From assembly GCA_003569365.1 (NCBI GenBank), contig BGOS01000022.1, positions 1-64,000 of the forward strand: a stretch of 64,000 bases of DNA, given 5' to 3'. The DNA comes from Anaerolineaceae bacterium (GTDB lineage: Bacteria; Chloroflexota; Anaerolineae; Anaerolineales; UBA11657). The translations under genes were made by a program, and so were the position numbers. Positions 1 to 64,000 of this stretch are shown here, piece after piece. The first letter of the stretch is position 1. The number at the start of each line of letters is the position of its first letter. The notes beneath the pieces are model-generated. The model was not told the origin of the DNA, did not search any database, and saw only the letters and a list, made by a program, of their open reading frames with translations.

Positions 1-525
1 CCGGCTCCAGCTCGACCCGAAGCGAATCGCCATTGGGGGCGTGAGCGCCGGCGGAGACCTCGCGCGACGCTGGCCTCGTCGCCCACGACCGCAACGAGGT
101 GTGCGGCCCGCGTTCCAGTTGCTCATCTACCCCATGCTCGACGACCGCACGGTGACGCGCACTGACCTCGACACGCAGCAACATGCGATGTGGTCGCCCG
201 AGAGTCAACGCCTGGGCGTGGTCTGTGTACCTGGGCCGGGCGCCGGGTTCGCCGGTACGTCTGCGTATGCGGGCCGCGGCTTCGGCGAGAGGACCTTGCA
301 GGCCTTCCGCCTGCATGGATTGGCGTGGGGACGCTCGACCTCTTCCACGATGAAGACGTTGCGTTCGCGAAGCGCCTGCAGGACAGCGGCGTGCTGTGTG
401 AGCTGCACGTGGTGCCCGGCGCGTTCCACGCCTTCGACGCCGTGTTCCCACGCGCTGGAGTCTCTCAGGTGTTCCGGCAGGAGTGGGTGCGTGTGCTCAA
501 GGCCGCGTTGCATCGGCCGGCCTAA
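1..525 (+). pseudogene. alpha/beta hydrolase (esterase/lipase) fragment, frameshifted
   Basis: The fragment enters from the left edge of the window. One frame reads RIAIGGVSAGGDLA, close to the GxSAGG nucleophile elbow of the hormone-sensitive-lipase-like alpha/beta hydrolases, and continues to QLLIYPMLDD, another conserved stretch of that family. After about position 210 the matching reading moves to another frame, where PPAWIGVGTLDLFHDED supplies the acid-residue region and VVPGAFHAFD the catalytic His region, ending at the stop near 525. All parts of the C-terminal two thirds of an esterase are present but not in one frame. It is either a decayed gene or contains base-calling errors. It lies beside other truncated genes, which favours real decay. 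Confidence 0.7.
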
Positions 526-605
526 CGGCGTTCCTTTCGCTGTGGCGAGCGCCCTGAGGTGAAGACTTTCCCACCAGCACTGGCTGACTTCGCTCCTGCG
601 CGGAC

Positions 606-756
606 TTGAATAGCTTGTTTGCTTCGTCCGAGGTCGCTCCGTTCGCCAAGACCGGAGGCCTCGGAGCCGTCAGCGCGGCGCTCCCGCGGGCGTTGGCCGC
701 GGCGCGCCACGACGTGCGCGTGGTTCTGCCGATGTACTCGCGGGTGCACGGGCCGG
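606..756 (+). pseudogene. glgA: glycogen synthase N-terminal fragment
   Basis: The reading from position 606 gives SSEVAPFAKTGGLG followed by ALPRALAAARHDVRVVLP, the ADP-glucose-binding N-terminus (KTGGLG signature) of bacterial GlgA-type starch/glycogen synthases. Only about 50 of the usual roughly 480 residues are present. Homology stops abruptly near 756, where sequence matching an IS91-type transposase begins. The fragment cannot encode an active enzyme. It is a remnant cut off by rearrangement or insertion. Confidence 0.7.
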
Positions 757-822
757 GTGGCGGGGATCGCGCTGCGCAAAGTGCAGCGCGCGACAGCGGG
801 AGCGAGCACAAGCGCGGCGGCG
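757..822 (+). mobile_element. internal scrap of IS91-type transposase
   Basis: About 65 bases here match, with only a few differences, positions 20317-20379 inside the transposase gene at the other end of the graveyard region. The shared peptide is VQRATAGAST. Both copies read on the plus strand. No ends or HUH motif are included, so this is a short internal piece. It joins the glgA fragment directly, which places an old recombination or insertion here. Confidence 0.75.
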
Positions 823-1105
823 CGAAGTTATTACCCCCCGCTGCATCCAGTGCCGAACTAAAGGTCTTTGTTGCAGAAAGTCTCTACATACGGCTTACGC
901 TGGCAATAATCGCGGTACTCTCACCAGAGTTGGAGCACTCTGCGTACTTCGCAAACCTTGCTAATAATAAAGTGGTGAATCACCTAATGTTAATCGTGCA
1001 AGGTCATTAATTTGCAGCGGGAAATTTTGGATTTGACCGGGGGTAACTGGGTCCAGCATTCCAGCTGCGCTGCACCTTGCCGGTTGCAATACTTGGGAGA
1101 CGGCC

Positions 1106-2695
1106 ATGTCTGATTGTGACATTCTCGTGATTGGAGCGGGCCATAACGCGCTCGTGTGCGCTGCATACATTGCGCAGGCTGGCTACAAGGTTGTGGTGCT
1201 GGAGCGCCGGCACAAGGCGGGCGGAGCAGTGGTAACCGAGGAGATTGTGCCCGGCTACCAATTTGACCTGGGCGGATCGGCCCACATCCTGATTAATCAC
1301 ACCCCCATCGTCAGTGATCTCAAACTGGCTGACTTTGGCCTTGATTATATTAATCTTGACCCGCTCTTTTTTGCGCCGTTCCCGGATGGTAAACACCTCA
1401 CCATCTGGCGCGACTTGGACAAGACTTGCGAGAGTATTGCCGCCATCTCGCCCCGCGACGCCGAAAACTACCGCAGTTTTGTTAACCGCTGGAAGCCCAT
1501 GGCTGAGGGCATGGTCGGTTCGTTTTTGAACGCGCCCACGCCGCTCAATCTGGCGCGTTATTTAGTCTTCGGGCAGGGGTTTAGCACCAGCGGCTTGGAA
1601 AATCTGCAAGAGCTGATGAAGGGTTACGGCCAGTTGTTGCGCCAGTCGTTTGCGGAGCCGCATGTGCCTGCGGTGATTGCGTGGATGGCGGCGCAATCCG
1701 GCCCGCCGCCCACCGAGCTGCTGTCTGCGCCGTTTGCATTGTGGCACCCGATGTATCACGTGAGTGGCATGAAGCGCCCGCGCGGTGGTTCCGGGATGCT
1801 TACCCAGGCACTGCAAAAGATGATTGAGGCGCATGGCGGACAGGTGGTGGTGGATGCACCGGTGGAGAGAATGCTGGTGGAGCGCGGGCGGGTGGTGGGC
1901 GCGCTAACCAGCAGCGGTGAAAGCTACACCGCCCGCCGCGCGGTTGTTAGCGGTGCGCATATCTTCACCACGCTCAAACTGCTGGGTGATCACGCGCCGG
2001 CCAAGGCGCGCGCTGCCATCGAGAAGGCGCGCGTTGGCAACGGCTTTGGCATGATGGTGCGCTGCGCGATTGATGAGCTTCCCGACTACAGCGCCAAGCC
2101 AACCGCCAGCAGCGACCGTGCACCCGGCTTCGACGCCGCATCCCAGCACATCGCCATGCAATTCATCTGCCCCGATCTGGATTATTTGGACCGGTCCTAC
2201 GGAGATTTTCTGGCCGGCCGGCCTTCCGCGGAGCCAGCTGTGATCGCCATGACATGGTCCGCGGCGGATCGCACACTGGCGCCGGCGGGCAAGCATGTTT
2301 TGTTTTTGTGGGGCCAATATTTTCCCTATGAGCTTGCCAATGGCGAACACTGGGATGTGATTGCAGAGCGTGAAGCCGAACGCATCCTGGCCGTGTTGCA
2401 GCGCTACGCGCCAAATATGACGCGCGACAAAATCAGCGGCTGGCTGATTGAGACGCCGCTCTATTTGGAGCGCGAGCTTGGCCTGCATCGCGGCAATGTG
2501 ATGCACTTGGAAATGTCTGTTGACCAGATGTTTTCGCTGCGGCCCGCTGCGGGCTTTAGCAAATATCGCGGACCCGTGCCAGGGCTGTACCTCACCGGTG
2601 CAAGCACGCATCCCGGCGGCGGAATCATGGGCGCGGCCGGCCGCAACGCAGCCGCCGCACTGCTGCACGATCTGACCCGCAACCGGGTCTGGTGA
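1106..2695 (+). CDS. CrtO/CrtI-like FAD-dependent carotenoid oxidoreductase
   Basis: This is a 529-residue flavoprotein. The N-terminus has a dinucleotide-binding fold, DILVIGAGHNALVCAAY, followed by LERRHKAGGAVVTEE. The C-terminus carries GLYLTGASTHPGGGIMGAAG, the FAD-binding signature of the phytoene desaturase superfamily. The GAGHN start, the TEE motif and the length fit the CrtO/PYROXD2 branch, which includes beta-carotene 4-ketolases of cyanobacteria, Deinococcus and Rhodococcus. That branch also holds many proteins of unknown substrate, so a carotenoid ketolase role is an inference that leans on the rhodopsin gene 247 bases downstream in the same direction. The ATG is preceded by a GGGAG ribosome-binding site. 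No other carotenoid or retinal biosynthesis gene is in the window. Confidence 0.7.
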   Translation: MSDCDILVIGAGHNALVCAAYIAQAGYKVVVLERRHKAGGAVVTEEIVPGYQFDLGGSAHILINHTPIVSDLKLADFGLDYINLDPLFFAPFPDGKHLTIWRDLDKTCESIAAISPRDAENYRSFVNRWKPMAEGMVGSFLNAPTPLNLARYLVFGQGFSTSGLENLQELMKGYGQLLRQSFAEPHVPAVIAWMAAQSGPPPTELLSAPFALWHPMYHVSGMKRPRGGSGMLTQALQKMIEAHGGQVVVDAPVERMLVERGRVVGALTSSGESYTARRAVVSGAHIFTTLKLLGDHAPAKARAAIEKARVGNGFGMMVRCAIDELPDYSAKPTASSDRAPGFDAASQHIAMQFICPDLDYLDRSYGDFLAGRPSAEPAVIAMTWSAADRTLAPAGKHVLFLWGQYFPYELANGEHWDVIAEREAERILAVLQRYAPNMTRDKISGWLIETPLYLERELGLHRGNVMHLEMSVDQMFSLRPAAGFSKYRGPVPGLYLTGASTHPGGGIMGAAGRNAAAALLHDLTRNRVW

Positions 2696-2858
2696 GTCGC
2701 TGGCCAGCACCGGCGCCCACGCAAAATAAGTGCGGCCGGCGCCCGTTGCAGGGGATTCCGCGCATTTATGCAGGTTTTGCCCCGCATTGGCTACTGGCCA
2801 TTACCACGAAATTCGGGTCGAGATAGTTAATTTGTTGGTTCGACGCCCAGCTAAAAAC

Positions 2859-2899
2859 CTTATACAGTCATAAGTACCGATCAGCAAATCTGTTATAGT
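2859..2899 (+). promoter_or_regulatory. candidate rhodopsin promoter with inverted repeat
   Basis: An inverted repeat, CTTAT-N6-ATAAG (2859-2874), lies just upstream of a -10-like TATAGT (2894-2899). The -10 is about 44 bases before the rhodopsin start, and a good AGGAG site precedes that ATG. No convincing -35 hexamer is visible. The repeat could be an operator, but this is inferred from position alone. Confidence 0.35.
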
Positions 2900-2942
2900 T
2901 ATTGCGAGAAGTTGAATTTGTAGTTACATAAGGAGCAGTATC

Positions 2943-3680
2943 ATGCCTACGTTATCTTTGTCCCAGTATCAAATTGTTTATAACTCGATCTCTTTTGCCA
3001 TCGCTGCCATGGGGGGCGCATTTGTCTTCTTTGTGCTGTCCCGGCCGGATGTTAACCCGAAGTACAGGCAGGCGATAACGATGTCAGCTTTGGTGTGCTT
3101 CATTGCAGGCTATCACTATTTGCGGATTTTCGAGAGCTGGAAGAATGCGTTCTCTGTTGCGGGCGGAATGTTTGCGCCCACCGGAGAGCCTTTCAATGAC
3201 GCGTACCGCTACATCGACTGGTTGTTGACAGTGCCGCTGTTGCTGGCTGAGTATGTAGCGCTGCTCGCGATTGATCGGGCCAAAGCCGAGGGCCTCAGTT
3301 TTCGCCTGATTGTTGCCTCGATACTCATGATCGTCACCGGCTATGTGGGCGAGGTGGCCACCGATGGCACGCGCGCGATCTGGGGCGCGGTGTCCACCGT
3401 TCCGTTTGTTTACATCTTGTGGGTGTTGTGGGGCGAGATCGGTGAGGCGATGGCGAAGGAGAGCGAGTACGTCCAACTTCTAATGCGCAATACGCGCCTG
3501 CTGTTGCTGGCGACGTGGGGTTTCTATCCCATTACATACATGCTGCCCATGCTCGGGGTTGCTGCGGGCAGCGCCGTGGTTGTTGTGCAGGTGGGCTACT
3601 CTCTGGCGGATGTGTTGGCAAAGGCCGGGTATGGCCTCATGATCTACCGGATTGCAAAAGCAAAGTCTGACGTAATTTAG
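2943..3680 (+). CDS. xanthorhodopsin-type light-driven proton pump
   Basis: This is a 245-residue, seven-helix microbial rhodopsin. Helix C reads YRYIDWLLTVPLLLAEY, giving Asp92 (proton acceptor), Thr96 and Glu103 (proton donor), the DTE pattern of outward proton pumps. Lys227 in LADVLAKAGYG binds retinal and Asp223 is the second counterion. His58 lies 34 residues before Asp92, as in xanthorhodopsin. The proteorhodopsin colour-tuning position is Leu100, predicting green absorption. Gly148, in the segment WGAVSTVPFV of helix E, aligns with the glycine that opens the carotenoid-antenna groove in xanthorhodopsin (alignment from memory). The start ATG has an AGGAG site at good spacing, and a strong terminator follows, so this is probably its own transcription unit. 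Antenna binding is inferred. Confidence 0.95.
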   Translation: MPTLSLSQYQIVYNSISFAIAAMGGAFVFFVLSRPDVNPKYRQAITMSALVCFIAGYHYLRIFESWKNAFSVAGGMFAPTGEPFNDAYRYIDWLLTVPLLLAEYVALLAIDRAKAEGLSFRLIVASILMIVTGYVGEVATDGTRAIWGAVSTVPFVYILWVLWGEIGEAMAKESEYVQLLMRNTRLLLLATWGFYPITYMLPMLGVAAGSAVVVVQVGYSLADVLAKAGYGLMIYRIAKAKSDVI

Positions 3681-3707
3681 TCCAGCAGTCCGAGTCCGAA
3701 TGGTGCC

Positions 3708-3736
3708 AAAAGGGCGCGGGTGACCGCGCCCTTTTT
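3708..3736 (+). terminator. intrinsic terminator after rhodopsin
   Basis: An 11-bp perfect stem, AAAAGGGCGCG pairing with CGCGCCCTTTT around a 6-base loop, ends in a T run. It starts 28 bases after the rhodopsin stop codon. The A-rich left arm means it could also work on the other strand. Confidence 0.9.
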
Positions 3737-4643
3737 CTATTAAAGAATTCTCAACTTGGCGGGTATTCCACCAAAGGTAAATAACCGCAGTGTGAGTGAG
3801 CACCAACGGACGGATTGCTTTTTTTTGCTGCGCCAGTACCTCGTTTATGTCTCGTGTCGTGGAAGGATTGCCCACGCACCAGAGATGAACCTCAGAAAGA
3901 CATTGGCTTCATGATTGTTCTCGATCTTTGGATAAAGTGTCCGGTGCCGGCTGCGGCGTGGCAGGTAATCCGCGCCCTCGCGTAAAAGCCGTTGGCTGGG
4001 TACGTTGAATGTTCCGGACTGGCAGGGCTGCGTTACGGCATCCGTGCAATTTGCTGTGGTTGGTCAGATCACGTTTCGCCGAACCTTTATGCCGGGCGGG
4101 TGAAAAATTTCCCCGCGCATCAGTGCGGCGGGCAGCGCATATTTTGGCGTGGCGTTAATTGACCGCCCCCTATTTAATCAACTTCTAACCTCCCCATGGC
4201 AAATCTTAACCCCGTGAGTCCTTATCGTTAATCTGCCAGCGCTAAATTCTGGGCGCTATGACGTTTCAGTTGGCTAGCAAGCGCGCGGCATCTGCACGAT
4301 GAGTGGGGTTGCGCTTGGTCCTCTTGGCAGGACCAAACTCCGCTGGTGGGTCGCCCAGCTCTCCGCGGCCTTGCGCGCTTTTCTGCTTTGGCTTGCCGAG
4401 TGTGATCAGCAAACCCGATGAAACTGTTTTCTGTGGCCGGTCACTAATCCGAAAATGACGCACGCCTTCCCGGCCGCTAGCTACCAGCTCATGGTTGAGG
4501 AAGCCGCTGGTGCGAGGGCGTAGTCATGTCCGGGACTCTGTTTGTGCGAATTCCTGCCGTTATTGTTTTTCTTCACCCCCGCTCTACACCGAACGCTCGA
4601 TTGCCGGGGCTAGTGCCGCCTGTGCGGTAAAAGGATAATTCAA
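3737..4643. other. intergenic region, no gene recognised
   Basis: About 0.9 kb without a convincing coding sequence. The open frames here are short and show no recognisable motif. Only the last bases, with an AAGGA site before the GTG at 4644, have a clear role. No repeat of other window sequence was seen. Confidence 0.5.
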
Positions 4644-5600
4644 GTGAAGCAACCCCCATCTGTTACTGCTGGTCTTGCTGCTGGTGCTACTCTGAGTGAA
4701 GCGACAGGCATCCCCCGCCTTTCTTATGCCGGTGAGGCCGATAAATTAACAAAAAAGGTCCTAATCTCTGCCATTGAATATGCCACCGGGCGGCGCAAGC
4801 TGGAGCAGCTTTACGCCCGGATGATTAACAGCCATGCCGGCAACAATTCTTTTTGGGAGGCGGCGCTCAACGCTTTGCAGGTCAAGCTGGTCTATAACCG
4901 CGCGCCATTGGCCGCCGTCTCTGCCACAGGCCCCGTGATTTTGATCGCCAATCACCCCTATGGCGTGTTGGATGGATTAACTATGTGTTATTTGGCCTCC
5001 CGGCTGCGGCCAAATTTCCGCATTCTGCTTAACGCCAGCCTTTGCCGCGAGGAGCGCATTGCCGAGCATACCCTGCCCATTGATTTTGCAGTCAGCGTAG
5101 CTGCCACCCGCACCAACATCGATTCCAAACGCAAGGCCATTGAAGTTTTGCGCGGCGGTGGCGCACTGGTCATCTTCCCGGCTGGTGCCATCTCCACAGC
5201 TATTTCGCCTTTTGGGCAGGTGACAGATATGGAGTGGAAGCTTTTTACCGCCAAGGCAATCCAAGCTACCCAAGCCACTGTGTTGCCGGTATTTTTTCAT
5301 GGCCATAACGGACGGCTTTTCCAGCTGGTAAGCCAGTTTAGCCAGACCTTGCGCTTATCACTGATTATCTACGAGGTGATAAAAAGGATTGCCCGCCCGC
5401 TGCATCTGCGCATTGGCGAACCCATTCCCTACGCAAAGCTGGCTGCTTTCAACAGCCGGCAGGACTTGATCGACCACTTGCGCCAAGTAACTTATGCGCT
5501 GGGTGGCATCCCCCAGCCCGACCCAGCGCGCTATAAACGCTATGAAAACAACTTTGTCCGCAAACTCAAAGCCAGCGCTGCGCCGGCTGTGGAGCATTGA
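4644..5600 (+). CDS. lysophospholipid acyltransferase family protein
   Basis: This is a 318-residue PlsC-like acyltransferase. The motif ILIANHPYGVLDG near residue 100 is the catalytic His/Asp block in the NHPxGxLDG form seen in the branch often called putative hemolysin. GGALVIFPAGAIS near residue 175 is the FPEG-like substrate-binding block, with Ala in place of Glu. These enzymes move fatty acyl groups from acyl-CoA or acyl-ACP to lysophospholipid or related acceptors at the membrane. The chosen GTG start has AAGGA upstream. The gene stands alone between two gene-poor stretches. The exact acceptor is unknown. Confidence 0.75.
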   Translation: MKQPPSVTAGLAAGATLSEATGIPRLSYAGEADKLTKKVLISAIEYATGRRKLEQLYARMINSHAGNNSFWEAALNALQVKLVYNRAPLAAVSATGPVILIANHPYGVLDGLTMCYLASRLRPNFRILLNASLCREERIAEHTLPIDFAVSVAATRTNIDSKRKAIEVLRGGGALVIFPAGAISTAISPFGQVTDMEWKLFTAKAIQATQATVLPVFFHGHNGRLFQLVSQFSQTLRLSLIIYEVIKRIARPLHLRIGEPIPYAKLAAFNSRQDLIDHLRQVTYALGGIPQPDPARYKRYENNFVRKLKASAAPAVEH

Positions 5601-6144
5601 GCTGCGCACACCAAGCTATCCAGGCAGATAGCCCAAGTATTTCCCACAATGACTTCAGCGTGAGCCCAGCCGAACGCTGCTGTTCACGCCCCGTCTGGGC
5701 TGGTGCCACAACAAATTGGGTCTTGCGGTTGAGCCTGCATTACAGCTTGCAGCGCTAGCTGCGCTCGCGCCAGATTGTTTGGCGCGCACGCCGTCCCCAG
5801 GTACTTGCGTCCAGCCGGTCAGCCCCAGCATGCTCTCAGTTCCGCAGGTTTCGCCCGGAAAAATCTTGAATAAAAAGAGCAGCAGGCTGCGCATGCGTCT
5901 TTGAACTCAATGACAGTTGGCGGGGTGGAGGTGAGCGCGAAGGATCCCTAAAATTGCGGGGGAGCGCATCAACGCTGGTGGCCGGCACAGCCTATGGCCC
6001 GCCATTGATTCCGCAGCCAAGCTCATCAATTACAAACGTGCTACGCTGCCCCGGACCTCCGGCGCTGCGGTGTATCATCTGAAGCTCGCAGCTGTCGCCG
6101 CCTCATCGGCGTTATTGTGGCAGCCTCGCAAGGGAAAGTCGACC
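5601..6144. other. intergenic region, no gene recognised
   Basis: About 0.54 kb with no open frame that shows a family motif. It must contain the promoter of the amine oxidase gene, but no strong hexamer pair was picked out. An AGGGA ribosome-binding site lies shortly before 6145. Confidence 0.45.
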
Positions 6145-8061
6145 ATGCCAAAAACCAAAAGCACTGACACAGCACGGCCGCTCCCCCATCCGCTCGATCC
6201 CTTGAGTGCAGCGGAGATCGAAACAGCGGTCGCCATTGTCCGGCGCGACGGCGGGCTTGATGACACGGCCTGGGTTGAAACCGTCGGTACGGCTGAGCCG
6301 GACAAGGCAGATCTCGCTGATCTGACGCTGCAGTGGCGCAAGGCAAACGTGTGTTTCTATGAGCGCTCGAGCGGCCGCACCTTCGATGGTGTCGCCGATC
6401 TGCTTGCGGGCAAGCTTGAGGCATTTGCGCACGTCCCCGGCGCACAGGCGCGCATCAGCATTGACGAGTTCATCGATGGCGGCAAGATGGCAGCCGCTGA
6501 CCCGCGGGTGCAAGCGGCACTGCGGAAGCGCGGCGTCACCGATTTTGACCGCGTCGTGATCGAGCCGTGGGCCGCGGGCAACTTTGGCATCGAGTCCGAG
6601 GAAGGCCAGCGCATCGCCTATTGCCACTGCTGGCTTGCTGCGGCTGACGGTGACAATCCTTATGCGATGCCGATCGCTAATCTGCATCCGGTGATCGACC
6701 TGCGGGCGCGCAAGGTGGTGCGGGTGGATGATTTTGGTGTTGTGCCACTGCCGCCGGAGCCGGCCAAGTTTCATCACCGCACGGCGCTGCGCACGGATCT
6801 GAAGCCGCTGCATGTTGTGCAGCCCGAAGGCCCGAGCTTCACCGTTGCGGGCCATGCGGTGCGCTGGCAGAAGTGGCAGTTCCGGCTGGGCTTCAATGTG
6901 CGGGAAGGGGTGGTGCTGCACCAGATCGGCTATGAGGATGGCGGACGCGTGCGCCCGATCATGCATCGCGCGTCACTGTCCGAGATGGTCGTACCGTATG
7001 GCGATCCGACCGGTGGCAACTTCCGGCGCAACGCCTTCGACACCGGCGAGTATGGCGTGGGCCAATTCCTCGACAGCCTGGCGCTCGGCTGCGATTGCCT
7101 CGGCCACATCCACTACTTCGACATGGCGGTTCACGACTGGCACGGTGCGCCGAAAGTCAAACAGAATGCTGTCTGCATGCACGAGGAGGACTACGGCCTT
7201 CTGTGGAAGTACTCGAACTGGATCACCGGCGACGTGACGAGTGCGCGCTCGCGGCGGCTTGTGGTGTCCTCCTTCGCCACCATCGGCAACTATGTCTACG
7301 GATTTTTTTGGTACTTTTATCAGGACGGCACGATCGGCGTGGAGGTAAAGGCAACCGGCATCCCCTTTCCGACGGGCCTCGCCGCGGGCGCGGCTTCCGC
7401 CTACGGCGAGACGGTTGCGCCCGGCATCACCTCGCATGTGCATCAGCATTGCTTCTCCTACCGCTTCGACATGGCGATTGACGGCGGGCGGAATGCCGTG
7501 CGCGAGATCGACTGCGAGGCTGCACCGGCCGGGCCCGCCAATCCGCACGGCAATGCGGCACAGGTCAGCGTGCGGCCGTTGGAGAGCGAGTTGCAGGCAC
7601 AGCGCCCGATGGATCTCGCAAGGTCGCGTTCGTGGAAAGTGATCAATCCGAACGTGAAGAACGCGCTGGGCACTCCGGTCGGCTATCAACTCGTGCCCGG
7701 CGTGAACTCGTTCCCGTTCTTGCGGCCCGAGGCGCATGTTGCAAAGCGCGCGGGTTTTATGTTCAACCATTTCTGGGCAACGCAGTACCGGCCGGATGAG
7801 CTCTTCGCTGCGGGCAAATATCCGAACCAGCACCCGGGCGGTGACGGGTTGCCCAAATGGACACAGCGCGATGCAAGAATCGAAAACGAGAATGTCGTCG
7901 TCTGGTACACGCTCAACTACCACCACCTGCCGCGCCCGGAGGATTTTCCGGTGCAGCCGTGCGTCTACGCCGGCTTCCATTGGATGCCCGCTGGCTTCTT
8001 TGACAAGAACCCGGCGCTCGACGTGCCGATGGTGAAGGATCAGAAGAGCAGTTGTGCATGA
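6145..8061 (+). CDS. copper-containing primary amine oxidase (TPQ cofactor)
   Basis: This is a 638-residue copper amine oxidase, which converts R-CH2-NH2 plus O2 to aldehyde, ammonia and H2O2. The TPQ precursor is Tyr383 in TIGNYVY; the residue after it is Val rather than the usual Asp/Glu. The catalytic base is probably Asp299 in NAFDTGEYGVG. Copper ligands are His433 and His435 in HQHCFSYRFDMAIDG and a third His in FNHFWATQY. Numbering is almost the same as in Arthrobacter globiformis amine oxidase. ATG 6145 is chosen because AGGGA precedes it and the earlier in-frame ATG adds only an unrelated 25 residues. No export signal is seen, so it is probably cytoplasmic. Neighbouring polyamine importers suggest putrescine/spermidine-type amines as substrate, which is inference. 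Confidence 0.92.
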   Translation: MPKTKSTDTARPLPHPLDPLSAAEIETAVAIVRRDGGLDDTAWVETVGTAEPDKADLADLTLQWRKANVCFYERSSGRTFDGVADLLAGKLEAFAHVPGAQARISIDEFIDGGKMAAADPRVQAALRKRGVTDFDRVVIEPWAAGNFGIESEEGQRIAYCHCWLAAADGDNPYAMPIANLHPVIDLRARKVVRVDDFGVVPLPPEPAKFHHRTALRTDLKPLHVVQPEGPSFTVAGHAVRWQKWQFRLGFNVREGVVLHQIGYEDGGRVRPIMHRASLSEMVVPYGDPTGGNFRRNAFDTGEYGVGQFLDSLALGCDCLGHIHYFDMAVHDWHGAPKVKQNAVCMHEEDYGLLWKYSNWITGDVTSARSRRLVVSSFATIGNYVYGFFWYFYQDGTIGVEVKATGIPFPTGLAAGAASAYGETVAPGITSHVHQHCFSYRFDMAIDGGRNAVREIDCEAAPAGPANPHGNAAQVSVRPLESELQAQRPMDLARSRSWKVINPNVKNALGTPVGYQLVPGVNSFPFLRPEAHVAKRAGFMFNHFWATQYRPDELFAAGKYPNQHPGGDGLPKWTQRDARIENENVVVWYTLNYHHLPRPEDFPVQPCVYAGFHWMPAGFFDKNPALDVPMVKDQKSSCA

Positions 8062-8304
8062 AAAAGCTGGCCGGCGCCCCGCTGACCATTTGCGCTGCAC
8101 AAAGGCTGGGTGGCGGATAGCGACAATTGGGATTTGACAGGCGCGGGATCAGGGAGTACGATGCGAGTGTGCAGGTGAATTGAAATGTCCACTCGTACTC
8201 ACTTGGGCGCCTGCCCCGGAATATTATTCTTGCCCCGCGATTATTTTGGCGAGCAACTTCATAGCGGCTAAGTTTTTCTCGCGTGCCCACAACCATTTAG
8301 TTTG

Positions 8305-9504
8305 ATGCACCGAAGGGACTTTTTACGAAACTTAGCCAGCGCCACTGGCGGCGTGACGCTTGGCGGGTCATTGCTTGCAGCGTGCGGCGGTTCCGCTAAA
8401 AAGAACTCCGAGGGTTTACCGATCGGCACACCTGACAATCCGATCAAGTTGCCAGTCACGACAAAGCCGATAGCCGATGGTCTCCCAAGCGAAGCTGGAA
8501 CTTTAGAAATCCTCAACTGGGCCGACTATCAAAACCCCGAGTCAATCGCTGTATTTGAAGAGCAATTCGGAGTCACGATCTCCACCAGCATTTACGATAC
8601 AGAGGAAGCAGCAATTGCCAAGCTGCGCAACGGCACTTTTAAGCCAGACATCATCGTTGGCATGACTGATACTGGACTGGCAAAGCTTATTGCCGCCGAT
8701 TTGCTGCAGCCATTGAACAAGTCGTACATACCGAATTTCGGCAATGTGATTTCCGGGCTGCGAAGTCCGTACTACGACCTTGAGTCGCAGTACACAGTGC
8801 CTTACATGATTTACGCCAATGGCATCGGCTATCGCACTGATCGCGTCGACAAGAATGCCTTTACCAATAGCAATGGATACGACGTTCTGTGGGACGCGAA
8901 ATATAGCGGCCGGCTGGCAGTGCTTGACTCGTACCGGGACACCATGGCGATGGCTATGCTGCGGGCGGGCCACAAAGATGCAAATACAAGCGACCCCGCG
9001 ATAATCAAAAAAGCAGGCCAAGATCTGATTGCAATGCGAAAAGCCACCAATCCGAAAGTGGATGTGCTGGCCTACCAGGAACTTTCCGCGGGTAATCGTG
9101 ACATTAACTTCACCTGGTCGGGCGACTTGTTCACAGCTTTGCAGTATCTGCCAGAAGGCGTGTCGCCGGACGTGCTTGGCTTTTGGTATCCAGATACCAC
9201 GGTGGCCAAGGACGATTTCTTTTGCATCACCAAGAACGCGAAGGTCCCGGTATTGGCGCATCAGTTAATTAATTTCTTTTGCGATACTGAAAGCGCGATG
9301 TTGAACCGCGAATATGTTGGGTATCAGCCGGCGCTTGAAACAATCACTGTGGAATTGCTGCTTTCGAGCGGCACGATTCCGGAGTCGCTGATTGGGGCGC
9401 TCGTCACGCCGGAAAAGTACGAGGCCGGCCTGGCACAAGTTTCGCTTGAGCCGGACGTCGATGCGCTTTGGCTCGAGCAATGGACGGCGTTCACCGCTGG
9501 ATAA
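8305..9504 (+). CDS. potD: spermidine/putrescine-type ABC substrate-binding lipoprotein (cassette 1)
   Basis: The product is about 400 residues. The N-terminus MHRRDFLRN has a twin-arginine-like motif and leads to a lipobox LLAAC with lipidated Cys27, so it is probably exported folded by Tat and anchored outside the membrane. The mature part begins with LEILNWADYQNPESI, typical of PotD/PotF periplasmic polyamine-binding proteins, and contains DIIVGMTDTGLAKLI and LFTALQYLPEGV as in that family. It leads a potD-potB-potC run on the plus strand. An in-frame TTG precedes the ATG directly, and no strong ribosome-binding site is visible. Substrate specificity within the polyamines cannot be read from sequence. 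Confidence 0.88.
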   Translation: MHRRDFLRNLASATGGVTLGGSLLAACGGSAKKNSEGLPIGTPDNPIKLPVTTKPIADGLPSEAGTLEILNWADYQNPESIAVFEEQFGVTISTSIYDTEEAAIAKLRNGTFKPDIIVGMTDTGLAKLIAADLLQPLNKSYIPNFGNVISGLRSPYYDLESQYTVPYMIYANGIGYRTDRVDKNAFTNSNGYDVLWDAKYSGRLAVLDSYRDTMAMAMLRAGHKDANTSDPAIIKKAGQDLIAMRKATNPKVDVLAYQELSAGNRDINFTWSGDLFTALQYLPEGVSPDVLGFWYPDTTVAKDDFFCITKNAKVPVLAHQLINFFCDTESAMLNREYVGYQPALETITVELLLSSGTIPESLIGALVTPEKYEAGLAQVSLEPDVDALWLEQWTAFTAG

Positions 9505-9507
9505 ATA

Positions 9508-10389
9508 CTGAAAAGTTCACCTAGCCTCTGGGCCGGGTTTGCAATACCCGGCACTATCTGGCTGATCGCTTTGTTTGCGGTTCCGTTCTACGCGGTGGCT
9601 TGCGTGGCATTCGGCTCCATCGATCCCGTGTTTAGGGATGCGGTCCCGCAATGGAACCCGCTGGCATGGGACTTCACCCAGGCACAGCAGATCGCAATAA
9701 GTTTGGCGGCGGGTCCCCTGCAAGGGGTTGCTCTGCGAACCATTTTCTATGTCGCGTGTGCGATGGTCCTGTGCTTCGCAGTCGGGTTCCCTGTTGCATA
9801 TTATCTTGCCCGCCACGCCGGCAAACGAAAACTCATGCTGCTCGTTTTGATCATCGTGCCGTTTTGGGTCAACTACCTAATGCGCATGCTGGCCTGGGTC
9901 AACCTGCTGAGCACGGACGGATTGTTCACCCGGTTTATGCGGGTTTTTGGGGTTAACTACAACTGGCTCGATGGCTCGCCTGTCACGGTCATCCTTGGCC
10001 TGGTTTATGGATATATTCCGTTTTTGATTTTGCCCCTGTACGCAACACTCGAGCGCCTCGATTGGCGGCTCGTTGAGGCGGCGCGCGATCTGGGGGCGAA
10101 CTCGTGGCAGGCATTTCGCCTCGTCACAATGCCGATGTCCAAAGCCGGGCTGGTTGCCGCGGGCATTTTGATTGCGCTGCCCATGTTTGGTGACTACTAC
10201 ACCAACGACCTGTTGTCGCGCTCGCCCAGCACGGAGATGATCGGCAATCAAATTGACTTCTTCTTAAACTCCAGCTCCCAACCGCAAAATGGCGCCCTGC
10301 TTGTTCTGGCGCTGTCAATGTTTTTGCTCTTGTTTATGTCTTTCTACTTGCGCAGCACCCGGCAAGAAGCGCGCCAACACACGGGATAG
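9508..10389 (+). CDS. potB: polyamine-type ABC permease PotB (cassette 1)
   Basis: This inner-membrane permease has about six transmembrane helices and the EAA loop LVEAARDLGANSWQAFRLVTMP that contacts the ATPase. Family-like sequence begins at LWAGFAIPGTIWLIALFAVPF, upstream of any ATG in this frame. The frame opens just after the potD stop at 9504, so the start is probably a non-standard codon such as CTG 9508, or TTG 9571 with a shortened first helix. It is followed after 5 bases by potC. It forms the channel with PotC. Start position is uncertain, function is not. Confidence 0.85.
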   Translation: MKSSPSLWAGFAIPGTIWLIALFAVPFYAVACVAFGSIDPVFRDAVPQWNPLAWDFTQAQQIAISLAAGPLQGVALRTIFYVACAMVLCFAVGFPVAYYLARHAGKRKLMLLVLIIVPFWVNYLMRMLAWVNLLSTDGLFTRFMRVFGVNYNWLDGSPVTVILGLVYGYIPFLILPLYATLERLDWRLVEAARDLGANSWQAFRLVTMPMSKAGLVAAGILIALPMFGDYYTNDLLSRSPSTEMIGNQIDFFLNSSSQPQNGALLVLALSMFLLLFMSFYLRSTRQEARQHTG

Positions 10390-10394
10390 ATCGA

Positions 10395-11270
10395 ATGCGC
10401 CGCTTGCGCAAGCACAACGAAACTTCCCCGCTGGTGTTTGTGATCTGGGGCTACATCATCTGGAGTCTCGTGCCGGTGATCATCGCCGTGGTTTATTCAT
10501 TCAATGACGGTCGGAGCCGCACCGTCTGGCAGGGCTTCTCGCTGCGCTGGTGGTTTACCGACCCCTATGCCTCAATTTTTCATAATGCCGAAACGCGCAA
10601 TGCAATTGTTAATTCGCTCGTTTTGGCAATAGCTACCCTGCTTGTTGTAACGCCGCTTGGCATGATGCTGGCTATTGGCGCGCAGCGAATTCGCGGGCGC
10701 GGCGCCCGCTTGGTGCAGGGCCTGACGGCTGCGCCGCTGATCACCCCTGAAATTGTTGTCGGCGCAGCACTGCTGATAACATTCACCCGCTTGTTCACTG
10801 CAATACCGCTGGGTTTCGCTGCGCAACTATTGGGCAACGTCACATTTTCGCTCTCAAGTGTTGTGGTTATCGTGCGGGCGCGCCTCGTTTCAATTGGCGC
10901 ATCTTTTGAAGAAGCCGCGCGCGACCTGGGCGCAACCAGATTGCAAGCATTGCGTTACGTTCTTTTGCCGATGCTCTGGCCATCTGTAATGGCCAGTCTG
11001 GTGGTTGTGTTCGCCACAGTGATTGATGATTTTGTGATCACCAGTTTTCTCTCGGCTGGCGTGAGTTCAGAAACTGTTCCGTTGCGTATTTACTCCTCGG
11101 TTAAAGGCGGCGCAACGCCGGCCCTGAATGCACTTGCCACGCTGCTGGTGCTGGCATCTTTCTTTGTTTTGATTATTGGACTGTTTGGTTTGTCAGCTTG
11201 GCGGAAACAGCAGGGGGAACGCGGTGGTCTGCGGGCAGCGCTTGCCGATGTTACCCAGATGGATAACTAG
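10395..11270 (+). CDS. potC: polyamine-type ABC permease PotC (cassette 1)
   Basis: This is a 291-residue permease with six predicted helices and the EAA loop FEEAARDLGATRLQALRYVLLP. The segment TPEIVVGAALLITF and VIDDFVITSFL match PotC proteins. It pairs with the upstream PotB. It ends 3 bases before the stop of the cassette's ATPase gene, which runs in the opposite direction. The two genes are therefore convergent with essentially no spacer. Confidence 0.9.
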   Translation: MRRLRKHNETSPLVFVIWGYIIWSLVPVIIAVVYSFNDGRSRTVWQGFSLRWWFTDPYASIFHNAETRNAIVNSLVLAIATLLVVTPLGMMLAIGAQRIRGRGARLVQGLTAAPLITPEIVVGAALLITFTRLFTAIPLGFAAQLLGNVTFSLSSVVVIVRARLVSIGASFEEAARDLGATRLQALRYVLLPMLWPSVMASLVVVFATVIDDFVITSFLSAGVSSETVPLRIYSSVKGGATPALNALATLLVLASFFVLIIGLFGLSAWRKQQGERGGLRAALADVTQMDN

Positions 11271-11273
11271 GAT

Positions 11274-12335
11274 TTAGTTCGCAGGCTGCAAGACGCGAAC
11301 CGCGTCGGGCAGAACATCAATCAGCGTTTCCTGGCCGTCATGCAGGCTGGTTGATGTTTCGTCATTTGGCACTTCGGCGTTAATCGTCACGTCGCCGAGT
11401 TTGAGGCTGACCCGCAAACTGGAGCCGGCAAAGATCACCCGCTCAATCGTCGCCTTGTGTGTGCCAGCACCGATGCGAATACGCTCAGGGCGAATCATCA
11501 TAATGCCATCACCCAGTGGCGCGGAGGCCGGGGCGACGAATTTTTCGCCGGCAAATTCAACCACTCCGCGCGCTGTAACCCGGCCGGCAATCAGGTTTGC
11601 TGCGCCAACGAACTGGGCGACTTCGACAGAGTTGGGCTGCTCGTAAAGTTCGCGGGGCGCGCCAACCTGCAGCAATTGCCCGGCGCGCATTACGCCGATT
11701 CTGTCGCTCATCGTAAATGCCTCGTGCTGGTCATGGGTTACATAGATAAAAGTGATGCCGATCTGGCGCTGCAAGGTGGCCAATTCAACCTGCAATCTGG
11801 CGCGCAACTGGGCGTCGAGTGCGCCCAGCGGTTCATCGAGCAACAGTACGCTGGGCTCAAGAATTAAGGCGCGGGCAAGGGCGACGCGTTGCTGCTCGCC
11901 GCCTGAAAGCTGGTGCACGCGGCGCTCGCCAAACCCGTTAAGTTGCACCAGTTCAAGCGCTTCTGCGACGCGTTGCTTGGCGGGCTTGGTTCCGTTGGCA
12001 GAGGATTTTTCAAAGCGCAGCCCGAACTTGATATTTTCCTGCACGTTCAGGTGCGGAAACAGCGAATAGTGCTGAAACACCGTATTTAACGGGCGCTCCT
12101 CAGGTTCGGTGTGCGTGACATCGCGGTCGTCAATGAATATGGTGCCGCTATCGGGCTGTTCAAAACCGCCGATCATGCGCAGGGTTGTTGTCTTGCCGCA
12201 TCCCGACGGCCCAAGCATCGAAAAAAACTCGCCCGCCTGCACCTCAAGCGAAATATTGTCAACGACTACTTTGTCGCTGTAAGACTTTGAAATGTGTTTT
12301 AGGGTTACTGCGCCGTCTAATTCTATTGGCGTCAT
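11274..12335 (-). CDS. potA: polyamine-type ABC ATPase PotA (cassette 1)
   Basis: This is a 353-residue ATPase. Walker A is GPSGCGKTTT near residues 42-50, the signature is LSGGEQQRVALARAL, Walker B is LLLDEPLGALD, and the H-loop follows in VTHDQHEAFTMSD. The C-terminal roughly 110 residues form the TOBE regulatory domain typical of PotA/MalK-type ATPases. AGGGGA stands before the ATG. It faces the potDBC genes tail to tail, so the ATPase is transcribed separately from the rest of its transporter, which is unusual. The sequence upstream of its start is occupied by an IS91 remnant, which may have changed its promoter. Confidence 0.92.
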   Translation of the reverse strand: MTPIELDGAVTLKHISKSYSDKVVVDNISLEVQAGEFFSMLGPSGCGKTTTLRMIGGFEQPDSGTIFIDDRDVTHTEPEERPLNTVFQHYSLFPHLNVQENIKFGLRFEKSSANGTKPAKQRVAEALELVQLNGFGERRVHQLSGGEQQRVALARALILEPSVLLLDEPLGALDAQLRARLQVELATLQRQIGITFIYVTHDQHEAFTMSDRIGVMRAGQLLQVGAPRELYEQPNSVEVAQFVGAANLIAGRVTARGVVEFAGEKFVAPASAPLGDGIMMIRPERIRIGAGTHKATIERVIFAGSSLRVSLKLGDVTINAEVPNDETSTSLHDGQETLIDVLPDAVRVLQPAN

Positions 12336-12364
12336 GATGCTTCCCCTGTAAGTTTAGCTTACTG

Positions 12365-12665
12365 CGCTTTGAGTTTGCTGCCCGATCGCAAAATTGGGAC
12401 GGTGAAAGCTCTGCGGTGCAGCGTGGAAAGGTGTGGTCCAGGCACTGGCGGAGCGCACTGAATGGTTGGGACTGCCGATGCTGGTCTGTAGAAGTTGTGT
12501 AATTTCCGCTTGTTGCGCTGATAGTACCTCTTGGAATATCGCGCAAAAGTGATTGATTGCTATTCGACCATTGGTGGAGTGGAAGTTGGTTCAGAGTGGG
12601 ACTTGACCACTGCGGGGCCAGCGCCTACCAGTTGAGGGTGGTGGGGAGCTTGAATTTCCCATCGG
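12365..12665 (+). mobile_element. 3' end remnant of an IS91-type element (copy A)
   Basis: This noncoding stretch is an imperfect copy of positions about 17440-17755. Shared blocks include GCAGCGTGGA, TTTCCGCTTGTT versus TTTCCGTTTGTT, and GAGCTTGAATTTCC near the right end. In the other copy the block directly follows the C-terminus of an IS91-type transposase, so both are probably the terminal (origin-side) region of the same element family. The left limit is less certain than the right. The remnant lies directly upstream of the potA start. Confidence 0.65.
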
Positions 12666-12675
12666 TTTTTGAGTG

Positions 12676-12711
12676 AACCTGACAGGTCTCCCCGACTGGT
12701 CAGGTTTTTTT
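12676..12711 (+). terminator. intrinsic terminator-like hairpin
   Basis: AACCTGAC and GTCAGGTT form a perfect 8-bp stem around a 15-base loop, followed by a T run. No plus-strand gene ends just before it, so it may belong to the IS remnant or limit read-through into the next operon. Confidence 0.65.
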
Positions 12712-13115
12712 GGGTTGTTCTTTCATCGGGGCCCCCAAATAGCGCCATGCATCTGCGTCAAGCAACACTGGCATAAAAACAGGTAGCTGACCGGTTGAAA
12801 TTTTCTCGCCACGTTGTTAAAAACCCTAACTTGTGACTGATGCCCGCCTAAGAATTGCACATGGACTGCGACTACACCAATCCTCAAAATTAATGTATTA
12901 TAGGCTTTCTGGTTTGCATCGTCGGCGGTTGCAATTTGCTCTTTGTCACCCAGGTGTCTGTTTGCCATGTCACATCCGTGGAAGGCTCGGGGTCATGCCC
13001 TGTTGGAGATCCGCGACGTAGGCCGAATTTTCCACGGTTTACTGGGCAGTTTTTTCATTTGGTTTAGATGTTCACTCGAACAACCTAAAAAGTTTCAACG
13101 AAGGAGGAACAGCAC
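12712..13115. other. leader region of the second polyamine operon
   Basis: About 0.4 kb without a recognisable gene. It should contain the promoter for the operon starting at 13116. A strong AAGGAGG ribosome-binding site ends about 10 bases before the ATG. No convincing -35/-10 pair or riboswitch was recognised. Confidence 0.45.
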
Positions 13116-14261
13116 ATGAAAACACGGAAATTGTGGATGAGTATTTGCTCGCTATTGGTACTGGCCAGCATGTTTTTGGCTGCCTGCGCACCCGTCGCAA
13201 CGCCAACCACGGCTCCTGCTGCGCCAACCGAAGCGCCGGCAGCTGCCGCGCCGACAACAGCCCCCGCTGTCTCAGGTTCCACACAGACTGGTGAACTGGT
13301 CTTGTTGGATTGGTCGGGCTATGAACTGCCAGAGTTCTGGAAACAGTTCGCCACGCAGTATCCCAACGTCAAAGTAAATTACAGCTTCCTCTCGGAGAGC
13401 GCCGAAGTGTATGCCAAGCTGCAGAGCGGTGTTAACGCCGACCTGGTGCATCCTTGCAGCAACTACTGGAAGATCATGGTGGATGAAGGCCTTGTCCAGC
13501 CGATTGACCCAGCTATGCTCTCGCATTGGAAGGATATCAACCCGGCGCTTGCCAAACAGGGCGAATTTAATGGCAAGCAGTACTGGATCCCATGGGAATG
13601 GGGTTTTGAGTCGATCCTGGTGCGAAGCGACCTGATCAAGACGGTGCCAACTTCGTGGAATGATTTGTGGAACCCGGAATACAAGGGTCACATTGCCCTT
13701 TACGATTCGGGTGAGTCTGGCCATGTCATCGCCGCCCTGGCGCTCGGGCTCGACCCATGGGCCACGACCCCCGCGCAGGATGAGCAGATCAAGCAGAAAT
13801 TGCTGGAGCTGATGCCAAACGTGCTGACCATCTGGAGCAGCCAGACGGATCTCGATCAGCAGCTTGCCTCCGGCGATGTGTGGGTGGCAGCCAATGCTTG
13901 GAACGCCTCTTACATCAAGCTGCTGGGGGATGGCGCCAAGGTTGAATATATCGATCCAAAAGAAGGCCGCGCCGGTTACCTGTGCGGCTTTGCCGTGCCG
14001 ACCAAGTCAAAAAACTACGAGCTGGCCGTCGCAATGATTGACGCCTACCTGGCCCCGGATGCGCAGGCCTACCTGGCCAACGAATACGGCTATGGCATCG
14101 TCAACAATGCCGCCAGTGCGCTGGTTAAGCCGGAAACCATGAAACTGTTGGCGCTTGATGACCAAAACATCATCTCGCGCACCATTTTCTATAAATTCAT
14201 CAGCGCTGCCCAGCGCCAGGCCTGGACCGACGTTTGGTCCGAGGTAAAGACCTCCAAGTAA
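13116..14261 (+). CDS. potD: polyamine-type ABC substrate-binding lipoprotein (cassette 2)
   Basis: This is a 381-residue extracytoplasmic binding protein. A hydrophobic signal ends in lipobox FLAAC (Cys24), followed by a Thr/Ala/Pro-rich tether to about residue 55, a style common in Chloroflexota lipoproteins. The mature domain starts at ELVLLDWSGYELPEFW and includes YWIPWEWGFESILVR and VWVAANAWNASY, in line with PotD/PotF-like proteins. It is only distantly similar to the binding protein at 8305, so the two importers may differ in ligand. The start has an ideal AAGGAGG site. An inverted repeat follows the stop, before the permease genes. Confidence 0.88.
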   Translation: MKTRKLWMSICSLLVLASMFLAACAPVATPTTAPAAPTEAPAAAAPTTAPAVSGSTQTGELVLLDWSGYELPEFWKQFATQYPNVKVNYSFLSESAEVYAKLQSGVNADLVHPCSNYWKIMVDEGLVQPIDPAMLSHWKDINPALAKQGEFNGKQYWIPWEWGFESILVRSDLIKTVPTSWNDLWNPEYKGHIALYDSGESGHVIAALALGLDPWATTPAQDEQIKQKLLELMPNVLTIWSSQTDLDQQLASGDVWVAANAWNASYIKLLGDGAKVEYIDPKEGRAGYLCGFAVPTKSKNYELAVAMIDAYLAPDAQAYLANEYGYGIVNNAASALVKPETMKLLALDDQNIISRTIFYKFISAAQRQAWTDVWSEVKTSK

Positions 14262-14274
14262 AACTAGGTTTTGC

Positions 14275-14313
14275 CAGCCTCAGCCCCCCTGCCTGCAGGG
14301 AGAGCTGAGGCTG
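14275..14313 (+). promoter_or_regulatory. intercistronic hairpin between binding protein and permeases
   Basis: CAGCCTCAGC and GCTGAGGCTG form a perfect 10-bp stem around a 19-base loop with no T run after it. Such hairpins after binding-protein genes commonly protect the upstream mRNA from 3' decay and give it a higher level than the permease genes. This role is inferred. Confidence 0.6.
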
Positions 14314-14368
14314 ACCTGTCACTGTATCTCACCCCGAACCATGCGCGGGACGGGAAGGATTTCCCCGG

Positions 14369-15220
14369 ATGAAAAACAGCCGACGTTTTCTGACACTGAT
14401 TGGCCTTCCTTCAATCTACCTGTTCCTGCTGTTCATTTTGCCGGTCGGGCTGATGGTCATCTTCAGCTTTCGTGAAGGGACCACCGGCGCGGCGCGCGAC
14501 AGCTTCACCCTAGATCATTACATCACCTTCATAAACAGCCGCCCGTTCCAGCGCCTGCTCTGGCAATCCGCCGGTATCTCCTTTCTGGTGGCGGTAATCG
14601 CCAATAGTCTTGCGTATCCCCTAGCCTATTATCTCGCCTTCCAGGCTGGATCCCAAAAGAACACGCTCATGATGCTGCTCATCATCCCCACCTGGACGAG
14701 TTATCTGCTGCGCATCTTCGCGTGGAAATTGATCCTGGGTTCCACCGGGCTTTTGAACAGCGTTTTGCTGCTGCTGGGTGTGATCGAGACCCTCTCGCCT
14801 ATCCTGATCTATTCACGCGCGGCGGTGATGGTGACCCTGATCTACGTCTGGATCCCTTTTGCCATGCTGCCGATCTTTTCCTCGCTGGAGCGCATTGACC
14901 GCTACCTGCTGGAAGCTGCCGCAGACCTTGGTTGCACGCGCCTAGAGGCTTTTTTGCGGATCACCCTTCCGCTCAGCCTGCCGGGCGTGGTGGCAGGTTT
15001 TTTCTTTGCCTTCATCCCCACCTTGGGAGAATTCGTCACCCCGCTTTTGGTTGGTGGCGCCCAGGGCTCGATGTATGGCAACCTGATCCAGGATCAGTTC
15101 ATGCGTGCGCTCAACTGGCCGATGGGCTCTGTCATGAGCCTTTCCATGCTGCTGATCGTGCTGGTTTTCATGTTTCTGCTCACCCGCCTAGGACCGCTCT
15201 CAGATTTGCTGGGGTTATGA
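14369..15220 (+). CDS. potB: polyamine-type ABC permease PotB (cassette 2)
   Basis: This is a 283-residue permease with about six helices. The first reads LIGLPSIYLFLLFILPVGL, and the EAA loop is LLEAAADLGCTRLEAFLRITLP. The segment TLGEFVTPLLVGG is typical of PotB. A single base separates its TGA from the potC start, so the two are translationally linked. It forms the membrane channel with PotC and is driven by the PotA encoded at 16049. Confidence 0.9.
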   Translation: MKNSRRFLTLIGLPSIYLFLLFILPVGLMVIFSFREGTTGAARDSFTLDHYITFINSRPFQRLLWQSAGISFLVAVIANSLAYPLAYYLAFQAGSQKNTLMMLLIIPTWTSYLLRIFAWKLILGSTGLLNSVLLLLGVIETLSPILIYSRAAVMVTLIYVWIPFAMLPIFSSLERIDRYLLEAAADLGCTRLEAFLRITLPLSLPGVVAGFFFAFIPTLGEFVTPLLVGGAQGSMYGNLIQDQFMRALNWPMGSVMSLSMLLIVLVFMFLLTRLGPLSDLLGL

Positions 15221-15221
15221 C

Positions 15222-16052
15222 ATGCCAAAACTCAAACTTCCCTCGCCTGGCGCGTTGTATGTTGGGATCATTTGTGCGCTGCTCTACCTGCCGATTGCGC
15301 TGCTGATTGTCTTCTCATTTAACGATGCCGCTTCGCTGACCTTTCCTTTCAAGGGTTTTACCCTGCAGTGGTATCAACAGCTTGGTCAAAGCAGTGAGCT
15401 GCTGGCTTCGCTGCGCAACAGTCTGGTGATCGCATTCGGGTCATCCGTCCTGGCCACCATCCTGGGCACGATGGGGGCCATCGCGATTGTGCGTTTCAAC
15501 CTGCCCGGCCGAGGCATCTTCCTGGCAGTCTCCACCATGCCGCTCGTAATCCCGTATGTCATCCTGGGTGTGGCGCTTCTGATCCTGCTGAACCAGGCTG
15601 GCATCCCGCTTTCCGCGCCGGCGGCCGGGTTTGCGCACGTCATCATCAGCATCCCGTACGCCATTCTGATCATATCTTCCCGGCTGGTGGGGTTTCCGGA
15701 CAACCTCGAGGAAGCCGCGATGGATCTGGGCGCATCCTACTGGGAGGCGTTGCTGAAAGTCACCATCCCGATTGTTTCCCCGGCTTTGCTGGCCTCCTTC
15801 CTGCTGTGTTTCACCATCTCCTTCGATGAATACTCGATCGCTTCCTTCCTGGTCGGCACGGACACGACCCTGCCTGTCTACATGTTCTCGCAGCTGCGCT
15901 TCCCCACCCGCCTGCCGATGATCATCGCGATGGCAGCCATCATCATGACGGTGACCATGCTGGCTATGTTGATCAGCGAATGGCTGCGGCGGGCCGGGCA
16001 GCACACCTCCCCCACAGGCGGCGGGATTGCCTCCAGGAAAGCAAAAGCATGA
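15222..16052 (+). CDS. potC: polyamine-type ABC permease PotC (cassette 2)
   Basis: This is a 276-residue permease. IVFSFNDAASLTFPFKGFTL near the N-terminus is the PotC-type start, the EAA loop is LEEAAMDLGASYWEALLKVTIP, and SFDEYSIASFLVG follows. Its stop overlaps the next start in an ATGA arrangement, showing coupling to the ATPase. The cassette order potD-potB-potC-potA is complete and uninterrupted, unlike cassette 1. Confidence 0.92.
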   Translation: MPKLKLPSPGALYVGIICALLYLPIALLIVFSFNDAASLTFPFKGFTLQWYQQLGQSSELLASLRNSLVIAFGSSVLATILGTMGAIAIVRFNLPGRGIFLAVSTMPLVIPYVILGVALLILLNQAGIPLSAPAAGFAHVIISIPYAILIISSRLVGFPDNLEEAAMDLGASYWEALLKVTIPIVSPALLASFLLCFTISFDEYSIASFLVGTDTTLPVYMFSQLRFPTRLPMIIAMAAIIMTVTMLAMLISEWLRRAGQHTSPTGGGIASRKAKA

Positions 16053-17158
16053 CAGAATTCGCGGTCGAACTGCGCAATGTTTCCAAAATTTTTTCCTCCA
16101 ATACCAGGGGCAAAGTTGATCCAGTCACTGCGATCAGCGGCATGAACCTGGCCATCCCGACTGGAAAATTCTTTACCCTGCTTGGGTCGAGCGGCTGCGG
16201 CAAAACTACCACCCTGCGGCTGATCGCCGGGTTTGAAGTGCCCAGCACCGGTGATGTCCTTATCCAGGGCCGGCCCATGACCGAAATCCCGCCCAACAAG
16301 CGCCCGGTCAATACCGTCTTCCAAAATTATGCTTTGTTTCCGCACATGAACGTCTTGCGCAACGTGGCCTTTGGTCCCGCCGTCCGGCGCCTTCCAAAGG
16401 ATGAGCAGGAGCGCCTGGCGCGCAAGGCGCTCGCGCTCGTCCGGCTGTCCGAAATGGGTGACCGGATGCCCAGCCAGTTATCGGGCGGGCAGCAACAACG
16501 TGTGGCCCTGGCGCGGGCGTTGGTGAACAAGCCAGCCGTTCTTTTGCTGGACGAGCCCCTGGGTGCGCTTGATCTGAAGCTGCGCAAGGCCATGCAAACT
16601 GAACTTAAACATATTCAGGAGCAGGTTGGCATCACCTTCGTTTACGTCACCCACGATCAGGAAGAAGCGCTGACCATGTCGGACATCATCGCCGTCATGG
16701 ACAAGGGCGTTATCCAACAGGTGGGCGACCCCGCCACGCTCTACAAGTGCCCCACCAATCGTTTTGTTGCCGATTTCATCGGCGAAAGCAACTTCATCAC
16801 TGCCACCATCGTGGCCATCCAGGGGCCGCATGCCGCCGTGTCGCTCGAAGGGGAAACCGTGTATGTGGCGGCTGGCGGGAGCGGCCGCGCTGGCGCGCGC
16901 GGGGTGGTTGTGACCATTCGCCCGGAAAAAGTCAAGATCCTTGAGCCGGTAAAAGCGCCAGCCGAAGGTCTCTCCGCCGTCGTCCGCGATGTGGTCTTCA
17001 TCGGGACGGACACGCGCTATGTCCTTTCGCTGCGCGATGGGCAGAATCTGGTTGCGCGCGTGCCCAACGGCTCGGATGCAAACTGGCGCGAGTTTGCGCG
17101 CGGCGAATCGGTGAAGGTGCATTGGGCGGGTGAGGATGCGCGTATTCTGGATGAATAG
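16049..17158 (+). CDS. potA: polyamine-type ABC ATPase PotA (cassette 2)
   Basis: This is a 369-residue ATPase. Walker A is GSSGCGKTTT (about residues 46-55), the signature is LSGGQQQRVALARAL, Walker B is LLLDEPLGALD, and the H-loop is in VTHDQEEALTMSD. A C-terminal TOBE domain follows. ATG 16049 is chosen because it overlaps the potC stop (ATGA); an upstream in-frame start at 15980 would run back through potC. IS91 remnant sequence begins about 50 bases after the stop, so the operon ends at the graveyard region. Confidence 0.93.
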   Translation: MTEFAVELRNVSKIFSSNTRGKVDPVTAISGMNLAIPTGKFFTLLGSSGCGKTTTLRLIAGFEVPSTGDVLIQGRPMTEIPPNKRPVNTVFQNYALFPHMNVLRNVAFGPAVRRLPKDEQERLARKALALVRLSEMGDRMPSQLSGGQQQRVALARALVNKPAVLLLDEPLGALDLKLRKAMQTELKHIQEQVGITFVYVTHDQEEALTMSDIIAVMDKGVIQQVGDPATLYKCPTNRFVADFIGESNFITATIVAIQGPHAAVSLEGETVYVAAGGSGRAGARGVVVTIRPEKVKILEPVKAPAEGLSAVVRDVVFIGTDTRYVLSLRDGQNLVARVPNGSDANWREFARGESVKVHWAGEDARILDE

Positions 17159-17205
17159 AAGAGAAGCTTGAGCTGGGATCATTTGGCTGGCTAGGTACCC
17201 AGCGG

Positions 17206-17469
17206 CGGGCGACCGGGCGGGTGCGCCTGATTGGATTCATCACAGAGCCGACAACGGCACCGGCAATCGCGCCCGCACGCTCACCACCGGTGGAGGTGAA
17301 TGCACAGCAGCTGATTGCTCCAGAAGCAGTAGAGGCAATTCCCGAACTAGAGTTTGACCAGACGGCAAACCTGGCAGCGGAAGCCGGGCATGATCCGTTG
17401 GTGGGCGATGCGGGTGGGGATGCAGAGTTGATCCCGGAACTGGAGTTTGATCAGACGTTGGGTTGGTGA
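17206..17469 (+). pseudogene. C-terminal remnant of an IS91-type transposase
   Basis: The frame reads RLIGFITEP, like the MRxIAFITDP segment after the catalytic core of IS91/ISCR transposases, then a Pro/Ala-rich spacer, and ends in PELEFDQTLGW, like the usual PEYEFDQRxxW terminus. An internal copy of ELEFDQT about 40 residues earlier suggests a short duplication. The HUH and tyrosine parts are missing. There is no start codon context. It is a dead fragment joined to the end of the potA operon. Confidence 0.7.
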
Positions 17470-17484
17470 TCCTGCGCTGCAGGA

Positions 17485-17755
17485 GTGGCACACGCAGCGG
17501 AGCGTGGAGGGGTATGGATCAGGTGCTGGCGCGCTGCGGTGAGTGTTTTGGGCTGCAAATGCCGTATCGTAGATATTGTGCATTTTCCGTTTGTTACGCG
17601 TATCAGTTCCAGAAAATTGAACAAATGTGACAAAAGAGGGCACTGGCCATGAGACGTTGGTGGGGTGAAGCCTTGCGCAAGGTGGTAGTGGACTCTTGCG
17701 GAGCAAGGTGAATTATTTCGAGGTGAAAGAGAGCTTGAATTTCCTATCCGTACAA
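17485..17755 (+). repeat. IS91-type terminal region (copy B of the repeat at 12365)
   Basis: This follows the transposase C-terminus and matches the region at about 12400-12665, from GGAGCGTGGA-like sequence through TTTCCGTTTGTT to GAGCTTGAATTTCC. Similarity ends near 17755, which should be the right end of the element. In IS91-like elements this end holds the rolling-circle origin. No gene lies in it. Confidence 0.65.
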
Positions 17756-17835
17756 ATTCAGATTGCGGTGGCCTGGTTCGCGCCTACCGCATCTCTGCCT
17801 CGCGCTACGACGAGGCACATTCCTCGGGGGACGAC

Positions 17836-18506
17836 ATGGAAAGACTGACACTGTTGTGGGAGCAGGAGCATCTGCTGCTGGTTGTTGGATCACGGCGCTT
17901 CGTGCTCGATACCGGTTCGCCGATGAGCTTTGGCGAGGGTGGGTCGGTGACCTGTGACGGCATCTCGGTGCCGCTGCCCCCGAGTCTCACGGGGCTGAGC
18001 GCCTCTACGCTCTCCGGCCTCCTCGGCGGCTCCGTCGACGGACTGCTCGGCAACGACTTCATCGCCTGCTTCGACTGGCACTTCGAGCTGCTGAACGGTA
18101 CCGCGACCGCATCGAGCGAGCCGCTCGCGGTGGCCGGCACCCGGGTGCCGCTCCGCATCGTGCAGACGGTTCCGGTCATGCAGGGGCAGGTTGCGGGGCA
18201 GACGGTCGCGTTGCTCTTCGACTCCGGCGCCAAGCTCTCCTACCTCGAGCGCAGCCTCACCACCGGTTTCCCGACGCGGGCACGGTGAACGACTTCATGC
18301 CCATGTTCGGAGCCTTCACGGCCGCGACGGTGCGTGCCCCGATGGTGGTCAGCGGCCGAGCGTTCACCTTGCGGTTTGGCGCGGCACCGCAGCTCGTGCA
18401 GCTGGCGCTAACGATGACCGGAAGCTCCGGCATTGTGGGTGCCGAGTTGCTGCAGTGGTGTGCGGTCGGCTACGCCCCGCGCCGTTCGGAGCTGGTGCTC
18501 GTGTGA
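17836..18506 (+). pseudogene. retropepsin-like aspartyl protease, frameshifted
   Basis: The first frame begins MERLTLLWEQEHLLLVVGSR and contains VLDTGSP, a classical D-T/S-G active-site motif, with a second motif LLFDSGAKLSYL about 110 residues later. Two such motifs in one chain resemble a fused, two-domain aspartyl protease. At about 18268-18272 the reading must shift frame (GFPDAGTVNDF) to continue to the stop at 18506. One extra T in a short T run would repair it. It lies immediately after the IS91 terminal region. Family assignment rests only on the motifs. Confidence 0.55.
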
Positions 18507-18569
18507 GCGGTGGCTCGACCTGCCTGACGACCTTGGAGGGGCAGGTCTGTGCCTGCGCCCAGGGCGTCT

Positions 18570-18973
18570 TTAGGGCGCGGTGGCCAAGGGACCGAAGTCG
18601 GCGGTCAGGACGCCGATGATGACGCCATCCTTCACGACGGGTGCCGCGTAGGTGACCATGTTGATCTCGCCGCCACCGGCGTCGAAGTAGGGCTCCGACC
18701 AGACAGCTGCCATGGTCTGCACGGGCGCGGTGAACCAGGGCTGGTTGGCGTAGTCGTAGCCATTCAGGGTGAGGTCTTTGCGAAGCAGCCCGGTGGCGCC
18801 GCGGTAGGCGTAGGGGCGAGCGGGCGGGTCGCGTAGGTGGGGTCGAAGGCAAGCGTCGTGCCGAACACCTCGGGGTGGTCGGTCAGGATCTGCTCGAGGA
18901 AGGTATAGATCGCCGCATCTTCAAGCGGCAGGGCGGCCGCCGCGGTGAGGTCAAGTTCTGCAGCGGCTGGCAC
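18570..18973 (-). pseudogene. dCache/PDC sensor-domain fragment, frameshifted
   Basis: On the minus strand the translation reads LEQILTDHPEVFGTTLAFDP and then, after a frame change near 18830, YAYRGATGLLRKDL, WFTAPVQTM, WSEPYFDAGGGEINMVTYAAP and VIIGVLTADFG. These are the membrane-distal and ligand-contact segments of extracellular PDC/dCache sensor domains found in chemoreceptors, histidine kinases and phosphatases. The stop at about 18570 cuts it before any transmembrane or output domain, and no start is seen. It is a broken sensor gene of unrelated origin within the IS91 graveyard. Confidence 0.6.
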
Positions 18974-18979
18974 CAGCTG

Positions 18980-19836
18980 CGCTGCTGCCGCAGGCCGCCT
19001 GCTTCAGCAACGGCATTGCCTCAAGGCCGTAAGCTATCACCGTCCGCTGCTCGAGCCGGGCGCACCCTTTGCGGTGGATTTGCACTGGACGGTGGAGCAT
19101 CCATTGGCGGATGACTTCATTAGTATTTGTGCACCTTTTGGATCGCGACGGCAAGGCGGTTGCTGGAGTGAATGCCTACCCGCTGGAGCACGCTTACCGC
19201 ACTTATGAATGGCAGCCGGGAGAAACAATAATCAGCAGTACCGAGCTGGATGTGCCGGACAGCTTGGGGCCCGGGGCTTACAGTTTTGAGCTAGGCATGT
19301 ATCTGCCGTACGATTTTGAGCGCGTGCCAACGGTTGGCGCGGACAACACGGTCAACGGCGATCGAATTCTGTTCGGGCCGGTGAAGGTGCCGCGCCCGGC
19401 TGTAAAGCTGCCAGCCGACTCTGTGCCGGTGAAGATCAGGCTTGCGGGGGAGCTGGAGCTGATTGGCTATCGGCGGATGCCTTGCCGACTGCCAGCCGGC
19501 CGCTGCAGCTGACGTTGTGGTGGCGGGGAGTGCGGCCGGCAACGGAGGATTGGACGGCATTCTTCCATCTCACGCCACTTGGCCAAGATGCCGAAGCTGC
19601 TTGGGCAAATGGATCAGGCAATCACCGGACACGCCTACCCGCCGACGGTGTGGTCTGCCGGCGAGGTGGTGGTGGACAGCGTGCAGCTAAGCGCTGCGAA
19701 CTTGCAAGCCGGCCGGTACGCAGTGTGGATGGGTCTGTACTCACCGCTAACGCAGATCCGCGTTGCTGTTGAAGCGGGCGTGGGTGTGGTGTCAGAGGGT
19801 CGCGCCCGGCTGCTGGAATTTCAACTTGGGCCGTGA
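18980..19836 (+). pseudogene. C-terminal part of a large membrane/surface protein, several frameshifts
   Basis: Successive frames read EPGAPFAVDLHWTVEHPL, then FVHLLDRDGKAVAGVNAYPL and YRTYEWQPGETI, then PLQLTLWWRGVRPATEDW, then AYPPTVWSAGEVVVDSVQL and AGRYAVWMGLYSP, ending in LEFQLGP. The pattern of two beta-rich repeats, each with a VHL or HLTPLG core, a YPxxxW segment and a GxYxxxxGxY segment, is like the C-terminal domains of Chloroflexota glycosyltransferase-39-type membrane proteins. At least three frame changes (near 19117, 19470 and 19600) are needed, and the N-terminal membrane part is absent. It directly abuts the transposase gene. Confidence 0.5.
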
Positions 19837-20717
19837 GTATGTGCCGCGCTGCTGGTGTGCCGGGGCTACGCGCAGCTGGTAGTTGCAGAGTACAGCGCGC
19901 CGCGGTGTATCAACGCCGGCGGCCGGAGCGGAGTGTGGCGTACCAAGTGGTGCAGCAAAATCTGGAGACATGGCTGGCGCGGCGGCGCGCGGGTGGGCTG
20001 GATGCGGGTGCAGATTGGGTGGTAGACCCGGTGCCGGCATACGTGGAGCGCGACCTGCGGAAGTTTTTAGAGTGCGGCATACTGGCGCACGGGTTTGCGC
20101 GGGCGCGGTGTGAGAAGTGCGGCCGGGACTTTTTGGTGGCGTATTCGTGCAAGGGGCGGGGAGTGTGCCCGGGCTGTAACACACGGCGCATGGTGGAGAC
20201 GGCGGCGCACATGGTGGAGCATGTGTTTCCAGCAGTGGCAGTGCGGCAGTGGGTGGTGGTAATTCCGAAGCGCCTGCGCTACTTTATGAACCATGATGCC
20301 GGCTGCCTGAGCGAGGTGGCAAGGATCGCGATGAGCGAAGTGCAGCGCGCGACAGCGGGAGCGAGCACAAGCACGGCGGTAGCGGCCCGCAGCGGCGGAG
20401 TGTTGTTTGTGCACCGCTTTGGCGCGACACTGAACGCACACGTGCACTTGCATTTGTGCATGCTGGACGGGGTGGTGGCGCAGGGGCGGCAGGGGCTGGT
20501 GTTTCGCGGGGCGCGGGTGGATGAAGCATGTGTGGAGCGGGTGCAGGCGGGCGTGCGGCAGCGGGTGCTGGGGCTGTTTGAGCGGCGCGGGTTACTGAGC
20601 AGCGAGACGGTAGCGGTAATGCAGGGGTGGGGGCACAAGGGCGGATTTTCTGTGCATGCGGGCGAGCGGGTGGCAGCGCAAGATAGCGCCGGGCGCCGCG
20701 CCAGCGTTAGTGCTTGA
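19833..20717 (+). mobile_element. truncated IS91-type HUH transposase gene
   Basis: The product starts with a zinc-binding N-terminal domain, CEKCGRDFLVAYSCKGRG then CPGCNTRRM, and continues into the IS91/Y2 transposase domain with WVVVIPKRLRYFMNHD and the HUH motif in NAHVHLHL. It runs to GHKGGFSVHAGERV and then loses similarity, before the catalytic tyrosines. So it cannot nick DNA. The likely start is GTG 19833 or ATG 19839; family-like sequence begins at VYQRRRPERS. Positions 20317-20379 are the source-like match of the scrap at 757-822. Confidence 0.85.
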
Positions 20718-20751
20718 CCACGATGGTGTCGCTGCCGGCCATGGTGCGCAT

Positions 20752-22641
20752 TTATAGCTGCAAGCCGAGTTCAGGCAGCTGCAGGTTTGCCAGGCAGCTG
20801 CCGGCAGGTACGCCGCTTTCGCCATCCCAATCCAGCAGCTCATAGTAACGGCGGCGCGCCCAGTTGAAGCTTTCCTCAGAGATCTCAACACCTTGCAGTG
20901 GGCCGCTTTTGAAAGCGCGCATCACCCGCCGCGGCAGGCGGTCATCATCCGCCGTGAAGCCCTCGCGCAGGTTGAACAGGCGCGCCAATGTTTGGGCGCG
21001 CGCACCCACGGCCAGCACATCCGCAATGCCGTAGTGGCTGCCGGTAACGCCGCTAAGCGCCTCGGCCAGATGCGCGTAGCTGTACGGGTAGAAGTGGCAG
21101 TTGACGGCGCAATCCTGAAAGTGCATCCAGTTCAGCTCGTGGTGGAAGACCTGCAGTTTGTCCTCGCCCAGATCACTGGTGCGCAGCGCGCCAATGCTGC
21201 GGCCGGTGATCGCGGAGTTCACGCGCTTGAGGCCTTCGCCTTCGTACGCAAAATCAGTGTCGTGCATGTTCATCATGTGGTCGGCGCCCACGGGTGCAAC
21301 GGCATAGCCGACTCCCAGCGCATGCTTGAGGCGCGGTTCATGCATGGGCAGCTCCTGGCCTTTCACCGTAAGCGCAAAGGCTGCGCTCTCCGGCCCAAAG
21401 CGCTTGCTCATGCGCAGCACACCCGTGCCCAACACAGCGCCAAAGCCCCTGCGCGCTGCAATTAATTCCACGGCCTGCACCAGCAGCCCGGCATCCCCCC
21501 AGCGGAACGGCTGGCCGGTTTCACGCTCGGTGATGATGCCATGCTCGAAGCACTCCATTGCAAAACCAATTGAGGCGCCGGTGGAGATGGCGTCGAGTCC
21601 GTTGGCGTTGCACAGCTCGTTGGCCTTGGCCACCGCCAGGTTGTCTGTGATGCCGCAGTTGGAGCCGAGGGCGGCCATGGCTTCGTACTCCGGCCCGCCG
21701 TACTCCGGGTTTAACTTTTGGTAGGGGTTGTCGCTGGCATTCTCAAACACCTGCTTGCAAGTGATGGGGCAGGACTGGCAGGTGTCGCGCTCTTTGTGGA
21801 ACATTTCATAGTTGCGCTCGCCGGAGAGCGCCGCTGCATCAGCGAAGACCGGCGTCCCAAAATTGTTGGTGGGCAGTGCGCCAACATTGGCCCACCATGC
21901 GAGCGAATCTTGCGTGCCACGGCCGGGGTTGGTTGCCCACGCGGCAAGCGTTTTGTAGTTGGCGCCCAGCCACTTGGCTACGTTGTTCACCGGTGCGCGC
22001 TCAACCACCGGCACCTTCAGCGTGCCGCGCACGGCAACGGCCTTCAGGTTCTTGCTGCCCATCAGCGCGCCCAGCCCGTTGCGGCCGGCAGCGCGGTTGA
22101 TGTCGTGCATTACGGATGAGTACAGCACGCCGTTCTCCCCGGCGGGGCCAATCTGCGCGATGCGCACGCGCGGGTCCTGCAGCTCCGCTTGAATGCGCTG
22201 CTGCGCGGGCCAGGTGGGCAGGCCCCACAAATGGGCGGCCGGGCGCAGCGTCACATTGCCGTCTTGAATATGGATGTAGCATGGCGCTGCGGCGCGACCG
22301 CGGATGACGAGGGCATCAAAGCCGCTGCGCTTGAACTCGTGGCCCCACCAGCCGCCAGCCTCGCTGCTGGCAAGCGCGCCAGTGAGCGGCGATTTGCCGC
22401 CGACACCATGGCGCCCGGCGCCGGGCAGGTTGGTGCCCTGCAAAATTCCCGGCGCAAAGATCAGCAAGTTATCCGGGCTGAGCGCATCTGTGTTTGGGGC
22501 AAGGTCGCGCAGCAGCAGGTAGGCCACCAGCGCCCGCCCGCCAACCAGCAGCCGGTACATTGTTTCAGGCGGCTCTTCCACCCGCGTCTGTCCCGTTGTC
22601 AGGTCAACGTGCAGAATCTTTCCATGTATTCCACCAAGCAT
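20752..22641 (-). CDS. aor: aldehyde:ferredoxin oxidoreductase (tungsten pterin)
   Basis: This is a 629-residue enzyme that oxidises aldehydes to carboxylic acids with ferredoxin as acceptor. The start MLGGIHGKILHVDLTTG is typical. The [4Fe-4S] ligands are Cys288, Cys291 and Cys295 (CQSCPITC) and Cys515 in DCAVNCHF, the DxxGLC-like block. Numbering of the first three is the same as in Pyrococcus AOR. The tungsten bis-pterin domain is represented by GVGGKSPLTGAL and SKNLKAVAVRG. It is the last gene of a minus-strand run with MttB-like and amine-oxidising genes, suggesting it handles aldehydes made by them, which is inference. Its presence implies a low-potential ferredoxin pool. Tungsten uptake and cofactor genes are not in the window. 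Confidence 0.93.
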   Translation of the reverse strand: MLGGIHGKILHVDLTTGQTRVEEPPETMYRLLVGGRALVAYLLLRDLAPNTDALSPDNLLIFAPGILQGTNLPGAGRHGVGGKSPLTGALASSEAGGWWGHEFKRSGFDALVIRGRAAAPCYIHIQDGNVTLRPAAHLWGLPTWPAQQRIQAELQDPRVRIAQIGPAGENGVLYSSVMHDINRAAGRNGLGALMGSKNLKAVAVRGTLKVPVVERAPVNNVAKWLGANYKTLAAWATNPGRGTQDSLAWWANVGALPTNNFGTPVFADAAALSGERNYEMFHKERDTCQSCPITCKQVFENASDNPYQKLNPEYGGPEYEAMAALGSNCGITDNLAVAKANELCNANGLDAISTGASIGFAMECFEHGIITERETGQPFRWGDAGLLVQAVELIAARRGFGAVLGTGVLRMSKRFGPESAAFALTVKGQELPMHEPRLKHALGVGYAVAPVGADHMMNMHDTDFAYEGEGLKRVNSAITGRSIGALRTSDLGEDKLQVFHHELNWMHFQDCAVNCHFYPYSYAHLAEALSGVTGSHYGIADVLAVGARAQTLARLFNLREGFTADDDRLPRRVMRAFKSGPLQGVEISEESFNWARRRYYELLDWDGESGVPAGSCLANLQLPELGLQL

Positions 22642-22679
22642 AATTTGCCCCCGCTTTTGGATTGAGCGCCGCGTGGCGC

Positions 22680-24214
22680 TCAGGCGCCGCCGGGTGCCAT
22701 CACGGCACGCGGCAGCAAGATATTAAATTCGGCGCGCACCTGTGCGTCCAGCTCCGGCGGGATGGTTTGCGGCCATGAGCTTTGCAGGATGCTGCGCGCG
22801 TTGATGCGGGCGCGTTCACGCATGTCGAGCGCGCCCGCTTCTTCCCAGTCACGCCGGCTGCCGCGGTGGGCGGTGTGCGGGTACTGAAACTCGCTGTTCA
22901 TGCGCGCAATGGTGTCCGGATGGCCAAGATAGTGGCCGGGCCCGTCGGTGCAAACCTCGTGGATGGTGTCAAGCGCCAGGGTCTCCTCCGTCACCTCAAT
23001 GCCGCGCACAAGGCGCATCACCTGCGCATTGATGTCGTCGTCGATCACATAATTTTCGTATGCCACCGTAAGCAGCGACTCCAGCATGCCGGCGGCGTGA
23101 TGGTTGTATTGCGCGCCGGCGAGCGCGGTAACTGCGCTGGTCAGGCCTTTTTCGAATCCGGCCTGCACGTCCGGCAGCTTGCTTTCAGTAATGCCGCAGG
23201 AGTTGTAAATTGGCAGGCGGTAGTGGTGCGCCAGCTGCGCAGCCGCCGCGTTCATCAGCGCCAGTTCGGCGCAGCCGCCAATCATGCTGCCCGTGCGCAG
23301 GTCGGTTACCAGTGGCATGCCGCCCATCAGCAGCGGGTGGCCCGGGCGCAGCAGCTGCACATAAGTAATGCCGGCCAGCTCTTCAGCCAGCACCTGCACA
23401 AGCGTACCGGCCAGCGTGGCCGGGCCGGTGGCGCCGGCTTGCGGTGCAGACACCAGCGCCACGGGCATGCCGATGCGCACGGCAGCCGTCAGCGTCTCCA
23501 CCGTCTCCACTGCAAAACGCAGCGGGCTGACCATGTAGCCAAGGTTAAAGGAGAAGAACGGCGCGCTGCAAACTGCTCCGCGCTGCCCGCCAGCAATGCG
23601 CCCAGCCGGAACACCTCGGCCACTTTCTGCGGATAGTAGCAACCACCCATTATGTGCTTGGTTGTGGCGGCCGCGCAGGCATAGAAAGTGTTTAGGTCAA
23701 GGTCATCATTGGGCACGTCGCGCGCCACCACCGGCCGCAAATAAAAGTGGATGTTCTCAAGCTGGTCCACCATCCGCCCAATGTCAAACAAGTCGCGCAG
23801 GTGCGATTCGCGCAGCGCGCCGCTTTCAAGGTCCAGCACATGTACGGCCGCGCCGCCGGTGCCCAAGTGCACGCGCTTGTCGCGCAAGTGCAGGTCGCTG
23901 CGCCCGTCGCGGCTGTAGAGCACCACATCATGGTTGGCAACTTTTAGCGCATGCTCCACCATCGCAGCCGGCAGGTACACGCGGTTCAGGCTGGCGTCCA
24001 CGCGGGCTCCGGCTGCTGCAAAAATTGTGCGGCACTCAGACGCCATCACCTCCACGCCGGTGCGCTCCAGCACCTGCAGTGCTGCCTGATGAATGCGCAG
24101 CACATCTGCCTCCCGCAGCGGCCGGTATTGGCCGCCCTCCAACCCGGCTGGAGAAACACTCACCACCTTGCGCACAGTGCGCTCGCGCCGCGGGCGGCGG
24201 GCTTCAGTGCTCAT
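22680..24214 (-). pseudogene. MttB-superfamily (trimethylamine/betaine methyltransferase-like) protein, one frameshift
   Basis: The N-terminal 220 residues (start ATG 24214) read YRPLREADVLRIHQAALQVL and VHLGTGGAAVHVLDLESG. The C-terminal 300 residues lie in another frame from about 23560, reading FSFNLGYMVSPLRFAVETVE, APQAGATGPATLAGTLVQ, and SCGITESKLPDVQAGFEK. These are the TIM-barrel blocks of MttB-like cobamide-dependent methyltransferases. Adding one base at GG 23560-23561 restores a continuous protein of about 510 residues, so it may be intact in the organism. No amber codon is used, placing it among the non-pyrrolysine members such as glycine betaine methyltransferase. No corrinoid protein is adjacent. 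It lies 32 bases after a sarcosine-oxidase-like gene. Confidence 0.85.
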
Positions 24215-24246
24215 CGGTTGCGTGCCAATGCAGTTCCGCCTGCGGG

Positions 24247-25422
24247 CTAGGAGATGGAGCCGATGCCGTAGGCGCCGCTCAGCTGCTTGCCGGCGGCAAA
24301 GCGGCCGGGATCGTAATCAGTGATCGGAACGCGCACCTTTTGGCCCAGCACAGTTTGCGCCAGCGCCTCGCCAATTGTTGGCGCCAGCTTAAAGCCATGC
24401 CCGGAAAATCCAACCGCCACAAACAAGCCTTCATTGCCGGCCACTGCGCCCACCAGCGGGTTCCAGTCCGGGCTGATGTCGTATGGGCCAGTCCAGCCGG
24501 CGGTAAAGTTGGCGTTCGCAAACGCCGGCATGCGGTTCGCAATAATTTTGCTGATGCGCTCCACATGCTGCAGCTCCACATTGTCCGTCAGCGTGTCGGC
24601 ATCTTGCACCGGCTCGCCATGGTCGCCGGTTCCCACCAGCACCACATCGCCGGTCTCGGGCCGGAAATAAATTTTGTCGGGAGTGGTTAGGTCCTTAACA
24701 ATCGGCCAGTCCATTTGATACGGCCGCTCAATTTTAAGTGTGATCACCTTGTGGCGGCTTACCTCATATGGAAACTGCAGCCCCATGTGGGCTGCCACCG
24801 GGTTCGTCCACGGGCCGGCGCACAGGATTACGATGGGCGCGCTGAAGTCGCCACCGGGCGTGCGGGCTGTGGTGAGCTGGCTGGTGCGCTGCAGGCCGGT
24901 GAGCGGCGTATTCGTGTGGATCTGCACGCCCAGCTCGCGGGCGCGCGCAGCGTACGCATTGGTTGTGAGATACGGGTCGGCAAAGCCGGTGAACGAGTCA
25001 TAGCCAATCACACCCACATCATGAAACGAAAGCAGCGGATGGATCTTGAGCGCCTCGGCCGGCGTCAGCTCCGCAGTGTCGATGCCGTAGGAATTCTGCG
25101 CCTTGAAGACTTTGCGCATCGGGGCAGCGTGCTCGGCCGGGCCCACGATCAAGTAGCCAGTGCGGTGCCAGCCCACATGGCCGCCCACCAGATGGTCAAA
25201 GTCAGCGAACACCTTGAGCGACTCCACCGCATGCCGCATATTGGTGTCGATGGAGTAGTGCGTGCGCACAATTGCGCAAGACTTGGCGGTGCCGCCGCTG
25301 GACACGGCTTTGCGCTCCAGCACCACAACATTGCGGGCGCCGTTCTTGGCCAGGTGGTAAGCCGTGCTGCAGCCGTACAGGCCGCCGCCGATGATCAGAA
25401 TGTCCGCATTGGTTGTTGTCAT
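24247..25422 (-). CDS. FAD-dependent amine/sarcosine oxidase family (DAO fold)
   Basis: This is a 391-residue flavoprotein. The N-terminus is ADILIIGGGLYGCSTAYHLA, the Rossmann FAD motif, followed by VVLERKAVSSGGTAKSCAIVR. The C-terminal FAD-closing segment is PLVGAVAGNEGLFVAVGFSGHGFKL in two parts. This is the DadA/sarcosine oxidase beta/dimethylglycine oxidase family, which removes N-methyl or amino groups from amino acids and yields formaldehyde or a keto acid. ATG 25422 is chosen because AAAGG precedes it; the longer frame adds 12 unlikely residues. It sits between a formaldehyde-type alcohol dehydrogenase and an MttB-like gene, fitting N-methyl compound breakdown. The exact substrate is unknown. 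Confidence 0.85.
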   Translation of the reverse strand: MTTTNADILIIGGGLYGCSTAYHLAKNGARNVVVLERKAVSSGGTAKSCAIVRTHYSIDTNMRHAVESLKVFADFDHLVGGHVGWHRTGYLIVGPAEHAAPMRKVFKAQNSYGIDTAELTPAEALKIHPLLSFHDVGVIGYDSFTGFADPYLTTNAYAARARELGVQIHTNTPLTGLQRTSQLTTARTPGGDFSAPIVILCAGPWTNPVAAHMGLQFPYEVSRHKVITLKIERPYQMDWPIVKDLTTPDKIYFRPETGDVVLVGTGDHGEPVQDADTLTDNVELQHVERISKIIANRMPAFANANFTAGWTGPYDISPDWNPLVGAVAGNEGLFVAVGFSGHGFKLAPTIGEALAQTVLGQKVRVPITDYDPGRFAAGKQLSGAYGIGSIS

Positions 25423-25444
25423 TGGGTTGGAACCTTTGGTGAGT

Positions 25445-26548
25445 CTAGCCAAAAACAATTACGCCGCGGCCGGTCTCGCCGGCCAGCATGTCGGCGTACG
25501 CAGTGTTGATTTCGGCCAGCGCATACTCGCGGCCAATCAGCTTGTCGATGGGCAGCTGCCCGCAAAGGTACAGGTCCGCATAGCGCGGAAAATCGCGCGC
25601 GGTGTTGCAAGATCCGTAATAGGAGCCGGCCACGGTTTTTTCCTGGCGCGTAAGGATTGCGCCGGGCAGGTTGGTGCCGCTGCCCATTGGTGAGATGCCG
25701 GAGAGCACCAGCGTGCCGCCGGGGCGCACACATTCCAGGCACTGCTCCTGCAGCGCGGGAATGCCAACGGCTTCGAAGACGTAATCCGCACCGCGGCCGC
25801 CGGTGAGGGCGCGGATGGCTTCCGGAACTTGCGGCCCGGACAGCAGCGCATCGGTGGCACCACAGGCGCGCGCGATGGCGCATTTTGTTTCGGTGCGATC
25901 GACGGCGATGATGGTGCTGGCACCCGCCAGGCGCGCAGCCATTATTGTGCTGAGGCCCACGCCGCCGGCGCCAAACACCGCCACGCTGTCGCCCGCCAGT
26001 ACTTTGACCGTGTTGAGCGCAGCGCCAACACCGGTGGTGACGGCGCAGCCAATGAGGGCGGCCACGCGCGCGGGTACCTTGTGGTCCAGCAGCACGCAGC
26101 AGTCTTGCGGAACCACACAATGGTCTGCAAAGCAGGCGAGCCCGCTAAAGTGAAAGTACGGTCGGCCGGCTTTGCTGAGGCGGGTTGTGCCGTCCATCAT
26201 TGTGCCGGCCCACAACGGACCCACGTAGGCACTGCACAGGCTGGGGCGGTCATGCAGGCAATAGAAGCACGCGCCGCAGCTGGGCGCCCAGTTCAGTGCA
26301 ACGAGGTCGCCGGGTTTGCAGCGCGTGACGCCCGGCCCAACCGCGGCCACGATGCCGGCGCCTTCATGCCCGGGCACAACCGGCATCACATGCTTTGTGG
26401 CGCCGGTAACTAAATGCCAGTCGCTGTGGCACACGCCCACCGCCTGAACGCGCACGAGTACCTCGCCCGCTTGCGGCGGAGCCAGATCCAGTTCTTCGAT
26501 GGCAAACGGCTGGTTGGCCGCGTACAGTACGGCAGCGCGAATCTTCAT
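25445..26548 (-). CDS. zinc-dependent alcohol dehydrogenase (class III-like MDR)
   Basis: This is a 367-residue MDR dehydrogenase. Catalytic zinc ligands are Cys40 (GVCHSDWH) and His61-Glu62 (PGHEG), with a further Cys later in the chain. The structural zinc site is Cys91, 94, 97 and 105 (CGACFYCLHDRPSLC). The cofactor site is VFGAGGVGLS. Presence of the structural zinc lobe and the overall pattern resemble S-(hydroxymethyl)glutathione or mycothiol-dependent formaldehyde dehydrogenases, but other alcohols are equally possible. GAAGGA lies before the ATG. Its position upstream of the demethylating flavoprotein makes formaldehyde removal a reasonable guess. Confidence 0.88.
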   Translation of the reverse strand: MKIRAAVLYAANQPFAIEELDLAPPQAGEVLVRVQAVGVCHSDWHLVTGATKHVMPVVPGHEGAGIVAAVGPGVTRCKPGDLVALNWAPSCGACFYCLHDRPSLCSAYVGPLWAGTMMDGTTRLSKAGRPYFHFSGLACFADHCVVPQDCCVLLDHKVPARVAALIGCAVTTGVGAALNTVKVLAGDSVAVFGAGGVGLSTIMAARLAGASTIIAVDRTETKCAIARACGATDALLSGPQVPEAIRALTGGRGADYVFEAVGIPALQEQCLECVRPGGTLVLSGISPMGSGTNLPGAILTRQEKTVAGSYYGSCNTARDFPRYADLYLCGQLPIDKLIGREYALAEINTAYADMLAGETGRGVIVFG

Positions 26549-26575
26549 ACCAGTCTTCCTTCTATCACGGCGCCG

Positions 26576-27742
26576 CTAAAATGCAGCCTGATACATCTCT
26601 GCCAGGCTGGCTTCCGTGCACGGGCGCGGGTTGGTGGTGTAATTTGAATCATTCACGAAGGCGCTGTGTGCCATGGGCGCCAGCAGCGCTGCATCCACGC
26701 CGGCATCGCGCAAGCGCACGGGCAGCCCGCAATCGCGCGCTAGCGCAGCCACGCGTTCCACTGCGAACTCGGCGCGCTTCTTGGCGGTGCCTTTTGCCGG
26801 CGAGCCCAGCGCCACGCCAATTTGGGCGTAGCGCTCAAAGGCTGCGGGCAGGCTGTAGCGCATTTGGTGCGGCAGCATGATTGCATTTGCAAGTCCGTGC
26901 TGCACATCCGCAAAACTGGAGAGCTGATGTGAAAGCGAGTGGCATGCCCCCAGCCAGTTGGAGCTGATGGCGATGCCGCCCAGCAGCGCGGCTTGCGCCA
27001 TGGCCGCGCGCGCCGTGAGATCGGTGCCATGCCTGACGGCTGCCAGCAGCTGCGCGCCGGCCAGCTCAATGCCGCGCAGGATCAACGGGTCGAGCAGCGG
27101 ATTGATGTTGGTGGACACAAACGCTTCAATCAAGTGCGAGAGCGCATCCATGCCGGTGGCAGCAGTGAGGAACGGCGGCAGCCCGAGCATCAGCTGTGGA
27201 TCCACCAACGCCACCTCTGGAATTGCCACAGTGCCGCCGACGCCAAACTTGTATTTTTCTTTTAGATCCGTGATCACGGACCATGGCGTTGCTTCGCTGC
27301 CGGTGCCGGCGGTGGTGGGGATCGCCACCAGCGGCAGCACACTTGTGGGGAAGGTGCGGCATTTGTCGCTTAGGCGGTAGGCATACTCATCCACGCCGCC
27401 GCCGCCAGCCAGTGGCAGGCGCATTGCCTTGGCAATATCCAGCGCGCTGCCACCGCCCAGTCCCACAATTAAGTTGGCGCTGCTGGCAGTGCATTGGCGT
27501 ACCACTTTATCGACGGTGACATTGTCTGGGTTGGGCACCACGTCTTCGCACACCGTAAACGGCAGCCCGCCATCACGCAGGCTGGCAGCCAACGGGTCAA
27601 GCAGGCCGGCGCGCACAACCCCCGGATCCGCCAGCACAAAAACGTGCCGCGCGCCCAGGCGCTGCGCCTCCGGCAGAAGTTTTGCAGCTGCGCCCGCGCC
27701 GATGAACAGCTGCCCGGGCATGGCGTAATGTTTGACTGTCAA
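26576..27742 (-). CDS. iron-containing (group III) alcohol dehydrogenase
   Basis: This is a 388-residue enzyme. NAD(P) binding is shown by IVGLGGGSALDIAKA, and metal ligands by the region ATGMDALSHLIEAF and by CHSLSHQLSSF plus QHGLANAIMLPH. ATPWSVITD is also typical. These enzymes interconvert alcohols and aldehydes with a bound Fe2+ or Zn2+. The start appears to be TTG 27742, since GAGGT stands at proper spacing and the nearby ATG is out of frame. It is upstream of the zinc dehydrogenase in the same direction with a 27-base gap. Substrate is not evident. Confidence 0.88.
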   Translation of the reverse strand: MTVKHYAMPGQLFIGAGAAAKLLPEAQRLGARHVFVLADPGVVRAGLLDPLAASLRDGGLPFTVCEDVVPNPDNVTVDKVVRQCTASSANLIVGLGGGSALDIAKAMRLPLAGGGGVDEYAYRLSDKCRTFPTSVLPLVAIPTTAGTGSEATPWSVITDLKEKYKFGVGGTVAIPEVALVDPQLMLGLPPFLTAATGMDALSHLIEAFVSTNINPLLDPLILRGIELAGAQLLAAVRHGTDLTARAAMAQAALLGGIAISSNWLGACHSLSHQLSSFADVQHGLANAIMLPHQMRYSLPAAFERYAQIGVALGSPAKGTAKKRAEFAVERVAALARDCGLPVRLRDAGVDAALLAPMAHSAFVNDSNYTTNPRPCTEASLAEMYQAAF

Positions 27743-27870
27743 TTCATACCTCGACCGCGAATATTATTTGGAGCCTGCGATTGTCGCACAAGATCAGGTG
27801 CGGCATTGCCACAGCTTGTACAGCCTTGCGGCTGCCGCGCCGCAGAATCAAGCTGGCTTGTGCGCCCGGG

Positions 27871-29721
27871 TCACGGAACCAAATACCAGTCGAAGAAGCG
27901 CTCCATGCGCGCGAGTGCATCCATTTGAGTCTCGCGCTTGAGAAAACCGTGCGGCTCGCCGGCATATGTTTTGTACTCAAAAGTTTTTCCGGCGCGGCGC
28001 AGTGCGTCCACCCATTCTTCAGAGCTTTCGGGCGGCACCACCGTATCGTCCAAGCCGTGCAGCACCAGCACCGGCTTGCGCACATGCTCCACTTCTTTGA
28101 TGGGCGAGGCGGCCGCATACACGGCGCGGCTGCGCGCCGGATGGCCCACCATCATCTCGGTGTACAGGCGCACATCGCGGTTGCATTGCGCCCAGGAGCT
28201 GTACAGGTTGGCATCGCCGTAGCGGCTGACGCCGCACGCCAGCAGGTAGTCCGGGTCACGCGAGAGGCAGCACGCAGTCATGTAGCCGCCGTAGCTGCCA
28301 CCGCTAATGCCAATGCGCTGCGCATCAATTGCGGGCTGCGCACCCAGCAGGCGCACGCCCGCCAGGCAGTCTTGCATGTCGCCGTTGCCCCAGTCGTTGT
28401 AGTTGGCATGCTCAAACGGAGCGCCATAACCACTGCTGCCGCGGAAGTTTGGCGCCAGCCACGCGTAGCCCTTGGCTACAAAGTACTGCGCAATGATGTC
28501 CCAGTCGCAGATGTATTGCGAGTTGGGGCCGCCATGCGGATACAGGATGGCAGCTCCATTGGGCTGCGCCGGGCGGAAGAGCATTGCCGGAATCTCGAGT
28601 CCGTCACGGCTGCGGTAGGTGAGCTGCTCGGGCTCGCGCAGCTGCAGCGCATCCAACGCTGGCGGGTTGGAGAACGTGAGCTGCAGCGCAGCGCCGCTTT
28701 GGGCGTCAATGCGGTACAAGTCAGGCGGCAGCAGGTGCGTTTCGTATTCCACTGTAATGAAGCCGCCGGCGGTTGCCCAAGCCGGCCGCCAGTGCACGCC
28801 GCGCCCGGCCCGCAAGTTCTGTACGGTTCCGCTGCTGCTGTCCACCAGCACTAGATCCAGCGCGCCATTGCGGTTGAGTGTGGCAGCAAGCTGGCGGCCG
28901 TCCGGGCTCCAGGCAAACTCTGCAAAATCTGCACCGGTATGCGTAAGTTGGCGCAGTGCGCTGCCATCGGCTGCAATGCTCCATATCTCTGTGTAGCCAC
29001 CGCGCTGCGACAGGAACGCAATGCGCTGCCCGTCCGGTGACCAGCGCGGCTGCGAGTCCTTTTGGTGCGGTGCATTGGTGATCAAGTGCGCGGCGCCGCT
29101 TTGCAAGTCGATCAGCTCGAGTGCGAGGCAGTTCAAGTCTGCGCGCGGCGCGTACACACACACAATCTGGCGCCCGTCCGGTGAAACCTGCGGGCTGCTG
29201 TGGTCGCCCGCAGCCTGCGTCAGGCTGCGCGGCATTGCGCCGAACCGGTCGGTGAGCACCAGCTGCGCTGAGTCGTTCTGTTCCACTGCCAGCACCAGGC
29301 GGCGCGAGTCCGGCAGCCACGCAGCTTCTGATGCACCGTTGCAGGCTTGTGAGGCATTGTGCGGCAGCCCGCCAGCAGCGCGCACCACTTGCACATGCCC
29401 GTGCAGCGTTACTGCCAGCCACTGCCCGTCCGGCGACCAGCGCGGCTGCTCGTCCGCCCAATAAACGGATGGGGCGCGTTCCACAGTGAGGCGCAGCGGC
29501 CAGCCGCCGGCCGCCGGCATCACAAACAAATCCGAGCGCGCGTCGCGATCCCAAATGAAGGCAATGCGGTCGCCGTTGGGCGACAGCGCATGGTGGCGCA
29601 CGCGGTTCACCGCGGTCATAAGTGCGTGGCTCCACCCGGCAGGCGGATGCAGATCCGGCCGCGCCAGCGATGGCCAGCCTTGATGCTCGTACTTCTCCAC
29701 CATCTTTATCGCTTCGTGCAT
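27871..29721 (-). CDS. S9 family prolyl-oligopeptidase-type peptidase
   Basis: This is a 616-residue peptidase with an N-terminal beta-propeller, seen as repeated WSPDG blades (near residues 95, 228 and 271), and a C-terminal alpha/beta hydrolase domain from about residue 365. The catalytic triad is Ser476 in GISGGSYGGYM, Asp558 or Asp559 in HGLDDTVVP and His591 in GEPHGF. This is the acylaminoacyl-peptidase/DPP-like layout. No signal peptide is seen, so it probably trims imported oligopeptides in the cytoplasm. ATG 29721 is chosen for the GGAGG site 6 bases upstream; the open frame extends further but without family sequence. It lies 64 bases after the creatininase-family gene, in the same direction. 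Confidence 0.92.
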   Translation of the reverse strand: MHEAIKMVEKYEHQGWPSLARPDLHPPAGWSHALMTAVNRVRHHALSPNGDRIAFIWDRDARSDLFVMPAAGGWPLRLTVERAPSVYWADEQPRWSPDGQWLAVTLHGHVQVVRAAGGLPHNASQACNGASEAAWLPDSRRLVLAVEQNDSAQLVLTDRFGAMPRSLTQAAGDHSSPQVSPDGRQIVCVYAPRADLNCLALELIDLQSGAAHLITNAPHQKDSQPRWSPDGQRIAFLSQRGGYTEIWSIAADGSALRQLTHTGADFAEFAWSPDGRQLAATLNRNGALDLVLVDSSSGTVQNLRAGRGVHWRPAWATAGGFITVEYETHLLPPDLYRIDAQSGAALQLTFSNPPALDALQLREPEQLTYRSRDGLEIPAMLFRPAQPNGAAILYPHGGPNSQYICDWDIIAQYFVAKGYAWLAPNFRGSSGYGAPFEHANYNDWGNGDMQDCLAGVRLLGAQPAIDAQRIGISGGSYGGYMTACCLSRDPDYLLACGVSRYGDANLYSSWAQCNRDVRLYTEMMVGHPARSRAVYAAASPIKEVEHVRKPVLVLHGLDDTVVPPESSEEWVDALRRAGKTFEYKTYAGEPHGFLKRETQMDALARMERFFDWYLVP

Positions 29722-29785
29722 TCGGGTCCTCCGCGTTGTTTTGTGTTTGCTGCCAGCGTGGGCTGCCCGTGGGCGCACTGGTAAA

Positions 29786-30934
29786 TCATTTGATGCCCCA
29801 CAAGCCGTAGCCCGCATCCCGGCGCTGCTCGCGGCGCTTGTGCTGCTCGTGGATCTCGCGCACATGTTCGGCTTTCTCCGCTGCGGCAACTTCCAGCCAG
29901 ATGTGGCCGTGCGCAGCCGTGGCAACGCTGCCCGCGCCATAGCTGCCGGTCGCGGTGTCGTCGTCCCACGGCGGGTTGGCCACCAGTGCGCCACCTTCCG
30001 CCCAGTCCATGTAATACGCAGCGGTTGCCACAAAGTCAGTTTCATCCACCACGCGCTGCATGTGCGTCAGGTCCGGGCGCAGCGCCAGCACCATGGATGT
30101 CTCCAGCTCGCCGGCGTGCCCCATGCCGCCCACCGCCGACACGCGATGCGCCTTGATGGATGCTTCGCCCGCCGGCCCGGATGTGTGCAGGTATGCCGTC
30201 GCGCAAAAGATGCGCCGGTGGCGCTCGCCCGCGTACTTCACCACGGTGGTGAGGAACGAACAATTGCCGCCGTGGCCGCTCATCAGGTACATGCGGTCGA
30301 AGCCGCGTGCCACGAGCGCATCCACTACCGCGAGCCAAAAATCCTCAAACGCGCGCCCGCCGCAGTTGAGCGTGCCGGCAAACGAGCTGCGGTGCGTGCT
30401 CACACCGTACGGCATCAGCGGCATGCTGTACGCAAGCAGCGGCAGCAGCGCTGCGCTTGCGCGGCTGATGTGGTCGATGATGATGTTGTCGGTGGAAAGC
30501 GGCAGATGATGGCCATGCTGCTCCGTGTGCCCAATGGGAAAGAGGATGACGCTGCCGGCCGCAGCTACCGGCGGCAGCTGCTGGCTAGCCGGCAGCTGCC
30601 CGGCCGCAAGCGGCTGCGCAATGCACGCGTGCGCCAGCCCCAGCTGCAAGCCTTGCGGCGCCAGCGCGCACACCCTTGTAAACCCATCAGCACGCAAGCT
30701 GTCCAATAAATTGTTCAGCAGTGCGCCCAGCACTGGTGCGGGCACGGCCAGTGCGCTGCCGGGCCAGCCAAATGGCAGCGCGGGCAGCAAACTGGCGCGG
30801 GCGGGTGCGCCCAGCGCAGCAGCCAGCTGTTGCAAGTCGAAGCCGGCGCCCAGCGGAATCACCAGCGGTGTGTCGCGCGGCAGCTGCGCAACCTCCGGCC
30901 AGGTTAATTCGTCATAAGCAAAGAAGCTGGTCAC
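29786..30934 (-). CDS. creatininase-family amidohydrolase with degenerate duplicate N-terminal domain
   Basis: This is a 382-residue protein. Residues 128-380 form a complete creatininase-family domain: GHTEQHG (Glu138, His140), Asp149 in LPLSTD, HGGN at 221-224 and Glu in HAGELETS, the metal ligands of that family. Residues 1-120 look like a second copy of the N-terminal half: DELTWPEVAQLP, then PLGAGFD where metal-binding GSTEQHG is expected, and ALAPQG where NGHGGN is expected. So the first copy has lost its metal site. Members hydrolyse creatinine or act in cofactor maturation (MftE-like). GTG 30934 is preferred because it follows a TATACA box by six bases and sits before the family-like start. 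With sarcosine oxidases nearby, creatinine-type amides are possible substrates. Confidence 0.82.
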   Translation of the reverse strand: MTSFFAYDELTWPEVAQLPRDTPLVIPLGAGFDLQQLAAALGAPARASLLPALPFGWPGSALAVPAPVLGALLNNLLDSLRADGFTRVCALAPQGLQLGLAHACIAQPLAAGQLPASQQLPPVAAAGSVILFPIGHTEQHGHHLPLSTDNIIIDHISRASAALLPLLAYSMPLMPYGVSTHRSSFAGTLNCGGRAFEDFWLAVVDALVARGFDRMYLMSGHGGNCSFLTTVVKYAGERHRRIFCATAYLHTSGPAGEASIKAHRVSAVGGMGHAGELETSMVLALRPDLTHMQRVVDETDFVATAAYYMDWAEGGALVANPPWDDDTATGSYGAGSVATAAHGHIWLEVAAAEKAEHVREIHEQHKRREQRRDAGYGLWGIK

Positions 30935-30942
30935 AGGCGTTG

Positions 30943-30958
30943 TATACTGCCGATTATA
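30943..30958. promoter_or_regulatory. overlapping divergent promoter elements
   Basis: Only 38 bases separate the starts of the creatininase (minus) and DmpA (plus) genes. The minus strand has TATAAT (complement of 30953-30958) and TATACA nearer to the gene; the plus strand has TATACT (30943-30948). The minus TATACA stands exactly six bases before the GTG, suggesting leaderless mRNA. No clear -35 boxes are visible. Confidence 0.5.
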
Positions 30959-30972
30959 ACGGCGGCAACATA

Positions 30973-32049
30973 ATGAAGCGTGCACGATTGCGGGAGCTTG
31001 GGATTGAGATTGGGAATTTTCCGACTGGTCCCCATAATGCCATCACCGATGTGCCCGGGGTATTGGTGGGCCATGCCACAATCGTGATGGACAAGCCGCG
31101 GGTGGCACGCACCGGAGTCACCGTAATCCTGCCGCGCGCGGGCGAGATCTGGCGCGACCACGCGTTTGCGGCCATGCACTCCTTCAATGGCGACGGCGAA
31201 ATGACCGGCTCCCACTACGTGGCGGAGTTTGGCTTGCTGCACACGCCGATTGCAATCACCAATACGCATCAGGTGGGCGTTGTGCGCGACGCGCTGGTGC
31301 AGCACGGCCATGAGCTGGGCGGCGCCGATATCTTCTCGCTGCCGGTGGTGGCGGAAACTTACGACGGCTGGCTGAGCGATGCAGACGGCGCGCATGTGCG
31401 CGCGCAGCACGTGCGCGCTGCAATTGCGGAGGCCAGCAGCGGGCCGGTGGCTGAAGGCAATGTGGGCGGCGGCACGGGCATGATCTGCCATGAGTTCAAG
31501 GGTGGCATTGGCACTGCATCCCGCCGGGTGAGCAGCGGCGGCAACACCTACACGCTGGGCGCGCTGGTGCAGGCCAATTACGGCGCGCGCCATTTGCTGC
31601 GCGTGGATGGCGTGCCGGTTGGGCGCACGTTGGATGTGAAGCGCATACCTTCCGCATGGAATGAGGCCGCGCCAGCTGAAGGCTCCATCATTGTGGTGCT
31701 GGCCACGGATGCGCCGCTGCTGGCGGTGCAGTGCAAGCGCCTTGCGCAGCGCGCCACGGTCGGGCTGGCGCGGGTGGGCGGCGTGGGCCACAACGGCAGC
31801 GGTGACATCTTCATCTGCTTTGCCACTGGCAACCATGTTCCGCCCAAGGCGCAAACCGAAATTGCGCTCACCATGCTGCCGCATGCGCAGCTCAACCCGT
31901 TCTTTGAGGCCGTTGCCGAAGTGGTGGAAGAATCAATTTTGAACGCGCTGACGAGTGCGGAAACCATGACCGGATTTCATGGGCGCGTTGCGCACGCGTT
32001 GCCGTTGGATGAACTGCAGGCGTTGATGGCGCGGCGCACCACAGCCTGA
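30973..32049 (+). CDS. DmpA-type L-aminopeptidase/D-esterase (P1 family)
   Basis: This is a 358-residue N-terminal-nucleophile hydrolase that cleaves itself into two chains. It starts ARLRELGIEIGNFPTGPHNAITDVPGV in pieces typical of the family, has EGNVGGGTGM (160-170), and the self-cleavage and nucleophile block VGHNGSGDIFI, with Ser276 becoming the new N-terminal nucleophile after cut Gly275/Ser276. These enzymes release N-terminal amino acids from amides and short peptides, sometimes D- or beta-amino acids. ATG 30973 begins family sequence; the open frame continues upstream but through the divergent gene. It has the neighbouring S9 peptidase and creatininase as functional company. Confidence 0.92.
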   Translation: MKRARLRELGIEIGNFPTGPHNAITDVPGVLVGHATIVMDKPRVARTGVTVILPRAGEIWRDHAFAAMHSFNGDGEMTGSHYVAEFGLLHTPIAITNTHQVGVVRDALVQHGHELGGADIFSLPVVAETYDGWLSDADGAHVRAQHVRAAIAEASSGPVAEGNVGGGTGMICHEFKGGIGTASRRVSSGGNTYTLGALVQANYGARHLLRVDGVPVGRTLDVKRIPSAWNEAAPAEGSIIVVLATDAPLLAVQCKRLAQRATVGLARVGGVGHNGSGDIFICFATGNHVPPKAQTEIALTMLPHAQLNPFFEAVAEVVEESILNALTSAETMTGFHGRVAHALPLDELQALMARRTTA

Positions 32050-32197
32050 GTGCAGTTCCGGCCCGGGCTGCATGTGGGAGGATGTGCACTAGCGTGTGCA
32101 ATGAAGAATTAAGAATGAAAGAAGAATGAAAACTGAATCTTGATTACTTCATTTGGAGTGGACTGTCTAAGCTGAGTAGCTAACAGAAGAAATTGCG

Positions 32198-34666
32198 ATG
32201 AGTAGTTATGCATTTCTTGCGGGAGTGCCGCAATGGGCAGCGGTAGTTGCTGCCGTTGCAATCGTAAGCACGCTGGGTTACACCGGCGCTGCGCTTTGGC
32301 TGTGGACTGCAGCAGCGGCGCTGGCGCTGCTGGGGTGGGGCGCACCGGCTTGGCTGTGGGGTGTGGCGGCTGCGGCTGCCACGCTGTTCAACGTGCCCGC
32401 CCTGCGCACAGTGCTGCTCTCGCGGCCCGTCATGCGCCTGCTGCGCAAACTGCAGCTGCTGCCCGTCATTTCTGAAACCGAGCGCATCGCAATCGAAGCC
32501 GGCAGCGTTTGGGTGGATGGCGAGTTGTTCTCTGGCCGGCCGAACTTTGCGCGCTTGATGAGTGAACCGTATCCGGAGCTGAGCGCCGTCGAGCAGGCAT
32601 TTGTGGACGGGCCGGTGGAGCAGCTGTGTGCCATGGTGCGTGACTGGGACGTGCACGTTACCAAAGATCTGCCGCCGGCCGCGTGGGATTTCATCCGGCA
32701 GGAGCGCTTCCTCGGAATGATCATTCCGCGTGAGTACGGCGGCTTGGGTTTTTCACCATCCTGCAACAGCGCCGTGCAAGCCAAGCTGGCCACGCGCTGC
32801 GGCGTGCTGGCCACTGTGGTGGGCGTGCCCAACTCCATTGGCCCGGCGGAGCTGCTGGTGCACTACGGCACGGAGGAGCAGCGCGCGCGCTATCTGCCGC
32901 GGCTGGCAAGCGGTGCGGACATTCCATGCTTTGCGCTCACTGAGCCCGGAGCCGGCTCCGACGCCGGCAAAATCCGCGCCAGCGGGGTGGTGTTTCGCGG
33001 CACGGATGGCGCCTTATATCTGCGCCTCAATTGGGAGAAGCGCTACATTACGCTTGGCGCAATTGCCACGCTGCTGGGCCTCGCCTTTAAATTGCGCGAC
33101 CCGGAAAATTTACTCGAGCGCGGCACCAACCCCGGCATCACCTGCGCGCTCATTCCCGCCGGGCTGCCCGGCATCACGCAGGGGCACCGCCATGATCCGC
33201 TGGGCGTGCCATTTGTGAACTCGCCGTTATGGGGCCATGATGTGGTGGTGCCGGTGGATGCAATCATCGGCGGCGCTGCGCAGGCCGGCAATGGCTGGCG
33301 CATGCTAATGGAGAGCTTGGCTGCCGGGCGCGGCATCTCGCTGCCCGCTGCCGGCACCGGCGGCGTGAAGGCAGCTGCCCGCGTGGCTGGCGCTTACGCT
33401 GCCGTGCGGCAGCAGTTCGGGCTGCCCATCGGCGCGTTCGGCGGAATTGTGGAGCCGTTGGCGCGCCTTGGCGGCTGGGCTTACATGCTGGAGGCTGCGC
33501 GCCGCTACACCTGCGGCGGGCTGGATGGCGGTGCCAAGCCAGCCGTGGTATCGGCCATCATGAAGTACAACTGCACCGAGCTTTCGCGCAAGGCCGTCGG
33601 CGATGCGATGGATATTTTGGGCGGCGCTGCAATTTCGCGCGGGCCGCGCAATCTGCTGGCGTCCGGCTATGCTGCCGCGCCCATCGGCATCACTGTGGAG
33701 GGCGCAAACATTCTCACGCGCACGCTGATGATTTTCGGGCAGGGGGCTATCCGCTGCCATCCGTACGCCATTCGTGAAATCAGCGCGCTGCAGGCAGATG
33801 ATGCGCCGGCTTTTGACGCAGCATTCTGGGCGCACATCGGGCATGTTGTGCGCAATGCCTTTCGCGCGCTGCTGCTCAGCGTTACGCGCGGCTGGCTGGC
33901 TGGCGGCGCGGGCGGCGGCGCGCTGCGGCGTTACCGCCGCCGGCTGCTGTGGGCGTCAGCATCGTTTGCATTTCTGGCGGACACGGCCATGGTGCGCCAC
34001 GGTGGCGCGCTCAAGCGCATGGAGCAGCTTACCGGGCGCTTTGCGGATGTGCTCTCGTGGATGTATCTGGCAACCGCCACCATGCGGCGCTTTGAAGCCG
34101 AAGGCCGGCGCAGTGCGGATGTGCCGCTGGCGGCATGGGCTTTGGAATATGCGCTGCTGCAAATGCAGACCGCGTTCGACGGGCTGTACGCCAACATGGG
34201 CTGGCTGGCTGCCGGACCGCTGGCCGCGTGGAGCCGCTTGAACAGCTTGGGCAGCGGGCCCACAGACGCACTTGGGCAGCGCGTGGCCGACATGCTGCTG
34301 CAGCCCGGCCCGCAGCGCGACGTGATCACCACCGGTGTTTACCGCTGCACCAACACGGCCGAGGCTGCCGGCCGGCTGGAACATGCTTTGCAATTAACTG
34401 CGCAGGCAAGCGGGCTGCTGCGCAAAGTGCGATCGGCCGTGCGCAGCGGCCAGCTGCGCAAGGGCAGCGCCCAGCAAGAGCTGGCTGCGGCGCTGCAGCA
34501 GGGCATCATCAGCAGCGCTGATGCGGAGCTGCTGCGCGCTGCTGAAGCAGCGCAGGATGATGCAACGCAGGTGGATTCCTTCACGCTCGATGAATATGCA
34601 ATGGGCGGGAATGCAACGGCACTGCAACTGCACATGGCGCTGCCGGAGGTGGCGGTCGTCGCTTAG
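32198..34666 (+). CDS. fadE: FadE-type long acyl-CoA dehydrogenase
   Basis: This is an 822-residue protein, close to the 814 residues of E. coli FadE and much longer than ordinary acyl-CoA dehydrogenases. Residues 1-70 are hydrophobic (two or three membrane segments). The acyl-CoA dehydrogenase core includes GMIIPREYGGLGFS and CFALTEPGAGSDAG, the FAD/substrate-binding signature. The remaining C-terminal part corresponds to the FadE-specific extension, with long helices. It catalyses the first step of beta-oxidation, acyl-CoA to enoyl-CoA. No other beta-oxidation gene is near. A bidirectional-looking terminator follows. Confidence 0.9.
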   Translation: MSSYAFLAGVPQWAAVVAAVAIVSTLGYTGAALWLWTAAAALALLGWGAPAWLWGVAAAAATLFNVPALRTVLLSRPVMRLLRKLQLLPVISETERIAIEAGSVWVDGELFSGRPNFARLMSEPYPELSAVEQAFVDGPVEQLCAMVRDWDVHVTKDLPPAAWDFIRQERFLGMIIPREYGGLGFSPSCNSAVQAKLATRCGVLATVVGVPNSIGPAELLVHYGTEEQRARYLPRLASGADIPCFALTEPGAGSDAGKIRASGVVFRGTDGALYLRLNWEKRYITLGAIATLLGLAFKLRDPENLLERGTNPGITCALIPAGLPGITQGHRHDPLGVPFVNSPLWGHDVVVPVDAIIGGAAQAGNGWRMLMESLAAGRGISLPAAGTGGVKAAARVAGAYAAVRQQFGLPIGAFGGIVEPLARLGGWAYMLEAARRYTCGGLDGGAKPAVVSAIMKYNCTELSRKAVGDAMDILGGAAISRGPRNLLASGYAAAPIGITVEGANILTRTLMIFGQGAIRCHPYAIREISALQADDAPAFDAAFWAHIGHVVRNAFRALLLSVTRGWLAGGAGGGALRRYRRRLLWASASFAFLADTAMVRHGGALKRMEQLTGRFADVLSWMYLATATMRRFEAEGRRSADVPLAAWALEYALLQMQTAFDGLYANMGWLAAGPLAAWSRLNSLGSGPTDALGQRVADMLLQPGPQRDVITTGVYRCTNTAEAAGRLEHALQLTAQASGLLRKVRSAVRSGQLRKGSAQQELAAALQQGIISSADAELLRAAEAAQDDATQVDSFTLDEYAMGGNATALQLHMALPEVAVVA

Positions 34667-34695
34667 CTGCGCCGCAGCCAACGCTGCAAGCTTGC

Positions 34696-34727
34696 GCCCT
34701 GCGCTGTAATCCGGCGCAGGGCTTTTT
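34696..34727 (+). terminator. intrinsic terminator between convergent genes
   Basis: GCCCTGCGC and GCGCAGGGC form a perfect 9-bp stem with a 9-base loop, followed by TTTTT. It lies 29 bases after the fadE stop and overlaps the 3' end of the convergent ATPase gene. Confidence 0.9.
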
Positions 34728-35708
34728 ATTTTGGCGGGAGCAAGAGGCACGCGGCGCTGTGGCCGGCTGCCACCACTTGCAGCTGCGGGTCATTAGCTTT
34801 GCATTGAGCCTCAGCCAGCGGGCAGCGCGGATGGAAGCGGCAGCCGCCCGGTATCTGCGCGGGGTTGGGCGTCTCGCCTTGCAGCACCACGCGGCTATGG
34901 CGCTGGCGCGGGTTGGCTACGGGCACCGCAGCTTGCAGCGCGTGCGTGTATGGATGCTGCGGATTGTGCAGCACTTGCGCTGCCGGGCCGATCTCCACAA
35001 TCCGGCCCAGGTACATGACAGCCACGCGGTCCGCCAGGGCAGCTGCGCTGCTCAGGTCATGCGTGATGAAAAGCACCGCAATGCCGTGCTGCGCGCGCAG
35101 CGCGCCCAGCAGGCTCAGGATTTCGGCGCGGATGCTTACGTCCAGCATTGAGACCGGCTCGTCGGCCAGCAGCAGCGCCGGCTGCAGCACCAGCGCGCTG
35201 GCAATCACCACCCGCTGGCGCTGCCCGCCGGAAAGTTCGTGGGGCAGCCGCTGCGCAAACTCATGTGCGGGCTTTAAGCCGGCATCCTCCAAAGCCTTCA
35301 AAACGCGGGCGTTGCGAACAGCGGGCGCAGGCTCGCTGCCGTGCACAAGCAGCGGCTCTTCCACAATCTCGCCCACGCGCATCAACGGGTTCAGCGCTTC
35401 ATACGGATCCTGAAAAATCATTTGCATCTGGCGGCGCAGTGCATGCAACTGCGCCTTGTTGCTGCGCTGCATTGGCTCGCCGGCAAAAAGATTGTGCCGC
35501 GCGTGGGGGCCTCCAGTCCGATGATGGTGAGCGCGAGCGTGGACTTGCCGCAGCCGCTTTCGCCCACCAGCGCCAGCACCTCGCCGCGCTGCAGCTGCAA
35601 GCTGACGCCATCCAGCGCACGCACCACCGGCTGCGGTTGAAACCAGCCCGCGGGCCCGGCCGCAAAGTGCTTGTGCAATGCGCGCACTTCCAGCAGCGGA
35701 ATGTTCAT
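34726..35708 (-). pseudogene. dppF: oligopeptide ABC ATPase DppF/OppF, one frameshift
   Basis: The gene starts at ATG 35708, overlapping the upstream stop as ATGA. The first frame holds [15 protein letters not shown] and Walker [15 protein letters not shown]. It then breaks at the A5 run 35485-35489 (T5 on the coding strand). In the next frame the protein continues with [53 protein letters not shown] and the C-terminal oligopeptide-specific part CRFHPRCPLAEAQC. One additional T gives an unbroken ATPase of about 327 residues with the usual FAGEP segment. So it may be functional in the cell. It would pair with the ATPase half of the fusion gene upstream to energise the peptide importer. Confidence 0.85.
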
Positions 35709-37636
35709 GCGGGCTGCGGCTGTGGGCTGCCCGCTGGCAGCGCTGGCTGCAGCAAGTGGCAGCTGGCATAGTGGGCTGCGCCCACTTGCAATAGGTGCGG
35801 CTGCTGCGCGTGGCACAGCGCCAGCGCGCTGCTGCAGCGCGGCGCAAAGCGGCAGCCCGGCGGCAGCGCGTGCAGGCGCGGCGGCTGGCCCGGAATGGAG
35901 ACGAGCGCATTGTGCCGGCGCGAAAAATCTGGAAACGCCGCCAGCAACGCGCGCGTGTAGGGATGCTGCGGCTGGTTGAACATGGCATCGACGGACGCGT
36001 ACTCAGCCGCCACGCCGCCGTACATCACCAGCACTGTGTCGCAGATTTCCGCCACCACGCCCAGGTCATGCGTCACAAAAATTACCGCGAGGCCCAGCCG
36101 TTGGCGCAGCGTGTTGAGCAGTTCCAAAATTTGCGCTTGAATGATTACGTCCAGCGCAGTTGTGGGCTCGTCTGCAATGATGACTTTGGGGTCGCACGCC
36201 AGCGCCATCGCAATCATGGCGCGCTGGCGCATGCCGCCCGAATATTGATGCGCGAACTGCCGGCCGCGCGCAGCCGGTATGCCCACTTGCTCCAGCAGCG
36301 CACCCACGCGCTGCGCCACTGCTGCTGCCGTGGCAGTGGGTTCGTGGCGTTCCACGGCCTCGGCAATCTGGCGGCCCACCGGCAGCAGCGGGTTGAGCGC
36401 GTTCATCGCGCCTTGAAACACGATTGCAATTTCTTTCCAGCGCACCGCTGCCAGCTGCGCCTCCGGCAATGCCAGCAGGTTGCGGCCGCGGTACAGCACC
36501 TGCCCGCCCATGATGCGGCCGGCAGCCGGCAGCAAGCGCAGCAGGCTCAGAATCAAAGTTGTCTTGCCGCAGCCGCTCTCGCCCACGAGCCCCATGATCT
36601 CGCCCGGCCGCAGCGAAAAACTTACATCGTGCACAGCATGCGCTGCCGGCAACTGCTGCGTCACAAAGTCCACGCTCAGGCCGCGCACTTCGAGCAGCGC
36701 GTCCGGCGGTGCGGTGCTGGCGCTTGGCACGGCGCTGGTTTGGGGCGCAGCCTGGCGCATCAGGTGATGCGATTTGACGCGCGGATTTAATATTTGCTCC
36801 AGCCCGTAGCCCAGCAGCGTGCAGCCCAGCACCACCCACACAATGCCGGCACCGGGCGCTAGCAGCGCCCACCATGCGCCGCTGCTGGTGGCGCCGCGCG
36901 AGAACGCGTAGTTGAGCATCTGGCCCCAGCTGACGGTGGTGGGATCAGAGAGGCCCAGAAAGCTCAGCGCGCTCTCTTCCAGAATGGCGAGCGAGATCAC
37001 CAGGACGGTGTTGACCACCAGCAGCGGCAGCACCAGCGGAAAGATGTGGCGCGTGATGAGCCGCAGGTCGCCGGCGCCGACGGCGCGCGCGCGGTGCACA
37101 AACTTGCGCTCCTTTACGGCCAGCGTTTGGGCACGCACCAGGCGCGCAGTGCCGGTCCAGCCCACCAGCCCAATTACCAGAATAATGTTGAACAAGCTGG
37201 GCTTGGTGAGCGCCACCAGCACAATAGCCAGCGGCAGGTCTGGAATGACAAGCACCACATCGGTGAAGCGCATTAGTGCGCGGTCCGTGGCGCCACCCGC
37301 ATAGCCGGCGGCCATGCCAATGCTGCCGCCGATCGCAATCGAAATGAATGACGCAAAGAAGCCGACGGTGAGCGACACACGCGCGCCGAAGATCAGGTTG
37401 CTGAGCACGTCACGCCCGGCATCATCCGTGCCCAGCCAATGCTGCGCGTCCGGCGCAGCATAGATGGAATAGGTTGTAGCCAGCTGCGCGCGGCGCGGAT
37501 CCTCCGGCGCAAGCAGCGGCGCGAACACTGCGAGGCCCAGCGCAAACAGCAGCATGCCGGCGCCGGCCAGCGCCATCCGGTTGCGCGGCAGGTTGCGCCA
37601 GAAGGCTGCTGTAGCGGCGCTGCTACCGGCGCTCAT
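35705..37636 (-). CDS. oligopeptide ABC permease-ATPase fusion (DppC-DppD)
   Basis: One 643-residue chain carries two normally separate subunits. Residues 1 to about 290 are a DppC/OppC permease with six helices, including [30 protein letters not shown] and the EAA-like loop. Residues from about 315 are a DppD/OppD ATPase: Walker [14 protein letters not shown], signature [15 protein letters not shown], Walker [12 protein letters not shown] and the iron-sulphur-type oligopeptide motif [14 protein letters not shown]. The linker, about 25 residues, is Ala/Ser/Pro rich. The reading is continuous with no stop. Such fusions occur in some bacteria; topology keeps both linked parts on the cytoplasmic side. 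Start and stop both overlap neighbours by ATGA, showing one tightly coupled operon. Confidence 0.9.
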
Positions 37637-38667
37637 GCTGGTGCCTGCACGCGCGGATCCAGCCAGGTGTAGAGCAGGTCTGCCAGCAAGTTGGCAACAA
37701 TCACACTTACGGCCAGCAGCAGGAACGCGCCCTGCAGCACCGGGTAGTCCCGCCGCGCAACCGACTCAAAAATCGCCTGCCCTAATCCCGGCCATGAAAA
37801 CACCGCCTCAATCTGCACTGCGCCCGCCACCGTGAAGCCGAGGTTGAGCGCCACAATTGTGATGATGGGCAGCGCCGCATTGCGCAGCGCGTGGTCCTTG
37901 AGCACTTGAAACGTGCTTAGCCCTTTGGCTTTGGCCGTGAGGATGTAATCCTCGGCCAGCACATCCAGCATGGTGCTGCGCATGATGAGCAGGTACTCGG
38001 CGAGGTAGACAATGGTTTGCGTGAGGGTGGGCAGCACCAGATGGCGGGCCGCATCGCGCAGCTGCGCCCACGTGCCGGCAGCTGCCAGCCCGGGGGTAAG
38101 CTGCCCGCCAATTGGCAGGCCGGCGTAGCGGCTGCCCCAAAACAGCAGAATCAATCCCAGCCAAAAAGTGGGCATGCTCCACGCCACCAAACTGATGATG
38201 AGCGCGGCGTAATCAATGCGCGTGTGCGCCTGCCACGCGGCAAGAACGCCACCGGCCACGCCCAGCACAATTGCCAGCGTCTGCCCGGCGCTCAGCAGCA
38301 CGGCCGTATTCCACAAGCGCGCGCGCAGCAGCTGGCCCACCGGAATTTTGGTGTGGTAACTGATGCCCAGCTCGCCGTGCAGCAGATTGTTGATGTAGAT
38401 GAAGAACTGCGTTTGCAGCGGGTTTACGAGGCACGGGCCGCGGCGCAGCGGGTTGAGGCTGGCGAGGCAGTTGAGCACCGGCTTGTCCAGCCCGAAGCGC
38501 TCGTGAATGGCGGCCTGGGCTGCGCGCGTCATGCGCGGATCTTTGATGCCGGCGCGTGCCGGGTCGCCGGGCAGCACGCGAAACAAAAAGAAGTTGAGCA
38601 CCAGCACAAAGCCGATGGTCAAAAGCGCAGACCAGGCTTTGCGAAGCAGCAATCGGCCGGCCTGCAT
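37633..38667 (-). CDS. dppB: oligopeptide ABC permease DppB
   Basis: This is a 344-residue permease. A first helix (ALLTIGFVLVLNFFLFRVLPGDP) is followed by the typical RFGLDKPVL and GELGISYHTKIPV, then the EAA-like loop YILTAKAKGLSTFQVLKDHALRNA in parts and EAVFSWPGLGQAIFESV. Its last bases overlap the start of the fusion gene (ATGA). It forms the importer channel with the permease half of that fusion. The binding-protein gene lies 45 bases upstream. Confidence 0.92.
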   Translation of the reverse strand: MQAGRLLLRKAWSALLTIGFVLVLNFFLFRVLPGDPARAGIKDPRMTRAAQAAIHERFGLDKPVLNCLASLNPLRRGPCLVNPLQTQFFIYINNLLHGELGISYHTKIPVGQLLRARLWNTAVLLSAGQTLAIVLGVAGGVLAAWQAHTRIDYAALIISLVAWSMPTFWLGLILLFWGSRYAGLPIGGQLTPGLAAAGTWAQLRDAARHLVLPTLTQTIVYLAEYLLIMRSTMLDVLAEDYILTAKAKGLSTFQVLKDHALRNAALPIITIVALNLGFTVAGAVQIEAVFSWPGLGQAIFESVARRDYPVLQGAFLLLAVSVIVANLLADLLYTWLDPRVQAPA

Positions 38668-38711
38668 TGCGGTGTGATTTAGCGGGCGCAGCCCGGTGCG
38701 CGGGCTGCGCG

Positions 38712-40353
38712 TTACTTGACGGGTGTGATGCTTACCAGCGAGCTGACATCGCTCAGGTCCAGCTTGGGCTGGTCCACAATCCAGCCGCTGAAGCGGTCTG
38801 TGCGCAGAGCCTGCACTTGCATCTCATAGTACGGAATGATGTACACCGCATCTTCATGCACCTGGCGCTGCATCTCCCACACCAGCGCCTTGCGCTTTTG
38901 CAAGTCCAGCTCCACCACCTGCTGGTCATACAGTGCGTCATAGCGCGCATTGGAGTAGCCGGTTTCGCTGCTGCCCGTGGCAATGGACTCGGTGCGCATT
39001 ACATTTAGCAACAGGTTCGGGTCGGGGTCGGAGCCCCAGCCCCACAGCATGATGTCGAAATCGAATGCCGGGCAGCACAGTGCCGTGAGTGCATCGGGAT
39101 CAATCGCCTGCGGCTGCAAGCCCACGCCAATCTCTTTCCACATGCCGGCCAGCAGCTCCGCCATGCGCGGCGCGTCCACGCTGTCGCTGGGCCAGTACAT
39201 GCGGAAGTTCATATTTGGAACCAGGGCAACCGGGCACTGCGCAACGCATGCCCCTGATACGGTACCCCGCATCATCCAAAATCTTGTTTGCTTTGGCCGG
39301 GTTGTATTCGTAGTCTTTGAGTGAGTCATTGAACCACATGCCGAGGCCGTTGGGAATTAGCGTGAGGCCGGGCGTGCCTTTGCCCAGCAGCACTACATCA
39401 ATCAGCTGCTGCTTGTTGGTGGCATGTGCCAGCGCCAGCCGCACCTGGCGGTCTTGCAGCGCCACATTCCCCGTGCATGCTGATTTGGACGGGCAGCTCT
39501 CGCTGGTGGCCTGATTGAATATGATGTCGCTGACGGCCGGCGCAAATGGCGCAGCGCTGACAACTTTTACATTTGCAGTCTGCCCAAGTTTTTCTGCAGC
39601 GGTGTTGGGCAGCTCGGTGATCATATCCACTTGGCCGGTGGATATTGCCTGCACCAGCGCGTCCGGGCTGCCAAATGTTTGAAAGATCACCTCGTCCACT
39701 TTTGGCGGGCGCGAGAAGTGCAGCTTGTTGGCGCCCAGCCGCACAAACTCGCCCTGCTTGTACTCCAGCAGCTTAAACGGCCCGCTGCCAATCAGCGTCT
39801 CGTTTTCAAACTCCACCGCGGCTGCGCCGTCCGCGTGTGCCTGCCATACATGTGCGGGCAGCACATATTGAAACACCAGCTGGCTCTCAATGTTCGGAAT
39901 GGCGGCGTTCAGGCGGATGACCACGGTTGTGTCGTCCGGCGCCGTGATGCTTTCCATATAACTGGTGTACGGGTTCATGTATGGAAATTCGGCGTGCGCC
40001 TTGTTGAGGTTGTAGGTGAAGGCAACATCGCGCGCAGTCAGCGGCTGCCCGTCATGAAACTTGATGCCGCTGCGAATCTTGTAGGTGTAGGTGAGCCCGT
40101 CTGCGCTGCGGTCCACGGATTCGGCCAGGCTCAGCGAGTAGGTGCCGTCGAAGTTGTAGGTGTACATCGCGTCGTACACCAGCGCAAACATTGTGTACGC
40201 CTCGGTAAGCACAGCGGTGCCGGGGTTCAGCGTGTCCGGGCTGCCGCCGTAGCCAATGCGTGCCACCGCAAGCGGCTGCGGGGTTGGCGCGGCTGTGCAG
40301 GCTGCCAGCAGTACATACACAAGCACCAGTCGCAGTCCGGATGGTAAGCGCAT
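38712..40353 (-). pseudogene. dppA: oligopeptide-binding lipoprotein DppA/OppA, one frameshift
   Basis: The N-terminal 370 residues start with a signal peptide and lipobox LLAAC (Cys19), then LAVARIGYGGSPDTLNPG, YKIRSGIKFHDGQPLTARD and GSGPFKLLEYKQGE, classic SBP family 5 features. Near 39214-39216 (TTT on the plus strand) the reading changes frame and resumes as NMNFRMYWPSDSVDAPRMAELL, DFDIMLWGWGSDPDPN and YIIPYYEMQVQAL to the stop at 38712. Removing one base of the triplet run restores a protein of about 546 residues. AGGGGA precedes the ATG. It is the first gene of the peptide importer operon with DppB, the DppC-DppD fusion and DppF. Confidence 0.85.
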
Positions 40354-40404
40354 CACTGTTTCCCCTGTGTTGGCAGCCGCTGCCGTTGCATTGTAGCAGC
40401 CGCG

Positions 40405-41574
40405 CTACAACATAAAACTGCGCGGCGGGTTGTCCATCCACAGAATTGGGCGCTGCATGCTGAAGCCGGCAATGTCGCTGGGCGTGCTGCCATCAATTGC
40501 CAGCTCGCTAAGTATTTGTCCCAGCACGGACGCAAACTTGAATGCGTGGCCGGCGCCAACTGCAATTGCGCAGCGCTCGTGGCCGGGCACAACGTCCACA
40601 ATAAAGTCGCGGTCCGGCGGCATGCAGTACAGGCAGGACTTGGAGTAAAGCAACGGCCCGTGGGCGCCGGGCAGGTAGCGTTTGGTGAACGCACGCACGC
40701 GCTCGTACGCAGGCTCGTCGCGGTCGAAGGTGCGCGTCTCCGCGGTTACCTCGGCGCCGCCGCAATCCTGCGCCACCTTCACGCCCGCTGTGCCGAACAC
40801 GGGGAAGCCGTAGTAGCTGGGCTCATCCATCCAGATCCAAACCGGGAAGCGCTCCGGTGCAAACTCGGCGGCATCGGGCACGGAAAAGTAGTTCACTTGC
40901 TCTTGCGTTACGGTAAGCGGCAGCTTGATGCCCAGGTGCGCGAGGGTGTGGTTGGTCCATGCGCCGTTGGCAACCACAAGTTTTTCGCAGCGGTATGTTT
41001 CGCCGCCGGCTTGCACTTCGTATCCGGCTGCCAGCGGCCGCACGGACTGCACGGGAGCGCCATCGCGCAGGGTGGCGCCATGCACGCGCGCCATGCGCTG
41101 GTGCGCAGCCGTAGCCCGCTCGGCGGCAGCAATGCCGCCATCGGGTTGATAGAGCGCCATTACGTCGTCCTCGACGCGCCACTGCGGGTAACGCCGGCGC
41201 AGCTCCGGCGCATCCAAAAATTCAAACGGCACGCGTGCCGCTGTGAGGCTGTTGGTGTAATCAATGATGGGAATGGCACTGTTGACGGGCGCCAGATCCA
41301 GCCCGCCGGTTTTGATGATTACCGTCTCGCCGCTGTCCGCCTCCAGCTGGGCCCACGCGCTGTAGGCGCGCTTGGCCAGCTGCACATAGTTTGGCTTGTG
41401 ATAGGAAAGGCGGATGATGCGCGAGTGATCGTGCGAGCCGCCGCGCGCATGCCCCAGCTCAAACTGCTCCAGGCCAAGCACCGCCCTGCCGGCGCGGCGC
41501 GCCAGCCAGTACGCCGCAGCACTGCCCAGCCCGCCCAAGCCCAGCACGATGTATTGAAATTCTTTCTTAGGCAC
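40405..41574 (-). CDS. monomeric sarcosine oxidase / N-methyl amino acid oxidase
   Basis: This is a 389-residue flavoprotein. The FAD motif is QYIVLGLGGLGSAAAYWLA, followed by GSHDHSRIIRLSYH, which in monomeric sarcosine oxidase contains the conserved flavin-contacting basic residues. Cys314 in SKSCLYCMPPDRDFIVD aligns with the cysteine that binds FAD covalently in Bacillus MSOX; the segment GHAFKFASVLG closes the FAD site. It would oxidise sarcosine or a similar N-methyl amino acid to formaldehyde, glycine and H2O2. GTG 41574 is favoured over ATG 41610 because TATAAT stands exactly six bases upstream, suggesting leaderless mRNA. It diverges from the binding-protein gene at 41711. Confidence 0.87.
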   Translation of the reverse strand: MPKKEFQYIVLGLGGLGSAAAYWLARRAGRAVLGLEQFELGHARGGSHDHSRIIRLSYHKPNYVQLAKRAYSAWAQLEADSGETVIIKTGGLDLAPVNSAIPIIDYTNSLTAARVPFEFLDAPELRRRYPQWRVEDDVMALYQPDGGIAAAERATAAHQRMARVHGATLRDGAPVQSVRPLAAGYEVQAGGETYRCEKLVVANGAWTNHTLAHLGIKLPLTVTQEQVNYFSVPDAAEFAPERFPVWIWMDEPSYYGFPVFGTAGVKVAQDCGGAEVTAETRTFDRDEPAYERVRAFTKRYLPGAHGPLLYSKSCLYCMPPDRDFIVDVVPGHERCAIAVGAGHAFKFASVLGQILSELAIDGSTPSDIAGFSMQRPILWMDNPPRSFML

Positions 41575-41580
41575 ACTGGA

Positions 41581-41586
41581 ATTATA
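41581..41586 (-). promoter_or_regulatory. -10 box of the sarcosine oxidase gene
   Basis: A perfect TATAAT on the minus strand ends six bases before GTG 41574. This spacing places the transcription start at or next to the start codon, as in leaderless genes. No -35 box is seen. Confidence 0.6.
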
Positions 41587-41644
41587 GGGGATTTGGCGCA
41601 CCGGGCGCATTGCCCGCCGCCCCGCTGGCGTTGTAACAAACGCC

Positions 41645-41673
41645 TTGACCTGATCGCCGGTTGCGGATATTAT
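41645..41673 (+). promoter_or_regulatory. sigma70-type promoter of the second peptide importer
   Basis: TTGACC (41645-41650) and TATTAT (41668-41673) are separated by exactly 17 bases, close to consensus. The transcript would begin near 41680 and carry an AGGAG ribosome-binding site before ATG 41711. Confidence 0.8.
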
Positions 41674-41710
41674 TTAGTGTCTGTGTTTTGAACAAAAGGA
41701 GAAAAAGAAA

Positions 41711-43540
41711 ATGTATCGAAAAACAATCTATTTGATTTTGTCGGGCACGCTGATCCTCGCGGCGTGTGCCAGCCCGGCACCGGCCCCCACTGCGATTGCG
41801 GCTGCGGATGCCGCCACTGCAGCGCCGGCCGCCGCACCCGAAGCGACGGTTGCGCCCACCGCAGTGCCGGTGGAGCCGACTGCCGCACCCAATGTCAACA
41901 GCATTGGCAAGCTGCTGCCGGACGATGCCGCCCCCAGCGAGCAGCAGGTGCTGGTAATAACCAGTGACACGCAGGCTGCTTCCGAAGGCGCTCTCTTCAT
42001 GGACCTGACCGCCAGCGTGTACAACCGGAGCTTGGGCGACAGCCTGTTTAGCTTCTCGCTGATCCGCCTTGATAAGGACTACAACGTCATTCCTGGTTTG
42101 GCTGAAACATACACGCCAAACGCTGCGGCCACGGAGTGGACATTCAAATTGCGCGACGATGTCAACTGGTCTGACGGCACGCAGTTGACCGCTGCCGATG
42201 TGATTGCCAGCTTCCAACACATGGCTGACCCTGCCACGGCTTACGATTTTTCGTGGTACATCGAAGAGATGAAAATCAAAGGTTATTCTGAGGCGTTGAA
42301 AGGCGAAGTGAAGCCAACCGAAATTGGCGTGCGACAGGGTGCTACTCCCAAAGAAGTAGTCTTCGAGCTCAGTACCGCGATTCCATTTCTGCCAATGTTG
42401 ATGCTGTACTCTGCCCCGATGCAGAAGGCTGCGCTGGATAAGTACGGCCCCACCTATGGCCATGACTTGAAGACCACCGTGTCGGCTGGTCCGTATATGC
42501 TGGACGAGTGGTCACCCACGCGGGTGGTTGTGAAGGCAAACCCGAACATGCCGGATGACCTGAAGCCCTACTTGAACAAGGTGATTTTCATTAAGCCCAA
42601 GAGCGAGCTGCAGGCCTTCCAGGCAGGCGAAGTGGAGCGGGCGCGCGTCGGTTCTGGCGCTGATGTGCAAACGATTGCCGCCGATCCGGAGCTGGCGAAG
42701 CTGGCTGCCCAGGATCCCGGCGATATGCGCGTGCACTATTTCTTCTTCGATGACAGCAAACCGCCCTTCAATAACCTGAAGGTACGCCAGGCGTTTGCGC
42801 ATCTGTTTGACCGCGAGGCGATCATGCAGACTATTCTGCCGGCCCCGGCTGCGAATCCGGCTTACTCGATGCTTTCCCCTGGTTTCCCCGGATCTAACGA
42901 GGAAGCACTGAAGTCTTACCAGATGTATGATCCGGAACTCGCCAAGAAGCTGTTTGCGGAGTCCGGAGTGAAGATTACCAGCAAGCTTACCTTGCTGGTG
43001 CGTGGAGGGAGTCCGATTGAGGAGCCACTCGTTGCCATGGCTGGCGTTTACGCAGAGGCAATCAAGGCCAACCTGGGCGTTGATGTTGAAGTGCAGCGCC
43101 AGGAGTCGAAGGTGTTCATGGATGCCCTGAACGCTGAGCCAACCAAAATCCAATTTGGCATGGTTTCCTACGGCTTGGACTTTATGGACCAGTCCAACAT
43201 GCTCAGTGTCTTCCGCAATGACGGCCGGCACAACTGGAACAACGATGTGTACAATGACCTGATAAACAATGCGCTGGCCGAGCCCGACAAGGCGAAGCGC
43301 GGCCAGATGTATTTGGATGCCGAGAAACTTCTGGTAGAAGAGGTTGGCGCTGTTTTTGCGTTGCAGCAGTTTGACGTATGGGTGTGGAAGCCATACATTT
43401 CGGGTGTCACCTTCCAGCCTGGCAAAGTGAACACGGCACGCGGGATTGGCTGGCCAGGATTCTCCAGCTTGGATCCCGGCTGCATTGATACGTACATCAC
43501 TAAAAATGTGGCTGATTTCCGGCCCGAGGCTCCGCAATAG
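41711..43540 (+). CDS. oligopeptide-type ABC substrate-binding lipoprotein (second importer)
   Basis: This is a 609-residue SBP family 5 protein. The lipobox is ILAAC (Cys19), followed by an Ala/Pro/Thr-rich tether to about residue 60. The mature protein has FKLRDDVNWSDGTQLTAAD in pieces, SAGPYMLDEWSPTRVVV, NLKVRQAFAHLFDREAIM and VFALQQFDVWVWKP, as in oligopeptide and related binding proteins. It binds ligand outside the membrane for the permeases at 43635 and 44648. It has a strong promoter and ribosome-binding site, and a strong hairpin after its stop should limit expression of the downstream permeases. Ligand class cannot be assigned; peptides, nickel chelates or other compounds are possible. 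Confidence 0.9.
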   Translation: MYRKTIYLILSGTLILAACASPAPAPTAIAAADAATAAPAAAPEATVAPTAVPVEPTAAPNVNSIGKLLPDDAAPSEQQVLVITSDTQAASEGALFMDLTASVYNRSLGDSLFSFSLIRLDKDYNVIPGLAETYTPNAAATEWTFKLRDDVNWSDGTQLTAADVIASFQHMADPATAYDFSWYIEEMKIKGYSEALKGEVKPTEIGVRQGATPKEVVFELSTAIPFLPMLMLYSAPMQKAALDKYGPTYGHDLKTTVSAGPYMLDEWSPTRVVVKANPNMPDDLKPYLNKVIFIKPKSELQAFQAGEVERARVGSGADVQTIAADPELAKLAAQDPGDMRVHYFFFDDSKPPFNNLKVRQAFAHLFDREAIMQTILPAPAANPAYSMLSPGFPGSNEEALKSYQMYDPELAKKLFAESGVKITSKLTLLVRGGSPIEEPLVAMAGVYAEAIKANLGVDVEVQRQESKVFMDALNAEPTKIQFGMVSYGLDFMDQSNMLSVFRNDGRHNWNNDVYNDLINNALAEPDKAKRGQMYLDAEKLLVEEVGAVFALQQFDVWVWKPYISGVTFQPGKVNTARGIGWPGFSSLDPGCIDTYITKNVADFRPEAPQ

Positions 43541-43578
43541 CCATCTGGTTGGCTAAGATTTAGACTCTTTGAATATAA

Positions 43579-43611
43579 GGGTGCAAGGCTTACAAGCCTT
43601 GCACCCTTTTT
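43579..43611 (+). terminator. strong hairpin with T run between binding protein and permease
   Basis: GGGTGCAAGGCTT and AAGCCTTGCACCC form a 13-bp perfect stem followed by TTTTT. It stands only 24 bases before the permease start, so it probably works as a partial terminator that lets some transcription through. Confidence 0.9.
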
Positions 43612-43634
43612 GGTATATTTGAGGACTTGCGCTG

Positions 43635-44567
43635 ATGCTCAGATATATTCTTCTGCGTTTGTTTGGCCTGCTGCTCGTGCTGCTGGTCGTTTCCTTCATC
43701 ACTTTTGGCATGCTTTACAACGTGCCTGGTGGTCCGTTCGATCAATACGAACAACCGCTCTCTGCAGCTGCGCTAGCCAATGTGAAAGCAAAATACAATC
43801 TGGACAAGCCCTTTTATGTGGTGTGGGCCAGCTATGTTGCACATGCAGCGCGCGGTGATTTTGGCACCTCCTATTCAGCTGAGAATAAGTCCATTCTGGA
43901 AATTTTTCAACAACAGTGGGGTACCAGCGTGCAGCTGGGCTTGATGGCATTGGCATGGTCCGTGCCATTGGGCGTGACGCTTGGTGTGGTGGCGGCGCTG
44001 CGCCCGAATAGCGCAACGGACTATCTGGTGCGGTTTGTGGCTATCTTAGGAACTACCGTCCCCAACTTTGCCATTGCTGTGTTTATGACTTTTCTGCTTT
44101 CGGTGGTTTGGAAGCTGCTGCCCACGGGTGGCTGGCTGCCCATTAAGGACCCGCGGACGCTGGTGATGCCGGTGTTTATCTTTGGCATATTGCCTTTTGG
44201 GGTGCTGGTGCGCTATGCGCGCAACGGCATTCTGGAGGTGTTTACCCAGGATTACATGCGCACGGCGCGCGCCAAGGGCGTGCCATTTGTGCGCGTACTC
44301 TTCAAGCATGGTTTGCGCAATGTGCTTATTCCGTTGATCACCGTTTTGGCGCCCATTATTCCCAACGCTTTGACCGGTTCGGCAATTCTGGAAAAGATCT
44401 TCCGCATCAACGGCATTGGGCGCTACTTTATCGATTCCATCGGGCAGCGCGACTATCCAATGGTGATGGCGTTGGTGTTGATTGTGACGGTACTGTGGGG
44501 CATCTCCTACCTTGCGGGTGATGTGCTCTATACAGTTGCGGATCCGCGCGTGCGGTTGCGGCGCTAG
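43635..44567 (+). CDS. dppB: oligopeptide-type ABC permease DppB (second importer)
   Basis: This is a 310-residue permease with about six helices: MLRYILLRLFGLLLVLLVVS first, NVPGGPFDQ and GDFGTSYSAENKS next, then the loop YMRTARAKGVPFVRVLFKHG and EKIFRINGIGRYFIDSI. These are standard DppB/OppB features. It follows the attenuating hairpin and precedes DppC by 80 bases. It must use ATPases encoded elsewhere, perhaps those of the neighbouring importer. Confidence 0.92.
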   Translation: MLRYILLRLFGLLLVLLVVSFITFGMLYNVPGGPFDQYEQPLSAAALANVKAKYNLDKPFYVVWASYVAHAARGDFGTSYSAENKSILEIFQQQWGTSVQLGLMALAWSVPLGVTLGVVAALRPNSATDYLVRFVAILGTTVPNFAIAVFMTFLLSVVWKLLPTGGWLPIKDPRTLVMPVFIFGILPFGVLVRYARNGILEVFTQDYMRTARAKGVPFVRVLFKHGLRNVLIPLITVLAPIIPNALTGSAILEKIFRINGIGRYFIDSIGQRDYPMVMALVLIVTVLWGISYLAGDVLYTVADPRVRLRR

Positions 44568-44647
44568 GTCCGCACACGTGATCGGATGGATGCCGCACTT
44601 TTGAGCTTTGAAGCGGGTGATCGTGAAGCCGGCTGGCAGCGGGTGGC

Positions 44648-45535
44648 ATGATGGCCGATAGCGCACCAGTTTTGGCAGATGCCGAAGCCCGGCTTGGAGT
44701 TTCGCCTGCTGCGCTGGCGCTGCGGCGCTTTATGCGCAACCGCGCAGCCGTGCTGGGGCTGCTGATGGTGCTGGGGCTGGCACTATACGCTTTTGGCGTG
44801 CCCATGTTTTCTGAGTATCCAGCAACAAACTTAAAGGTCACCAGCAAGCTTCCTTTTCAAGTTGCCGGCTATCCGCTGGGCACGGACATTGCCGGCCGCG
44901 ATATGCTGGTATATCTGGCACTTGGGATGCGCACCAGCATTACGATTGCCACGCTGGTGCAGCTGTTCGTGATTGTGGTTTCGCTGGTGCTGGGCTTTAT
45001 TGCCGGCTGGTTTGGCGGTGCTGCAGACTTTGCGATCAGCCGCCTTGCAGAAGTGTGGGTGGCGTTGCCCGGGTTGCTGTTCCAGATCCTGTTCATTGTA
45101 GTGTTTGGCCCGACTGTGCTGAATCTGGTGCTGTCGATTGCGCTGCTGGGGTGGCCGGAGACCACGCGCATTGTGCGCGCGCGTGTGCTGCAGGTGCGCC
45201 ACCTCGATTACATTGATGCCTCACGCGGCCTTGGCGCGCCAACTTTTATGATTGCGGTCAAGCATGTAATCCCCAATCTGCTTAATCCGTTTGTGATTGC
45301 CATCAGCCTCGGTGTGCCCAGCGTAATTCTGTCTGAGTCCACGCTGAGTTTTCTGGGCTACGGCCTTTCGGAAAGCCAGCCCAGCCTCGGCAAGCTGGTG
45401 GGAATTTCCTGGCAGTACATTCAAGCTTATTGGCACATGGCAGTACTGCCGGCGTTATTTCTGTCATTGCTAATGCTGGGCGCCTCGTTTTTTGGAGATG
45501 GATTGCGGGACGCCTTGGACCCGCAAAGTTCCTAG
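44648..45535 (+). CDS. dppC: oligopeptide-type ABC permease DppC (second importer)
   Basis: This is a 295-residue permease. After a short cytoplasmic start it has a first helix (AAVLGLLMVLGLALYAFGV), YPLGTDIAGRDMLVYLALG, and the EAA-like loop DYIDASRGLGAPTFMIAVKHVIPN in parts, followed by LSESTLSFLGYGLSESQPS. It is the DppC/OppC partner of the preceding DppB. No ATPase gene follows; the next gene encodes an MttB-like protein 122 bases on. Confidence 0.92.
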   Translation: MMADSAPVLADAEARLGVSPAALALRRFMRNRAAVLGLLMVLGLALYAFGVPMFSEYPATNLKVTSKLPFQVAGYPLGTDIAGRDMLVYLALGMRTSITIATLVQLFVIVVSLVLGFIAGWFGGAADFAISRLAEVWVALPGLLFQILFIVVFGPTVLNLVLSIALLGWPETTRIVRARVLQVRHLDYIDASRGLGAPTFMIAVKHVIPNLLNPFVIAISLGVPSVILSESTLSFLGYGLSESQPSLGKLVGISWQYIQAYWHMAVLPALFLSLLMLGASFFGDGLRDALDPQSS

Positions 45536-45657
45536 CACGGCAGCCGCGGCGCGCGGCGCAAATGGGCAGCCGCTTCCATTAGGGGCAGCCATCTCCCGGG
45601 CAAGCTGCCCGCTCAGTTACAATCTGTTTTCAATTCTGCGCCGCAAATAATTTAATT

Positions 45658-47208
45658 ATGAACACCGCTTCGCAAACTCCGCGCCAGATGCGGCGGCTGG
45701 AACGCCGTGAAAAACGCACGAGCCTGCCGCTGCTGCAGCATTCGGCTGCCGTGCCGGTCAACCCGTGGCCGCCGGTTGCGCTGCTTTCCACGGACGAGCT
45801 GCAGGCGCTGCACGCAGCCTCGCTGCGCATTTTGCGCGAGGTGGGCCTGCGCTTCTTGGATGCGGAGGCGCTGCAGCTGTGGCAGGCGGCAGGTGCGCGC
45901 GTGGACCACGCCCGCAGCCACGTGTGGATTGAGGAGGAACTGCTGCAACAGTGTCTGGCGACTGCGCCGCAGGAATTTGTGTGGCGAGCGCGCAACCCGC
46001 AGCGCAATATCCGCGTGGGTGGCAACGCGATTGCGTTTGGCCCCAGTGGTGGCATGGTGTACGTGACGGATTTGGAGCGCGGCCGGCGGGTGGGCGATAG
46101 CGCTGATTATGAAAACCTGCTGCGCCTGACGCACATGCTGCCCATGCTGCACTTTGGCAACTGGGAGCAGGTGACTGCGCAGGATGAGCCTGTCTCCACG
46201 CGGCACTTGCGGCGCTTGTATTCCGGTTTTACGCTGAGCGACAAGGCGATGCTGGAAGGCGCGCAGGGGCGCATCATTACGGCTGACGCGGTGGAGATGG
46301 CGCGCATCGCCTTTGGTGGCACGCTGCCCGCAGAGCCGGTGATCGGCGATGTGATCAACGTCAACAGCCCGCTGACCTACGATGACCGCATGCTGGGCGG
46401 CCTGATAACTTATGCGCGCGCGGGGCAGGTGTGCATCATCACGCCGTTCATTCTGGCTGGCGCCATGAGCCCCATCTCGATTGCGGCTGCGTTGGCGCAG
46501 CAAAACGCGGAGGCGCTGGCGGGCATTGCGCTGACGCAGCTGGTGCGGCCCGGTGCGCCGGTGGTGTATGGCGGCTTCACCACCAATACTGATATGCGCA
46601 GTGGCAGCCCGGCCTTTGGCACGCCGGAGGGGGCGTGGGCGCTGCTCGCGGGCGCGCAGCTGGCGCGCCACTATCGCCTGCCGTATCGCGGCAGCGGCAG
46701 CCTCACGTCCTCCAAGCTGGCCGACGCGCAGGGCGCCACCGAAACCATGTGGAACTTATGGCCGTGTGTGCTTGGGCATGCCAATCTTGTGATGCATGCA
46801 GCGGGCTGGCTGGAGGGTGGCCTGACAGTTTCCTTTGAGAAGTTGATGATTGACGCGGAACAGCTGGCAATGTTTGCGCACTTTATGCGCGGCTTCCCGA
46901 TTGATGACAGCAGCCTGGCGCTTGAGAGCATTGCTGCCGTCGGGCCGGGTGGCCATCACTTTGGCACCGCGCATACACAGGCGCGCTTTGACAGCGAATT
47001 TTTTGCAACGGCGCTGGCGGACCGCACCGGCTACGACAGCTGGCAGGCCGGCGGCGCGCGCGATACAGCCCAGCGCGCACACGGCATGTGGCGCCAGCTG
47101 CTGGCGCAGTACAGCGAGCCGCCCATGGATCCCGCGCTGCGCGAGGAACTGCGCGCTTATGTGGCGCGCCGTTCCATTGAGCTGCGCGATGCGCAGCTCT
47201 TCACCTAG
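45658..47208 (+). CDS. MttB-superfamily (trimethylamine/betaine methyltransferase-like) protein
   Basis: This is an intact 516-residue member. Typical blocks are LLSTDELQALHAASLRILREVGL, VDHARSHVWIEEELLQ, GGMVYVTDLERGR, ILAGAMSPISIAAALAQQNAE in parts, GAPVVYGGFTTNTDMRSGS and SGSLTSSKLADAQGATE. These form the barrel of cobamide-dependent methyltransferases that move a methyl group from a quaternary or tertiary amine to a corrinoid protein. The frame has no internal amber codon, so it is a non-pyrrolysine member; the substrate is not TMA by analogy, more likely a betaine-type compound. AATAAT stands six bases before the ATG. It heads an operon with an S15-type hydrolase and an MFS transporter. 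No corrinoid protein gene is near. Confidence 0.88.
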   Translation: MNTASQTPRQMRRLERREKRTSLPLLQHSAAVPVNPWPPVALLSTDELQALHAASLRILREVGLRFLDAEALQLWQAAGARVDHARSHVWIEEELLQQCLATAPQEFVWRARNPQRNIRVGGNAIAFGPSGGMVYVTDLERGRRVGDSADYENLLRLTHMLPMLHFGNWEQVTAQDEPVSTRHLRRLYSGFTLSDKAMLEGAQGRIITADAVEMARIAFGGTLPAEPVIGDVINVNSPLTYDDRMLGGLITYARAGQVCIITPFILAGAMSPISIAAALAQQNAEALAGIALTQLVRPGAPVVYGGFTTNTDMRSGSPAFGTPEGAWALLAGAQLARHYRLPYRGSGSLTSSKLADAQGATETMWNLWPCVLGHANLVMHAAGWLEGGLTVSFEKLMIDAEQLAMFAHFMRGFPIDDSSLALESIAAVGPGGHHFGTAHTQARFDSEFFATALADRTGYDSWQAGGARDTAQRAHGMWRQLLAQYSEPPMDPALREELRAYVARRSIELRDAQLFT

Positions 47209-47227
47209 TTTTCGCACCGCCACAATA

Positions 47228-49240
47228 ATGAGCAGCGCCAGCGCCGATGCATTTGATGTGCAGCACAACGTGCGCATTGCAGCACGCGATGGCGTGCTGC
47301 TCTCCGCCAACCTGTGGCTGCCGCGCGCACAATCTGCGGGCCAGCAATTTCCGGTGGTGCTGGAGATGATTCCGTATCGCAAAGATGACTGGCGCTACGA
47401 GGCCGACCATGCGCGCATGGGCTACCTTGCGCAGCACGGCTTTGCCGGCTGCCGGGTGGATGTGCGCGGCACAGGCAGCAGCGCCGGCGTGGCGCTGGAT
47501 GAGTACACGGCTGCCGAGACGCAGGATGGCTGCGATGTGGTGGCGTGGCTTGCGGCGCAGCCGTGGTGCAACGGCAGCGTGGGCATGTGGGGCATTAGCT
47601 ACGGCGGCTTCACATCCATTCAGGTGGCCATGCAGCAGCCGCCGGCGCTCAAGGCCATCCTGCCCATGTACGCCAGCGCCGACCGCTACACGGATGATGT
47701 GCACTACCTGGGCGGCTGCAAGACGGTAAGCGAGATGCTGGGCTACACGCTCAGCCAGATTGGCATGAATGCCTTGCCGCCGGTGCCAGCCATTTCGCAG
47801 GCCGGCTGGCTCCCACAATGGCGCGAGCGTTTGGAGCAAACGCCGCCGTGGGTGTTGAACAACTTGCGCCAGCAGCAAGACGGCGGCTACTGGCGCCGGG
47901 GATCGCTTGCGCCGGACTACGGCCGCATCAAGTGCGCCATGCTGCTGGTGGGCGGCTGGAATGACGGCTACACCAACAGCGCGCTGCGCATGCTGCAGCA
48001 TTGCACTGCGCCACGCCGCGCAATTATTGGCCCGTGGGGGCACACGCTGCCGCACGCGCCGTTCCCCGGTCCCGCGCTGGACTGGATGCAGGAGATGGTG
48101 CGCTTCTTTGGCCACTGGCTGCGCGGCGACCAAAACGGTGTGATGCACGAGCCCGCGCTGCTGTACTACGAAACTGCGCACTCTGCGCCGCAGGCGTTTC
48201 CGGTGCAGCTGCCGGGCAGCTGGCACGCGACGAGTGCGTTTGGCGCTGCGCAAACAGCCAGCGCCACGCTGTGGCTGGGCACCGCCGCGCTTTGTGAAAC
48301 CTCGCCGGCGCAAGCGGGCGTGGCGTATTACGCCCACCGGCCGGCGCATGGCACGCACGCAGCCCTGTGCTGGGGCCCGGGCGGCCTGCCAACCGGGTTG
48401 GCGCGCGACATGCGCGCCGATGACGCGCTTGTGCCGGGGTTTAGTTCTGCGCCGCTGGTGGAGCCGCTGCGCGTGCTGGGCAACCCGCGCGCCGTGCTCT
48501 TTATTTCCAGCAGCGCGCCGGTTGCGGCTGTGGTTGTGCGCCTCAGTGAGGTTGCACCAGATGGCGCCGCAACCTTGGTGAGCACGGGCATTCTCAATCT
48601 GGCGCACCGCAACGGGCATGGCCAGCCGCAGGCGCTGGAACCCGGCACAGTCTATGAAGTGCATGTGGAGCTGAAAGGCATCGGGCATCAGTTCTCTGCG
48701 GGCAATGCGCTGCGCCTGAGCGTGAGCAGCGGCTGGTGGCCCGTGCTGTGGCCCACGCCACACGCAGCGCACAACCAGCTGCACTGGGGTGCCGCGTGCC
48801 CCGCACGCTTGGAGCTGCCGCTGGCACCCGGCAGCGAGCCGCTGCCAGTTTTGAAGTTCACGCCGCCGCACCTTGTGCATGGCGGTTCCCACATTGAGCT
48901 GCCGCCACGCTATGAAGTGGTTGAGGATGTGCTGGCCGACACCGTAACGGTGCGCGTGTTTAGCGGTGACCGCAGTGAGCTGGCGGGCGGCATCAGCTTG
49001 GGCGTTTCGGAAGCGATGGAGATGACCGCGCACAACATTGACCCGGCGCATGTGACCGTGGCCACGGACATTCACTACGATCTTGAACAGGCCGGCCAGG
49101 TTGCGGCGGTGCATGTGCACGGCACCATCAAAAGCACTGCCACGCACTTTAATGTTGACCTGCGCTTGCGCGCCGCGTGGCAGGGTGAGGCATTTTATGA
49201 GCGCGCGTGGGTAGAGGCGATTGCGCGTGACTGGCTTTAG
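47228..49240 (+). CDS. CocE/NonD-type S15 hydrolase (X-Pro dipeptidyl-peptidase-like)
   Basis: This is a 670-residue serine hydrolase. The N-terminal domain begins VRIAARDGVLLSANLWLP, then MIPYRKDD and VDVRGTGSSAG. The nucleophile is Ser124 in GMWGISYGGF, with Asp in GGWNDGYTN and His in GPWGHTLPH completing the triad. The C-terminal half is a jelly-roll beta domain (SSAPVAAVVVRLSEVAPDGA, LRLSVSSGWWPVLWP in parts) and a further 100-residue tail. Family members cleave X-Pro dipeptides, cocaine-type esters or acyl bonds. No signal peptide. ATG 47228 starts family sequence 19 bases after the MttB-like stop. The following MFS gene overlaps its end. Peptide or ester substrate remains open. Confidence 0.87.
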   Translation: MSSASADAFDVQHNVRIAARDGVLLSANLWLPRAQSAGQQFPVVLEMIPYRKDDWRYEADHARMGYLAQHGFAGCRVDVRGTGSSAGVALDEYTAAETQDGCDVVAWLAAQPWCNGSVGMWGISYGGFTSIQVAMQQPPALKAILPMYASADRYTDDVHYLGGCKTVSEMLGYTLSQIGMNALPPVPAISQAGWLPQWRERLEQTPPWVLNNLRQQQDGGYWRRGSLAPDYGRIKCAMLLVGGWNDGYTNSALRMLQHCTAPRRAIIGPWGHTLPHAPFPGPALDWMQEMVRFFGHWLRGDQNGVMHEPALLYYETAHSAPQAFPVQLPGSWHATSAFGAAQTASATLWLGTAALCETSPAQAGVAYYAHRPAHGTHAALCWGPGGLPTGLARDMRADDALVPGFSSAPLVEPLRVLGNPRAVLFISSSAPVAAVVVRLSEVAPDGAATLVSTGILNLAHRNGHGQPQALEPGTVYEVHVELKGIGHQFSAGNALRLSVSSGWWPVLWPTPHAAHNQLHWGAACPARLELPLAPGSEPLPVLKFTPPHLVHGGSHIELPPRYEVVEDVLADTVTVRVFSGDRSELAGGISLGVSEAMEMTAHNIDPAHVTVATDIHYDLEQAGQVAAVHVHGTIKSTATHFNVDLRLRAAWQGEAFYERAWVEAIARDWL

Positions 49241-50459
49241 CGCGCTGCCGGCAGCGCAGGCGCGCAGCAGCGGCGGGGCGGGGCGGCGCGTGCTGGTGGG
49301 CGCAGCGCTGGCTGCCGGGTTCCTGCGCGCATTTGCGCAAATGATTTATTCCGGCGCGCTGGTTTCAATGAGCAGCGACCTGCATGCCAGCCCGGCGGGT
49401 ATTGGCCTCACCATTTCCGTATACGGCTTCTGCGTGGCTGTGTGCCAGATATTTTTTGGGCCGCTGGTCGATCGCTATTCTTCCAAGTGGATTTTGATTT
49501 TGGGCATGCTGCTGTTTACAGGCGGCAGTTGGTGGGGCTCCGTGGCTGCCGGCCTCGGCGGTTTGCTGGTTGCGCGCTGTCTGCAGGGCATTGGCATTGC
49601 AGCGGCGGTTGCAGTGGGTGTCGCTGCAATTAGTGATGCTTACGCGCCGGAGCAGCGCGGCCGCGCCATGGGCCTGTTCACAATGTCCAATTCTCTAGGT
49701 GCCACAGTTGCGCCAGTGCTGGGCAGTGCCATTGCAATTTGGTTTGGCTGGCGCGGCGACCTTTGGGCGCTGGCAGCTTGCGGGCTGCTGGTATTGCTGC
49801 TGGTTCTGTGGCAGCTGCCGGCCCAGCCCGCGCCCGCGCAGCGTGTGGGCTTGCAGGCGCTGCTGCAAATTGCGCGCCAGCCTGTCACAGCTGCTGCGCT
49901 GGGGTTTGGTTTTGCGCAGTACTACGCCATCTACACTTACCATGCGCTGCTGCCGTTTATGCTTTCAGAGCGCATGGGCGTGCCGGAGAGTTGGGCGGGC
50001 GGCTTTCAAGCGCTGCTGCCGTTGGGCGTGACGGTGGGTTCGCTGTGGGGCGGGCGGCTGGCTGACCGGCATGGGGCGCTGCGAATTTTGCAAGGCAGCG
50101 CGGCGATGGCTGGACTGGCTTATGGCTTGCTGCTGCTTGCCAGCTTGTTGGCGGCGCCGGGCTTCGCGGTGCTGTGGGTGGCGCTGGCGGTTGGCATATT
50201 TGGTGTAGCTGCGGGTGCGGGCTTTCCTGCGCAGCTCAGCCTGATGGTGGAGCACTTTCCGGCGCTGCGTGCAACAGCGGGCACGGCGCAGCTGTTTGCA
50301 CGCGCGATGGGCTCAACCCTGGCGCCCGTGCTGGCGGGTGTGCTGAGCCAGCGGGGCGGCCAGCCGCTTGGCTTTGGGTTTGCGCTGCTGGTGCTGCTGG
50401 GCAGCAGTGCGTTCGGGTGGCTGCAGCTGCAGCGCAGCCCCTTGCTGGCTGGCAGCTAG
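49227..50459 (+). CDS. MFS transporter
   Basis: This is a 410-residue, 12-helix major facilitator protein. The loop 2-3 signature is GPLVDRYSSKWILILG, helix 4 contains ARCLQGIGIAAAVAVGVAA, and loop 8-9 repeats it as GGRLADRHGALRIL. Its GTG start lies 14 bases inside the S15 gene, so the pair is translationally coupled. Together with the MttB-like protein they form a three-gene operon, and the transporter probably moves the substrate or product of those enzymes. Direction and ligand cannot be told. Confidence 0.88.
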   Translation: MTGFSALPAAQARSSGGAGRRVLVGAALAAGFLRAFAQMIYSGALVSMSSDLHASPAGIGLTISVYGFCVAVCQIFFGPLVDRYSSKWILILGMLLFTGGSWWGSVAAGLGGLLVARCLQGIGIAAAVAVGVAAISDAYAPEQRGRAMGLFTMSNSLGATVAPVLGSAIAIWFGWRGDLWALAACGLLVLLLVLWQLPAQPAPAQRVGLQALLQIARQPVTAAALGFGFAQYYAIYTYHALLPFMLSERMGVPESWAGGFQALLPLGVTVGSLWGGRLADRHGALRILQGSAAMAGLAYGLLLLASLLAAPGFAVLWVALAVGIFGVAAGAGFPAQLSLMVEHFPALRATAGTAQLFARAMGSTLAPVLAGVLSQRGGQPLGFGFALLVLLGSSAFGWLQLQRSPLLAGS

Positions 50460-50478
50460 CGGGCTGCGCGCAGTGCGC

Positions 50479-51423
50479 TTACACCCGGCCCCACAGCCGC
50501 CAGCGCGCTGGCATGTGGGTGCGCCGCAGGCGCTGCGCGGCGAGCGCGGCGCTGACCGCAATCAAAGTGCCGCCCGCCAGCTGGAGCGGCTGCAGCCGGT
50601 CCCCCAGAAAGGCCACCGCCCAGATCACGCTCAGCAGCGTTTCCAACGGAGTCAGCAGCGCCAGCTGCGAGCTGCCGATGATGCGCACGGCAATAAACAT
50701 CGCCACGCGTGCAAAAAATGTTGAGACGATAGCCATGAGTATTAGCAGCTGCCAGCCCGTGGCACTTGGCGCAGACCATGGATTTCCATGCCAGGTCCAA
50801 AATGCAAAAATGCCAACGCTGATACCCAGGGAGTTATAAAACGCCACCGACCAGGCATCTTCCGCTTGCAGGAACCATTGCACCAGCGCCATCTGCAGCG
50901 CTGCAACCACCACTGAGCAGAGCACCAGCAGCACGCCCAGCATGTCTGAGCTGCCGCCGGGATCTATGAGTAGGTACGCGCCCCCCAAGCCCAGTACCAG
51001 CCGCACACCGTGGCGCATTGTGTAGCGCTCGCCACGCAGTGCCAGCAGTGCCAGCAGCGCCAGCGGATAAAGCGAGAAAAGTATTGATGCGATGGAAGTG
51101 CTCAAGCGCGTGAGCGACCAGAAAAAGCTCAGTATGCTGATGCTGTTGATGAGGCCGGCTGCAAGCGCCACGCCCAGGCTGCGCCGTGGCATAAAGAATC
51201 GCGCCGGGGCGGAGACTGCAATGCTTACCGCCATAACCGATATCGTCATGGCAAAGCGCGCCACGAGCATTGTGGTGGGGTCCACTCCCTGCCGGATGAG
51301 AATAGTGGCGAGCGGTGATGAGAAGCTGAACGCCAGCGTAGAGCTCAGCACCATTGCCCAGCCAAACAAACGCGATGGGACGGGCGCAGCGCGCTGCGCA
51401 GCCTCAGTTGTGTCGGAGGGCAT
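50479..51423 (-). CDS. EamA/DMT family transporter
   Basis: This is a 314-residue membrane protein with about ten helices and two EamA repeats, the first including FSFSSPLATILIRQGVDPTT and SLTRLSTSIASILFSLYPL, the second LTPLETLLSVIWAVAFLGDRL near the C-terminus. Proteins of this kind export amino acids, nucleobases or other metabolites. ATG 51423 is preferred since the longer frame (to 51519) adds a hydrophilic piece without family character. It is convergent with the MFS gene and divergent from the methyltransferase gene. Confidence 0.85.
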   Translation of the reverse strand: MPSDTTEAAQRAAPVPSRLFGWAMVLSSTLAFSFSSPLATILIRQGVDPTTMLVARFAMTISVMAVSIAVSAPARFFMPRRSLGVALAAGLINSISILSFFWSLTRLSTSIASILFSLYPLALLALLALRGERYTMRHGVRLVLGLGGAYLLIDPGGSSDMLGVLLVLCSVVVAALQMALVQWFLQAEDAWSVAFYNSLGISVGIFAFWTWHGNPWSAPSATGWQLLILMAIVSTFFARVAMFIAVRIIGSSQLALLTPLETLLSVIWAVAFLGDRLQPLQLAGGTLIAVSAALAAQRLRRTHMPARWRLWGRV

Positions 51424-51577
51424 TCGGTTGAAAGCCGGCCCATGCGGAAGTTTTGAGCCGCACGGCACGCATTGCTGAATGTTAGCACCTATGTTTGCGG
51501 ATGTGTGGTTTAGGGGCAATGTGACCTAACCGTGTTCTACAACAGCCATCGGCCGCAAGTTGGAGGATAATGTTCGC

Positions 51578-52354
51578 ATGCGCATCTTCCAAAAATGCCT
51601 TCAGTTTTTCAGCGGGAATCCCCTGATTTCCGGTGCCGCTGACGATACTGGCGGGTGGGCCGGCTATTGGAACGCGCCCACAATTTGGAGCGACTCGGCG
51701 CTCTGGAACCGGCAGATGCAGGTGCTGCTGGAGCTGATCGAACCCTTCGTGAAGTTCGGGGCGGCGGACCGCGTGCTTGATTTTGGCTGCGGCTCTGGAT
51801 TTTTTGCTGCTCAAATGCAAGGGCAGGTAAAGGAGATAGTGTGCGCTGATCTTTCACAGCACTCGGTTGAGCTGTGCCAGCAGAAGTTTGCCGGCCGGCG
51901 CGATGTTTCTGTTGTGAAGCTCACGGGCGACCTGGCGCAGATTGCAGCGCTTGGGCCGGACTGCACGAAAACGCTGTGCTTGAGTGTGATCCAGTATTTT
52001 CCCGCGCTGGATTATCTAGATGAATTCATTGCAGCCGTTGGAAAAATCTCAGTGCGCGGTGGTGTGCTTATTCTGGTGGATGTGGGACGGGCAGAACGCA
52101 CCTGGCGCGAGCGATTGTTGACGGTGCTGTTTACTTTGCGGCATGGAATGTTTTGGCAGGTGGTTGCCAAACTGGCGCAGATGCAGTTTTCGGATGCTGC
52201 GTACCAGGCAGTTCTGGGCAGGGCGGGCCACCTTGAAATTCCGGAGCAGTATTTCGAATCCGCGCAGCAGCGCCTGGGGGTCAAGGTTACGAAGATTCCG
52301 CGCCAGCTTACACTCAATGCCAATCGCAAGAGCTACATCATTGAGTTCGTTTAG
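51578..52354 (+). CDS. class I SAM-dependent methyltransferase
   Basis: This is a 258-residue protein. Motif I is RVLDFGCGSGFFAAQM near residues 60-75, acidic residue of motif II is in IVCADLSQHSVELC, and CLSVIQYFPALDYLDEF corresponds to the motif IV region. It is in the broad UbiE/Methyltransf_11 group. Substrate is unknown. GGAGG precedes ATG 51578. The hydroxypyruvate-isomerase-like gene follows after 43 bases. Confidence 0.8.
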   Translation: MRIFQKCLQFFSGNPLISGAADDTGGWAGYWNAPTIWSDSALWNRQMQVLLELIEPFVKFGAADRVLDFGCGSGFFAAQMQGQVKEIVCADLSQHSVELCQQKFAGRRDVSVVKLTGDLAQIAALGPDCTKTLCLSVIQYFPALDYLDEFIAAVGKISVRGGVLILVDVGRAERTWRERLLTVLFTLRHGMFWQVVAKLAQMQFSDAAYQAVLGRAGHLEIPEQYFESAQQRLGVKVTKIPRQLTLNANRKSYIIEFV

Positions 52355-52397
52355 TGCTTAGGTGCCTGACGGTGGGCAAACTGCGGGTGATGCAACA

Positions 52398-53177
52398 ATG
52401 AAGTTTTCTGCCAACCTTGGCTTTTTGTTTGCGGAGCGTGATCTCGTTTCCCGGATCAGTGCGGCAGCGGCGTGCGGCTTTGAGGCGGTGGAGCTGCACT
52501 GGCCCTATGATGTGCCCGCAGCAGAGGTCAGTGCTGCACTGCGTGCAACCGGAGTGCGCTTGATTGCGCTCAACACCTTGCCGGGTGATTCTGCGGCAGG
52601 AGAATTCGGGCTGGCGGCCGTGCCCGGGCGTGCGCTGGAATTCCGCCAGACTGTGCAGCAGGCGCTGGACTACGCTGTGGCAACTGGCGCGGCGGCAGTG
52701 CATTGCATGGCGGGGCTGGTTGGCGCGCAGGGGCTAGCGGCGGCCGAGCGCTGCTTTGTTGAAAATCTGCAGGCCGCATCCGAGCTGGCAGCAGCTGCCG
52801 GCGTGGGGCTGCTCATCGAGCCGATCAACACCCGCGACAAGCCGGGCTACGCCCTCACAACCGTTGAGCAGGCGGCGGCACTCATCAAGCGCACTGCCCG
52901 GCAGAACATCAAAATAATGTTTGACTGTTATCACGTGCAGATCATGCAGGGCGATCTGACGCGCCGCATTGAGCAGCAGATCGGGTTGATCGGGCATGTG
53001 CAGATAGCTGCGGTGCCCAGCCGCGCCGAGCCGGATGCGGGCGAGGTTAATTACCTGCACATGATGGCCACACTGCAGCGCCTGGGTTATGCCGGCTGGG
53101 TGGGCGCAGAGTACAAGCCCGGCGGGCGCACAGAAGATGGGCTCGGTTGGCGCGCCGCCATAACGCCCCCGCAATGA
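52398..53177 (+). CDS. hydroxypyruvate / 2-oxo-tetronate isomerase family protein
   Basis: This is a 259-residue TIM-barrel sugar isomerase. It starts MKFSANLGFLFAERDLVSRI and includes FEAVELHWPYDVP, LLIEPINTRDKPGY (Glu141), MFDCYHVQIMQGDL (Asp176, His179) and GAEYKPGG (Glu238), the metal-site glutamates and neighbours of the Hyi/OtnI family. It interconverts hydroxypyruvate and tartronate semialdehyde, or the four-carbon analogues. ATG 52398 begins the family sequence. The SDR at 53265 could reduce its product, as tartronate semialdehyde reductases do, but that one belongs to a different family. Confidence 0.88.
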   Translation: MKFSANLGFLFAERDLVSRISAAAACGFEAVELHWPYDVPAAEVSAALRATGVRLIALNTLPGDSAAGEFGLAAVPGRALEFRQTVQQALDYAVATGAAAVHCMAGLVGAQGLAAAERCFVENLQAASELAAAAGVGLLIEPINTRDKPGYALTTVEQAAALIKRTARQNIKIMFDCYHVQIMQGDLTRRIEQQIGLIGHVQIAAVPSRAEPDAGEVNYLHMMATLQRLGYAGWVGAEYKPGGRTEDGLGWRAAITPPQ

Positions 53178-53264
53178 ATTTTGTGAACGCAACTTCACGC
53201 AGCGTGGTAAACATTCCGCAGCTGATTAGCGGCTTTGTTTTAACATTCAGCAAGTGAGGCGCGT

Positions 53265-54022
53265 GTGACTGCAACTCTGAAAATTGCGATGGTGACGGGC
53301 GCAGGCTCCGGGATTGGCCGGGCGGTGGCGATTGCGCTTGCAGGCAGGGGATTTGCGGTTGTGCTCGCCGGGCGGCGGCAGAGTGCGTTGGATGAAACTC
53401 TTGGCCTGATTGGGAGTGCGCGCACCAGCTGCCGCGCCGTGGCAGCTGATGTATCGGACGAGGCCGCCGTGGATATGCTCTTTGCGAAAACCCGGGAAAG
53501 CTTTGGCCGCTTGGATCTGTTGTTTAATAATGCGGGTGTGAGTGCGCCGGCGTTTTATTGGAAGACATTACAGTGGCGCAGTGGAACAAAGTGGTGGCGG
53601 TGAACTTGAACGGGGTATTTTTATGCACGCGGGCTGCATTCCGGTTGATGAAAGCGCAGCTGCCGCAAGGCGGCCGCATCATCAACAATGGTTCAATCTC
53701 CGCGCACGTGCCGCGGCCCAACTCCGCGCCTTACACTGCCAGCAAGCACGCCATCACCGGGCTCACGCGCGCCACTGCGTTGGACGGGCGCAAGTACGAC
53801 ATTGCCTGTGGCCAGATTGACATTGGCAATGCGGCCAGCGAGATGACGGAGCGCATGCAGGCCGGCGTGCCGCAAGCCAGCGGCGCGCTGGCAGTGGAGC
53901 CCACGATGGACGTGGCTGTGGTTGCGGATGCGGTGCTGTACATGGCGGGATTACCATTGGACGCTAACGTGCAGTTTATGACGGTCATGGCGACAAAGAT
54001 GCCGTTTATCGGGCGCGGATAG
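53265..54022 (+). pseudogene. short-chain dehydrogenase/reductase, one frameshift
   Basis: The first frame has the cofactor motif [21 protein letters not shown] in parts and [13 protein letters not shown]. At TTTT near 53553-53556 it changes frame and goes on [28 protein letters not shown] in parts, [28 protein letters not shown] (catalytic Ser, Tyr and Lys) and [18 protein letters not shown]. One more T would give a continuous enzyme of about 252 residues, so it may be intact in nature. It would reduce or oxidise a keto/hydroxy group with NAD(P). GTG start with GAGG ahead. Confidence 0.85.
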
Positions 54023-54305
54023 ACTGCTGCAGCTGCGGGTTGCCGGGGCGCAGTTCAGTCTATGATTTGCGGCCGCATTGGGCTGTTGCCAGTATTGGCG
54101 GCAGCGCGTTGCATGCGCGAAGCGAAGCAACCTGTGTCTAGGCCGGTCCCGGGCGCTGAATGCGATTTGGCAGCAACGCGCAATTCTGTTTAACCTTTGC
54201 TGGTGTTTTGCAAACTGAATGGGTGTATGCCAGGCATAGCTCTTGCGGTGCTCTTGAGGCGCCCCGTCGCTACCGTGCCTGAAACATAGAGCTTAGAAAC
54301 GATTT

Positions 54306-55124
54306 ATGAATACTGTCGGTCACACAGATAGTGCAACCAATGCGGCTGCTGGCGATGAGCAACCTGAGCACACGCCAGCTTTGCAAGCTGTTACCAAGCG
54401 CAGTGAGTTCAGCAGCGGCGTCCGCGCGCAGCTGCCGATGCTGCTGGCCGTGTTCCCTTTCGGCCTGATTTTTGGCGCGGTTGCGCGCGATGCGGGGCTC
54501 CCGCCGCTGGCTGCGCTTGCCACTTCCTCGGTGATCTTTGCGGGCTCGGCGCAGTTTGTGGCCGTGAGCCTGTACCGGGATCTGACGCCGGCAGCCGTGA
54601 TGGTGCTCACAACCTTTGTGGTCAATCTGCGGCACGCTTTATATAGCGCCTCGCTCGCGCAGCAGCTGCGCCACTTGCGGCCGCGCTGGAAGTGGCTGCT
54701 CGCCTATTTGCTCACAGACGAGGCGTACGCGGTGGTGATTACGCACTACAACGCCACGGCGCGCCAGCCGCAATATTACGCACACCGCCATTGGTACTTT
54801 TTTGGCACCGCAATTACGCTGTGGTGCAGCTGGCAACTTAGCACTGCGCTTGGCATTTTGGCCGGCGGGCAGATCCCGGCCGGGCTGCTGCTTGATTTTG
54901 TGGTGCCGCTGACTTTTATTGCGCTGCTGGTGCCAGCGCTTGCCGACCGGGCGGGCGGGGCTGCCGCGCTGGTGGCTGGCGGCGTGGCAGCAGCTGGCGC
55001 GGCTTTGCCATACAAGCTGGGTTTGTTTGCAGCCGCGCTGGCAGGAATTGCTGCGGGTGTGCTCGTGGAAAATTTACAGGCGCGGGCGGTGCGCTCAAGA
55101 GCAGATGTGGTGCCGCATGACTAA
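54306..55124 (+). CDS. azlC: AzlC-type branched-chain amino acid exporter, large subunit
   Basis: This is a 272-residue protein. After a 35-residue hydrophilic start, LPMLLAVFPFGLIFGAVARDAGL leads the AzlC-like helices, with SVIFAGSAQFVAV and FVVNLRHALYSASLAQQL, hallmark segments of the LIV-E family. The membrane protein works with the small subunit AzlD encoded immediately downstream, overlapping by 8 bases. The pair exports branched-chain amino acids or analogues, useful when peptides are the nitrogen source. Confidence 0.92.
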   Translation: MNTVGHTDSATNAAAGDEQPEHTPALQAVTKRSEFSSGVRAQLPMLLAVFPFGLIFGAVARDAGLPPLAALATSSVIFAGSAQFVAVSLYRDLTPAAVMVLTTFVVNLRHALYSASLAQQLRHLRPRWKWLLAYLLTDEAYAVVITHYNATARQPQYYAHRHWYFFGTAITLWCSWQLSTALGILAGGQIPAGLLLDFVVPLTFIALLVPALADRAGGAAALVAGGVAAAGAALPYKLGLFAAALAGIAAGVLVENLQARAVRSRADVVPHD

Positions 55125-55443
55125 CACATACATCTGGCTGACAATGGCGGCCATGGGTGCAGTCACATTTGTCACGCGCCTGCTGCCGATTGTGATGCTT
55201 GAAAAACTGCACTTGCGCGGTGCGTGGCAGCGCGCATTGCGTTTTGTGCCGCCGGCAGTATTTGCCGCAATCATCGTGCCAGAGCTGACTGCAGGCGGGA
55301 ACGCGCTGCTATCAGCGGCGGGCGCTGCGCGTTTGTTGGCAGCCATGCTTGCAGCCGGTGTGGCGTGGCGCACGCGGAGCGTGCTGCTCACAATTACCAC
55401 GGGCATGGCTGCGCTTTGGCTGCTGCGGGGCGTTGTTGGCTGA
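55117..55443 (+). CDS. azlD: AzlD-type exporter small subunit
   Basis: This is a 108-residue, four-helix membrane protein with TFVTRLLPIVMLEKL, RFVPPAVFAAIIVPEL and LAAMLAAGVAWRTRSVLLTI, the AzlD family pattern. The start ATG lies within the end of azlC, which gives coupled translation. It forms the exporter with AzlC. Confidence 0.9.
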   Translation: MTNTYIWLTMAAMGAVTFVTRLLPIVMLEKLHLRGAWQRALRFVPPAVFAAIIVPELTAGGNALLSAAGAARLLAAMLAAGVAWRTRSVLLTITTGMAALWLLRGVVG

Positions 55444-55628
55444 CAATCCAGCTTGCTGGCAGCGGCCGGCACTCCGCCGCATGCCCGCAACGCAGAGTGC
55501 AAACTGCGCCTAGCCGTGGCTGGCGCGCAATATTTTAAAATCTCAAATCAAGTGCAGCTTGTGCAATCCTGTACAGTGCGGTCCCTTGCGGCTGGATAGC
55601 GCCGGATGGCCAGCGGGCGGGCGAGTTT

Positions 55629-56618
55629 TCAGCCGGCGCTTGCCGGCAATGAATTCACCCAGCGCACAATCGCGGCGGACATTGGCGCGGTGGCTTGCGG
55701 CGCTTTGATGTCCCCGGCCAGCACGTGTTGGCCGGCCGCGCTGCTGTAGGTTACTTCTTCGATTGCCTTGTGCAGACTGCCGATGCGTGCAAACGTCGCC
55801 CGGATTGCGCCTGGATCAACCGTGTCATCTCTTTCGGAATACAACATCAGCAGTGGCGCTTGGAAAGCGGACAGATCGCTTTGGCGCACATGTTGGACGA
55901 GCGCCATCATGGGCAGCAATGCCTGCATGGCGTAGTTGTTGGACCAGGCGGCAGCTTCGAGCGGGTCGGTTGCCGGCCAGCTGCGCGTTGGGCCCTGCAC
56001 TGCAAGCGCAATCTGGAGTCCCCACGGCCAGTTGAGAATACCGGAAAGTTTGTGGCGCGGCTTAAAGTTTGGCGAGATAAAAACATAGGCGTCTGGCGTG
56101 CATTGTTCGGGATGCAGTGCCAACCACGTGGCCAGCGTTGCGCCGGTGGAGCAGCCAATGACCAGCACGCGCTTGCCCAGCGTCTGGGCGATGCGCACGG
56201 CTTCAACCCCGTCGGCGAGCCAGTCTTGCACGCTGTGCTCGCGCATGGCGGCGCCGCCGCGCCCGTGACCCGCGAGGCGCGTATAAAATAAATTTGCGCC
56301 GAGAGCCGTGGCAATTGTGTCTGCCAATGGTGCAGTTTCCATGCGGCTGGCTGAGAAGCCGTGGATGTAAACAACTGCCCATTGCGTTTGGGTGCGTGCG
56401 GTTGAGTTCCAAATGATGCACTTTTCAGTTCCGGGCACGATGTCTTTGAAAGCTGCTTCGCGCTGGCGCAGCCAGTCATCCAAAGCTGCGGGCGCAGTTG
56501 GCGGCGTGGGCTGTGGTGTTGGCGTGTGGGCTCCGAAGCGATTGCGCGGTCCGAGCAGTGCGGCTGCAATTGCCAGGCCGAGTGCGGCGGCAGCGCCGCT
56601 AACTATTGGGCGAATCAT
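55629..56618 (-). CDS. alpha/beta hydrolase (esterase/lipase-like)
   Basis: This is a 329-residue protein. A hydrophobic N-terminal segment (to residue 22) and a Pro/Thr-rich stretch suggest an N-terminal membrane anchor or secretion. The fold is shown by VVYIHGFSASRMET, then RLAGHGRGG, the nucleophile Ser157 in VIGCSTGATLA, Asp in YSERDDTVDP and His in AGQHVLAGD. Substrates could be esters or lipids. It stands alone, convergent with azlD. Confidence 0.85.
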   Translation of the reverse strand: MIRPIVSGAAAALGLAIAAALLGPRNRFGAHTPTPQPTPPTAPAALDDWLRQREAAFKDIVPGTEKCIIWNSTARTQTQWAVVYIHGFSASRMETAPLADTIATALGANLFYTRLAGHGRGGAAMREHSVQDWLADGVEAVRIAQTLGKRVLVIGCSTGATLATWLALHPEQCTPDAYVFISPNFKPRHKLSGILNWPWGLQIALAVQGPTRSWPATDPLEAAAWSNNYAMQALLPMMALVQHVRQSDLSAFQAPLLMLYSERDDTVDPGAIRATFARIGSLHKAIEEVTYSSAAGQHVLAGDIKAPQATAPMSAAIVRWVNSLPASAG

Positions 56619-56876
56619 GCTGCGATTGAATGGATTGGAAATTTTGGGTGGGAGTGGTTTTCAACGCGGGTAGTGTTTGGCGGATGGCAGTGAATGTGCA
56701 GTCACGCTGGGTTGAAATGCGCCCAGCATGGCGCTCAGTAACTTTAACTACACGCATCGCGATCGTCAAGCACGGGCGGTGCAGGCTGTGTTACCAGCTG
56801 GGCCGGCTGATTGAATGCGGTGCGTTGGATTTGGTTTGGTATGAGTGGACTGTTGCTGGGTTGAGCTTGCGCTTGA

Positions 56877-57308
56877 TTATTCAGAACGCCCGCGCGCCGG
56901 ATTGAGCTCGGTAGCTGTTTCAATTGTGCGGCCCACCGCCTGGCCGTAGGCCAACTCCAGCGTGTGACCATCGGGGTCGCGCAGCAGCGCCCAGTAGCCC
57001 ACGGGTGGTCCGCTATCCTCCGGCTCGCGTACCAGGCACTGCGCGTCTCGCGCAAGCTGGCACAGTCGGTCGACCTCCGCTCGCGAGGCCACTCCAACAC
57101 CCAGATGCGCGTACGGCAGAAGCAACGGGATGGTTTCGGCGGTGGACTCGAGCAGCACTATTGCAAATGGCCGGGTGCCGTCGCTGATCCATGCCACACC
57201 AAGGCGGCTGTGCACAACTTGCATGTTCGCGAAGCGGGCATAGAAGGCAATACTTGCTGCCAGCGACCGGACGGGGAGCGCAATGTGTGCCAGGCCAATA
57301 TCAACCAT
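56877..57308 (-). CDS. VOC (glyoxalase/bleomycin-resistance) family protein
   Basis: This is a 143-residue protein with two beta-alpha-beta-beta-beta modules: GLAHIALPVRSLAASIAFYAR at the start and HLGVGVASRAEVDRLCQLA later, ending in YWALLRDPDGHTLELAYG with the metal-binding Glu. Family members are metal-dependent lyases, dioxygenases or binding proteins. ATG 57308 begins family sequence. Its substrate is unknown. Confidence 0.85.
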   Translation of the reverse strand: MVDIGLAHIALPVRSLAASIAFYARFANMQVVHSRLGVAWISDGTRPFAIVLLESTAETIPLLLPYAHLGVGVASRAEVDRLCQLARDAQCLVREPEDSGPPVGYWALLRDPDGHTLELAYGQAVGRTIETATELNPARGRSE

Positions 57309-57700
57309 GTTGCGCCATGTTTTACTGTTGTTGAAAAATAATGTGGTCCTGCGGCAACCGGCGTTGGACCTTGCTTGAATTGTCCCACGGCAATCACTTT
57401 GTGACCGGCAGCTGACCAATTGCGAAGTTTTGCGAACACTTGGATTGGAGCAGTTGTGGCAGTTGGCGTAACGGTTAGCTGGCGTGGTCGGGGCGGCGCT
57501 CCGGTTGCGTGCATAGATGCTGGCGAGCAGCAGTTAATTAGTGCACCGTAACGCCGGGGTGGGTCGCTTGCTGGTGGCCGCTATTTGGCAACTAGCTGCA
57601 GGATTGGCAGTGTATGTTAAAGTTGAACTTACTGGCGGCGAATAGGCGCTGGCGTTACGTCAACCATTCCTCCTACTGAACTGGCAACTATTATGCAACC
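57309..57700. other. intergenic region with a Rieske-gene -10 box
   Basis: About 0.4 kb between divergent genes. TATTAT at 57689-57694 lies six bases before ATG 57701, which is in frame with the oxygenase. No gene or strong repeat was seen elsewhere in it. Confidence 0.45.
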
Positions 57701-57751
57701 ATGTGCGCAGTCACGCCTGCCCGCGTTCGGGCAGCTTTTTGGAGGCCGGCC

Positions 57752-59026
57752 ATGATGCGGCCGCTTGATCCGGCGCAGTTTCTGAATGCGGAAACTTATG
57801 CGCGCACGCGGCTGCCGGTGGAGTATGCGTCGACGCTAATTCCGGACGCGTACACAATGGCCGAGTTCTACGCGCTGGAGCAGGAGCGCGTGTTTGCAAA
57901 CAGCTGGGTGCCGGTGTGCGTGACGGATGAAGTGCGCACCCCCGGGGAGTTTAAGGTTGTGGAGGTGGCGGGGCGTTCCATAATTGTGACGCGTAATACG
58001 GCTGGCGAGCTGCGTGCGCACCACAATGTCTGCCGGCACCGCGGGTCGCGCTTGTGCGAGGGCGCGGGCCGGGTGGAGCGCTTCTTTCAATGCCCGTATC
58101 ATGCGTGGGCGTATGACTTGGATGGTGCCTGCCTTGGCACGCCGCTCTTCACGGCTGATAGCCGGGTACCGGTTGAGCAGCGCGCTGCATTTGACATGGC
58201 GGATGTCAAAGCTTTCGACCGCAATGAAATGGGACTCTACCCCGTGCGTGTTTCTGAGTGGGGCTGTCTTGTGTTTGTGTGCCTGGCTGCAGAAACGCCG
58301 CCGCTTGCCGATCAGCTCGGCGATCTTCCGGCGCGGCTGAATGGTTATCGGCTAAGCGAGTTCCGTCTTGCGCGGCGTGTCGAGTATCAAATTCAGGCGG
58401 ACTGGAAATTAATCGCTGAGAACTTTATGGAGTACTACCATCTGCCGTGGGTGCATCCGGCACTGGTGAAGGTTTCGCCGATGGATGCGCACTACCGCTG
58501 GCAGGGACCGGGCATGTATGTGGGCTTCTGCACTACGCCGATTGCCGCCAACACAGACGATGGCGGCTGGAAAGGTCTGCCGGCAATTGCGGGCCTCAAC
58601 GCGGTGGACGGCGTCAGTGCGCGCTTTGCGTGGGTATTTCCAAACGTGGCGGTGAATGTGCTGCCGAATCATGTGGTGTTTTTGCTGGCGCAGCCGGCGG
58701 GTTCCGGCCGGACAACGGAGGTGGCATACCTGCTCACGCATCCGGAGTCGGAGGCGCTGAGCGCTGACCCTGCAGGTGACACAGACGGCCTGCTTGAATT
58801 CTGGGACAGTGTGAACAAGGAAGACATTGCCATAGTGGAGTTGGTGCAGGATGGGTTGCGCAATCCCGCCTACGCGGGCGGGCGCATGTGCTACCGCTTC
58901 GAAGAGTCCATCCATCGCTTTCAGAATATGCTGATTGACCGCATCTTGGGCGTTGGCACGCTGCCACCCGGCGATGACGCCGAGACGGTGCGCATGTTTG
59001 GCCCGCGGAATGCGGCTGCCACATAG
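57752..59026 (+). CDS. Rieske [2Fe-2S] aromatic-ring-type / amine oxygenase alpha subunit
   Basis: This is a 424-residue oxygenase. The Rieske cluster ligands are Cys94, His96, Cys114 and His117 (CRHRG then CPYHAW). The mononuclear iron site is in NFMEYYHLPWVHPAL (Asn224, Glu227, His230, His235), with the acid further on. The architecture fits the family of glycine-betaine, carnitine and choline monooxygenases as well as ring-hydroxylating dioxygenases. Given the N-methyl amine theme, an amine demethylase is attractive but not proven. GGAGG six bases before ATG 57752 supports this start; an alternative ATG at 57701 follows a TATTAT box by six bases and would add 17 residues. No reductase gene is adjacent. 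Confidence 0.9.
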   Translation: MMRPLDPAQFLNAETYARTRLPVEYASTLIPDAYTMAEFYALEQERVFANSWVPVCVTDEVRTPGEFKVVEVAGRSIIVTRNTAGELRAHHNVCRHRGSRLCEGAGRVERFFQCPYHAWAYDLDGACLGTPLFTADSRVPVEQRAAFDMADVKAFDRNEMGLYPVRVSEWGCLVFVCLAAETPPLADQLGDLPARLNGYRLSEFRLARRVEYQIQADWKLIAENFMEYYHLPWVHPALVKVSPMDAHYRWQGPGMYVGFCTTPIAANTDDGGWKGLPAIAGLNAVDGVSARFAWVFPNVAVNVLPNHVVFLLAQPAGSGRTTEVAYLLTHPESEALSADPAGDTDGLLEFWDSVNKEDIAIVELVQDGLRNPAYAGGRMCYRFEESIHRFQNMLIDRILGVGTLPPGDDAETVRMFGPRNAAAT

Positions 59027-59149
59027 CACCCTGCGGCGCGCTGCCGCGCGCCACGGCTTGCGCTGCTGTAAAGCCACTCGAGGCCGTGAACATCCGGTAG
59101 TTCCCCGGCTTGCAATGCGCGGCCGCGCTGCACTTCCACAATTAACTTA

Positions 59150-60337
59150 ATGCTCCGCACATACACCCGCAATCACCGGCTGATGTTTGCTGCCATGTTC
59201 CTGTGGGGATTTGGCATGGGCATGTTTATTTTTATCCAGCCCCTTTTCATTGAAAGCCTTGGGGCAACAACCTCACAGGTAGGATTCGCGCTTGCAGCGG
59301 GTGGATTGCTGGTCACCGCAGTCTACATCCCGATTGGCTTGTGGGCGGACCGCCGCGGCCGCCGCATCACAATTCTGCTGGGCTGGTGGCTGGCTTCCTT
59401 TGCAACCATCTTGATGGCGCTTGCACCGGACTGGCGCTGGCTGATTCCGGCGCTGGTTATGTATCAGCTCGCCAACTTTGCCATGCCGGCGTTTAATGGC
59501 TACGTGGCCGCAGAGTCCGCGGGGCGCAACCTAAGCGGCACGCTCGCATTTATTACCAGCGGCGCTGCCATTGGCCGCGTCATCTCGCCGGCTATTGGCG
59601 GCTGGCTGGGCGAACAGCTTGGCTTTCGCGCTGTGTACTTGATTGCGGGCGCATTCTTTGTCTTGTCCAGTTTGGTGATGGGCCTGATCAGCGACCGCCC
59701 GGCCGAACCTGCTCCCGGCCTGCGCCCGCCGGCCCGCCAGCTATTTTTTTCGCGCGCCTTCGTCTGGCAGATTGTGTTTATATTTTTATTGTTTTTTGCA
59801 CTTGAGCTGGGCCAGATCTTGATGCCTAAATATCTTCAGGAAGTAAGGCAGCTCGGCCTGGCGCAGATTGGCTGGCTGGGAACGGTGGGCTCGCTTGGCG
59901 TTGTGGTGCTGTCGCTGACGTTTGGGCAGCTGCCGGAAACCAGGCGTTGGGCGCTGGTGCTGTGCCAGCTGGTGGCGCTGGCCGCATCTGTGTTGCTGCT
60001 TAGCTCCGCGCTGCTGCCGGTCATCATACTGGCCTACTTTATCCATGGCGGCAACTGGGTGGTGCGCCCGATTGTGATCGGGCGCCTTGCGCGCACTTTG
60101 CATCCGGACATGCTGAGCTTTGGTTACGGATTTCTGGAGACGGCGATGCGCCTGGGGATGGCGCTAGCACCGGCAGTTGCGGGTTTGCTGTACTCGCGTA
60201 CTCCCGCTGCGCCAATGTTGGCGGGCGCAGCGGCGCTGTGCGTCACGCTATTGCTCACACTAACGCTGCCCGGCGGGCGATCGCAAGCGCTGGGGAGTGC
60301 GACACCCGACGAGAAGCCGATAACGGCGCAAACTTGA
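59150..60337 (+). CDS. MFS transporter
   Basis: This is a 395-residue, 12-helix major facilitator. The N-terminal half has MFLWGFGMGMFIFIQPLFIE and the loop 2-3 motif GLWADRRGRRITILLG; the middle has a 20-residue cytoplasmic loop with SDRPAEPAPG, and the second half begins FVWQIVFIFLLFF. It is a single-gene unit after the Rieske oxygenase with 123 bases between, so it may transport that enzyme's substrate. Ligand is not readable. Confidence 0.87.
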   Translation: MLRTYTRNHRLMFAAMFLWGFGMGMFIFIQPLFIESLGATTSQVGFALAAGGLLVTAVYIPIGLWADRRGRRITILLGWWLASFATILMALAPDWRWLIPALVMYQLANFAMPAFNGYVAAESAGRNLSGTLAFITSGAAIGRVISPAIGGWLGEQLGFRAVYLIAGAFFVLSSLVMGLISDRPAEPAPGLRPPARQLFFSRAFVWQIVFIFLLFFALELGQILMPKYLQEVRQLGLAQIGWLGTVGSLGVVVLSLTFGQLPETRRWALVLCQLVALAASVLLLSSALLPVIILAYFIHGGNWVVRPIVIGRLARTLHPDMLSFGYGFLETAMRLGMALAPAVAGLLYSRTPAAPMLAGAAALCVTLLLTLTLPGGRSQALGSATPDEKPITAQT

Positions 60338-60424
60338 ATTGCGCTGCCTGTAAGCAGCTTGCATCCCAATCGTAACGCGCGTGAGCGCGTTAGGGCAGCC
60401 CGCTAAATTGGTGCGCGGTGCCAG

Positions 60425-60886
60425 CTACAGCCAGCGCCGAACCTGGATGCAGTAGGCGAGGTACTCGGCGCCAAACTCCGCGGTCAGCTTGCGCTCCTCG
60501 CCCGCAATAACCCGCCGTGCAATCAGCACAACAAATGGCGGAATGATGAGCCACGGCGTGGCGCTCCCGAGCGCAGTGGCTGCACCGGCCAACACAAGCA
60601 CCATCCCTAAATAGATTGGATTGCGGCTAAAGCGGTACGGCCCGGAGTGCAACAGAAATGATGAGCGGGCCAAGGGATGGATGGCTGTGCCAGCGCGGGA
60701 GAGAAGCGTTCCGGACCACAGCACAAGCCCAACGCCGGCTGCAGCAGGCACTGCGCCAAGTGTGCGCCAGAGCGAGGGCACCAGCTGCGGCAATGGCAGC
60801 AGCAGCTGCAACAATGCCATCAGTGCCAGCGCTGCAAGCAGCAGCAAGGGCGGCAGCGCCAGCCGCCGCTTGGTTTTTTCAGACAT
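60425..60886 (-). CDS. isoprenylcysteine carboxyl methyltransferase (ICMT)-like membrane protein
   Basis: This is a 153-residue protein with about four helices. The cofactor-binding region GPYRFSRNPIYLGM and C-terminal GEERKLTAEFGAEYLAY are the conserved blocks of the PEMT/ICMT-like family of membrane methyltransferases. In bacteria these methylate small hydrophobic substrates or lipids, mostly unknown. It is convergent with the MFS gene. Confidence 0.85.
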   Translation of the reverse strand: MSEKTKRRLALPPLLLLAALALMALLQLLLPLPQLVPSLWRTLGAVPAAAGVGLVLWSGTLLSRAGTAIHPLARSSFLLHSGPYRFSRNPIYLGMVLVLAGAATALGSATPWLIIPPFVVLIARRVIAGEERKLTAEFGAEYLAYCIQVRRWL

Positions 60887-60963
60887 TGTCGAACTTGCAG
60901 TTATGGCTTGTGATTGTCATTCCGGGGCGGGCTGCAGCGCCATCAGGCTGCGCGGGGCGTTGT

Positions 60964-62565
60964 TTATGCGCGGTGCGCAAGAACTTCGTCGAGCCAGTCC
61001 GCCCGCACTTCCGGCACGGATGCCAGCAGCCGCTCGGTGTACGGGTGCAAGGGTGGCGAGAAAACTGCTGCGGTGGCGCCCTCGGCCACAATCTCGCCGC
61101 GCAGCATTGCTGCCGTGCGGTGTGCTATGCGCCGCACGATGCCCAGATCATGCGTAATGAATAGATAGGCAATCCCCAGCTCATCTTGCAGGTGCTTGAG
61201 CAATTTTAATATTCCATCAGCCACCAGTTGGTCAAGCGCCGAGGTGGGCTCGTCGCAAATGATCAGCTCTGGTTCGGCAGCCAGTGCGCGCGCAATGCAA
61301 ACGCGCTGCTTCTGGCCGCCGGACAGCGCACTGGACAGCCGCTGCGCATAATCCAGTGGCAAGTCCACTTGGGTCAGCAGCTCCGCTACGCGCTTGGCCA
61401 CATCTGCGGGCGACCGGTCAAAGTAGAACTGCACCGGCCGTCCGATTATTTCGCCCACGGTCTGGCGCGGGTTCAGCGCCACATCCGGCTGCTGGTAAAT
61501 GAATTGCAGCTTGCGCAGGTCTTCTTTGGTGCGGTTTTTGAGCGCGCTGGAAAGCTCGCGGCCGCGGAAGGTGACTGTGCCTGCCGAACGCGGCAGCAGG
61601 CCCACAATCAGGCGTGCCAGCGAGCTTTTGCCGGAGCCGGACTCGCCCACTACCGCCAATGTTTCGCCGTGCGCCACACTCAGCGACACATTTTTCACAG
61701 CGGTAAAGTTGCCGTACATGCCGACGGCATTCGCCACCGAAAGCACAATCGCGCCGCGCTGTGCGGTGCTTTCAACGGAGAGCTTGTCGGACGCTTTGCG
61801 GTCTGCCACCAGTGCCCGCGAGTATTCGTTTTGCGGCCGCATCAAAATCTGCTCGGTTGTGCCTTGCTCTACCAGCTTGCCGCCGCGCAGCACCATGATG
61901 CGGTCCGCCACTTGCGCCACCACCGCCAGGTCGTGGCTGATGTAGAGCGCCGCGGTGTGATATTCCTTGATCAGCTTTTTGATCAGCGCCAGCACTTCAA
62001 TCTGGGTTGTCACATCCAGCGCAGTGGTGGGCTCGTCAAACACCACGATGTCCGGGCGGCAGGAGATGGCCATGGCGGCCATCGCGCGCTGCAGCTGCCC
62101 GCCTGAAACCTGGTGCGGGAAGCGCGCGCCGAATGTTTCCGGGTTGGGCAGCTCAAGCGAGCGGAACAATTCCACAGCCCAGGCCTGCGCTGCAGCTTTT
62201 GGCATCATGCCATGCTGCACCGGCATCTCGCAGACTTGATCCATGATGCAATGTGCCGGATTGAATGATGCCGCAGCACTTTGTGCCACATACGCAATGC
62301 GGCGGCCGCGCAGCTCGCGGCGCGCTTCCATGTCCAGCGTGCGCGCATTGGCCCCTTTTACTTCCACAGTGCCGCCGGTGATCTTGCAGCCGGCGCGGGC
62401 GTAAACCATTGCAGCCAAACCGATGGTCGATTTTCCGGCGCCACTCTCGCCGATGAGGCCCAGCACTTCGCCGGGCTTCAGTTCAAGCGATACATCATCC
62501 ACCAAAACCGTGCCGGTGATGGACTCGACACGCAAGTTGCGGATGGCAAGCACAGTTTCTGCCAC
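60964..62565 (-). CDS. fused double ATPase of a peptide-type ABC importer (DppD-DppF)
   Basis: One chain of about 533 residues contains two ATPase modules. The first has Walker A GLIGESGAGKSTIGL, signature VSGGQLQRAMAAMAI and Walker [12 protein letters not shown]. The second has Walker A VVGESGSGKSSLARL, signature LSGGQKQRVCIARAL and Walker B IICDEPTSALD, and ends with an oligopeptide-like tail PPLHPYTERLLASVPEV. Such dual ATPases (YejF/GsiA type) serve peptide or glutathione importers. GTG 62565 is chosen, with family sequence beginning VLAIRNLRVES. It lies 4 bases after the permease gene in the same direction. Confidence 0.92.
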   Translation of the reverse strand: MAETVLAIRNLRVESITGTVLVDDVSLELKPGEVLGLIGESGAGKSTIGLAAMVYARAGCKITGGTVEVKGANARTLDMEARRELRGRRIAYVAQSAAASFNPAHCIMDQVCEMPVQHGMMPKAAAQAWAVELFRSLELPNPETFGARFPHQVSGGQLQRAMAAMAISCRPDIVVFDEPTTALDVTTQIEVLALIKKLIKEYHTAALYISHDLAVVAQVADRIMVLRGGKLVEQGTTEQILMRPQNEYSRALVADRKASDKLSVESTAQRGAIVLSVANAVGMYGNFTAVKNVSLSVAHGETLAVVGESGSGKSSLARLIVGLLPRSAGTVTFRGRELSSALKNRTKEDLRKLQFIYQQPDVALNPRQTVGEIIGRPVQFYFDRSPADVAKRVAELLTQVDLPLDYAQRLSSALSGGQKQRVCIARALAAEPELIICDEPTSALDQLVADGILKLLKHLQDELGIAYLFITHDLGIVRRIAHRTAAMLRGEIVAEGATAAVFSPPLHPYTERLLASVPEVRADWLDEVLAHRA

Positions 62566-62569
62566 GCGC

Positions 62570-63403
62570 TTACATCTCCGCCGACGCGCCGGACGGGCGC
62601 GCATTGATCGACAGGATCCAGTCCACCACCAGATTCACGCCAATCGTCACAATCGAGATTGCAATCGCCGGCCAGAGTGGCGCCGAGACGCCAAAGGCGA
62701 TTGCGCGGCCGTTCTCGCGCACCATGCCGCCCCAGTCTGCATACGGTGGCTGAATGCCCAGCCCCAAAAAGCTAAGGCCGGCAACGAACAGAAAATTAAA
62801 GCAGAAGCGCAAGCCGAACTCGGAAATCATCGGGGGCAGGGCGTTGGGCAAGATCTCGCGCCGCATCAGCCACCACAGGCCTTCGCCGCGCAGGCGCGCG
62901 GCTTCCACGTAGTCCAGCACCACAAGGTTTAGGGCAACGGAGCGTGCCAGCCGGAAGACGCGCGTGGAGTCCAGAATTGCGATTGTGATGATTAGTGTGG
63001 GGATTGAGGATCCGAACATGGACAAAATCATCAGCGCAAACACCAGCAGTGGAATTGAGAGCATGATGTCCACACTGCGCGAGAGAACCTGGTCCAGCAA
63101 ACTTCCGCCAACCGCAGCCAGCAGCCCGAGGGTGGTGCCGATGATGAACGAAAGGATGGTGCAGGTAAGCGCCACGCCAATGGTCATGCGCGCGCCGTAC
63201 ATCAGGCGGGTGAGCATGTCGCGCCCGATGTTGTCTGTGCCCAGCAGGAAGCTGCCGGATGCGGGCGCCCAGGTATCCGAGACCACGGCGCCTTCTTCGT
63301 GCGGTGCAAGCAGCGGCGCCAGTACAGCAATGAGGCTGAAGAATCCAATGATGGCCAGCCCCACCCAAGCCAGTGTCGTAGGTTTGTGTCCGAACAGGCG
63401 CAC
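62570..63403 (-). CDS. dppC: peptide-type ABC permease DppC (third importer)
   Basis: This is a 277-residue permease. Hallmarks are LAPLLAPHEEGAV, GSFLLGTDNIGRDMLTRLMYG in parts, the loop DYVEAARLRGEGLWWLMRREILPN in parts and FVAGLSFLGLGIQPPYADWGGM. It begins with GTG 63403, soon after the end of the permease DppB at 63413, and feeds the double ATPase downstream. This importer is separate from the two around 35-45 kb. Confidence 0.92.
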   Translation of the reverse strand: MRLFGHKPTTLAWVGLAIIGFFSLIAVLAPLLAPHEEGAVVSDTWAPASGSFLLGTDNIGRDMLTRLMYGARMTIGVALTCTILSFIIGTTLGLLAAVGGSLLDQVLSRSVDIMLSIPLLVFALMILSMFGSSIPTLIITIAILDSTRVFRLARSVALNLVVLDYVEAARLRGEGLWWLMRREILPNALPPMISEFGLRFCFNFLFVAGLSFLGLGIQPPYADWGGMVRENGRAIAFGVSAPLWPAIAISIVTIGVNLVVDWILSINARPSGASAEM

Positions 63404-63412
63404 TTTATCCGC

Positions 63413-64000
63413 CTAGACGGGGTGTCGCAGGCGCGGGTTCACCAGAATACTGAGCACATCTGCAACCGTGTTCAGGGTGATGAAGGCACCTGCAAAAATC
63501 AGGCCGCAAGCCTGCACAACCGGCAGATCACGCTTGCTAACGCCATCGACCATAAACTGCCCGATGCCGGGGTAGACGAATACAACTTCAATCACCACTA
63601 CGCCCACAATCAGGTAAGCCAGGTTGAGGGCGATCACGGTGATGATGGGGGCGGCTGCGTTTGGCAGAGCATGCGTGAGCACCACGCGTGTGCGCGAGAG
63701 GCCCTTGAGAAATGCCATTTCAATGTACGGCTGGGACATGATGGACAGCACAGAGGAGCGCGTCATGCGCAGCATGTGGGCAGCCACCAGCATCGTAAGC
63801 GTCACAGCCGGCAGCGCCGTCACATGCAGCTTTTTTGAAAGCGGCATGTCTGCAAAAACTGTGGAAAGCGAAGGGAAGTAGCGCAGTTTTACGGCAAAAA
63901 ACAGAATCAATAAATAGGCAATGAAAAATTCCGGGACGGAAATTGTGGCCAGTGAAATTATGTTGGCGAGGCGGTCAGCCAGCTTGCCCTCGTTGATGGC
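63413..64000 (-). CDS. dppB: peptide-type ABC permease DppB (third importer), partial
   Basis: The C-terminal roughly 195 residues are in the window; the gene continues past the right edge. The open reading extends to position 64000 without a stop (AINEGKLADRLANIISLA, then VPEFFIAYLLILFFAVKL), then has LSRTRVVLTHALPNAAAPII and EVVFVYPGIGQFMVDGVSKRD, standard DppB/OppB sequence. The true start and the binding protein are outside. It completes the order permease, permease, double ATPase. Confidence 0.9.
   Translation of the reverse strand, partial: AINEGKLADRLANIISLATISVPEFFIAYLLILFFAVKLRYFPSLSTVFADMPLSKKLHVTALPAVTLTMLVAAHMLRMTRSSVLSIMSQPYIEMAFLKGLSRTRVVLTHALPNAAAPIITVIALNLAYLIVGVVVIEVVFVYPGIGQFMVDGVSKRDLPVVQACGLIFAGAFITLNTVADVLSILVNPRLRHPV

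Follow-up and report, generated by a model that had tools for sequence, protein, structure and literature searches.

The question raised by this locus is whether a rhodopsin gene of an uncultured member of the Chloroflexota encodes a proton pump that could also collect light through a bound carotenoid, and which carotenoid that would be. Carotenoid antennas broaden the light usable by rhodopsin phototrophs. The gene lies near the start of the window, i.e., the whole 64,000-nucleotide stretch that was analysed (contig BGOS01000022.1, positions 1 to 64,000); its features are collected in Table 1. We consider it probable that the product is a xanthorhodopsin-family proton pump of the glycine-gate “subgroup I” with a carotenoid-antenna groove, which is overall the best explanation of the data.

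Table 1. Features of the rhodopsin locus (positions are those of the window)
Feature	Position	Strand	Basis
RBS-like hexamer AAGGAG (Shine-Dalgarno-like), 7 nt 5' of the ATG	2930..2935	+	direct reading
Rhodopsin gene, xanthorhodopsin family, 245 aa	2943..3680	+	ATG start, no internal stops, alignment, AlphaFold model, Pfam
Asp92-Glu103 codons DWLLTVPLLLAE: acceptor D92, T96, green-tuning L100, donor E103	3216..3251	+	XR alignment
Gly148 codon GGC, carotenoid-gate glycine (XR Gly156 / GR Gly178 / Kin4B8 Gly153)	3384..3386	+	alignment
Asn183-Leu204 codons, helix F slot	3489..3554	+	alignment; positions from PMC3646047, PMC12308411
Lys227 codon, retinal Schiff-base lysine (XR K240)	3621..3623	+	alignment
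Probable intrinsic terminator: 8-bp perfect GC stem GGGCGCGG/CCGCGCCC, GTGA loop, T5	3712..3736	+	direct reading

This is the only rhodopsin gene of the whole genome (2.63 Mb in 30 contigs, 95.5% complete), and its product matches PF01036 (Bac_rhodopsin) with 135 bits. The nearest named record, CANNEJ010000047.1 (87% protein identity), is a contig of an Anaerolineales MAG, isolate ZE-17mar17-73, whose genome belongs to the same genus as that of the window. In the tree, the rhodopsin and its same-genus orthologue form a firm pair; one pairwise comparison of the two gives a dS of 1.53 and a dN of 0.089, and the resulting dN/dS of 0.06 indicates that the gene is kept by strong purifying selection. 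Judging from the isolate name and the published freshwater relatives, the host is probably a lake bacterium; the assembly of the window's genome contains no 16S gene. Downstream of the gene, a predicted-terminator scan returned a shorter, 5-pair version of the terminator (3718-3731), the number of such sites in the region being at the chance level; an end of the rhodopsin transcript at the stem in Table 1 is suggestive only.

At the contig start (window 41-1010), alpha/beta hydrolase fragments occur in two frames (41-562 and 190-525; PF07859), and a glycogen/starch synthase domain (606-1010; PF08323) is represented by approximately its first 45 residues only; as the letters read, the genes there are broken or frameshifted. 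On the other side of the rhodopsin, at 6070-12335, a primary-amine oxidase gene precedes a set of ABC transporter genes of the spermidine/putrescine type, a combination in keeping with the use of nitrogen-rich organic matter that has been described for lake Chloroflexi.

As far as its sequence and predicted fold can tell, the protein almost certainly belongs to the xanthorhodopsin family and pumps protons outward in the light. Against the solved xanthorhodopsin (XR), Kin4B8, Gloeobacter rhodopsin (GR), psXR and thermophilic rhodopsin (TR), its identity is 53-57%. The same five proteins are its top PDB matches in a phmmer search (261-278 bits), with E-values from 1e-82 to 1e-76 that exclude chance similarity, and XR, Kin4B8 and GR among them are proven carotenoid binders; actinorhodopsin comes next with 199 bits, and the proteorhodopsins are far lower, at approximately 90 bits (90 for green proteorhodopsin). 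The AlphaFold model (pLDDT 88.8, pTM 0.86) has seven transmembrane helices and superposes on psXR, TR, XR, Kin4B8 and GR over 240-243 residues with VIA-align Z of 30-32; Foldseek gives a TM of 0.91-0.92 against the same XR-type structures. The seven helices and the Schiff-base lysine in helix G characterise a type I microbial rhodopsin; the Asp-Thr-Glu set in helix C, the His-Asp counter-ion pair and the greater closeness to XR, GR and Kin4B8 than to proteorhodopsin characterise a pump of the XR family.

The alignment with the reference, XR (PDB 3ddl), is gap-free up to the E-F side loop and pairs H58 with H62, D92 with D96, T96 with T100, L100 with L104, E103 with E107 and, past that loop, D223 with D236 and K227 with K240. 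The initial annotation had named Asp92, Thr96, Glu103, Lys227, His58 and the green-tuning Leu100, and had stated that the distance from His58 to Asp92 is the same as in xanthorhodopsin; all of these residues are verified by the alignment, and the spacing is indeed 34, equal to that between XR positions 62 and 96.

In such a pump, the retinal on Lys227 would absorb green light, the Schiff-base proton would pass to Asp92 (paired with His58), and reprotonation would come from Glu103. Gly148 and the slot of helices E and F would form a groove on the side of the protein, next to the retinal ring; a xanthophyll could sit in it and hand on blue-green excitation energy to the retinal. All four events are inferred here: that protons are pumped, that retinal is loaded, that a carotenoid is bound and that its energy reaches the retinal.

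A glycine at the gate has been described as the primary criterion for carotenoid sites (PMC12308411). In GR, a Trp in its place abolishes carotenoid binding (PMC9151804), and a bulkier residue at the gate of Kin4B8 prevents zeaxanthin binding (PMC12308411). The assignment of Gly148 to this gate in the initial annotation holds, the residue being aligned unambiguously with the gate glycines of XR, GR and Kin4B8; the local letters, WGAVSTVPFV, fit the WGxxSTxPFV segment that was given for it. A large residue at the gate, such as Trp, had been named as a finding that would speak against an antenna; both the alignment and the superposition show Gly, neither Trp nor Phe.

The rest of the site was compared at twelve carotenoid-contact positions drawn from PMC3646047 and PMC12308411. 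Eleven of the twelve are identical to XR, and the twelfth (L204) is identical to GR. The XR slot residues T160, L194, L197, A198, G201, I205, Tyr207, Met208, Met211 and Asn191 are all matched; within helix F, the identical residues are N183, L186, L189, A190, G193, I197, Y199, M200 and M203. The protein thus has what defines subgroup I in sequence, namely glycine at XR 156 and an identical helix E/F slot (T160, L194, L197, A198, G201, I205 and Y207). At the same eleven positions, GR shares eight residues with XR and Kin4B8 seven, though both bind carotenoids, and many Chloroflexota relatives share nine. A groove with these residues would quite likely accept a suitable xanthophyll in vitro; as to whether it is used as an antenna within the cell, we find the case evenly balanced.

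The most serious alternative is that the pump runs on retinal alone, the glycine gate being an inherited trait of the clade and the groove being filled with lipid. The gate glycine is found in 18 of 20 relatives from genome contigs and also in TR; therefore, it is the default of the clade and nothing special to this protein. It is also necessary rather than sufficient for binding: in Octadecabacter, the xanthorhodopsins carry the glycine but fail to bind salinixanthin (PMC3646047). For the AAP5 xanthorhodopsin, which likewise carries it, the cells yielded no salinixanthin (PMC7762795); in addition, no clear 4-ketolase was found in the genomes considered here. However, it is the entire slot, beyond the glycine, that is kept at XR identity in this rhodopsin, whereas the Octadecabacter-type proteins of subgroup II have lost it (PMC3646047), and carotenoid genes do exist in the genus. 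We therefore regard a pump without pigment as a real possibility, albeit not a probable one.

It can also be proposed that a pigment is bound and serves only the stability of the protein or the speed of its photocycle, with no useful energy transfer. In Kin4B8, bound 4-ketocarotenoids transfer energy poorly (PMC12308411, PMC13093654), and carotenoid binding stabilises GR (PMC9151804). Nothing specific to the present protein separates such a role from that of an antenna, and we presume it to be improbable.

Returning to the antenna, the type of pigment can be approached from the pocket and from the genes. Met203/Leu204 make the floor of the site hydrophobic, as in the 4-keto binders XR and GR; a 3-hydroxy-xanthophyll site of the Kin4B8 kind was not found, since M203/L204 stand in place of the polar residues at Kin4B8 208/209. 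The residues fit the 4-keto type, yet the genes point away from it: there is no convincing CrtO, and a CrtW-type ketolase (fatty-acid-desaturase family, PF00487) was not found in the three genomes searched.

The CrtO candidate was the CrtO-like FAD oxidoreductase gene upstream of the rhodopsin (window 1106-2695), which scores 334.8 bits against the NCBIfam equivalog NF045689, where the cut-off for CrtO is 1000 bits. Its role as a dedicated CrtO ketolase was rejected as unproven: the score is approximately one third of the cut-off, and at least four comparable paralogues are encoded elsewhere in the genome (322, 286, 226 and 159 bits). Such a gene adjoins the rhodopsin in none of the 20 other loci searched. 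The CrtO/PYROXD2-like family is expanded, with genes at C3:44044-47150 and C26:24757-29496 of the window's genome in addition to that in the window; by eye, some of its genes adjoin Rieske-type and aminomethyltransferase-like enzymes, and the family is probably catabolic.

Genes for the carotenoid backbone are best seen in the same-genus genome G001, where crtI, crtB, a CarR/CrtYcd-type lycopene cyclase gene and a cytochrome P450 gene stand in a row on one contig. The second-best solved relative of this P450 is plant LUT5, which we take to be a beta-ring hydroxylase. In the window's genome, contig C6 ends inside crtI, with 88% DNA identity to the G001 locus, and the remainder of the locus (crtB, cyclase and P450) was probably lost to assembly. 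The view that the missing crtB means that the organism makes no carotenoids was rejected, because the contig ends there and the G001 order continues into crtB, the lycopene cyclase and P450. The crtI copy on C6 (C6:267818-269197) is split over three frames, and the G001 copy (L041:4943-6493) is intact, with 516 aa in one frame; the split is probably an assembly error at the contig end, or else the gene is decaying. Contig C9 of the window's genome (L015:3978-9888) carries a run of CruF-like, PlsY-like acyltransferase, CruG/HpnB-like glycosyltransferase and CrtD-like genes, which is likely to be a pathway to an acylated carotenoid glycoside, broadly resembling that for salinixanthin.

The source of retinal presents a separate difficulty. 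A profile search did not find blh (PF15461) in the genus, and the same search found it in four of eight other rhodopsin genomes; an RPE65-family oxygenase was not found either. The two sister genomes are 68-75% complete, so these absences carry weight for the window's genome only. In one reading, the lack of blh and RPE65-type genes would mean that retinal is acquired externally or made by an enzyme of another, unknown kind. CL500-11 was earlier listed as rhodopsin-bearing and blh-lacking, functional xanthorhodopsins are known in blh-less organisms, and another blh-less bacterium makes retinal by an unknown route (PMC7734400). The fullest version of the preferred explanation, in which the pump uses such retinal and holds a carotenoid of the cell's own making, perhaps with hydroxyl and sugar groups (P450, CruF, glycosyltransferase and CrtD), in its 4-keto-type pocket as antenna, is tentative and, as a whole, rather unlikely.

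In the same-genus genome G002, a HAMP and adenylate/guanylate cyclase gene lies 110 bp 3' of the rhodopsin (L045:1156-3114), and a light-signalling link is possible there. That the rhodopsin is non-functional or sensory, as this neighbour and the missing retinal-forming enzymes could suggest, is very improbable considering the complete DTE motif, the H58-D92 pair, the low dN/dS, the blh-less organisms with functional xanthorhodopsins, and the window itself, where the rhodopsin stands alone with no adjacent cyclase gene.

We believe that this rhodopsin is a good test case for two problems: what selects keto- versus hydroxy-carotenoids, and how blh-less bacteria get retinal. Its slot is among the most XR-like of those compared, and its host genus, an uncultured one of the Chloroflexota, has carotenoid genes, while no known retinal-forming enzyme was found.

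Compared with XR of Salinibacter ruber (54% identity), the protein shares all pump residues and the gate glycine. XR Leu148 has no counterpart, since the E-F side loop is shorter here, and XR Phe157 and Ala212 correspond to Ala149 and Leu204. GR (6nwd) and psXR (9wfa) are 54% and 56% identical, respectively, and the gate glycine is common to all. GR, which binds 4-keto carotenoids, has Met/Leu at the base of helix F, as here; its Thr179, which favours binding, is replaced by Ala149, a change that, like the missing Leu148, counts against the antenna; XR and Kin4B8 likewise lack this Thr. At XR positions 194 and 198, GR has Trp and Leu, whereas the present protein has Leu186 and Ala190, which brings its slot closer to that of XR. 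Kin4B8 (8i2z), which binds zeaxanthin and lutein, is 55% identical and shares the gate glycine, Tyr204 (Tyr199 here) and Asn188 (Asn183 here); however, the Ser208/Tyr209 pair with which it binds the 3-hydroxyl is replaced by Met203/Leu204 in the present protein.

The closest published parallel concerns the xanthorhodopsins of freshwater Chloroflexi (CL500-11, SL56, TK10 and others) reported by Mehrshad et al. 2018 (PMC6169038). These are green-tuned and keep up to 10 of the 12 salinixanthin-contact residues, and an antenna was proposed for them; the phylum, the tuning, the mostly conserved contact residues and the suggestion itself are the same as in this report. Antenna-competent xanthorhodopsins in lake Chloroflexota are thus already published; what is new here is the pigment-gene context of the rhodopsin.
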